Below, piece after piece: positions 1-37,239 of a DNA stretch of 37,239 nt. A program made the position numbers and the translations under genes. The notes under the pieces are model-generated. The model was not told the DNA's origin, made no database searches, and worked only from the letters and a program-made list of their open reading frames with translations. The DNA is from Armatimonadota bacterium (GTDB lineage: Bacteria; Sysuimicrobiota; Sysuimicrobiia; Sysuimicrobiales; Kaftiobacteriaceae): assembly GCA_031081675.1 (NCBI GenBank), contig JAVHLZ010000023.1, positions 1-37,239 of the forward strand, written 5' to 3'. Position 1 is the stretch's first letter; each line of letters starts with the position of its first letter.

Positions 1-29
1 AAGGCGTGTACACTGGCTTCGAGGGTCAT
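1..29 (-). CDS. 5' end of an unidentified gene running off the left edge
   Basis: Reading leftward, an ATG at 27-29 begins M-T-L-E-A-S-V-H-A and continues out of the window. A clear Shine-Dalgarno sequence (GGAGG, complement of 37-41) lies 7 nt upstream, which is the main evidence. Another open frame starts at the ATG at 85-87 (29 codons to the edge) and is preceded by AAGGAGGG. Its third-position GC is low for this genome, so I prefer the shorter reading. Nine residues are too few to assign a product. Confidence 0.45.
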
Positions 30-97
30 AGGCGGTCCTCCCCGTCTCCCCATGTGGGGTTGGTATCCAACGGGAAGGATACGTCATATGGCCCTCC

Positions 98-115
98 TTT
101 GGTGTCAACACTAAA
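98..115 (-). promoter_or_regulatory. operator-like inverted repeat around a TTGACA -35 hexamer
   Basis: TTTGGTGTCAACACTAAA is an inverted repeat with 6 of 7 matching arm positions around TCAA. Its centre contains a perfect -35 hexamer, TTGACA, on the - strand (complement of 103-108). No good -10 hexamer lies 16-18 nt downstream (GACGTA at 17 nt). The site sits in a locally AT-richer stretch just upstream of the gene leaving the left edge, so it may be that gene's promoter and operator. The regulator is unknown. Confidence 0.3.
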
Positions 116-133
116 CCGAAACAGTTCATCCTA

Positions 134-558
134 GTGCCCGGCGGGGAGGATGAGGCATGGACCCGTCTCTTCTGTCCCCACGAGGCGGCGCGCGCGCTGG
201 CCGAGGCGCCGGAGGAGGGCCCGCTCCGACAGGCGCTGGGGGAGTTCGAGAGGCTCGGGGCGCGCCCGATGGCCGGCGTGGTCAGCCGAAGGCTGCGCGT
301 CATGGGCGTCCGGGGCATTCCGCGCGGACCGCGCCCCACCACCCGCGCGCACCCGCAGGTCTCACCGCGCGCGAGGCGGAGATCGTGAAGCTCATCGCTC
401 AGGGTCTCCGCAATGCCGAGATCGCGACCCGGATGTACGTCTCGGTCAAGACGGTGGACCACCACGTCTCGTCGGTGCTGGCCAAGCTCGGCGTGCGCAG
501 CCGGGCGGAGGTCGTCCGCGAGGCGGCGCGGCTCGGACTTCTCGACGACGCCGCGTAG
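134..558 (+). pseudogene. remnant of a large LuxR-family (ATPase/TPR plus HTH) regulator, truncated and frameshifted
   Basis: The distal part (about 358-558) encodes a complete LuxR-type C-terminal helix-turn-helix domain, beginning GLTAREAEIVKLIAQG and followed by TVDHHVSSVLAKLGVRSR. The segment before it, in the frame starting at GTG 134, reads ALAEAPEEGPLRQALGEFER and then RLRVMGVRGIPRGPRPTTRA. That is typical of the TPR-end-to-HTH linker of large LuxR/MalT-like ATPases. The two parts lie in different frames. Adding one base near 353-356 (CCCGCAGG to CCCGGCAGG) joins them as RAHPAGLTARE. The ATPase and most TPR repeats, normally several hundred residues, are missing upstream. This looks like a decayed remnant. 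An assembly indel could explain the frameshift but not the missing N-terminus. Confidence 0.75.
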
Positions 559-597
559 GCGGAGGGGCCGAGTCCCCCCGGGGGACGACCCCGTGGG

Positions 598-617
598 GCG
601 CCTCGCGCGGGAGGCGC
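598..617 (-). terminator. possible hairpin terminator after purH
   Basis: GCGCCTC (598-604) and GAGGCGC (611-617) form a perfect 7-bp stem with a 6-nt loop, about 10 nt past the purH stop. A second palindrome, GTCCC(N5)GGGAC, lies at 572-586. Neither is followed by a T run on either strand, so factor-independent termination is uncertain. The hairpins could serve both purH and the opposing LuxR remnant. Confidence 0.35.
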
Positions 618-627
618 GTCTCCCGAA

Positions 628-2196
628 TCAGTGGCGGAAGTGGCGGATGCCCGTGAAGACCATCGCCATGCCGTGCTCGGTCGCGGCGGCGATGACCTCC
701 GCGTCCCGCACCGACCCGCCGGGCTGGATGACGGCGGTCACGCCGGCCCGGGCGGCGACGTCGATGCCGTCGCGGAACGGGAAGAAGGCGTCGGAGGCCA
801 TCGCGGCCCCTTTCGCCCGTTCGCCGGCCGCCTTCACCGCGATCTCCACGGCGCCGACCCGGCTGGTCTGGCCCGCGCCGATCCCGACGGTGGCGCCGCC
901 TCTGGCCAGGACGACGGCGTTGGACTTCACCCACTTCGCCACGATCCAGGCGAACCGCAGGTCGGCCATCTCCTCCGGCGTGGGGGCCCGCGGGGTGACC
1001 ACCCGCAGGGCCTGCTCGTCCAGGTCCAGGGCGTCGGGCTCCTGCACCAGCACGCCCCCGCCTACCGACCGGATGTCCCAGGCGTTCTCTCTCCTCCGGC
1101 CGGGCACCGCCAGCACCCGCAGGGCGGGCCGGCGGGAGAAAGCCGCGCGGGCCGCGTCGGTGAACCCGGGGGCGACGACCCCCTCGGTGAAGATCTCCAC
1201 CACGGCCTGCGCCGTCGCGCCGTCCACCTCCCGGTTGAAGGCGACCACCCCGCCGAATGCCGAGACGGGGTCGGCCGCCCGCGCGGCGGCATAGGCGGCG
1301 GCGAGGGTGGAGGCGGTGGCCACCCCGCAGGGGGTGGCATGCTTGATGATCGCGGCCGCCGGTCCGTCGAACTCGCCGACCAGCCGCCAGCCCGCGTCGA
1401 GGTCCAGCAGGTTGGTGTAGGACAGGTCCTTGCCCTGCAGCTGCACCGCGGACGCCAGGGATCCCTCCGGCGCGGCGGCCGGCCGATAGAACGCCGCCCG
1501 CTGGTGGGGATTCTCCCCGTAGCGCAGCGGCCTCGCCCACGGACAGGCCAGGACGAAGGGAACGGGAAGGCCGTCGGATGCGGCCAGGGATCCCGCGATG
1601 GTGGCGTCGTAGGCGGCGGTGCGGGCGAACGCCGCGGCGGCCAGGCGGCGGCGGGTCCCGGCCGAGAGGCCGCCGTCACGGCGCACCTCCTCGATCACCG
1701 GACCGTACTGCGACGGATCCGACAGCGCGGCGACCCGCTCCCAGTTCTTGGCCGCCGCCCGCAGCAGCGCCACCCCGCCGACGTCAATGAGGTCGGCGGC
1801 CTCCTCCGGCGGGCCCGGCGCGCGCGACTCGAACGGGTACAACGTGACCGCCACCAGGTCGATGGGCGGCGCGCCCAGACTGGCCAGCTGCTGGTGGTGG
1901 GCGGGCACATCCCGGGCCAGAATGCCGGCGAACACCGCGGGGTGCAGGGTCTTGACGCGTCCGTCCAGCAGCTCGGTGAATCCCGTCAGCGCCTCCAGCG
2001 GCATCGCGGGAACGCCGGCCTGCCGCAGCATCCGGGCGGTCCCGGCGGTGGCCAGGATCTGGGCGCCGGCCTGCGCCAGGGCCTGGGCCAACTCCACCAC
2101 GCCGGTGGCATCGGACACGCTCAGCAGCGCACGGCGCACCGGTACCGGCCGGTCGCGACCGCGCGCCGGCTGCGGGGTGTGGTCGTGGATCCTCAT
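628..2196 (-). CDS. purH: bifunctional AICAR formyltransferase / IMP cyclohydrolase
   Basis: Catalyses the last two steps to IMP: AICAR formylation from 10-formyl-THF, then ring closure. At 522 aa it is the usual length. The N-terminal MGS-like cyclohydrolase domain begins ALLSVSDATGVVELAQAL at about residue 23 and includes GGRVKTLHP-like text (LDGRVKTLHPAVFAGILA). The C-terminal transformylase domain carries the catalytic Lys-His in KHATPCG, a slight variant of the common KH-x-N-P-C-G. The ATG overlaps the purN stop by 4 bp (ATGA). It is the last gene of the pur operon and is followed by hairpins. The N-terminus has about 20 extra basic residues, so a later start is possible. Confidence 0.95.
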   Translation of the reverse strand: MRIHDHTPQPARGRDRPVPVRRALLSVSDATGVVELAQALAQAGAQILATAGTARMLRQAGVPAMPLEALTGFTELLDGRVKTLHPAVFAGILARDVPAHHQQLASLGAPPIDLVAVTLYPFESRAPGPPEEAADLIDVGGVALLRAAAKNWERVAALSDPSQYGPVIEEVRRDGGLSAGTRRRLAAAAFARTAAYDATIAGSLAASDGLPVPFVLACPWARPLRYGENPHQRAAFYRPAAAPEGSLASAVQLQGKDLSYTNLLDLDAGWRLVGEFDGPAAAIIKHATPCGVATASTLAAAYAAARAADPVSAFGGVVAFNREVDGATAQAVVEIFTEGVVAPGFTDAARAAFSRRPALRVLAVPGRRRENAWDIRSVGGGVLVQEPDALDLDEQALRVVTPRAPTPEEMADLRFAWIVAKWVKSNAVVLARGGATVGIGAGQTSRVGAVEIAVKAAGERAKGAAMASDAFFPFRDGIDVAARAGVTAVIQPGGSVRDAEVIAAATEHGMAMVFTGIRHFRH

Positions 2197-2909
2197 GGAT
2201 ACCCTCCGTCCTGGACAGCCGTCCCGACGGTGGTCGTGGCCACCGCCGTCCCGGGATCCTGGATGATCACCCGGCGTCCCCGCAGGGCCAGCCGGCCCAG
2301 GGCGTACAGCCGGATGGCCAGCGGGTACAGGCGGTGCTCCTGCGCCGCCACCCGCGCGGCCAGGGTCTGGACGGTGTCGTCGTCGCGCACGGGCACGGCG
2401 GCCTGCAGGACGATGGGCCCGCCATCGGGGGTCTCATCCACCAGGTGCACCGTGCACCCGGAGATCTTCACGCCGCTGCGCAGCACCGCCTCGTGCACCC
2501 GCTCCCCGTACATGCCCGGACCGCCGAACGCCGGCAGCAGGGAGGGGTGGATGTTCAGGATGCGGCCCGCGAAACGGCGGACGAACTCCGGGCCCAGAAG
2601 ACGCACAAAGCCCGCCAGGCAGACCAGGTCCACCCCATGGGCGGCCAGGATCTCCGCCAGGCAGGCGTCGTACGCCCGCCGGGCGGGAAAGTCCTGCGGG
2701 GCCAGCGCCAGGGCCGGCACGCCGGCCGCCCGGGCCCGCTGCAGCGCGTACGCCTGCGGGCGGCTGCTGACCACCACCACCACCCGCGCCGGCACCTCGC
2801 CCCCACCGCAGGCGTCCAGGATGGCCTGGAGGTTGGTGCCCTGTCCCGAGACCAGGACGCCCAGGCGGAGGGGCAGGCGCGGCCGCGGAAGCGCTGGGCC
2901 CTCGCTCAT
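2193..2909 (-). CDS. purN: phosphoribosylglycinamide formyltransferase (folate-dependent)
   Basis: GAR transformylase, step 3 of purine synthesis, 238 aa. The protein opens with a Rossmann-like segment, LGVLVSGQGTNLQAILDA. The catalytic Asn-His are in ILNIHPSLLPAFGG, and the catalytic Asp in DETPDGGPIVLQ. The start is the ATG at 2907-2909, overlapping the purM TGA by 4 bp. A longer open frame to 3056 is low-complexity Gly/Arg text inside purM and is not used. The C-terminus (about 200-238) extends slightly past the core enzyme. It is translationally coupled to purM and purH. Confidence 0.95.
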   Translation of the reverse strand: MSEGPALPRPRLPLRLGVLVSGQGTNLQAILDACGGGEVPARVVVVVSSRPQAYALQRARAAGVPALALAPQDFPARRAYDACLAEILAAHGVDLVCLAGFVRLLGPEFVRRFAGRILNIHPSLLPAFGGPGMYGERVHEAVLRSGVKISGCTVHLVDETPDGGPIVLQAAVPVRDDDTVQTLAARVAAQEHRLYPLAIRLYALGRLALRGRRVIIQDPGTAVATTTVGTAVQDGGYP

Positions 2910-3931
2910 ACCACCTCCACCCCCCGCTCGCCCTCCGCCACCTCGCCGACCAGCCAGGCCGGGACCTGATGATCCCGGCATATCTCCAGCGCCGCCCCGG
3001 CGCGCTCGGGCGGCACCACGGCGCAGACGCCCACCCCCATGTTGAACGTCGCCCACATCTCCCGCGAGGGGATGCCTCCGGCGCGGGCGAGGACGTCATA
3101 AATCGGCGGCACCGGCCAGCGGCCGCGGATCAGCCGCGCCCGGCAGCCGGGCGGCAGGATGCGGATCATGTTGCCCGGCAGCCCTCCGCCGGTGATGTGC
3201 GCGGCGCCGCGCAGCACGCCGGCGCGCGCCAGGGCCAGCAGCACCCGCCGGTAGCAGCGGTGAGGCGCCAGCAGCACCTCCCCCAGCGGGCGGCCCACGT
3301 CGGCCACCACCGTGTCCAGCGTCCACCCGCACCGCGCCAGAACCGCCCGCACCAGGCTGAACCCGTTGGTGTGCAGGCCGCTGCTGGCCAGCCCGAGGAC
3401 CGCATCGCCCGGGCGGATGGCCGATCCATCACACGGATCCCCGCCCTCCACCACCCCGATCACGCACGCCGCCACGTCCAGCATACCCGGGTGGTAGACC
3501 CCGGGCATCTGGGCCGTCTCCCCACCCACCAGGGCCACGCTCTCCTCCCGGCACGCGCTGGCGGCGCCCGCGATCACCGCCGCCACCGCGTCCTCGCCCA
3601 CGTCGGCGCCGGCCGCCACGTAGTCCAGGGCCAGCAGCGGGGTCGCGCCCAGGACCGCCACGTCGTTGATCCCGTGGACCACGGCGTCGCGTCCGGCAAT
3701 GTCCAGGCGGCCGGCCTGCGCCAGCAGGACCGTCTTGGTCCCCACGCCGTCCACCGACGCCGCCAGGAGGCGGGCGCGGTCCGGGAGGCGGTACAGGCCC
3801 GCGAAGTGGCCACCGCCGCCCACCACCGCCTCGGTGCGCGCGCTCCCGATGGCCGCCGCCGCCCGGGCCAGGGCGCGGGCGGCGGCGGCCCGGTCCACGC
3901 CGGCGGCGCGGTAGGTCAGCGCGTCGGCCAC
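2906..3931 (-). CDS. purM: phosphoribosylformylglycinamidine cyclo-ligase (AIR synthetase)
   Basis: Converts FGAM and ATP to AIR, 341 aa. Family motifs in order are VDGVGTKTVLLAQ, HGINDVAVLGATPLLALDY, VGGETAQMPGVY, LASSGLHTNGFSL and AHITGGGLPGNMIRILP. All belong to the PurM/HypE/ThiL ATP-binding fold. The GTG start at 3929-3931 has an AGGAGG Shine-Dalgarno 7 nt upstream and lies 16 nt inside the end of purF. This removes a several-hundred-residue spurious upstream extension. The stop overlaps the purN ATG. Confidence 0.95.
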   Translation of the reverse strand: MADALTYRAAGVDRAAAARALARAAAAIGSARTEAVVGGGGHFAGLYRLPDRARLLAASVDGVGTKTVLLAQAGRLDIAGRDAVVHGINDVAVLGATPLLALDYVAAGADVGEDAVAAVIAGAASACREESVALVGGETAQMPGVYHPGMLDVAACVIGVVEGGDPCDGSAIRPGDAVLGLASSGLHTNGFSLVRAVLARCGWTLDTVVADVGRPLGEVLLAPHRCYRRVLLALARAGVLRGAAHITGGGLPGNMIRILPPGCRARLIRGRWPVPPIYDVLARAGGIPSREMWATFNMGVGVCAVVPPERAGAALEICRDHQVPAWLVGEVAEGERGVEVV

Positions 3932-5376
3932 GGGGCGACCTCCTGCGCCTCCAGCGCGTCCCGGTCCGCCCGCGTGCCGGCGGGCACCGGCGTCGGATAG
4001 CGGCCGTCCAGGCAGGCCATGCACAGGCGCCGGGGGGGCAGCCGCAGCGCCTCCACCAGTCCCGGCTGGCTGAGGTAGCCCAGGCTGTCGGCGCCGATCA
4101 CCTGCCGGATCTGCTCCACCGAGTGCGCGGCGGCCACCAGCTGCCCGCGGCTGGTGGTGTCGACCCCGTAGTAGCAGGGAAAGCGGATGGGCGGCGAGGA
4201 GATCCGCACGTGCACCTCCCGGGCGCCGGCGTTCCGCAGCAGGTGCACCAGGGCCGCGCTGGTGGTGCCGCGCACGATCGAGTCGTCCACCAGGACCACC
4301 CGCCGGCCGCGGAGGACCTCCGGCAGGGCCGCCAGGGCGCCCCGCACCGCCTGTGCCCGCGCGCGGGGATCGGGTCGGATGAACGTCCGGCCGGAGTACC
4401 GGTTCTTGACCAGCCCCACCTCCAGCGGAAGCCCCGCGGCCTCGGCATACCCCATGGCCGCCGAGGTGCCCGAGTCGGGCACGGGCACCACCACGTCGGC
4501 GTCTGCCGGATGCTCCCGCGCCAGCACGCGGCCCATCTGCCGCCGGACCAGGTGCACGGTGCGGCCGGCCAGGACGGAGTCCGGCCGCGCAAAGTAGATG
4601 TACTCGAACACGCAGTGGGCCGGCCGGTCCGCGGGCAGCGCCTGTCGGCTGCGGGGCTCGCCGCCGTCCAGGATGACCAGCTCGCCGGGGTCCACCTCCC
4701 TCACCGCCGCCGCCCCCACGGCGGACAGCGCGCAGGTCTCCGAGGCCACCACCCAGGCCGCCCCGGTCGTGCCCAGGACCAGCGGGCGGATGGCATGCGC
4801 GTCCCGGAACGCCAGCACCCGCCCGCCGGCCAGCATCACCACGGTGAATGCACCCACCAGGCGCGCCATCGCCCAGGCGACCGCGTCCTCCACCGAGGCG
4901 GCCGGGGCGCGGGCCACCAGGTGCGCGATCAGCTCGCTGTCGGTGGTGCCGGCCAGGCGGGCCCCGGCGCGCTCCAGTTCCCCCCGCAGGTGGACAGCGT
5001 TGATCAGGTGACCGTTGTGGGCCAGGGCCAGCGGTCCCCACGGTGAGGGGACCACCAGGGGCTGGGCGTTGGCTGGCGACACCGACCCCATGGTGGAATA
5101 CCGCACGTGCCCGATGCCCGCCTGGCCCGGCAGGTGGTCCAGCCGGCCGGGATCGAAGACCGCCGACACCAGCCCCATCCCGCGGTCGCACCACAGGCGG
5201 GTGCCGTCGCCGGTGGCGATGCCCGCACTTTCCTGGCCGCGGTGCTGCAGCGCCAGCAGGCCCGCGTACACGGCGGCGGCCGCGCGTCCGCCGACGATGC
5301 CGAAGACCCCGCATTCCTCGACCATCTCCCGCCTCACCCGGGCGGCGCCGGCCGGTCGCCGGAGGAGCCCGCTCAC
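3916..5376 (-). CDS. purF: amidophosphoribosyltransferase (Bacillus-type, with propeptide and Fe-S cysteines)
   Basis: First committed step: PRPP plus glutamine to phosphoribosylamine. The N-terminal Ntn-hydrolase glutaminase domain has its Cys nucleophile in EECGVFGI. The C-terminal PRTase domain has the PRPP loop VVLVDDSIVRGTTS. Four cysteine contexts match the B. subtilis-type [4Fe-4S] enzyme: HCVFEYIYF, FPCYYGVDT and the pair in LCMACLDG. I choose the GTG at 5374-5376, which overlaps the purL TGA (GTGA) and has GGAGG 7 nt upstream. This gives a 21-residue propeptide to be cleaved before Cys22. The ATG at 5323-5325 (4-residue propeptide) has no properly spaced ribosome site. Confidence 0.94.
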   Translation of the reverse strand: MSGLLRRPAGAARVRREMVEECGVFGIVGGRAAAAVYAGLLALQHRGQESAGIATGDGTRLWCDRGMGLVSAVFDPGRLDHLPGQAGIGHVRYSTMGSVSPANAQPLVVPSPWGPLALAHNGHLINAVHLRGELERAGARLAGTTDSELIAHLVARAPAASVEDAVAWAMARLVGAFTVVMLAGGRVLAFRDAHAIRPLVLGTTGAAWVVASETCALSAVGAAAVREVDPGELVILDGGEPRSRQALPADRPAHCVFEYIYFARPDSVLAGRTVHLVRRQMGRVLAREHPADADVVVPVPDSGTSAAMGYAEAAGLPLEVGLVKNRYSGRTFIRPDPRARAQAVRGALAALPEVLRGRRVVLVDDSIVRGTTSAALVHLLRNAGAREVHVRISSPPIRFPCYYGVDTTSRGQLVAAAHSVEQIRQVIGADSLGYLSQPGLVEALRLPPRRLCMACLDGRYPTPVPAGTRADRDALEAQEVAPWPTR

Positions 5377-7577
5377 AGCAGAACCTCCAGGCTGCGGTAG
5401 GCCGCCCGCAGGCAGTGCAGGCTCAGGTCCACGGCCCATCCCCGGCGGCCCCGCACGCCCAGCTGCACCCGCGTGCCTCCGGTGCGCCCCACGGTGGTCA
5501 CCGGGACTCCCCACCGTCCGGCCAGCTCCCGCAGGGATCGCAGGGCGTCCGGGGCCAGCGAGGCGACGATGCGGGACGGAGCCTCGCCGAACAGAGCCTC
5601 GTCCACGCGCCCGGCGGGAGGTACGACCGCCTCCACTCCCACCCCTCCCAGGATCGCCGACTCGGCCAGGGCGACCGCGAGTCCCCCCTCGCCGCAGTCG
5701 TGCGCGCTGCGCAGCCACCCCTGGCGCACGGCCTCCCGCACCACGGCCAGCACCCGCCGGTGGGTGGACAGGTCCACGTCGGGCGGCCGGCCGCCGTCCA
5801 CGCCCCACACGACCGAGAGGTAGGCGCTGGCGTCCAGCGCGGGAGGCGCGTCCCCGATCAGGACGACGAGGTCGCCCGGCGCAGAGAACCCCGCCCGACA
5901 GGTCCGGCGGGCGTCGGGCACCCACCCCACCATCGCCACCACCGGCGTGGGCAGGACCGGGCCGGCGGCGGAGGTGTTATAGAAGGACACGTTGCCTCCC
6001 ACCACGGGGATCTCCAGCTGCCGGCAGGCCTCGGCCAGTCCGGCCACGGCCTGCCGGAACGTCCAGTACACCTCGGGGACGTCCGGGTCGCCGAAGTTCA
6101 GGCAGTCGGTCACCGCCAGTGGCTCGGCACCCACGCACGCCAGGTTGGCTGCCGCCTCGGCCACCGCGTGGCGCGCCCCGCGGAAGGGATCCAGGTCGCA
6201 CAGCCTGCCGTCCCCGTCGCAGGCCAGGGCCAGCGCCGCCGGCGGCATCTCGGCAAGGCGCAGGACCGCGGCATCGGCCGACAGGGGCGGCACCACCGTA
6301 CGGATCTGCACGGTGTGGTCGTACTGGCGCACCACCGGATCCTTGCCGGCCACCGAGGGGTGGGCCAGCAGGGCGACCAGGGCGCGGGGCGGGTCCGCCT
6401 CGGGGACCGGCGGCACCGCCCACCGCCGGGTCCGATCGGATGGCGGCCGCGCGCTCAGGCGGATCGCCGGCGCGCGGGCCAGGACGCGGGCGGGCAGAGA
6501 CGCCACCGGCACACCCCCGGCGCGCACCCGGAGCCGGCCATCCGCCGTCACCCGCCCGATGACCGCGGCGGACAGGCCCCAGCTCCGGAAGACCGCCGCG
6601 ACGGCGGCGGCGCCAGCCGGCTGCACGACCAGCAGCATGCGCTCCTGGGACTCGGACAGCAGGATCTCCCGGGGCGTCATCTGCGGCTCCCGCAGGGGCA
6701 CGGCGTCGAGGTCCACCACCACGCCCGCCCCGCCTCGGGCCGCCATCTCGCTGGCCGCGCAGACCAGGCCCGCCGCTCCCAGGTCCTGGACGGCGACCAC
6801 GTGGCCGGTCTGCAGGGACTGCAGCGTGGCCTCGATGAGCACCTTGCCGGCAAACGGATCCCCCAGCTGGACCGCCGCCCGGTCTTCCTGGCGGCGGGAG
6901 GGATCCAGTTCCGCCGACGCGAACGCCGCTCCGCCGATGCCGTCCCGACCGGTGCGGGCGCCGACCAACATCACCACCGCGTCGGGCTCGGACGCCGCCG
7001 AGTGGGCCAGGGCATCGCGGCGGGCCAGGCCCAGGCACGCCACATTGACCAGGGGCGCGCCACGGTACCGCGGGTGGGTGGCCAGCTCACCGGCAACGGT
7101 GGGCACGCCGATGCAGTTGGCGTAGGCCGAGATCCCCTCCACCACCCCCCAGGCCAGCCGGCGTTCGGCGGGGTCGTCCAGCGGGCCGAACCGCAGCGAG
7201 TCCACCAGGGCGATGGGCCGGGCGCCCATGGCCAGGATATCCCGGACGATGCCGCCGACGCCGGTGGCGGCGCCGTGGTGAGGATCCACGGCGCTGGGAT
7301 GGTTGTGGCTTTCCATCTTGAAGACCGCCGCCCACCCGTCGCCCAGGTCCACCACGCCGGCGTTGTCCCCGGGACCCCGGATCACCCGCTGGCCCTGGGA
7401 AGGGAGCTGACGCAGGGCGGCGCGGGACCGCCGGTAGCCGCAGTGCTCCGACCACATGGCCGCCGCCATCTGCGCCTCCAGCGGAGTGGGCGGACGGCCC
7501 AGCCGCTGGCGCAGCCGGCCGAGATCGGCGGTGTCCAGGCCGCCGGCGAGGGCGGACGGCGCCCGGACAGCACTCAC
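5373..7577 (-). CDS. purL: phosphoribosylformylglycinamidine synthase, large subunit
   Basis: FGAM synthase subunit II of the three-protein PurS-PurQ-PurL complex: FGAR plus ammonia and ATP to FGAM. At 734 aa it matches the small PurL class rather than the about 1,300-aa fused enzyme, consistent with separate purS and purQ next door. Motifs include MWSEHCGYRRSR (catalytic His45), FKMESHNHPSAVDP, VGGIVRDILAMGARPIAL and, in the second half, VVGGNVSFYN and SAHDCGEGGLAVALAE. The GTG at 7575-7577 overlaps the purQ stop by 4 bp and follows a GGGAGGG ribosome site. The frame stays open further upstream, but only as shadow sequence of purQ. Confidence 0.95.
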   Translation of the reverse strand: MSAVRAPSALAGGLDTADLGRLRQRLGRPPTPLEAQMAAAMWSEHCGYRRSRAALRQLPSQGQRVIRGPGDNAGVVDLGDGWAAVFKMESHNHPSAVDPHHGAATGVGGIVRDILAMGARPIALVDSLRFGPLDDPAERRLAWGVVEGISAYANCIGVPTVAGELATHPRYRGAPLVNVACLGLARRDALAHSAASEPDAVVMLVGARTGRDGIGGAAFASAELDPSRRQEDRAAVQLGDPFAGKVLIEATLQSLQTGHVVAVQDLGAAGLVCAASEMAARGGAGVVVDLDAVPLREPQMTPREILLSESQERMLLVVQPAGAAAVAAVFRSWGLSAAVIGRVTADGRLRVRAGGVPVASLPARVLARAPAIRLSARPPSDRTRRWAVPPVPEADPPRALVALLAHPSVAGKDPVVRQYDHTVQIRTVVPPLSADAAVLRLAEMPPAALALACDGDGRLCDLDPFRGARHAVAEAAANLACVGAEPLAVTDCLNFGDPDVPEVYWTFRQAVAGLAEACRQLEIPVVGGNVSFYNTSAAGPVLPTPVVAMVGWVPDARRTCRAGFSAPGDLVVLIGDAPPALDASAYLSVVWGVDGGRPPDVDLSTHRRVLAVVREAVRQGWLRSAHDCGEGGLAVALAESAILGGVGVEAVVPPAGRVDEALFGEAPSRIVASLAPDALRSLRELAGRWGVPVTTVGRTGGTRVQLGVRGRRGWAVDLSLHCLRAAYRSLEVLL

Positions 7578-8281
7578 CGCCGGCGCCCTCCCGCCGCCAC
7601 CGGGGCGCGGGCCACCGGGCGCGCCCACAGACCCGCCAGCACCCGCAGGCCGTCCGCGGACCCCAGCAGCGGGTCGGCGGCGCGCTCGGGGTGCGGCATC
7701 ATGCCCACCACGTTGCCCGCGGCGTTGCACACGCCGGCGATGTGGCCGGATGAGCCGTTGGGGTTGGCCGACCGGCGCAGGCGGCCCGCCTCATCGCAGT
7801 AGCGGAACACCACCTGCCGTGGATCCAGCCCGCGCGGCGGGATGTAGCGCCCGTCGCCGTGGGCGACCGGCAGGCGCAGGACCTGCCCGGGCTGCAGGGC
7901 GCGGGTGGCGGGCGTGCGGGAGGACTCCACCCGCACCCACACGGTCTGGCAGACAAACCGCCCGCCGCGGTTGCGGACCAGGGCCCCCGGCAGGAGCCCC
8001 GCCTCCAGCAGGACCTGAAATCCGTTGCAGATGCCCAGGACCGCTCCGCCGGACCGGGCGAACGAGCGCACCGCCTCCATCACCGGGCTGCGGGCGGCCA
8101 CCGCGCCGGCCCGCAGGTAGTCGCCGTAGGAGAACCCACCCGGCAGGATCACCGCGTCCAGGCCGCGCAGCTCGCGCTCCTCGTGCCAGACCTCCTCCGC
8201 AGACGCCCCCATCTGCCGCAGCACCTGCAGGCAGTCCCGGTCGCAGGTGCTGCCGGGGAACACCACCACTCCCACCCTCAC
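7574..8281 (-). CDS. purQ: phosphoribosylformylglycinamidine synthase, glutaminase subunit
   Basis: Class I glutamine amidotransferase that supplies ammonia to PurL, 235 aa. It begins VRVGVVVFPGSTCDRD. The nucleophile Cys85 lies in VLGICNGFQVL, and the His-Glu of the triad in MMPHPERAADPLLG. LPGGFSYGDYLRAGAVAA is the family signature. The GTG start at 8279-8281 overlaps the purS stop (GTGA) and has GGAGG 9 nt upstream. Roughly 100 extra upstream residues in the open frame come from the purS/purC region and are excluded. Confidence 0.95.
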   Translation of the reverse strand: MRVGVVVFPGSTCDRDCLQVLRQMGASAEEVWHEERELRGLDAVILPGGFSYGDYLRAGAVAARSPVMEAVRSFARSGGAVLGICNGFQVLLEAGLLPGALVRNRGGRFVCQTVWVRVESSRTPATRALQPGQVLRLPVAHGDGRYIPPRGLDPRQVVFRYCDEAGRLRRSANPNGSSGHIAGVCNAAGNVVGMMPHPERAADPLLGSADGLRVLAGLWARPVARAPVAAGGRRR

Positions 8282-8568
8282 CGCCTCTGCCCTCCCCGCA
8301 TGATGGCCGCACGCCGGCGGGGCCGGATCGTCCCGCGGTGGTCCGCCTCCACCCACCACCGCTCGATGAGCGGGTTGGCCAGAAAGCGCGCGCACATCGC
8401 CTCCACCTCCCGGCGGGGCGTGCCGTCGGGAAGGTCCAGCTCCAGGTAGCGGCCGACCCGCACCTGAGACACGGCCCGGTAGCCCAGAGTGTGCAGGCCG
8501 CTGAGGACCGCCTGGCCCTGGGCGTCGAGGACTCCGGGTTTGAGCGTGACGACGACCCGGACCTTCAC
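8278..8568 (-). CDS. purS: phosphoribosylformylglycinamidine synthase subunit PurS
   Basis: Small bridging subunit needed for PurQ-PurL assembly and ammonia channelling. At 96 aa it is slightly longer than the usual 80-85 aa because of a basic C-terminal tail (RPRRRAAIMRGGQRR). The core reads MKVRVVVTLKPGVLDAQGQA then VRVGRYLELDLP, the typical PurS beta-alpha-beta pattern ending in MCARFLANPLIE. The GTG start at 8566-8568 overlaps the purC stop. Its presence confirms the Gram-positive/archaeal-style three-subunit FGAM synthase. Confidence 0.93.
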   Translation of the reverse strand: MKVRVVVTLKPGVLDAQGQAVLSGLHTLGYRAVSQVRVGRYLELDLPDGTPRREVEAMCARFLANPLIERWWVEADHRGTIRPRRRAAIMRGGQRR

Positions 8569-9467
8569 GGCGCGGTGTCACCTCCTCCGGTCAGCCGACG
8601 GTAGGTCTCCCAGTACCGCTGCCGGGTGGCGGCCACCACCTCCGGCGGCAGGGGCGGCGCCGGCGGGCTCCGATCCCACCCGCAGGCGACGAGGTAGTCG
8701 CGCACGTACTGCTTGTCGAAGGGCACCAGAGCGTCCGGATAGGCGGCGGCATCCCAGTAACGGGAGGAATCGGGGGTCAGGACCTCGTCGATCAGGGTCA
8801 GGCGGCCGCGCCGCCAGCCGAACTCGAACTTGGTATCGGCCAGGATCAGGCCGCACCGGCGGGCGTGCCGGGCGGCCTGCTGGTACAGGTGCAGGCTGGC
8901 CTCCCGCAGCTGCGCGGCCACCTCCGGGCCCACGCGCTCGGCCAGATCGCGGTAGGTGATGTTCTCGTCGTGGCCGACCGAGGCTTTGGTCGCCGGGGTG
9001 AACAGCGGCCGGGGCAGGAGGCTGCCGTGCCGCAGGCCCGGGGGCAGAGGCTCGCCGGCCACCGTCCCCGATCGCTGGTACTCCTCCCAGGCGGAGCCGG
9101 CGAGGCAGCCGCGGACCACGCACTCCACGTCGATCCGCTGGCACCGGTCCACCAGCATCGTCCGCCCCTCCAGCTCCGGGTGGTCGGCCAGGACCGGCAC
9201 CGCGGACACCAGCGCGTCCCAGGCGGCGGCGACCACGTGGTGGTCCACCCCGTCCAGGCGTGCACACCAGAATGCCGACAGCGCCGTCAGGACGCGCCCC
9301 TTGTCGGGGATCGGGGTGGGCAGGACGTGGTCGAAGGCGGAGATCCGGTCGGTGGCCACCACCAGCAGGCGGTCGCCGAGATCATAGAGGTCCCGCACCT
9401 TCCCGCGCCGGTACACGGGCAGGGGCAGGGCGGTGTCGCGGACGATCGCGGCGCGGCCCGGACTCAC
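8565..9467 (-). CDS. purC: phosphoribosylaminoimidazole-succinocarboxamide synthase
   Basis: SAICAR synthetase: CAIR, aspartate and ATP to SAICAR, 300 aa. The N-terminus has the nucleotide-binding signature RRGKVRDLYDLGDRLLVVAT followed by DRISAFDHVLPTPIPDKG. The substrate loop ECVVRGCLAGSAW and the metal/ATP segment ILADTKFEFG with LIDEVLTPDSSRYW are conserved. The length matches the eukaryotic/proteobacterial approximately 300-aa form rather than the 240-aa Bacillus form. The GTG at 9465-9467 overlaps the purB stop (GTGTGA context) behind GGAGGG. Confidence 0.95.
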   Translation of the reverse strand: MSPGRAAIVRDTALPLPVYRRGKVRDLYDLGDRLLVVATDRISAFDHVLPTPIPDKGRVLTALSAFWCARLDGVDHHVVAAAWDALVSAVPVLADHPELEGRTMLVDRCQRIDVECVVRGCLAGSAWEEYQRSGTVAGEPLPPGLRHGSLLPRPLFTPATKASVGHDENITYRDLAERVGPEVAAQLREASLHLYQQAARHARRCGLILADTKFEFGWRRGRLTLIDEVLTPDSSRYWDAAAYPDALVPFDKQYVRDYLVACGWDRSPPAPPLPPEVVAATRQRYWETYRRLTGGGDTAP

Positions 9468-10798
9468 ACTCTCCCTCCTCCCGCGGCGCCGGGGGTCGGC
9501 CGGGGGACCGGCGAGGGCTGGCCCACGCCCACCCGCTCCAGGATGGCGTCCACGTGGCGCAGGTACGGGGTCAGGTCGAACAGCGCGTCCAGTTCGTCCG
9601 GGCTGAAGACGCCGGCGGCCAGCAGCGCGTCCCGGAACGGTACCGCGTCCTGCAGGGCTGCCGCCTGGACGATCCGGTACGCCTCCTCCCGCGACAGCCC
9701 CCGCTCCAACAGGGCCAGCAGGACCCGGTGGCTGAAGATGCGGCCGCCGGTGAGGTCCAGGTTGGCCCGCATGCGTTCGGGATACACCCGCAGCCCCCGG
9801 AGCACGTGGGCCAGGGTGCGCAGCATGTAGTGGAGCACCGTGGTGGCGCCGGGCAGCGCCACCCGCTCCACCGAGGAATGGGTGATGTCGCGCTCGCCCC
9901 ACAGGGCCTGGTCCTCCATCGCCGCCAGGGCCCACCCCCGCAGCAGCCGCGCCAGGCCCGCGATGCGCTCGCACAGGATCGGGTTGCGCTTGTGCGGCAT
10001 CGCCGACGACCCGGTCTGGCCCGGGGCGAAGGGTTCGGCGACCTCGGCGATCTCGGTGCGCGCCAGGGCGCGGATCTCGGTGGCGATCTTCTCCGCGGTG
10101 CCGCCCAGGATCGCCACCGCCGACAGCAGGGCGGCGTGGCGGTCCCGCTGCAGGATCTGCGACGACACCCGGGCCGGGGTCAGCCCCAGCGCCCGGCACA
10201 CGTCGGCTTCCACCTCCGGGTCGAGGTGCGCGTACGTGCCCACCTCGCCCGAGATCTTGCCGACGGCGACCTCGTCCCGGGCCCGCCGCAGCCGGTCGAT
10301 GCCGCGGCGGACCTCCTCCAGCCACAGGGCCGCTTTCAGGCCGAAGGTGATGGGTTCGGCGTGCATCCCGTGGGTGCGGCCGGCCATGACGGTGTAGCGG
10401 TGGGCGTCGGCCAGGCCGGCCAGGGCGGCAGCCACCTCGTGGGCTTCGGCGATGAGCAGGTCGACGGCCCGGACCAGGAGGACCGACAGCGCCGTGTCCA
10501 CCACGTCGGACGAGCCCACCCCCCGGTGCAGCCAGCGCGCATCGGGGCCGGTCTCCTCGGCCACCGACCGCAGGAATGCCACCACGTCGTGCTGCGTCTG
10601 GGTGCGCTCGATCTCCGCGATGCGCTCCGGCGATCCCACGCGGGCGGTCTGGCGCAGGCGGCGGGCGACATCGGCGGGCACCTGCCCCCGCCGGGCCTGC
10701 GCCTCGCAGATCAGCAGCTCCACCTCCAGCCACAGGGCGAACCGGGTCTGCGGCGCCCACAGCCGCTGCATCTCGGGGGTGGCGTAGCGGTCGATCAC
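9464..10798 (-). CDS. purB: adenylosuccinate lyase
   Basis: Acts twice in purine synthesis: cleaves SAICAR to AICAR, and adenylosuccinate to AMP. 444 aa. The fumarase/ASL superfamily signature GSSAMPHKRNP lies at about 270, with the flexible catalytic-loop Ser. RTHGMHAEPITFGLK and HRGVGSSDVVDTALS carry the conserved active-site His and substrate contacts. The GTG start at 10796-10798 overlaps the purA stop by 4 bp. The ribosome site (G-rich) is weak, suggesting translation coupled to purA. Confidence 0.95.
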   Translation of the reverse strand: MIDRYATPEMQRLWAPQTRFALWLEVELLICEAQARRGQVPADVARRLRQTARVGSPERIAEIERTQTQHDVVAFLRSVAEETGPDARWLHRGVGSSDVVDTALSVLLVRAVDLLIAEAHEVAAALAGLADAHRYTVMAGRTHGMHAEPITFGLKAALWLEEVRRGIDRLRRARDEVAVGKISGEVGTYAHLDPEVEADVCRALGLTPARVSSQILQRDRHAALLSAVAILGGTAEKIATEIRALARTEIAEVAEPFAPGQTGSSAMPHKRNPILCERIAGLARLLRGWALAAMEDQALWGERDITHSSVERVALPGATTVLHYMLRTLAHVLRGLRVYPERMRANLDLTGGRIFSHRVLLALLERGLSREEAYRIVQAAALQDAVPFRDALLAAGVFSPDELDALFDLTPYLRHVDAILERVGVGQPSPVPRPTPGAAGGGRV

Positions 10799-12075
10799 GG
10801 GGCGCCCCCCCGGCTGCCCACCGGGGCCAGCGAGACCAGCGCGTCCCGCTCCCGCCCTACGCCCACCATCGTCACCGGCACCCCCACCAGGTCTTCGAGC
10901 CGCCGCAGAAACGCCCGCGCGGCGGCCGGCAGGTCTGCGGCCGTGCGCGCCCGGGCCATCCCGTCCCAGCCCTCCATCTCCTCGTAGACCGGCTGGACCC
11001 GCGCCAGCACGGGGGTGGGGGGCACCGTGCGCCATACCGTGCCTCCGTCCCGGTAGCCCACGCAGATCCGCACGGCCCGCAGGCCGTCCAGCACGTCCAT
11101 CTTCATCACCGCCAGCTCGGTGAACCCGGCCACCTCCGCCGCGAACCGGGCCGCCACCGCGTCAAACCAGCCGCAGCGCCGCGGGCGCCCGGTGGTGACC
11201 CCGTACTCCTCCCCGCGTTCCCGCAGGACGTCCGCCAGCACCCCGCTCACCTCCGACGGCAGGGGACCGGCTCCCACCGCCGTGGTATAGGCCTTGACCA
11301 CCCCGATGACCCGGCCGATGCGCGCGGCGGGCACCCCGGCCCCGGCGCAGGCCCCGCCCGGCAGACAGGTGGAGGAGGTGACGTACGGATAGGTCCCCCA
11401 GGTGAGATCCCGCATGACCCCCAGCTGGCCTTCCAGGATGATCACGTCATCCCGGCGCAGGGCCTCCTGGATCAGCGGATGGGTGTCGGCGATGTAGGGA
11501 CGCAGGCGCTCCCGCCACTGCTCGCACAGGTCCAGCAGCTCTCCCGGGGTGATGGTGCGGCCGACGAGCGTTCCCGCCCGCCGCGCCGCCTCGCCCAGCC
11601 GCTCCCACAGGAACTCGGGCTCCAGCAGGTCGCCGACCCGGATGCCGGAGCGGGCGGCCGCGTCGGCGTAGGCGGGACCGATGCCCCGGCGGGTGGTGCC
11701 CAGCGCCCGGGACCCGCGGGCGACCTCGGCGACCTCGTCCTGCTCCCGGTGGTGGGGGAAGATCAGGTGAGCCCGCCGGTCCAGCCGCAGCTGGTCGGTG
11801 GAGATGCCCCGGGAGTTCAGCAGCGCGATCTCCTCCCGCAGGACGTCCGGGTTGACCACGACGCCCGGACCGATGACACAGGCGACGTGGGGATGACAGA
11901 TGCCCGAGGGGACCAGGTGCAGTCGCAGGACGCCCTGCGGGCCCACCAGCGTGTGGCCGGCGTTGTCCCCGCCGTTGTAGCGGACGACCATGTGCGCCCG
12001 CTCCGCCAGGGCGTCAACCACCTTGCCCTTGCCCTCGTCTCCCCACTGACCGCCCACGACCGCGATGACCGGCAT
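10795..12075 (-). CDS. purA: adenylosuccinate synthetase (divergent subfamily)
   Basis: GTP-dependent conversion of IMP and aspartate to adenylosuccinate, first step of the AMP branch, 426 aa. The start ATG at 12073-12075 gives [19 protein letters not shown], the classic P-loop/active-site start, with [10 protein letters not shown] following (catalytic His). [17 protein letters not shown] is the IMP-binding region. The loop usually written EGAQGTLLD reads [10 protein letters not shown], so the Gln at the common IMP-contact position is shifted by one. [11 protein letters not shown] is normal. The stop of purE lies one base upstream. Having purA inside the de novo operon couples AMP formation to IMP supply. 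Confidence 0.95.
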
Positions 12076-12076
12076 C

Positions 12077-12607
12077 TCAGGACTCCTCGGGGCGCGGGCG
12101 GACACCGGGGGCCGGGGTCGACGCGCCGGACCCGGGCCGCCCGCGGTCGTCGGCCGCCGCGCCCGCGGGCTCCCGCAGCCTCTCCCGCAGGGACCGGTCG
12201 TGCACCGCCAGGATCCGGGCGGCCAGCAGCGCGGCGTTGCGGGCTCCCCAGGAACCGATGGCCACCGTGGCCACCGGGACGCCCGGCGGCATCTGCACGG
12301 TGGACAGCAGCGCGTCCAGCCCGCCCAGGCTCGTGGCGGCCAGGGGCACGCCGATGACCGGAAGGACTGTGCGGGCGGCCAGCGCTCCCGCCAGGTGGGC
12401 CGCGCCGCCGGCGGCGGCGATGAGGACCCGCAGGCCCCGCTCCTCGGCGCTGCGGGCATAGCGGTCCACCAGGTCGGGGGTGCGGTGGGCGGAGGCCACG
12501 ACGACCTCGCAGGGGATGCCGAGCTGCGCGAGTACCCGGGCGGCCTCGTCCATCGTCGGCCGATCCGACTCCGAGCCCATCACGATGCCGACCAGAGGCT
12601 GACTCAC
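12077..12607 (-). CDS. purE: N5-carboxyaminoimidazole ribonucleotide mutase (class I PurE)
   Basis: Rearranges N5-CAIR to CAIR; 176 aa. Key motifs are [17 protein letters not shown], the catalytic-loop [13 protein letters not shown] (His41), and [17 protein letters not shown] with a second His (71). These are class I features; class II enzymes that carboxylate AIR directly have a different SAHKT/GRSN-type loop. Class I normally works with PurK (N5-CAIR synthetase), which is not in this window. The C-terminal about 30 residues (after LREPAG) are a Pro/Gly-rich extension. The GTG at 12605-12607 overlaps the purD stop. Confidence 0.93.
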
Positions 12608-13866
12608 GACACCGTCGCTCCCCGGGGAGCCGCGGCCCCGATATCCGTGCGGTACTGCATCCCCTCGAATCCGATGGCGGAGATCCCGGCGTAGGCACGC
12701 GCCCGGGCCTCCTCGACCGTCGCGCCCACGCCGACGACGTGGAGCACGCGGCCGCCGGCGGTGACGAGGCGTCCCTCCCGCAGCGCGGTCCCGGCGTGGA
12801 AGACGAGCGTGCCCGGGGGAACGGCATCGAGGCCGGTGATGGGATACCCCGTGGGGTGTGGTCCCGGATAGCCCCGCGACGCTGCCACGACGCACACGGC
12901 GGCATGGGGGGTCCAGCGAAGATCCGGGGCGCCGCCCTCGAGGATGGCGATCATCGCCTCCGCGAGGTCCCCCTCCACCAGCGGCAGGATCACCTGCGCC
13001 TCCGGATCGCCGAACCGGCAGTTGAACTCCAGCACCCGGACGCCGTCGCGGGTCACCATCACCCCCGCGTACAGGACGCCCACGAACGGGCTGCCCTCCG
13101 CGGCGAGGGCCTCGGCGGCCCGGTGCAGGATGGCCAGCGCCGAGGCGGCGGCGTCCGACGGCAGAAGAGCGGGCGCCAGCGCGCCCATGCCGCCGGTGTT
13201 GGGCCCGGTGTCTCCCGATCCCGCACGCTTGTAATCCCGCGCCAGCAGCAGGGGCCACACCGCCGCGCCAGACACCAGGGCCAGCACGCTGGCCTCCTCG
13301 CCCTCCAGGCACTCCTCGACCACCACGCGGCGGCCCGCCGCCCCGTGGACCTGGCGCACCATCAGGTCCTCGACGGCCCGCTCGGCCTCGGAGCGGGTCC
13401 GGGCCACCACCACACCCTTGCCGGCGGCCAGGCCGTCGGCCTTGATCACCACCGGCCCTCCGGCGCGGCGGACGGCCCGCAGGGCCGAGTCCGGATCGTC
13501 GCAGACCTGGTAGGCGGCCGTGGGGATCCCCCACCGGCGCATGAGGTCCTTGGCGAAGGCCTTGCTGGCTTCCACGCGGGCGGCGGCCGCCGATGGGCCG
13601 AACAGGCGCAGCCCCCGAGAGGCAAACAGGTCGGCGATGCCGTCTGACAGAGGCTGCTCCGGACCGACCACGGTGAGGTCGATCTCCAGGTCCTCGGCCG
13701 CCGCGGCCAGGGCCGGCAGGTCGGTGGCGGCGATGGGCAGGCAGGTGGCCACGCGGGCGATCCCCGGATTGCCGGGGGCGGCGTACACCTGGACGGCGGG
13801 TGTGCGGGACAGCGCCCACGCCAGCGCGTGCTCCCGGCCACCCGATCCCACCACGAGCACCTTCAT
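12604..13866 (-). CDS. purD: phosphoribosylamine-glycine ligase
   Basis: GAR synthetase, step 2 of the pathway; 420 aa, ATP-grasp fold. The N-terminal segment [19 protein letters not shown] is diagnostic. [18 protein letters not shown] is the ATP-grasp lysine segment, [10 protein letters not shown] the glycine-rich loop, and [17 protein letters not shown] the metal-binding Glu/Asn segment. The ATG at 13864-13866 is the first gene of the operon. Upstream is an about 110-nt leader from the predicted promoter at 13982-14010. The ribosome site is weak (GGGGGAAGA about 15 nt upstream). Confidence 0.95.
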
Positions 13867-13918
13867 CCGCGCACCCGCGTCTTCCCCCGCGCGCCGCCCG
13901 GGCCGATTCCCCGCCCGG

Positions 13919-13931
13919 ATCGTTCGGATTT
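13919..13931 (-). promoter_or_regulatory. second PurBox-like element, in the purD leader
   Basis: On the - strand this reads AAATCCGAACGAT, 12 of 13 positions of the B. subtilis PurR box AWWWCCGAACWWT including the full CCGAAC core. It lies inside the predicted transcribed leader, about 52 nt upstream of purD, in the same orientation as the first element. Canonical boxes form inverted repeats about 16-17 bp apart, so the geometry here is atypical. A small hairpin, GGCGGA-TTT-TCCGCC followed by TTT (954-968 plus 951-953 of the 13,000s), lies just upstream. Confidence 0.3.
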
Positions 13932-13981
13932 ATCCGCTCAGGACGGCGTGAAAGGCGGAAAATCCGCCGACAGCCGCCCAA

Positions 13982-14010
13982 ATCATAAACAAAAACTTCG
14001 ACGCATGCAA
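13982..14010 (-). promoter_or_regulatory. promoter of the pur operon
   Basis: The -35 hexamer TTGCAT (complement of 14005-14010) and the -10 hexamer TATGAT (complement of 13982-13987) are separated by exactly 17 nt on the - strand. TATGAT matches five of six consensus positions. The region is strikingly AT-rich compared with its surroundings. The predicted transcript begins near 13975, about 110 nt before the purD ATG. Confidence 0.7.
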
Positions 14011-14011
14011 C

Positions 14012-14024
14012 AATGTTCGTATTT
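14012..14024 (-). promoter_or_regulatory. purR box: PurBox-like operator just upstream of the pur -35
   Basis: On the - strand this reads AAATACGAACATT, which matches 12 of 13 positions of the B. subtilis-type PurR box AWWWCCGAACWWT (A for the first C). It abuts the -35 hexamer of the pur promoter, a suitable place for a repressor. The required PurR (PRTase-fold repressor) is not in this window, so function is inferred from the motif only. Confidence 0.4.
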
Positions 14025-14055
14025 TGGCGCAGGGTGAGAACGCCGCGAAATCGGC

Positions 14056-14083
14056 GGGCCCTGCCGGATAGCCGGCAGGGCCC
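14056..14083 (-). terminator. terminator hairpin after groEL
   Basis: GGGCCCTGCCGG and CCGGCAGGGCCC form a perfect 12-bp stem with a 4-nt loop, about 25 nt past the groEL stop. On the - strand it is followed by GCCGATTTCG, with only three consecutive T. It separates groEL from the pur promoter and is the likely end of the groESL transcript. Confidence 0.65.
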
Positions 14084-14107
14084 GTCCCTCAGTGCCGCGG
14101 GGGCAGC

Positions 14108-15724
<1,617 letters not shown>

Positions 15725-15785
15725 TCACCTCCGCTGGGACGGGGGATCCGGGATCCGGCACCTCACTGGTCCCCGGTCCCGGGCA

Positions 15786-16100
15786 TCACTTCTTGGCCGC
15801 CGCCGGCTCGCGCTCGACGATGGCCAGGATGTCGCTGTGGCGCAGGATCAGGTGCTCGACGCCGTCGATCTTGACCTCGGTCCCGGCGTACTTGGCGAAG
15901 AGCACGTGGTCGCCCACCTTCACGTCCAGGGGCAGCCGCTTCTCGCCTTCCTCATCCCACTCCCCGGGCCCCACGGCCACCACCTCGCCCCGCTGGGGCT
16001 TCTCTTTGGCGGTGTCGGGGAGGACGATCCCTCCAGAGGTACGCTCCTCGTCTTCGATGGGGCGAACCAGCACGCGGTCGCCCAGCGGCCGCAGCTTCAT
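15786..16100 (-). CDS. groES: co-chaperonin GroES (HSP10)
   Basis: Lid of the GroEL chamber, 104 aa. It begins [20 protein letters not shown], followed by the mobile-loop region [20 protein letters not shown] that contacts GroEL. It then has [19 protein letters not shown] and ends [14 protein letters not shown], plus a short Ala/Lys tail. The length is slightly above the usual 94-97 aa. The ATG at 16098-16100 is preceded by GGAGGGAGCGTCC. It is the first gene of the groESL operon, 28 bp downstream of the CIRCE element. Confidence 0.97.
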
Positions 16101-16128
16101 GGACGCTCCCTCCTTTTCCGCGACAGGA

Positions 16129-16155
16129 TTAGCACTCGTGGGTGGTGAGTGCTAG
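16129..16155 (-). promoter_or_regulatory. CIRCE operator (HrcA binding site)
   Basis: TTAGCACTC, nine bases, then GAGTGCTAG: this matches the CIRCE consensus TTAGCACTC-N9-GAGTGCTAA at 17 of 18 arm positions with exact spacing. It lies between the predicted groES promoter and the groES start, the standard position for HrcA repression of groESL. The hrcA gene is not in the window. Confidence 0.96.
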
Positions 16156-16165
16156 GCCACCCCCC

Positions 16166-16194
16166 ATCTTAGTGGGGTCCCGCCCCCGGATCAA
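16166..16194 (-). promoter_or_regulatory. groESL promoter
   Basis: The -35 TTGATC (complement of 16189-16194) and the -10 TAAGAT (complement of 16166-16171) have exactly 17 nt between them, each matching four of six consensus positions. Transcription would begin near 16159, placing the CIRCE element at the very start of the transcript. Confidence 0.7.
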
Positions 16195-16236
16195 GACCTC
16201 GGCAGGCGTCCCGCCGACCGGCTGCCGGGCGCGGCC

Positions 16237-17256
16237 TCAGGCCCGCAGGGCCGAGGGCAGGGGCGCGTCCAGCGGCAGGTCGGCATGGGCCGACAGGGTG
16301 AGGTCGGCGCGCTCGCCGCGCGCCAGGCGGTGGTAGCCGGCGGCGGCGATCATGGCCGCGTTGTCGGTGCACAGGGCCGGCGGAGGAACGACCAGCCGCA
16401 GGCCGGCTGACGCGCACGCCGCGCCCATCCGCTCCCGCAGCTGGGCGTTGGCCGCGACGCCCCCCACCACCAGGACCGACGTCACGCCGGCCTGCGCGGC
16501 CGCCCGGAGAGTCTTGCGGACCAGGACCTCCACCACCGCCTGCTGGAGGCCGGCGGCCACGTCCTCCGGCCGGGGAGGCTGTCCCGGGCGGCGGAGGGCG
16601 CGCAGGGCCGCGGTCTTGATCCCGCTGAAGGAAAACTCCAGCGACTCGTCGGCCATGGGCAGCGGCAGGGGCACGGCCCGCGGGTCGCCGCGCCGGCTGA
16701 GGCGGTCGATTTCGGGCCCGCCGGGGTAGCCCAGGCCCAGGGCGCGGGCCACCTTGTCGAAGGCTTCTCCGGCGGCGTCATCCCGGGTGCGCCCCAGGAC
16801 CTGGTAGCGGCCGTGGTCGCGCACCAGCACCAGGTCGGTGTGGGCGCCGGAGACGATCAGGGCCACGGCGGGAAAGGAGAGGACGGGGTCGTGCAGGAGG
16901 GCGGCGTAGATGTGTCCTTCCAGGTGATTCACCCCGACCAGCGGCCGGGCCAGGGCCAGGGCCAGGGCCTTGGCCGCCGCCACGCCCACCGTGAGGGCGC
17001 CCACCAGCCCGGGCCCGCAGGTGACCGCCACGGCATCCACCTCCGCCAGGCGGACGCCCGCCTGCTCCAGGGCCTCATCGAGAACCGGCAGCAGCCTCTC
17101 CACGTGCTTGCGCGAGGCCAGTTCGGGCACCACGCCGCCGAACCGGCGATGCAGGTCCGCCTGGGAGGCGACCACGCTGGCCCGCACCCGGCGACCGTCG
17201 TCCACGATGGCGACGGCCGTCTCGTCGCAGGATGTCTCGATGCCCAGCACGCGCAT
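16237..17256 (-). CDS. tsaD: tRNA N6-threonylcarbamoyladenosine (t6A37) transferase TsaD
   Basis: Transfers threonylcarbamoyl from its adenylate to A37 of ANN-reading tRNAs, with TsaB and TsaE; 339 aa. The ASKHA-fold start is MRVLGIETSCDETAVAIVDD. The Fe/Zn-binding histidines are H111 and H115 in NHLEGHIYA. IVSGAHTDLVLVRDHG, DDAAGEAFDKVARALGLGYPGG and VVGGVAANAQLRE are family motifs. CTDNAAMIAAAG supplies the last metal ligand (Asp). The ATG follows the rimI stop with no gap. It is the final gene of the tsaE-tsaB-rimI-tsaD group. Confidence 0.97.
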   Translation of the reverse strand: MRVLGIETSCDETAVAIVDDGRRVRASVVASQADLHRRFGGVVPELASRKHVERLLPVLDEALEQAGVRLAEVDAVAVTCGPGLVGALTVGVAAAKALALALARPLVGVNHLEGHIYAALLHDPVLSFPAVALIVSGAHTDLVLVRDHGRYQVLGRTRDDAAGEAFDKVARALGLGYPGGPEIDRLSRRGDPRAVPLPLPMADESLEFSFSGIKTAALRALRRPGQPPRPEDVAAGLQQAVVEVLVRKTLRAAAQAGVTSVLVVGGVAANAQLRERMGAACASAGLRLVVPPPALCTDNAAMIAAAGYHRLARGERADLTLSAHADLPLDAPLPSALRA

Positions 17257-17823
17257 TCAACCCATCCCGCCATCGCTTCCGCCCCGATGGCGCTCCCGCC
17301 CGGGGCCCTCGCGGGCCAGGGCCGCCCGCAGCTGGGCCAGCCGCTGCTGGTAGGCCGGCTCCCGCAGGTCCCCGGTCCACATCACGATGGCGTCTTCCCG
17401 GTTGTCGCTGTAGTAGCCCTTGCGCACCCCGATCTCCCGGAACCCGTACTTCCGGTACAGAGCCTGGGCGGTGAGGTTGGACCGCCGCACCTCCAGGGTC
17501 ATCCACCGGGCGCCCCGGGCCAGCGCCTCCTCGATCAGGCCCATCAACAGCCGCTCGCCGATGTGCTGGCCGCGGTACTCGGGATCCACGGCGATGGTCG
17601 TGATGTGAGCCTCGTCGAGGATCACCCACATGCCGGCGTACCCCACCACCTCGCCGTCCTCGGTGCGGGCCACCAGGTAGGCCGCCAGCCGGTTCTCGCG
17701 CAGCTCGTGGGCGTAGGCGTCCCGCGGCCAGGGGGTGCGGAAGGACTGCCGCTCGATCTCCAGCACCCGCGGGATGTCCTCGGGGCGCATGGGCTCCAGG
17801 TGGACGCGGACGATCTGCTTCAC
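17257..17823 (-). CDS. rimI: ribosomal protein S18-alanine N-acetyltransferase family (RimI-like)
   Basis: GNAT acetyltransferase, 188 aa. The N-terminal part reads LEPMRPEDIPRVLEIERQSF and TPWPRDAYAHELRE, typical of RimI. The acetyl-CoA pyrophosphate loop is EYRGQHIGERLLMGLIEEAL, and the C-terminal motif is LTAQALYRKYGFREIGVRKG-YYSDNREDAIVM. It sits between tsaB and tsaD, the usual RimI position. The GTG start at 17821-17823 is 3 nt after the tsaB stop. The C-terminal about 35 residues form a charged extension beyond the GNAT core. The acetylated substrate (S18 or another protein) cannot be read from sequence. Confidence 0.9.
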   Translation of the reverse strand: MKQIVRVHLEPMRPEDIPRVLEIERQSFRTPWPRDAYAHELRENRLAAYLVARTEDGEVVGYAGMWVILDEAHITTIAVDPEYRGQHIGERLLMGLIEEALARGARWMTLEVRRSNLTAQALYRKYGFREIGVRKGYYSDNREDAIVMWTGDLREPAYQQRLAQLRAALAREGPGRERHRGGSDGGMG

Positions 17824-17826
17824 GGC

Positions 17827-18552
17827 TTACACTCCCAGTGCGCCGCCGGGGGAAGGTTCTCCTCCGGCGACGGCCGGGCGCGCGTACACAGGGCGCACCC
17901 GGTACAGGTCGTCCCGCTCGCCCCGGCGCAGCCGCCCCCACGCCAGGCGGCCCAGCGCCGCGGCGGTGGGCACCCACGCGGACGGAGGAGCGAACCGGGC
18001 CTGCGGGCGGGCGGCCCGCAGGATGTCCCCGTAGCGGGCCAGGGCGTCGCCGGTGAACGCCACCTCCGGAGGAAGCGGCAGGCGGCCCAGCACCTCCTCC
18101 ACCGGGCCCACCACGGGCCCCGCCTGGGGATCGGCGTCTGCGCCGGCGTACAGCGCTGCGGCCACCGCGCCGCGGCGCACGTCCACCAGGACGCACACCG
18201 GCCCGGGCTCTCCGGCGGCGGCGGCCACCACGGCCAGCGTGGAGATGGCGGCCAGCGGCACCTCCCGCGCCCGGGCCCAGGCGAGGGCGGTGGCAAGCCC
18301 GATCCGCACGCTGGTGAACTCCCCGGGGCCGGTGGACACGGCCAGGGCCTGCACGTCGGCCGGACGCCGGCCCGCCTCGTCCAGGAGCCGGCGGATCGCC
18401 GGCGCCAGCCACTCCAGGTGGCGCCGGGGCACCGACGCCTGCACCTGCACCAGCAGCTCGCCGCCGCGCAGCAGGGCGACGCTGGCGGATGGCGTGGACG
18501 TCTCCACGGCCAGGATCAACGGCGCGGCCCCGGAACCGTCCGGGCGGGTCAT
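17827..18552 (-). CDS. tsaB: tRNA t6A biosynthesis protein TsaB
   Basis: Non-catalytic ASKHA-fold partner that dimerises with TsaD, 241 aa. Typical sequence is LILAVETSTPSASVALLRGG, HLEWLAPAIRRLLDEAG and VSTGPGEFTSVRIGLATALAWA. The protein lacks the HxxEH metal site of TsaD, as expected. The ATG at 18550-18552 overlaps the tsaE stop by 4 bp. The open frame upstream of it is shadow sequence of tsaE. Confidence 0.94.
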   Translation of the reverse strand: MTRPDGSGAAPLILAVETSTPSASVALLRGGELLVQVQASVPRRHLEWLAPAIRRLLDEAGRRPADVQALAVSTGPGEFTSVRIGLATALAWARAREVPLAAISTLAVVAAAAGEPGPVCVLVDVRRGAVAAALYAGADADPQAGPVVGPVEEVLGRLPLPPEVAFTGDALARYGDILRAARPQARFAPPSAWVPTAAALGRLAWGRLRRGERDDLYRVRPVYARPAVAGGEPSPGGALGV

Positions 18553-19040
18553 CCGGCCTCCCCCGGCCCTGCCAGGGCCTCGGCCACCACCCGGGCGAAC
18601 CGGCTCCCCCGAGGGGTGACCTCCAGCACCCGCTCCTGCTCCCCGTCGGCGAACGCGACCGTCACCCACAGGTGGTCGGCGGGCAGCAGGTGACGGGCCC
18701 GCTCGGCCCACTCGATGACCACGATGCCCCCGCCGGCGAGGATGTCATCCAGGCCCAGGTCGTCCAGCTGCTCGGGGCGGTCCAGCCGGTACAGGTCTAC
18801 GTGGAAGACGGGGACCGCTCCGCGGTACTCGCGCACCAGGGTGAACGTCGGGCTGGCGATGTAGCCGCTGGCCCCCGCGCCCAGCGCGATGCCGCGGGCC
18901 AGGACCGTCTTGCCGGCGCCCAGGTCTCCCGACAGCGCCACCACGTCCCCGGGCTGCAGCCGGGCTCCCAGGCGACGGCCCACGGCTTCGGTCTCCTCGG
19001 CCGACCGGGTCACCAGGCGCACGGATACCGTCCCGCACAT
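18549..19040 (-). CDS. tsaE: tRNA t6A biosynthesis ATPase TsaE
   Basis: P-loop ATPase of the TsaBDE complex, 163 aa from the chosen start. Walker A is GDLGAGKT at 38-45, followed by ASPTFTLVREYRG (switch-like Thr/Ser) and FHVDLYRLDRPEQLDDLGLD with the conserved DLYR segment. VVIEWAERA is the late motif. I chose the ATG at 19038-19040. A GTG at 19086-19088 would add 16 residues rich in Pro/Gly, and neither has an ideal ribosome site. It heads the tsaE-tsaB-rimI-tsaD group. Confidence 0.93.
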   Translation of the reverse strand: MCGTVSVRLVTRSAEETEAVGRRLGARLQPGDVVALSGDLGAGKTVLARGIALGAGASGYIASPTFTLVREYRGAVPVFHVDLYRLDRPEQLDDLGLDDILAGGGIVVIEWAERARHLLPADHLWVTVAFADGEQERVLEVTPRGSRFARVVAEALAGPGEAG

Positions 19041-19122
19041 CCCCGTTGGCGTCCCCCTGACATCGCGCGCGGTCGGTGGGACTCCCACCCGCGCCGTGCG
19101 TCCCGCACTCCCGGGCGGACGT

Positions 19123-20433
19123 CTAGCGCAGCGGGCGCACCCGCAGCCGCAGGCCCTCCACCGCCACCACCGTGACCCGCTCGCCGGCGCGGATCGGCTC
19201 CCCCTCCGCCTCGGCGGACCAGGTCTCGCCCTGCACGTAGACCTGCCCGTCGGGGGCCAGGTCCGTGCGGGCCACGCCGACCGCCCCGATCAGGCTCTGG
19301 GGCCCCATCCGCGCCGGCACCCGCTGCGCCCGCAGCCCCGCCCCCACCGCGTAGAGGAAGAACGCGCCCGTGAGCAGGGCGGTGAACAGCGCCACCTGCA
19401 GGGACACCTGGAAGAACGGCAGCTGGCGCTCGGTGAGCAGCAGCGCGCCCAGCAGGAAGGCCAGCACGCCTCCCACCGTGAGCACCCCGTGGCCGGGGAC
19501 CTTCAGGTCGGCGATGAAGAACAGGAGGGAGAGGGCGATGAGGGCCAGGCCTGCGACGTTGACCTGCAGGATGGCGAAGGAGGTCAGGGCCAGGATCAGG
19601 GCGATGGCGCCCACCACCCCCGGCAGGATGGCGCCGGGATTGCTCAGTTCGAAGATGATGCCATAGATGGCGATGGTCATCAGGATGAGGCCGATGTTGG
19701 GGTCGCTGAGCAGGTCCAGCAGCCGCTCGCTGGGGTCCATGGCCAGGGCGCGCACCGGCGCGCCGCGGGTGGCCAGCCGCACGGGGCCGGCGGCCGTCTC
19801 CACCTCCCGCCCGTCCACCCGGGCGAGCAGGTCCGTGGCGTCGGCGGCCACCAGGTCCACCACCCGCAGCCGCACGGCCTCTTCCTCGTCCACCGACACG
19901 CTCTCGCGCACCGCCCGCTCGGCCCAGTCGGCGTTGCGCCCGCGCCGCCGGGCAATGGCCCGGATGTTGGCCACGGCGTCGTTGGTGACCTTGTCCATCA
20001 GGGTGCGGTCCTGCTCGCCCTGCCCCACCGCCACCGGGTGGGCGGCGCCGATCCGGGTCCCCGGAGCCATGGCCGCCACGTGGGCCGCGTAGGTGACGAA
20101 CACGCCCGCCGACGCCGCCCGGGCGCCGCTGGGGCTCACGTACACGATGACCGGGACCCGGGCGTTGAGCATGGCGGTGGTGATGTCCTCCATCGAGCGC
20201 AGCAGCCCGCCGGGCGTGTTGAGCTCGACCAGGACCGTGGCGTCCCCCGCCTCCTCGGCGGCGCGGATGGCGCGGCGGATGTAGCGGGCGCTGGCGGGGC
20301 TGATGACGCCGTCCACCCGGATGCGCACGACGGAGCGGGACTCCGCCGCCGGAGCGGCCCACACCGCCCCCGACGCCAGCGCCGGCACGCCCAGCGCGAT
20401 CGCCGCGATGGCCCCCAGCACCCGTGCCCTCAT
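19123..20433 (-). CDS. nfeD: full-length NfeD-type membrane serine protease
   Basis: Membrane protein of the NfeD1b class (ClpP-like protease domain, membrane helices, OB-fold), 436 aa. A signal peptide of about 27 residues precedes a ClpP-like domain with the catalytic Ser108 in RAASAGVFVTYAAH and Lys148 in LMDKVTNDAVANIRAIARRR. About 260-380 holds four or five hydrophobic helices (LILMTIAIYGIIFE, GAIALILALTSFAILQ, ALIALSLLFFIADL, VGGVLAFLLGALLL, VALFTALLTGAFFLYAV). The C-terminal NfeD OB-fold contains LIGAVGVARTDLAPDGQVYV. Full-length NfeD usually partners with stomatin/flotillin, and no such gene is adjacent here. The ATG overlaps the ligase stop. Confidence 0.93.
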   Translation of the reverse strand: MRARVLGAIAAIALGVPALASGAVWAAPAAESRSVVRIRVDGVISPASARYIRRAIRAAEEAGDATVLVELNTPGGLLRSMEDITTAMLNARVPVIVYVSPSGARAASAGVFVTYAAHVAAMAPGTRIGAAHPVAVGQGEQDRTLMDKVTNDAVANIRAIARRRGRNADWAERAVRESVSVDEEEAVRLRVVDLVAADATDLLARVDGREVETAAGPVRLATRGAPVRALAMDPSERLLDLLSDPNIGLILMTIAIYGIIFELSNPGAILPGVVGAIALILALTSFAILQVNVAGLALIALSLLFFIADLKVPGHGVLTVGGVLAFLLGALLLTERQLPFFQVSLQVALFTALLTGAFFLYAVGAGLRAQRVPARMGPQSLIGAVGVARTDLAPDGQVYVQGETWSAEAEGEPIRAGERVTVVAVEGLRLRVRPLR

Positions 20434-22124
20434 CGGACCCTCCCCGCCGCCGGCAGCCGGGCGGAGACGCCTCCGCGGGCCGCGCCCTGGCGCTCGAAGA
20501 TCGCCCGCACGTCGTCCAGCGTGCTGATCTCCTCCGCCGTCTTGTCGTACCGGATGCGGGTGATGCGCGGGAACCGCAGGGCGTAGCCGCCGGGGTGGCG
20601 CGGGCTGCGCGTCACCGCGTCGAAGGCGACCTCCAGGACCACCTTCGGCTCCACCACCTTGACCCGCCCGCGATCCTGGAGGGTGTGGGCGCGGAACCAG
20701 GCGGTGAGCTCGGCGATCTCGGCGTCGGTCAGGCCGGTGTAGGCCTTGCCCACCGGCACCAGGCGGTCGCCGTCGCGCACGGCGAAGGTCACGTCGCTGA
20801 GCACGCCCGCGCGCTTGCCGTGGCCCTGCTCGGCCGCCACCACCACCACATCCAGGGTGGCCAGCTCCTCCTTCCACTTCAACCACAGGCGGCCGCGCCG
20901 GCCGGGCAGGTAGGGGGAGTCCGGCCGCTTGACCACCACCCCCTCGTACCCGGCCTCCCGGGCCTGGCGGAAGCGGGCGGCCAGGTCGGCGGCGGTCGCC
21001 ACGGGGGCGGAGGCGGCCAGGCGCACCGCCTCCCCCCAGCGCAGGCTCTGGAGCAGCCGCCGGCGCTCCCGCAGGGGGAGGTCCACCAGGTCCGCCCCGT
21101 CCAGGTGCAGCAGGTCGAAGGCCCACAGGACCACGGGCACCTCCTCCCGCACCGCGTCGGGGTCCTTGCGGCGCAGGCGCTGCTGGAGGCGCACAAAGGG
21201 CAGCGGCCCGTCCTTCCACGCCACGATCTCGCCGTCCAGGACGTACCGCCCGGCGAGGCTCCGCAGATCGGCGTGCAGCTCGGGAAACGACGCGGTCACC
21301 TCGTCCAGGGTGCGGCTGTAGATGGCGATCCGGGACCCGTCGCTGTGGACCTGGCAGCGAATGCCGTCGTATTTGTCCTCCACCATCAGGACCTCCGGCG
21401 CGCCCGCCCCGCCTGCGCCGCGCGCCGCGAAGGCCTCGTCGGCGGCGTACATGGTGTCCGCCAGCATGAACCGCAGCGGCCGAAACAGCTGCAGGCGGGC
21501 CTCGCCCAGCCTGCCGGCGCGGGCCAGGACCGCCACCTGGCCGATGTCCCCGGTCAGCATGTGGGCGCGGCGCACGGCGTCCAGGGGCGCGCCGAAGGCG
21601 CGGGCGATGGCCTCCTCCAGCAGCCCCTCCTTCAGGCCGACCCGCATGTCGGATGTGATGATCCGCACCAGGTACCGCGCCTCCGCGGGCTCGGCGTCCT
21701 GCAGCAGCGCCCGGATTCCCTCCCCCTTGGCCTGGCGGGACCGCGGACCCGCAGTCTCCGCCAGGCGGGAGAAAGCCTCGGCGACCCGCGCCAGGGTGAG
21801 CGGCTGGCCGAACAGCGACCCGCGCGCCTTGCGGGTCAGCAGTTCCGCCGCCACCGACCCCAGGTCGCCGTGGCGGAGGTAGCTGTCCTCCACCGCTTCG
21901 GGTGGCGCGCCGGTCACATCCTGCAGGGCCTCCACCAGGGTGGACCACCCCACCTGCAGGGTGCGGCCGCTGGCCGGCGGCAGCGGCGAGCCCGTCAGGA
22001 AGGTGCAGGCGATGCGCAGGTCCTCCTCCGACAGGGACCGCAGGTAGTCGGCCAGGATCTCAACCTTCCGCAGCGTGCTCGCCGTCCCCGCCACGGCGTC
22101 CAGGACGGCGGCCAGGCGTCGCAT
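20430..22124 (-). CDS. lig: ATP-dependent DNA ligase, archaeal/eukaryotic Lig1-like type
   Basis: Seals nicks using ATP; 564 aa. The N-terminal DNA-binding domain opens with LRKVEILADYLRSLSEEDLR, as in archaeal replicative ligases. The adenylation motif I is VEDKYDGIRCQ with the catalytic Lys251. YVLDGEIVAWKDG is motif III, EGVVVKRPDSPYLPGRRG motif IV, and WLKWKEELATLDVVVVAAEQG motif V. The C-terminal OB-fold contains LRFPRITRIRYDK. The architecture is full length, unlike short bacterial NHEJ or LigB ligases. The start is uncertain between ATG 22122-22124 (GAGAGG 6 nt upstream, chosen) and GTG 22128-22130. A TAGAAT -10-like hexamer (complement of 22152-22157) lies upstream. Confidence 0.95.
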   Translation of the reverse strand: MRRLAAVLDAVAGTASTLRKVEILADYLRSLSEEDLRIACTFLTGSPLPPASGRTLQVGWSTLVEALQDVTGAPPEAVEDSYLRHGDLGSVAAELLTRKARGSLFGQPLTLARVAEAFSRLAETAGPRSRQAKGEGIRALLQDAEPAEARYLVRIITSDMRVGLKEGLLEEAIARAFGAPLDAVRRAHMLTGDIGQVAVLARAGRLGEARLQLFRPLRFMLADTMYAADEAFAARGAGGAGAPEVLMVEDKYDGIRCQVHSDGSRIAIYSRTLDEVTASFPELHADLRSLAGRYVLDGEIVAWKDGPLPFVRLQQRLRRKDPDAVREEVPVVLWAFDLLHLDGADLVDLPLRERRRLLQSLRWGEAVRLAASAPVATAADLAARFRQAREAGYEGVVVKRPDSPYLPGRRGRLWLKWKEELATLDVVVVAAEQGHGKRAGVLSDVTFAVRDGDRLVPVGKAYTGLTDAEIAELTAWFRAHTLQDRGRVKVVEPKVVLEVAFDAVTRSPRHPGGYALRFPRITRIRYDKTAEEISTLDDVRAIFERQGAARGGVSARLPAAGRVR

Positions 22125-22189
22125 GGACACCCTCTCCCGTCGTGCACGACCATTCTACCCCAACCGGTCCGCCCGCGGGCTCGGGCGGC

Positions 22190-22897
22190 CTACCGGCGGC
22201 GCCCGGCCGCGTCCACCAGGGCCTCAAACAGAGCCGCCATGCGGGGGTCGGCGTCCAGCATCCGCTCGGGATGCCACTGCACCGCCACCACAAACGGGCG
22301 GTCGGGGGCCTCGACCGCCTCCACGACGCCATCGGGGGCCCGGGCCGTCACCACCAGCGCGCCGGCCACGGCCTTCAGAGCCTGGTGGTGGGCGCTGTTG
22401 ACCATCCGGGAGCCAGCCCCCACCAGCGCGGCCAGGCGGCTGGGGGCGGCCACCTCCACGGGATGGGCGACGTCGGCGTCTCCGCGGTGGAGGCGGACAT
22501 CCAGCCCCGCCCGGGCCAGGTCCTGGTGCAGCGTCCCGCCCAGGGCCACGTTGAGAGTCTGGATGCCGCGGCAGATCCCCAGCACCGGCACGCCAGCCTC
22601 CCAGGCCGCCCGGGCCAGGGGCAGCTCGACCGCGTCGCGCTCGGGGTCCACCTCCACCCCGGCGAGGGGATCGACCTCCTCCCCGTAGTACTGTGGGTCG
22701 ATGTCGTCCCCGCCGCTGAAGAGCAGGCCGTCCACCCGCGCCAGGGCAGCAGCCGGAGTGCCCGCCCGGCGCAGCGCCGGCGGATCCAGCCACACCACCT
22801 CGCCCCCGGCGGCGGCCACCGCCTCGGCGTACCGCCGGGCCCGCGGGGACGCGGATCCCGACGTCCGGGTGGTGATGCCGATGCGGGGCCGCCTCAC
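22190..22897 (-). CDS. peptidase C26 / gamma-glutamyl-GABA hydrolase-like class I amidotransferase
   Basis: 235 aa, class I glutamine-amidotransferase fold of the PuuD/peptidase C26 family. It opens RPRIGITTRTSG and has the family motif LLFSGGDDIDPQYYGEE. The nucleophile Cys109 lies in VLGICRGIQTLNVALGG, and the His-Glu pair in FVVAVQWHPERM. AHPVEVA and VNSAHHQALKAV are usual. PuuD cleaves gamma-glutamyl-GABA in putrescine catabolism, but no other puu genes are present, so the substrate is open. The GTG at 22895-22897 overlaps the preceding gene's stop (GTGA). Confidence 0.88.
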   Translation of the reverse strand: MRRPRIGITTRTSGSASPRARRYAEAVAAAGGEVVWLDPPALRRAGTPAAALARVDGLLFSGGDDIDPQYYGEEVDPLAGVEVDPERDAVELPLARAAWEAGVPVLGICRGIQTLNVALGGTLHQDLARAGLDVRLHRGDADVAHPVEVAAPSRLAALVGAGSRMVNSAHHQALKAVAGALVVTARAPDGVVEAVEAPDRPFVVAVQWHPERMLDADPRMAALFEALVDAAGRRR

Positions 22898-23637
22898 GGC
22901 GGCCCCTCCCGGGGAGTCACGCAGAATCCGCAGGAGCGGTCCAGGTCCGCCTGGGAGGACAGGATCAGCTCGTCGCGGGTCATCCGCAGCCCCCGCAGGC
23001 GGAACGTCACCGGCCAGTCCATCTGGGACATCACGGGGTTGATCCGGTTCTCCAGGGTGCGCAGGAGGAACGAGAACACGGGAAAGCCGTTCACCCGGGC
23101 CCGTTCCAGGTAGAAGAACAGGTCCTTCGTGCCGTTGACGGCGAACCGGCCCTGCAGGAAGACCCGCACCGGGACGCCCTCCACCGGGACGGTCCCTTCG
23201 GCGTACAGAAAGCGGCCGTCCGACCACACCCGGACGTCGGCGACGCCGCTGGCGGCGAACAGCCCCTGCAGGCTGGCGATGGACGTGCGGCCGTGCAGGG
23301 CGGTCTCCCGGGCCTCCAGCAGGCGCAGGCGGCCCCGCTCCAGGGCCTGGGGATCGAGGGAGGCGCCCACCAGCCTGAACCACACCTCGTCGGCCACCAG
23401 GTGGCCCAGGGTGGCCCGGCGGGCGTACAGGCTGATGCGGGCGTACCCGCCCGGATACAGGTCCGGCACGCTCTCCACGTACACGGCCGCCGTCTTCAGG
23501 TACTGGGAAAACGCCCGGACCAGCACCGGGTCCTGCCGCACCGGCCCCACCGGCGGCAGCTGCGCACCCGCCGGCAGCGCGGCGGCCAGCGCCGCCATCG
23601 CCACCCCCCACGCCGCGACCACCCGGCGGATGCCCAC
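22894..23637 (-). CDS. secreted DUF2993/LmeA-like protein
   Basis: 247 aa with a clear signal peptide (RRVVAAWGVAMAALAAALPAGAQ, cleavage near 25). The mature part has beta-rich text. The repeated pattern VPVRVFLQGRFAVNGTKDL, VNGFPVFSFLLRTLENRINP and WPVTFRLRGLRMTRDELILSS resembles the DUF2993 (LmeA, lipid-binding BPI-like) family of envelope proteins. This assignment rests on pattern recognition only. Two Cys lie near the C-terminus (SCGFC). The GTG start at 23635-23637 lies 3 nt after the stop of the PLP enzyme gene. It is in one transcription unit with its neighbours, and a specific role is not known. Confidence 0.7.
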   Translation of the reverse strand: MGIRRVVAAWGVAMAALAAALPAGAQLPPVGPVRQDPVLVRAFSQYLKTAAVYVESVPDLYPGGYARISLYARRATLGHLVADEVWFRLVGASLDPQALERGRLRLLEARETALHGRTSIASLQGLFAASGVADVRVWSDGRFLYAEGTVPVEGVPVRVFLQGRFAVNGTKDLFFYLERARVNGFPVFSFLLRTLENRINPVMSQMDWPVTFRLRGLRMTRDELILSSQADLDRSCGFCVTPREGPP

Positions 23638-23640
23638 CGC

Positions 23641-24642
23641 CTATCCCTCCGCCAGCAGGTCGGCGTGGGCGAAGAGGGCCGGCTGGCCTCCCGTGTGCCA
23701 GAAGATCACCGTCTGGTCCCGGGTGAACCGCCCCTGGCCGATCAGGCCCATCAGGCCGGCCATCGCCTTGCCCGTGTACACCGGGTCCAGCAGGACCCCC
23801 TCGGTGCGGGCCACCAGCCGGATGGCGTCCAGGCACTCGGGGGTGGGCAGGCCGTAGCCCTGCCCCACGAACCGGTCGTCGACGATGAGGTCGTCGGGAT
23901 GCGCCCGCCAGGGCCTCCCCAGCAGGTCGCCCAGCTCGGTGACGATGCTCCGCACCCGCCGCACCACCACGTCGGCCGGAGGCCCCGCGCTGATGCCCAC
24001 CACCTGGACCTCGCTGCCGGTGGCCTGAATCCCGGCGTACAGGCCTGACTGGGTCCCTCCCGACGTGCTGGCGTGCACCACCGCGTCGACGCGGATGCCC
24101 AGGGAGGCGATCTGATCGGCGGCCTCCCGCCAGGCTGTCAGATAGCCGACCGCCCCCAGCGCCGTGCTGCCTCCCCGGGGGATGACATAGGGCCGCCGCC
24201 CCTGCCGGCGCAGCTGGCGCGCCACGTCGTCGGTGACGCCGGCCAGCACGTACTCGTCGTCGGTCTGGATGAGGCGGACCTCGGCGCCGAAGATCCGGTC
24301 CAGCAGCAGGTTGCCCTGGACCCGGGCGGGCGGGTCGCCCTGCAGCACCAGGACGGCGTCCATCCCCAGCCGCCGGGCCGCGGCCGCGGTCATGCGGGCG
24401 TGGTTGGACTGCACGGCCCCCACGGTGACCACCACGTCGCACCCCTCGGCCTGAGCCTGCCCCAGCAGGAACTCCAGCTTGCGGGCCTTGCTGCCCCCCA
24501 GGGCCAGGCCCGTCAGGTCGTCGCGCTTGATCCAGATGCGCGGGCCGCCCAGGTAGGCCGACAGCCGCGGCGCCTCCTCCAGCGGGGTGGGCAGGTGGGC
24601 GAGGCGCACCCGGGGCAGCCTGTGCAGGTCCACTGACTCCAC
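23641..24642 (-). CDS. PLP-dependent D-cysteine desulfhydrase / ACC deaminase family enzyme
   Basis: 333 aa, fold type II PLP enzyme. The PLP lysine is Lys52 in LALGGSKARKLEFLL. The Ser-Asn cofactor pair lies in TVGAVQSNHARMTAAAAR. RIWIKRDDLTGLA at the N-terminus is characteristic. YVIPRGGSTALGAVGYL and HASTSGGTQSGLYAG match the phosphate-binding loop, and LLDPVYTGKAMAGLMGLI the C-terminal motif. D-cysteine desulfhydrase and 1-aminocyclopropane-1-carboxylate deaminase are hard to tell apart by eye. The GTG at 24640-24642 has GGAGGAGGAG upstream. Its neighbours are amino-acid genes (pheA, alr), with alr suggesting D-amino-acid metabolism. Confidence 0.88.
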   Translation of the reverse strand: MESVDLHRLPRVRLAHLPTPLEEAPRLSAYLGGPRIWIKRDDLTGLALGGSKARKLEFLLGQAQAEGCDVVVTVGAVQSNHARMTAAAARRLGMDAVLVLQGDPPARVQGNLLLDRIFGAEVRLIQTDDEYVLAGVTDDVARQLRRQGRRPYVIPRGGSTALGAVGYLTAWREAADQIASLGIRVDAVVHASTSGGTQSGLYAGIQATGSEVQVVGISAGPPADVVVRRVRSIVTELGDLLGRPWRAHPDDLIVDDRFVGQGYGLPTPECLDAIRLVARTEGVLLDPVYTGKAMAGLMGLIGQGRFTRDQTVIFWHTGGQPALFAHADLLAEG

Positions 24643-24714
24643 CGGTCTCCTCCTCCCGGCCGCGCGCGGTCCCGACGATGAGGTTCGACGCCGCGGTCCG
24701 TTCTCCCGGCCGGG

Positions 24715-25545
24715 TCAGGGATCGGAGACCAGGGGCGTGCGGGACCGCGGGTAGCTGCCCAGGACGCGGAGGAAGATCGTCAGCCGGCTCAGCTCGGCCA
24801 GCGCCTCGGCGACCGCGGGGTCGTCGCGGTGTCCTTCGAAGTCCACGTAGAACAGGTACTCCCAGGGGACCTGGCGCCGGGGCCGGGACTCCAGCTTGGT
24901 CAGGTTGATGCCCCGGGTGGCGAACGCCCCCAGGGCCCGGTACAGGGCGCCGGGCACGTTGGCGGTGGTGAAGACGATGGACGTCTTGCTGTCGCCCTCC
25001 CGCGGCGCCGGCGCGGGCGCCAGAGCCAGGAACTTGGTGTAGTTGGCCGGGTTGGTCTCGATCCCCTCGGCCAGAACCGCCAGGGAGTAGATGCGGGCCG
25101 CCGTCCGCCCGGCGATGGCCCCCACGCCCGACAGGCGCTGCTCGGCCACCATCCGCGCGCTGCCGGCGGTATCGGAGGCGGGCACGGGCTCCAGCCCGTG
25201 GGCCCGCAGGAAGGCCTCGCACTGGGCCAAGGCCTGCGGGTGGGAGTGGACCCGCCGGATGTCGGCCACCGTCTGGCCGGGCAGCGCCAGCAGGCAGTGG
25301 CGGATCCGCAGGTCCAGCTCGGCGGTGATGAACAGGGAGTGGGCCACCAGCAGGTCGTAGGTCTCGTTGATGGATCCGGCCTGGGAGTTCTCCACCGGCA
25401 CGACGCCCCGGTCGGCGCGGCCGGCGGCGACGGCCTCAAAGACGTCCCGCAGGGACGGGCAGGGCAGCACCTCCACCTCGCCGAACAGCAGCCCCACCGC
25501 CTCCTCGCTGTAGGCTCCCCGCTCTCCCTGGAAGGCGACCCGCAC
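24715..25545 (-). CDS. pheA: prephenate dehydratase
   Basis: Converts prephenate to phenylpyruvate in phenylalanine synthesis; monofunctional, 276 aa. The catalytic domain starts VRVAFQGERGAYSEEAV, with VVPVENSQAGSINETYDLL and the Thr-containing NYTKFLAL motif (usually TRF). The C-terminal ACT domain contains VPGALYRALGAFATRGINLTKLESRP (positions about 187-212), the GALxxxL and ESRP motifs that bind phenylalanine for feedback inhibition. I chose the GTG at 25543-25545 because GGAGG lies 6 nt upstream. The GTG two codons earlier abuts the ribosome site. It begins 12 nt after the alr stop. Confidence 0.95.
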   Translation of the reverse strand: MRVAFQGERGAYSEEAVGLLFGEVEVLPCPSLRDVFEAVAAGRADRGVVPVENSQAGSINETYDLLVAHSLFITAELDLRIRHCLLALPGQTVADIRRVHSHPQALAQCEAFLRAHGLEPVPASDTAGSARMVAEQRLSGVGAIAGRTAARIYSLAVLAEGIETNPANYTKFLALAPAPAPREGDSKTSIVFTTANVPGALYRALGAFATRGINLTKLESRPRRQVPWEYLFYVDFEGHRDDPAVAEALAELSRLTIFLRVLGSYPRSRTPLVSDP

Positions 25546-25557
25546 CGCCACCCTCCT

Positions 25558-26733
<1,176 letters not shown>

Positions 26734-26760
26734 GGTCGGCGCCTCCGTGCCCGGGCCCGG

Positions 26761-27699
26761 CTATCCCCGCAGGGCTCCCGCCAGCAGCCCGCGGAGGAAG
26801 TAACGGCCCAGCAGGATGTAGACCAGCAGCGTCGGCAGCGCGGCCAGCAGCGCTCCCGCCATCTGCACGTTCCACTCCACGATGTAGCTGCCCGCCAGAT
26901 TGTACAGGGCCACCGTCACCGGCCGCACGGCCGGCTTCTGGGTCAGGACCACGGCGAACAGAAACTCGTTCCAGATGGAGGTGAACTGCCAGATCAGGAC
27001 CACCGCGAACGCGGGCAGGGACAGCGGCAGCAGCACCCGGCCGTAGATGCCCAGCAGGCCGGCGCCGTCCACCCGGGCGGCATCCACCAGCTCGTCGGGA
27101 ATTGTGGCGTAGTAGTTCCGAAAGATCAAGGTCGTGATGGGAATGCCGTAGACGATGTGCACGAACGCCAGCCCTGCGATAGACCCATACCCCGGCACCA
27201 GCCCGCTCAGGCCCGGGGGGACGCCCACAGCCTCCGCCAGCGCGTTGACCCGCTGCAGGGTCCGCACGAGGGGAATGAGGATGCTCTGGTAGGGGATGAA
27301 CATCCCGAACAGCAGCAGGGGGAAGATCAGGTCCGATCCCCGCAGGCGGCCCTTGGCCAGCACGAAGCCGTTGAGGGATCCCACGAAGGAGGAGATCACC
27401 GACGCCGGCACGGTCAGCGCCACGCTGTTCAGCACGTGGGGCTGGAGCTGCCGGTAGGCCTGCCGGAAGCTGTCCAGGCTGACGGTGGACGGCAGGTGCC
27501 ACATGCGGTCCAGCCCCGCCTCGGCGTAGGACTTCAGGCCCGTGATCAGCAGCAGGTAGACCGGCAGGGCGTAGAACGCCGCCGCCGCCAGCAGGGGCAG
27601 GTACACCAGCGCGCGGCCCAGGGCCCCGGCCGCCATCCGGGGGATGACCGCCGCGGGCGACAGGGTCGCCGCCGGCGCCGGGCCGGCCGGCCGCCTCAC
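26761..27699 (-). CDS. carbohydrate ABC transporter permease, MalG-like (CUT1)
   Basis: 312 aa inner-membrane permease with about six hydrophobic helices, beginning LVYLPLLAAAAFYALPVYLLL. The EAA loop that contacts the ATPase reads VDAARVDGAGLLGIYGRVLLP. The long periplasmic stretch, and PSTVSLDSFRQAYRQL before the second helix, are typical of the CUT1 C permease. The GTG at 27697-27699 overlaps the preceding permease stop (GTGA) after GGGAGGTG. It is the partner of the permease at 27696-28676 and of the glucose/galactose-type binding protein. No ATPase is encoded in the group. Confidence 0.93.
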   Translation of the reverse strand: MRRPAGPAPAATLSPAAVIPRMAAGALGRALVYLPLLAAAAFYALPVYLLLITGLKSYAEAGLDRMWHLPSTVSLDSFRQAYRQLQPHVLNSVALTVPASVISSFVGSLNGFVLAKGRLRGSDLIFPLLLFGMFIPYQSILIPLVRTLQRVNALAEAVGVPPGLSGLVPGYGSIAGLAFVHIVYGIPITTLIFRNYYATIPDELVDAARVDGAGLLGIYGRVLLPLSLPAFAVVLIWQFTSIWNEFLFAVVLTQKPAVRPVTVALYNLAGSYIVEWNVQMAGALLAALPTLLVYILLGRYFLRGLLAGALRG

Positions 27700-28676
27700 G
27701 GCTGCACCTCCCGCCGGGCTCCCGAGACCAGGTAGGGGACGGTCAGCAGGCTGACGGCCACCAGCATGACGATGGCGATGGAGGCTCCCAGGGCGTACTG
27801 GTCGCCGTGGAAGGTGGCCTCGAACATGAAGTAGGCCGGCACGTCGGTGGCGAACCCCGGCCCCCGCTTGCTCATGGCGGCCACCAGGTCGAAGATCTTC
27901 AGGGAGATGTGCCCCAGCACGATCAGGGCGCTGAGGGTGACCGGGCGGATGGACGGCAGCAGCACGAACCGGTAGACCGCCCACTCGCTGGCCCCGTCGA
28001 TGCGGGCCGCCTCCCGCAGTTCGTCGGGCACGCTGCGCAGGGCCGCCAGGTACAGGGCCATCACGAAGCCGGACATCTGCCAGGTGGCAGCGATGACCAC
28101 CGAGAGCATGGCCACCGGGATGCCCCACAGAGGGCTGGCCAGCCCTCCCAGACCGATCTGGTCCAGCAGCCGGCCCACGGCGCTGTCGGGGTGGATGTGC
28201 AGGATGGTGGGGTCCGTATACCACCGCAGGGGCGGGAGCCCCACCCGGGCCAGCAGGACGTTGATCCCGGTCAGGCGTCCGGTGGCCGGGTCGCCCGGGG
28301 CCAGCAGCCACCGCCAGGCGACCCCGGTCACGATGAACGAGATGGCCAGGGGAAACAGGTACAGGGTCCGGAAGACGCCCTCTCCCCGCACGCCCCGGTC
28401 CAGCAGGATGGCCAGGCCCAGCCCCAGGGTCATGCAGGCCGCTACCAGCAGGATCGTGAACACCACGGTGTTGCGCAGGTCGATCTGAAATCGCGCAGTC
28501 TGGAACAGGCTGAGGTAGTTGGCCACCCCCACCCATGCCAGCTGGGGGCGCAGCCCGGCCCAGTTGGTCAGGGACACCCACGCGGTCCAGCCGATGAAAC
28601 CGTAGACGAACACCCCCACCGCCGCCAGGGAGGGCACGATCAGGGCCCAGGCCACCGCCCGGTCCGACAGACGCAT
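27696..28676 (-). CDS. carbohydrate ABC transporter permease, MalF-like (CUT1)
   Basis: 326 aa permease with about six helices, starting AVAWALIVPSLAAVGVFVYG. Diagnostic segments are WVGVANYLSLFQTARFQIDL, LYLFPLAISFIVTGVAWRWL and the ATPase-contact loop REAARIDGASEWAVYRFVLLP. The periplasmic insert with WYTDPTILHIHP resembles glucose/mannose permeases of the Thermus-type system. The ATG at 28674-28676 is chosen over a 37-residue upstream extension that spans the hairpin at 28699-28726. The ribosome site (GAAGAAGA) is weak. It is cotranscribed with the binding-protein gene upstream. Confidence 0.93.
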   Translation of the reverse strand: MRLSDRAVAWALIVPSLAAVGVFVYGFIGWTAWVSLTNWAGLRPQLAWVGVANYLSLFQTARFQIDLRNTVVFTILLVAACMTLGLGLAILLDRGVRGEGVFRTLYLFPLAISFIVTGVAWRWLLAPGDPATGRLTGINVLLARVGLPPLRWYTDPTILHIHPDSAVGRLLDQIGLGGLASPLWGIPVAMLSVVIAATWQMSGFVMALYLAALRSVPDELREAARIDGASEWAVYRFVLLPSIRPVTLSALIVLGHISLKIFDLVAAMSKRGPGFATDVPAYFMFEATFHGDQYALGASIAIVMLVAVSLLTVPYLVSGARREVQP

Positions 28677-28698
28677 GGTGGTCTTCTTCGCGGAAAAC

Positions 28699-28726
28699 GG
28701 AAGGCGGCCCTGTGGGGCCGCCTTCC
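28699..28726 (-). terminator. partial terminator / RNA-stabilising hairpin between binding-protein and permease genes
   Basis: GGAAGGCGGCCC and GGGCCGCCTTCC form a perfect 12-bp stem with a 4-nt loop. On the - strand it is followed by GTTTTCC, a short T run. It lies about 25 nt past the binding-protein stop and 23 nt before the permease start. Such intercistronic hairpins commonly lower downstream expression or stabilise the upstream message. Confidence 0.75.
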
Positions 28727-28749
28727 CGCGTCCGGGTCCGCCGGCGGGC

Positions 28750-30012
28750 CTACTTGCACACGCCGGCGTCCCGGCAGGCCTTGGCAAACCCGGCCTGGGC
28801 CTTGGCCACGTCCCGGTCGTTGACGAAGGCGGTCATCACGTCGTTGATCATCGTCACCCACGTCTCCGATGCGGCGGCGCCGTGGGCCAGGCTGGGCACG
28901 ATGGCGTCCTTGGCCCAGTCCTGCATCGCCGAGCGCAGGTAGGGGCCGAACAGCTGCGGGTTGCAGTCGCTGCGGGCGCAGATGGACCCCTTGACCGGGT
29001 TGAACGCCTCCTGGCCGGCCTTGCTGCCCACCAGCCGCAGCCAGTTGACGGCCTGGACGCGGTGGGGGGCCTTCTTGGGCAGCCCGAAGGTGTCCGACAG
29101 GGCCACGAACACCCCGCGGGTGCCGGGCGGAGGCGCCCATCCGGAGTCCTTGAATCCCTTGGCCAGGTTGTCGGCGTCCACCCAGTCCCCCATGATGGTC
29201 ATGCCCGCCTTGCCCTGGATCACCAGGTCGTTGGCCTGGTCCCAGGACAGGGCCGCGTGGTCGGGATTCACGTACTGCAGCATGCGGGCCATGGTCTGCA
29301 GCGCCCGGCGCACCTCCGGGCCGGTCCAGCTGGTGGCGCCGGTCCACAGCCCCTTGTAGGCCTGGGGGCTCATGGACCCCGCCAGGACCACCTCAAACAG
29401 GTGCACCGACGCCCAGATCCCCACATCGCCCAGGGCCAGGGGGGTGATGCCCTTGGCCTTCATCCGCTCGGCCAGGGCGAAGAACTCGTCGAAGGTGGTC
29501 GGCGGGCGCCAGCCGTTGGCCTGGAAGACCTTCCGGTTGTACCACAGGACGTTGGCCCGGTGGATGTTGACCGGCACCGACCAGTAGCTGGCGCGGTAGC
29601 GCAGCAGCTCCAGCACGCCCCGGGGGAACACCCGCTCCCACCCCTCGGAGCGGTACAGGTCGTCCAGGGGCTCCATGTACCCGGTGACCACCCAGGTGTC
29701 GATCAGTTCCCGCCCCATGTGGACCTGGAAGGAGTCCGGCGGGTCACCGCCCAGCATCCGTGCCTTCAGCGCCGGCTTGGCCTCGAAGCCGGCGCCGCCG
29801 GCCACGGTGGCGTTGATGATCTCCACGCCGGGGTACTGCTTGCGGTAGAGGTCGAACAGCTTCAGCAGGCCCGCCGCCTCCCCGCCGGTGGTCCACCAGG
29901 AGAAGATTTCCAGCTTGGCGGCCGGCCCGGCCCGGGCGACCGGCAGGCCGCCCAGGAGGACGGCCAGGACCACGACACTGACCACGCCGGAGAGCAGGCT
30001 TCTGCGTCCCAT
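28750..30012 (-). CDS. glucose/galactose-type ABC transporter substrate-binding protein
   Basis: 420 aa, secreted or envelope-anchored. The signal peptide is residues 1-28 (LLSGVVSVVVLAVLLGGLPVARA). The mature start, AKLEIFSWWTTGGEAAGLLK, the stretch INATVAGGAGFEAKPALKAR and MLGGDPPDSFQVHMG closely follow what I recall of the Thermus thermophilus glucose/galactose-binding protein and Pseudomonas GtsA. So do WSVPVNIHRANVLWYNRKVF and NWLRLVGSKAGQEAFNP. There is no lipobox Cys at the cleavage site. It is divergent from galK, which supports galactose and/or glucose as ligand. The start ATG at 30010-30012 follows a G-rich ribosome site; an upstream in-frame start adds 19 non-signal residues. Confidence 0.9.
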   Translation of the reverse strand: MGRRSLLSGVVSVVVLAVLLGGLPVARAGPAAKLEIFSWWTTGGEAAGLLKLFDLYRKQYPGVEIINATVAGGAGFEAKPALKARMLGGDPPDSFQVHMGRELIDTWVVTGYMEPLDDLYRSEGWERVFPRGVLELLRYRASYWSVPVNIHRANVLWYNRKVFQANGWRPPTTFDEFFALAERMKAKGITPLALGDVGIWASVHLFEVVLAGSMSPQAYKGLWTGATSWTGPEVRRALQTMARMLQYVNPDHAALSWDQANDLVIQGKAGMTIMGDWVDADNLAKGFKDSGWAPPPGTRGVFVALSDTFGLPKKAPHRVQAVNWLRLVGSKAGQEAFNPVKGSICARSDCNPQLFGPYLRSAMQDWAKDAIVPSLAHGAAASETWVTMINDVMTAFVNDRDVAKAQAGFAKACRDAGVCK

Positions 30013-30063
30013 AGGCGGACACTCCCCCCTCTCGTCTGTGTCGACCGCGCGCGGGCGCGTCGT

Positions 30064-30077
30064 TGTCACGCGTGGCA
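30064..30077. promoter_or_regulatory. palindrome in the divergent galK / sugar-transport intergenic region
   Basis: TGTCACGCGTGGCA is an imperfect palindrome (13-14 bp, with a perfect core CACGCGTG at 30067-30074). It overlaps a TTGTCA -35-like hexamer (30063-30068) facing galK. No matching -10 at 17 nt is evident. Its central position, about 50 nt from the transporter start and 90 nt from galK, suits a shared operator, but the regulator is unknown. Confidence 0.35.
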
Positions 30078-30164
30078 GTCGGGAAATCCACCGGGAGTAT
30101 TCTTCTCCGGCGGGGCGTCTCCTCCGGCGGGAGCGGCGGGGACGGGAGCGAACAGGACATCCTG

Positions 30165-31346
<1,182 letters not shown>

Positions 31347-31359
31347 AGGCTCAGGGTTG

Positions 31360-31385
31360 ACGGGTGAAGGTACCCACGGGTGAAG
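31360..31385. repeat. short direct repeat between convergent genes
   Basis: ACGGGTGAAG occurs at 31360-31369 and again at 31376-31385, a 16-bp period. It lies between the galK and NAD(P)HX-repair gene stops, in a 76-bp gap that has only a weak GGGCG-GGAAA-CGCCC hairpin near 31408. No function is suggested. Confidence 0.4.
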
Positions 31386-31422
31386 TCCCATGGCCGAAGG
31401 TGGTTTGGGGCGGGAAACGCCC

Positions 31423-32991
31423 TCAGTCGTCCAGCACCCGCACCGGATCCGCGACCCGGCCGGCCTGCACCGCGGCGATGGCGGCGGGCAGCCCGTCGGC
31501 CACCTCCGACGCCAGCATCCCCGCCTGGCCGCGCCCGGCGGCCAGGAGGTCGGCCGCCAGCCCGTGCAGGTAGGCGGCGCCGTAGGCGGCCTCGGCGGGA
31601 TCGCGCCCCTGGCCCAGCAGCGCCGCCACCGCGCCGGTCAGGACGTCGCCCATCCCCCCCGTGGCCATCCCGGGGTTGCCCGTCGGCACGATCCACGCGC
31701 GTCCGTCCGGGGCGGCGACCACCGTGCGGGCGCCCTTCAGCACCACCACACAGCGGAACCTCTCGGAGGCCGACCGGGCCGATCCCAGGCGATCCCGCTG
31801 GATCTCCGCCGCGGACCGCCCCACCAGGCGTCCCAGTTCTCCGGGATGCGGGGTGATGACCAGCGGCCCCCGGGCCCGGGCCAGCGCCTCCGCCCTCCCG
31901 GCCAGGACGTTGAGCGCGTCGGCGTCGGCGACCAGCGGCCGCCCGCATCCCAGAAGGAACTCCACAACCGCCGCCACGCCGGCCGTCCGCGACAGTCCCG
32001 GTCCGACGGCCACGACGTCCGCGGCGTCGGCCAGCTCCTCCAGGCGGACCAGACAGGCCGGACCCAGGGCGCCGCCCTCGTCGGCCAGCGGCGTCGGCAT
32101 CCCCTCGGTCACCTGAGAGGCCACGATGGGATAGACCGACTGCGGCACGGCGACGGTCACCAGCCCCGCCCCCGCGCGCAGGGCTCCCCGGGTGGCCAGC
32201 ACGGCGGCCCCGGTGAAGCCCACCGATCCGGCCACCACCAGAACCCGGCCGTAGGTGCCCTTGTGAGAGTCGGGCCGGCGCGGCGGCAGCAGGGCGCGGA
32301 CCATGGCGCTATCCACCAGGTGAGTGCGCAGGCCCGGATCGCGGCGCAGAGGCTCCGGGTAGCCGATGTCGGCCACGTACACGTCCCCGGCCATCTCCGC
32401 GCCCGGATACAGGAGCAGGCCGGGCTTGAGCCACCCCATGGTGACGGTGGCCGCCGCCCGCACGCACGGACCGTCGCAGCGTCCGGTATCGGCGTCCACG
32501 CCCGAGGGCACGTCCACGGCCACCACGGGCGCCCGGCAGCGCCCGGCAGCCTCGATCAGCGATGCCACCACGCCCCGGGCCGGGCCGCGGAACCCCGTGC
32601 CGGTCAGGGCGTCCACCACCAGGTCGCCGGAGGCGAGGACCGCGTCCACGGACACATCCGTGGCCTCGCGCACCGCCACGCCCGCGCCGACGGCCGCCTC
32701 CAGCATGCGGGCCGGTTCCCCCTGGAAGTCCCGGGCCGGAGCCGCCAGCACCACCGCCACGTCCGCCCCGGCCGCGCGCAGGTGGCGGGCCGCGGCCAGG
32801 CCGTCTCCGCCGTTGTGCCCCCGCCCGGCCAGGACGACCACCGTCCGGCCTCCGCGCTGGCGGAGCATCTCCGCGACCAGCTGGGCCACCCGCCGCCCGG
32901 CGGCGTCCATCAGCTGGGACACCGTCACCCCGAACTGCTGGGCGGCCCGGCGGTCCAGCTCGGCGATCTCCGCGGCGGTGGCGACGTGCAT
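31423..32991 (-). CDS. nnr: bifunctional NAD(P)H-hydrate epimerase / ADP-dependent dehydratase
   Basis: Repairs hydrated NAD(P)H: the N-terminal YjeF_N epimerase interconverts the epimers and the C-terminal ribokinase-like domain dehydrates them. 522 aa. The epimerase begins MHVATAAEIAELDRRAAQQF, with VVLAGRGHNGGDGLAAARHL and VDALTGTGFRGPARG. The dehydratase has SHKGTYGRVLVVAGS, LVITPHPGELGRLVG, VVLKGARTVVAAPDG and TGNPGMATGGMGDVLTG. The start is the ATG at 32989-32991. The frame is open further upstream (to 33204), but that stretch has Cys/Arg-rich sequence unlike the family and overlaps the structured RNA. The ribosome site is weak. It converges on galK. Confidence 0.94.
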   Translation of the reverse strand: MHVATAAEIAELDRRAAQQFGVTVSQLMDAAGRRVAQLVAEMLRQRGGRTVVVLAGRGHNGGDGLAAARHLRAAGADVAVVLAAPARDFQGEPARMLEAAVGAGVAVREATDVSVDAVLASGDLVVDALTGTGFRGPARGVVASLIEAAGRCRAPVVAVDVPSGVDADTGRCDGPCVRAAATVTMGWLKPGLLLYPGAEMAGDVYVADIGYPEPLRRDPGLRTHLVDSAMVRALLPPRRPDSHKGTYGRVLVVAGSVGFTGAAVLATRGALRAGAGLVTVAVPQSVYPIVASQVTEGMPTPLADEGGALGPACLVRLEELADAADVVAVGPGLSRTAGVAAVVEFLLGCGRPLVADADALNVLAGRAEALARARGPLVITPHPGELGRLVGRSAAEIQRDRLGSARSASERFRCVVVLKGARTVVAAPDGRAWIVPTGNPGMATGGMGDVLTGAVAALLGQGRDPAEAAYGAAYLHGLAADLLAAGRGQAGMLASEVADGLPAAIAAVQAGRVADPVRVLDD

Positions 32992-33092
32992 CCCGCCCGG
33001 GCTGTTCTCGCTGGCCGCGGCCGTCTCCTGGCAGGATCGCCAGCCGTCCACACCGCGCACACTATCCACAGGCTCAAAACAGCCGTTCCCGA

Positions 33093-33121
33093 TTGACCGG
33101 CACCGGCAGCGGTGGTAGCGT
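33093..33121 (+). promoter_or_regulatory. promoter-like element for the structured RNA
   Basis: TTGACC (33093-33098, five of six -35 positions), a 17-nt spacer, then TAGCGT (33116-33121, weak -10 that keeps T-A and the final T). Initiation about 7 nt later would be at 33128, exactly the first base of the RNA's closing stem. Confidence 0.45.
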
Positions 33122-33127
33122 GACGGC

Positions 33128-33294
33128 GAGAGGCGCGGAGAGCGCGGCAAAGTAGCCGATTCAAACGCCGCCGCACGTGGACTCTGACAGCCGCAGGACT
33201 TCACTTCGGGAGTAATCCCGGAGAGGAGCTGCAGGCAGTAGGAACCGGCGGCGCGGCCGAAGACGGTGAAACGCCGCGGCCGACCGCGCCTCTC
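33128..33294 (+). ncRNA. predicted structured small RNA (about 167 nt), rod-like
   Basis: GAGAGGCGCGG (33128-33138) and CCGCGCCTCTC (33284-33294) form a perfect 11-bp closing stem. Inside, hand folding gives a 6-bp stem (33143-33148 with 33273-33278) and GCCG/CGGC (33155-33158 with 33254-33257). A 7-nt bulge and a perfect 8-bp stem (33166-33173 with 33246-33253) follow. Next come a 16/9-nt internal loop and a long apical hairpin (33190-33236) capped by a GUAA tetraloop, a GNRA type. No protein frame here resembles a known family. The span 32992-33307 otherwise holds no gene. The shape recalls 6S RNA (closing stem, central bubble, apical stem), but I recognise no family consensus. The strand is chosen from the promoter-like element. 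There is no T-run terminator. Confidence 0.5.
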
Positions 33295-33307
33295 GTGTTC
33301 GCCCGCC

Positions 33308-34207
33308 TCAGGACGGGGCCCGCACCTCCACCCCCGCCAGGGTCTCCAGCAGGGTCACCAGCGCCGAGTGGTCCCAGTCGCTGCGGTCCAGCCCCCGCAG
33401 CGCCGTGAAGGCTTCCTGCACCACCGCGGTGGCCGGCAGCGGCACGCCCAGGGACTTGCCCGCCGACAGGGCGATGTTCAGGTCTTTCTGGTGCAGGCGC
33501 ACCCGGAACCCCGGGGTGAAGTTGCGGTCCAGCATCCGCTGGCCGTGCAGTTCCAGGACGCGGCTCTGGGCGAACCCGCCCAGCAGCGCCTGGCGCACCC
33601 GGGCGGGATCCACCCCCGCCTTGGCCGCCAGGGTGAGGGCCTCGCTTACCGCCTGGATGGTCAGCGCCACCACGATCTGGTTGCACGCCTTGGCCACCTG
33701 CCCGGCCCCGATGTCGCCGATGTGCACGATGTTCTTGCCCAACGCCTCGAAGACCGGCCGCACGCGGGCCACCACCTCCGCCGGCCCGCCCACCATGATG
33801 GACAGGGTGGCCTCGATCGCGCCGCGTTCGCCGCCGCTGACCGGCGCGTCCAGCATGTGGGCGCCGCGTGCGCGCACCGCCTGGGCGATCTCGCGGGTCA
33901 CCAGGGGCGAGATGGTGCTCATGTCCACCAGCACGCCGTCCGCCCGCAGCCCCTCCAGCACGCCGTCGGGACCCAGGACCACCTGCTGCACGTCCGGGGA
34001 ATCCGGCAGCATGGTGATGACGATGTCGCTGGCCTCGGCCACCCCGCGGGGCGAGCCGCCGTCCCGGGCGCCGGCCGCCACCATCTCCTCCACCGGCGCG
34101 CGACTGCGATTGTGCACGGTCAGCGGGAACCCCGCCCGCAGCAGGTTGCGGGCCATGGGCTTGCCCATGATCCCCAGCCCGATGAATCCGATGCGCTCGC
34201 GGTTCAC
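33308..34207 (-). CDS. GarR / 3-hydroxyisobutyrate dehydrogenase-family reductase
   Basis: NAD(P)-dependent beta-hydroxyacid dehydrogenase, 299 aa. The Rossmann motif IGFIGLGIMGKPMARNLL (10-15 GLGIMG core) is followed by DMSTISPLVTREIA. The substrate-binding segment is LDAPVSGGERGAIEATLSIM (S124-G-G), and the catalytic Lys173 lies in GAGQVAKACNQIVVA. The sequence is closest by eye to tartronate-semialdehyde reductase (2-hydroxy-3-oxopropionate reductase). 3-Hydroxyisobutyrate dehydrogenase cannot be excluded. The GTG at 34205-34207 has GGAGG 7 nt upstream. It lies 50 bp after the GH31 gene, probably the same transcript. Confidence 0.88.
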   Translation of the reverse strand: MNRERIGFIGLGIMGKPMARNLLRAGFPLTVHNRSRAPVEEMVAAGARDGGSPRGVAEASDIVITMLPDSPDVQQVVLGPDGVLEGLRADGVLVDMSTISPLVTREIAQAVRARGAHMLDAPVSGGERGAIEATLSIMVGGPAEVVARVRPVFEALGKNIVHIGDIGAGQVAKACNQIVVALTIQAVSEALTLAAKAGVDPARVRQALLGGFAQSRVLELHGQRMLDRNFTPGFRVRLHQKDLNIALSAGKSLGVPLPATAVVQEAFTALRGLDRSDWDHSALVTLLETLAGVEVRAPS

Positions 34208-34257
34208 GTTCCACCCTCCTCGACCGTCATCTCCTCCCGCATGCGCGAGAGGCCCTC

Positions 34258-36639
34258 TCAGGCGCGTTCGCGCCCCGCCCCGCCGCTCCCTGACGGGGCC
34301 GCCTCGATCCCGCGGCGGGCGGTGAGGATCACCCGGTACGGGCCCGCGGCGCGGACGGCCACCTCGGTTCCCTCCGGTCGCTGCCGCACCCCCACCAGGC
34401 GGCCCCGCCCGGTCAGCCGCGCCCCGGCGGCCCGCGCGCCGACCCACACCAGCACGTGGTCGCCCCGCCCGCCGCGCACCGCCGCCTCCAGGCGGTCCCC
34501 CACGGCGCGCGCGGCCACCGCCACGCGCCCGCGGGTGGTCAGCACCTCGCCGGAGGCCGCGTCCGTCAGGCGCACCTGGAAGGTCAGCGGGTGGTCGGCC
34601 TGCCCGGAGTGCTCCACCTCCGGCCCCAGGGGCACGATCGTTCCGTCCCGGACAAAGACGGGAACCTCCTCCAGCGGGACCTCCAGGTGCACCCACCGCG
34701 GGCCGCTGTGACGCGTGTGGCGCCAGAAGTCCCACCACTGTCCGGAGGGCAGGTAGACCCACCGCCGTCCGTCGGGGGTGAGGACCGGAGCGATCAGCAG
34801 CGACCGGCCCAGCAGGTACTGGTCGCTGATGCGCCAGGTGGTGGGATCGTCCTGGAAGTCCAGGATGAGCGGGCGCATCAGCGGCGCCCCCGCCGCCACC
34901 GCCGCCGCCGCCTCGGTGTACAGGTACGGCAGCAGCCGCATCCGCAGCCGGGCGTAGCGGCGGATGATCCGGAAGGCGCGCGGGCCGTACCGCCACGGCT
35001 CCCGCGGCTCGGTGCCGTGAAAGCGGGCGTGGCTGGACAGCAACCCCAGCTGGGCCCACCGCACCAGCAGGTCCGGGTCGCGCAAGCCGTAGAAGCCGCC
35101 GATATCGTGGCTCCAGAAGGCAAACCCCGACAGGGCCAGCGACAGCCCGCTGCCCATCACCGCCGGGAGCACATCCCAGCGCGAGGGGGCGTCCCCCGAC
35201 CAGTGGACCGGGTACCGCTGGGACCCCGCCCACCCGCTGCGGGCCCAGACCAGGGGCTGCGCGCTGACCTCCGCGGTCGCCTCGAAGACCGTGCGGGTGT
35301 ACAGGAGCGGGTAGACGTTGTGGAGGAGCGCGCCGGGGGTGCCGTCGTGGGCGATGGCGTCCTCGGGCACCTCCTCCCCGTAGTCGGTCTTGAAGACGGC
35401 CACGCCCGCCCGCAGCAGCGGCCGGTGCAGCCCCGCGTACCACCGCCGGGCCCCCGGGTGGGTGAAGTCCACGATGGCCGCCTCCCGCCCGCGGAAGCGC
35501 GCCACCTCCCCCCGGGTGGTGCGCAGGAAGTAGCCGCGCCGGGCCGCCGGGGCGTAGCGGGGGCTGTCCATGGGAAAGTACGGATTCTCCCACAGGGACA
35601 GCCGCACGCCCTGGCGGCGCAGCCAGCGGATGAACTCCCCCGGCCGGGGAAAGGCCCGCTCATCCCAGCGCAGGTCGCAGCTGTCGTAGTCGCGGGCGGA
35701 CCGGCCGGCCAGCCACAGAGGGTCCAGGTGCACCACGTCCAGGGGAAATCCCCGCCGGCGGGCCTGGCGGACCACCTGCTCCACCTCGCGCCGGGACCGG
35801 TACATGCACCGGGACATCCACACCCCGAACGACCAGCGGGGCGGCAGCGCCGGGCGTCCCGTCAGGTCCAGGTAGCGGCGGAGGATCTCGGCCAGGGTGG
35901 GACCGTAGATGAGGAAGACATCCAGGCACGGCTCCTCCACGTAGGCCCACCCCGACACCACCGAATAGGCGCCCAGGTCCACCACCGTGCGGGCGGTGGT
36001 GTGGACGAACATCCCGTAGCCCGCCGTGCTCATGACGAACGGCACGGGCGTGTAGACCAGGTCCGTGGAGTTGGTCCCGTGGGTGTCGGTGCACCACAGC
36101 ACGGTCCGCAGCCCCCGCCGGCCGATGGGGCCGTAGCGCTCGCCCAGACCGACGAACTCCTCGGCGGCGCCCAGGGCGAACGTCAGGTACGCGTGCCGGG
36201 CGCCGGAGGGCTGGTGGACGGCCAGCCCGGTGGGAGAGGTGATGTAGCCGTCAAAGTCCCGGTCGGCCAGCTCGGAAAACACCGGCCGGCCCCGGCGGTC
36301 CAGCACCCGCAGCCGCCACGGCGCGCGTTCCAGTTCCACCGTCAGGGCCGCAGTGTGGACCGAGACCGTTCGCCGGTCCACCCGGGTCCGCACCCGGGCC
36401 TGCGCCACAGGCTCCGCCAGCAGGGCCGACGGCCGTGCGACGACCGGAATGCGGAGGCGGACGATCTCGTCGCTGACGCACGCGATGCGGGCGGCGATCT
36501 CCTGCCCGCCCACCTGGACGCGCAGGTCCGCGCCGTCACGCCGCGGACGGACCGCCACCACCCGCCCCAGGGGAAGAAACGTCCGCTGGGGGTCGTCAAA
36601 TATCGCGCCCGGATCCAGCGAGTGGCGCCGCGCACTCAT
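34258..36639 (-). CDS. GH31 family alpha-xylosidase-type glycosidase
   Basis: Retaining alpha-glycosidase, 793 aa. No signal peptide is seen, so it probably acts in the cytoplasm on imported oligosaccharides. The N-terminal beta-sandwich is followed by the catalytic barrel from about 265: PPRWSFGVWMSRCMYRSRRE matches the YicI-like alpha-xylosidase entry. The nucleophile is Asp419 in VFKTDYGEEVPED, and the acid/base Asp483 in RYPVHWSGDAPSRWD. FAFWSHDIGGFYG is also typical. Domains after about 640 are beta-rich. The start ATG at 36637-36639 is preceded by a weak AGGG. The open frame continues upstream for 94 residues but reads as intergenic. alpha-Glucosidase activity is an alternative. Confidence 0.9.
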   Translation of the reverse strand: MSARRHSLDPGAIFDDPQRTFLPLGRVVAVRPRRDGADLRVQVGGQEIAARIACVSDEIVRLRIPVVARPSALLAEPVAQARVRTRVDRRTVSVHTAALTVELERAPWRLRVLDRRGRPVFSELADRDFDGYITSPTGLAVHQPSGARHAYLTFALGAAEEFVGLGERYGPIGRRGLRTVLWCTDTHGTNSTDLVYTPVPFVMSTAGYGMFVHTTARTVVDLGAYSVVSGWAYVEEPCLDVFLIYGPTLAEILRRYLDLTGRPALPPRWSFGVWMSRCMYRSRREVEQVVRQARRRGFPLDVVHLDPLWLAGRSARDYDSCDLRWDERAFPRPGEFIRWLRRQGVRLSLWENPYFPMDSPRYAPAARRGYFLRTTRGEVARFRGREAAIVDFTHPGARRWYAGLHRPLLRAGVAVFKTDYGEEVPEDAIAHDGTPGALLHNVYPLLYTRTVFEATAEVSAQPLVWARSGWAGSQRYPVHWSGDAPSRWDVLPAVMGSGLSLALSGFAFWSHDIGGFYGLRDPDLLVRWAQLGLLSSHARFHGTEPREPWRYGPRAFRIIRRYARLRMRLLPYLYTEAAAAVAAGAPLMRPLILDFQDDPTTWRISDQYLLGRSLLIAPVLTPDGRRWVYLPSGQWWDFWRHTRHSGPRWVHLEVPLEEVPVFVRDGTIVPLGPEVEHSGQADHPLTFQVRLTDAASGEVLTTRGRVAVAARAVGDRLEAAVRGGRGDHVLVWVGARAAGARLTGRGRLVGVRQRPEGTEVAVRAAGPYRVILTARRGIEAAPSGSGGAGRERA

Positions 36640-36959
36640 CCCCGGACCCTGGTGTAGGCCTGCATGACCGCCATCTCCCGCAACGGATACCCCGGCCTCC
36701 GCCGCCAGCACCGGGCAGGTTGCCCACCCCGGCGGCCCGCGGTGCTCCCGGCGAACAGGCGACACCGGCCGCGCGCCCTGGCGGTCCGGACGGGCATGCA
36801 AAAGTCCTGCCGGCCGCCGGCACTCCGGCCGGCAGGACTGTCTCCGCGACTCCGTCCTGCCACGTGCGACTACCTGCGCGGGATGGTTTCGGCCCCCGTC
36901 GCCGCATCTCCTGCGCCGCACAGGAAGGGCGTGCGCCCGCCCCGAAATGAGGCCCCGTC
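36640..36959. other. divergent intergenic region between the GH31 gene and glpP
   Basis: 320 bp without a convincing gene on either strand. It holds the terminator/antiterminator segments at 36803-36861. Between that hairpin and the GH31 start lie about 160 nt of GC-rich leader. I see no well-matched -10/-35 pair for either direction. The glpP ribosome site is GAGG, 7 nt before its ATG. Confidence 0.6.
36803..36861 (-). promoter_or_regulatory. terminator with competing antiterminator segment in the GH31 leader (attenuator-like)
   Basis: On the - strand three segments occur in order: GGCAGGAC (complement of 36854-36861), AGTCCTGCCGGCCG (complement of 36826-36839) and CGGCCGGCAGGACT (complement of 36803-36816). 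The last two form a perfect 14-bp stem with a 9-nt loop, followed by TTTTG, a terminator-like arrangement. The first pairs perfectly (8 bp) with the start of the second, which would disrupt the 14-bp stem. Mutually exclusive hairpins of this type are the hallmark of attenuation. The adjacent divergent gene encodes a GlpP-type antiterminator. Confidence 0.55.
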
Positions 36960-37239
36960 ATGGCCTCACCTGCCGATCCCTGGGCGCCGCTGCGAGCCCG
37001 CCCGGTCATCGCCGCCGTTCGCAGCGAGGCCGCCGCGGGCGTGGCCGCGGCCTCGCCCGTCTCCACGGCCTTCCTGCTGACCGGATCGGTCCTCTCCCTA
37101 CCCGCCCTGGTGGGCCGCCTGTCGGGGGCCGGCAAGATGGTGCTGATCCACATGGACCTGACCGAAGGCCTGGCGGCGGACCGCGCGGCGGTGCAGTTCG
37201 TCCGCTCCATCCCCGGGATCGCCGGCGTCATCAGCACCC
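36960..37239 (+). CDS. glpP: glycerol-3-phosphate-responsive antiterminator GlpP (partial, runs off the right edge)
   Basis: 93 codons are visible of a family usually about 180-200 aa. Residues RARPVIAAVRSE, then FLLTGSVLSLPALVGRLSGA-GKMVLIHMDLTEGLAADRAA and FVRSIPGIAGVISTxx follow the GlpP TIM-barrel pattern (two beta-strands, helix, then the H-x-D-L strand and GIIST). In B. subtilis GlpP binds glpD leader RNA with glycerol-3-phosphate and prevents termination. Here the divergent neighbour is GH31, whose leader carries a terminator/antiterminator pair. The ATG at 36960-36962 has GAGG 7 nt upstream. The ligand may differ from glycerol-3-phosphate in this context. Confidence 0.85.
   Translation, partial: MASPADPWAPLRARPVIAAVRSEAAAGVAAASPVSTAFLLTGSVLSLPALVGRLSGAGKMVLIHMDLTEGLAADRAAVQFVRSIPGIAGVIST

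Follow-up and report, generated by a model that had tools for sequence, protein, structure and literature searches.

Bacteria are generally held to need NAD-dependent DNA ligase (LigA), which is regarded as universal among them and serves as an antibacterial target. The chemistry of nick sealing is established: a lysine is adenylated, AMP is transferred to the nick and a bond then forms with the 3' OH. The bacterial repair ligases LigD and LigC either lack an N-terminal DNA-binding domain or carry fused polymerase or phosphoesterase domains. The ligase described here has the same three domains as bacterial LigB (NF002868/PRK03180), the TIGR04120 "cisplatin damage response" ligase and NF006701; in the TIGR04120 module, an exonuclease and a DEXH helicase flank the Paracoccus gene. 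A further relevant group is the Lig1 ligase of crenarchaeal and bathyarchaeal type, represented by the solved chain 2hiv, a Saccharolobus-type ligase.

According to a 2016 review (PMC5052709), bacterial ATP-dependent ligases never replace LigA and are apparently not essential. A published account (PMC4378268) describes one case in which LigA has been lost and an ATP-dependent ligase stands in its place, namely Babela massiliensis of the TM6 group, a single lineage of reduced amoebal parasites. The phylum considered here, CSP1-3, resembles Babela in having genomes without LigA but with an ATP-dependent ligase; however, its genomes span 1.5-2.9 Mb, the loss is repeated within the phylum, and the displacing ligase is of Lig1 type and appears to have been transferred. 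CSP1-3 has since been named Sysuimicrobiota, and enrichments of its members have been reported (PMC11604079); in the accessible text of that report the word "ligase" occurs once, in formate-tetrahydrofolate ligase. A literature search, outside which most subscription papers fell, returned no account of CSP1-3 members losing LigA and no displacement by an archaeal Lig1-type ligase in a non-parasitic bacterium, Babela being the sole precedent found.

The window (the whole stretch of DNA that was analysed, 37,239 nucleotides of contig JAVHLZ010000023.1) comes from the genome designated G000. It encodes a LigB-like ligase, here termed class B, while a Lig1-type ligase, class A, lies outside it on contig C22. 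The preferred reading, to which a probability of about three in four is given, is that the host has lost LigA, that class A has repeatedly displaced LigA as the replicative ligase, that the window gene would be auxiliary and that Ku and LigD would join DNA ends.

The window ligase, its neighbours and its descent

The features concerned are listed below; all but the last are in the window.

20430-22124, minus strand: class B, LigB-like three-domain ATP-dependent DNA ligase, 564 aa from ATG (reading frame, translation, Pfam, PDB matches, start and stop in the sequence)
21603-22121, minus strand: DNA_ligase_A_N, DNA-binding domain of the window ligase (Pfam)
20871-21467, minus strand: DNA_ligase_A_M, adenylation domain of the window ligase (Pfam), with motif I KYDG at about 21363-21374
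20541-20810, minus strand: DNA_ligase_A_C, OB-fold domain of the window ligase (Pfam residues 441-530 converted to bases)
19123-20433, minus strand: nfeD (NfeD domains), its start codon overlapping the ligase stop
18549-19088, minus strand: tsaE (PF02367, 1e-38)
17827-18711, minus strand: probable tsaB-like gene, named from a TsaD-family match; start uncertain, the listed reading frame overlapping tsaE
17257-17823, minus strand: putative GNAT acetyltransferase in the rimI position
16237-17256, minus strand: tsaD (match 8.8e-99)
C22, from about base 29642, outside the window: class A, crenarchaeal/bathyarchaeal Lig1-type ligase

The window ligase is complete. Its mechanically listed reading frame begins at a GTG at 22130, 6 bases ahead of the ATG, and with residues numbered from this GTG Pfam places DNA_ligase_A_N at 4-176 (2.2e-37), DNA_ligase_A_M at 222-420 (7.5e-44) and DNA_ligase_A_C at 441-530 (7.6e-15). 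The N-terminal DNA-binding, adenylation and OB domains, all scoring well over cut-off, thus stand in order in one chain, as a sequence-only reading of this DNA had proposed in calling the product a full-length ATP-dependent ligase of that architecture. The closest solved structure is the DNA ligase 3gde (5.8e-109, residues 14-548). In a 10-row alignment of the window ligase with nine relatives from the phylum (55-68% identity to it), the adenylation lysine K253 of KYDG, D255, G256, E301, K418 and K420 are invariant.

The gene is embedded in a conserved run. Its stop and the start of nfeD share the bases ATGA at 20433-20430, and the adjoining NfeD protein has N-terminal, membrane and C-terminal domains. 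The order ligase-nfeD-tsaE-tsaB-rimI-tsaD recurs in relatives across the phylum, and, when 20 loci were compared, the genes downstream of representative class B members were found again in 11 to 15 other loci. This shared neighbourhood and the ATGA overlap uphold the earlier view that the gene is integrated rather than recently inserted, and its base composition does resemble that of its surroundings (GC 0.744 against 0.742 for the window). Unlike the TIGR04120 module, the run includes neither partner: no ligase-associated exonuclease or DEXH helicase was found among the neighbours, where nfeD and the tsa genes lie instead. ARAGORN calls a tRNA-Ala(CGC) at 16279-16370 within tsaD on the opposite strand, probably a false positive of GC-rich sequence.

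Profile models leave the family of the window ligase to be settled by a tree. The NCBIfam models for actinobacterial LigB and a haloarchaeal ATP-dependent ligase and two proteobacterial models score near-equally, all under cut-off (380.7 against 641, 351.6 against 400 and 374.7 against 543 for the equivalogs), which made a tree necessary; only the superfamily model TIGR00574 is exceeded (302.5 against 217.8). Falling below every equivalog cut-off, the protein belongs to a related lineage rather than to a named equivalog. In a 36-row tree, which retains 9 of 27 class B rows and a thinned set of actinobacterial ones (an earlier ligase tree had dropped three short class B rows), window-type, TIGR04120 and actinobacterial LigB sequences form one clade (100/99), separate from 13 archaeal or Lig1-type rows. 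Within it, window-type and TIGR04120 rows group at 100/100, but the TIGR04120 branch is long (2.71), so that this exact position is less certain than the bacterial clade itself. Constrained trees uniting the window type with three euryarchaeal rows (AU 5.1e-5) or with ten Lig1/crenarchaeal-type rows (AU 7.3e-4) were rejected.

The archaeal-type label that the sequence-only reading had attached to this gene is accordingly abandoned. That reading had expected placement among LigD/LigC repair ligases if it was wrong; the gene is no such ligase, since it has the N-terminal DNA-binding domain and the LigD of the genome is a separate gene on contig C26, yet its kin are bacterial LigB proteins and not archaeal ones. 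As judged from the 36-row tree, the gene is bacterial and LigB-like, old in the phylum and without archaeal transfer; present sequence comparisons make it a bacterial ligase of LigB type, kept by vertical descent across the phylum, which would seal nicks as an auxiliary repair enzyme.

LigA and ATP-dependent ligases in the host and its phylum

LigA was searched for in a phylum sample of 43 genomes, to judge by the titles seen all uncultured assemblies, covering one order and seven families; 28 of them form a high-quality subset (completeness at least 90%, contamination at most 5%). The LigA adenylation domain was found in 31 genomes (LigA-plus), 19 of them of high quality, and not in the other 12 (LigA-minus). 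The host belongs to the latter: the LigA adenylation domain has no match in G000, whereas 11 of 14 control genomes match. As far as its assembled sequence goes, the bacterium from which the window comes has lost LigA, contrary to the earlier premise that it relies on this enzyme, and its ligA slot is empty (see below). Genus g5 contains LigA-plus as well as LigA-minus species. At the opposite extreme of the phylum, G013, G026, G032 and G034 (genus g9) and G010 have LigA but neither a PF01068 ATP-dependent ligase nor Ku.

G000 encodes three PF01068 proteins, namely the window ligase, LigD on C26 and class A on C22. Its LigD has 909 residues (L003:52-2781) in the order phosphoesterase-ligase-polymerase and adjoins Ku, for which the sequence-only reading had also suggested looking; the two genes look like a complete end-joining pair and probably act as one. 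An archaeal-type ligase thus does exist in the genome, but outside the window. In G020 and G023 a third type of ATP-dependent ligase occurs (L058:3746-5665 and L060:4013-5929), which groups with actinobacterial LigB; the G020 protein scores 506 bits with PRK03180, under the cut-off of 641.

Class A matches 2hiv over almost its whole length (2.5e-186; the next structure is 3rr5, 2.7e-118) and groups with archaeal Lig1 in trees. The tree on which class A was placed drew on 29 of the best 80 class A-like loci from 84,980 species genomes, and later trees on fewer; these 80 belong to this phylum, to archaea (mostly Bathyarchaeota) and to a few Actinomycetota-type genomes. By descent, these comparisons indicate, class A is truly crenarchaeal/bathyarchaeal Lig1-like; it differs from archaeal Lig1 in being encoded in bacteria and in a replicative role that is deduced, and this likeness concerns the C22 gene, not the window gene. 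Loci L100, L102, L130, L142 and L150 (Actinomycetota-type genomes and one other bacterium) hold Lig1-type ligases related to class A. Such Actinomycetota-type genomes were considered as further LigA-less bacteria and discarded, all five tested keeping LigA. The KxDG motif is present in 17 of 17 class A and 30 of 30 class B rows; loose regular expressions for the other ligase motifs failed to pick up many class B rows, fragments among them. A scan of both classes for beta-clamp-like motifs gave scattered matches only.

Class A follows the absence of LigA. Intact copies occur in 16 of the 43 genomes, and G021 has a frame-disrupted copy (C52:4141-5408, L032) that extends over two frames, is 68% identical across 236 residues to that of G022 and was left out of all class A trees; it reflects gene decay or else a fault of assembly. 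Counting it, class A is found in 11 of 12 LigA-minus against 6 of 31 LigA-plus genomes (Fisher 2.1e-5), and among high-quality genomes in 9 of 9 against 5 of 19 (5.8e-4). In G016, at 99% completeness and 1% contamination, the single PF01068 protein is class A, and LigA and Ku were not found, so that class A is the sole DNA ligase detected there. The one LigA-minus genome without class A is G036, which is 78% complete. Possession of class A does not force the loss of LigA, since intact copies occur in 5 of the 31 LigA-plus genomes and all five of the other bacterial homologue genomes keep LigA. Phylogenetically independent pairs number six without G036 (mean 5.0 in the same direction, 0.0 opposite; median p 0.0625) and seven with it (4.6 against 0.4; median p 0.125), a trend only, because few events are available.

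Inheritance, loss and alternative explanations

In the LigA tree, which omits G034 and G041, each of the families f1, f5 and f7 comes out as a group. LigA is therefore inherited, and where it is absent, loss is the best reading. When 37 genomes are placed on an rpoB tree (G002, G014, G015, G033, G035 and G040 had rpoB missing or too short), the LigA state changes seven times, or presumably six with the incomplete G036, a single branch, set aside. The class A tree departs from the species relationships: the class A sequences of family f3 and of family f5 are not clades (AU 2.2e-5 and 6.0e-61), and the genes flanking class A vary between genera while being common to close species (G016 and G019; G022, G025, G028 and G031). 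G016 carries class A with an NFACT gene on one side and a transaldolase-like gene on the other (L073:3409-8242), flanks that it has in common with G019 (L064).

The same trees bear on another possible history, in which a common ancestor held both LigA and class A and one or the other was then lost, in place of repeated class A arrival. The AU test does not reject one origin for class A across the phylum (0.416), family f1 has its class A rows in one group (81/90), and the genes flanking class A are common to G000 and G001 although these two are not sisters on the rpoB tree, a pattern consistent with both ligases having been present in the f1 ancestor and one of them having been lost afterwards. 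Against this stand the scattered class A sequences of f3 and f5 and the neighbours that differ from genus to genus, which would require transfer or hidden old duplicates as well. Reciprocal loss is thus a possible but less probable account, and repeated loss of LigA beside class A holds under either.

It is improbable that the window ligase, rather than class A, replaced LigA in the replication of G000, whether alone or in a shared role. This genome holds class B and LigD beside class A, and replicative sealing might in theory rest with the window gene, which is intact, retains its catalytic residues and lies within a housekeeping run. Class B also occurs in 10 of 12 LigA-minus genomes; but it is found in 21 of 31 LigA-plus ones too (p 0.46; that of G041 was assigned on score alone), and the window gene was accordingly discarded as cause or marker of LigA loss. 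G016, moreover, has neither LigA nor class B, class A alone being found there, and the kin of class B are the bacterial ATP-dependent ligases termed apparently non-essential in the review cited above (PMC5052709).

The genes around ligA argue that its absence is real. In the LigA-plus genome G007 the order is GHMP kinase-thrC-thiS-ligA-GerM-Hfq-like-carboxyltransferase-biotin carboxylase-mutase, the short names being partly inferred from Pfam. G000 and G004, the latter of the same genus code as G007, have every one of these genes except ligA in unchanged order, and their GerM genes are 56% and 65% identical, respectively, to the one 3' of ligA in G007. Between thiS and the GerM gene the sequence of both is unbroken, with neither ligA nor a run of N; the sole N run of the G000 stretch lies elsewhere (13767-13866 of L273). 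The empty site with both flanks was seen in these 2 of the 12 LigA-minus genomes. In G012 and G029 the right-hand flank alone was found, without ligA, while a carboxylase query gave in five f3 genomes only 38-39% matches, judged paralogues, and nothing over threshold in G001, G016 and G036.

That LigA is present but was missed through assembly gaps, binning or extreme divergence is close to refuted. The assemblies are drafts, that of G000 being 97.8% complete in 50 contigs; but besides the unbroken empty site in two genomes, rpoB was found by the same procedure in 40 of 43 genomes and in 28 of 28 high-quality ones, 9 of which are without LigA. The whole LigA protein of G007 as query matched all three LigA-plus controls (67-69% identity) and none of the 12 LigA-minus genomes, and the losses cluster by genus and accompany class A.

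Archaeal contamination of the bins is scarcely credible as the source of class A: the copy in G006 may be a contaminant, lying on a 4.4 kb contig of 63% GC while the close relatives G003 and G008 have none, but elsewhere the contigs that bear class A are long (G004, 560,927 bases; G019, 430,923; G016, 245,660) and its neighbours are common to sister species, its GC in G000 (0.717) is near that of the genome (0.72-0.74 in four stretches), and ten further class A proteins share 59-74% identity with that of G000, against 54-61% for the archaea among the best 80 loci.

Proposed displacement of LigA and its meaning

Under the preferred reading, in which class A displaced LigA, class A would have been acquired from outside the phylum and then passed between families. 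It would have taken over the sealing of Okazaki fragments using ATP, which would adenylate the lysine of KYDG, AMP then passing to the 5' phosphate of the nick and the 3' OH closing the bond as in archaeal Lig1. The replicative role is assigned to class A because LigA is absent and because G016 yielded no ligase other than class A. Such a takeover would permit the loss of ligA, at least six times, and Ku and LigD, encoded on C26, would carry out end joining.

In a wider sense, the archaeal Lig1-type ligase is fairly likely to be a mobile replacement part: it would move between families, work alongside a bacterial replisome and have taken the place of LigA on six or more occasions, so that some bacteria are left with an archaeal-type, ATP-driven enzyme as their sole DNA ligase, in a phylum for which parasitism is not known. 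Gene displacement itself is known; here it concerns an unexpected enzyme and is repeated within one phylum. With LigA repeatedly traded for an archaeal-type ligase in this phylum, the reason why NAD-driven ligation is retained in bacteria would become open to test. Likewise, the exchanges between LigA and class A, with LigA-plus and LigA-minus species in genus g5, may allow a test of whether a bacterial replisome requires any particular property of its ligase.
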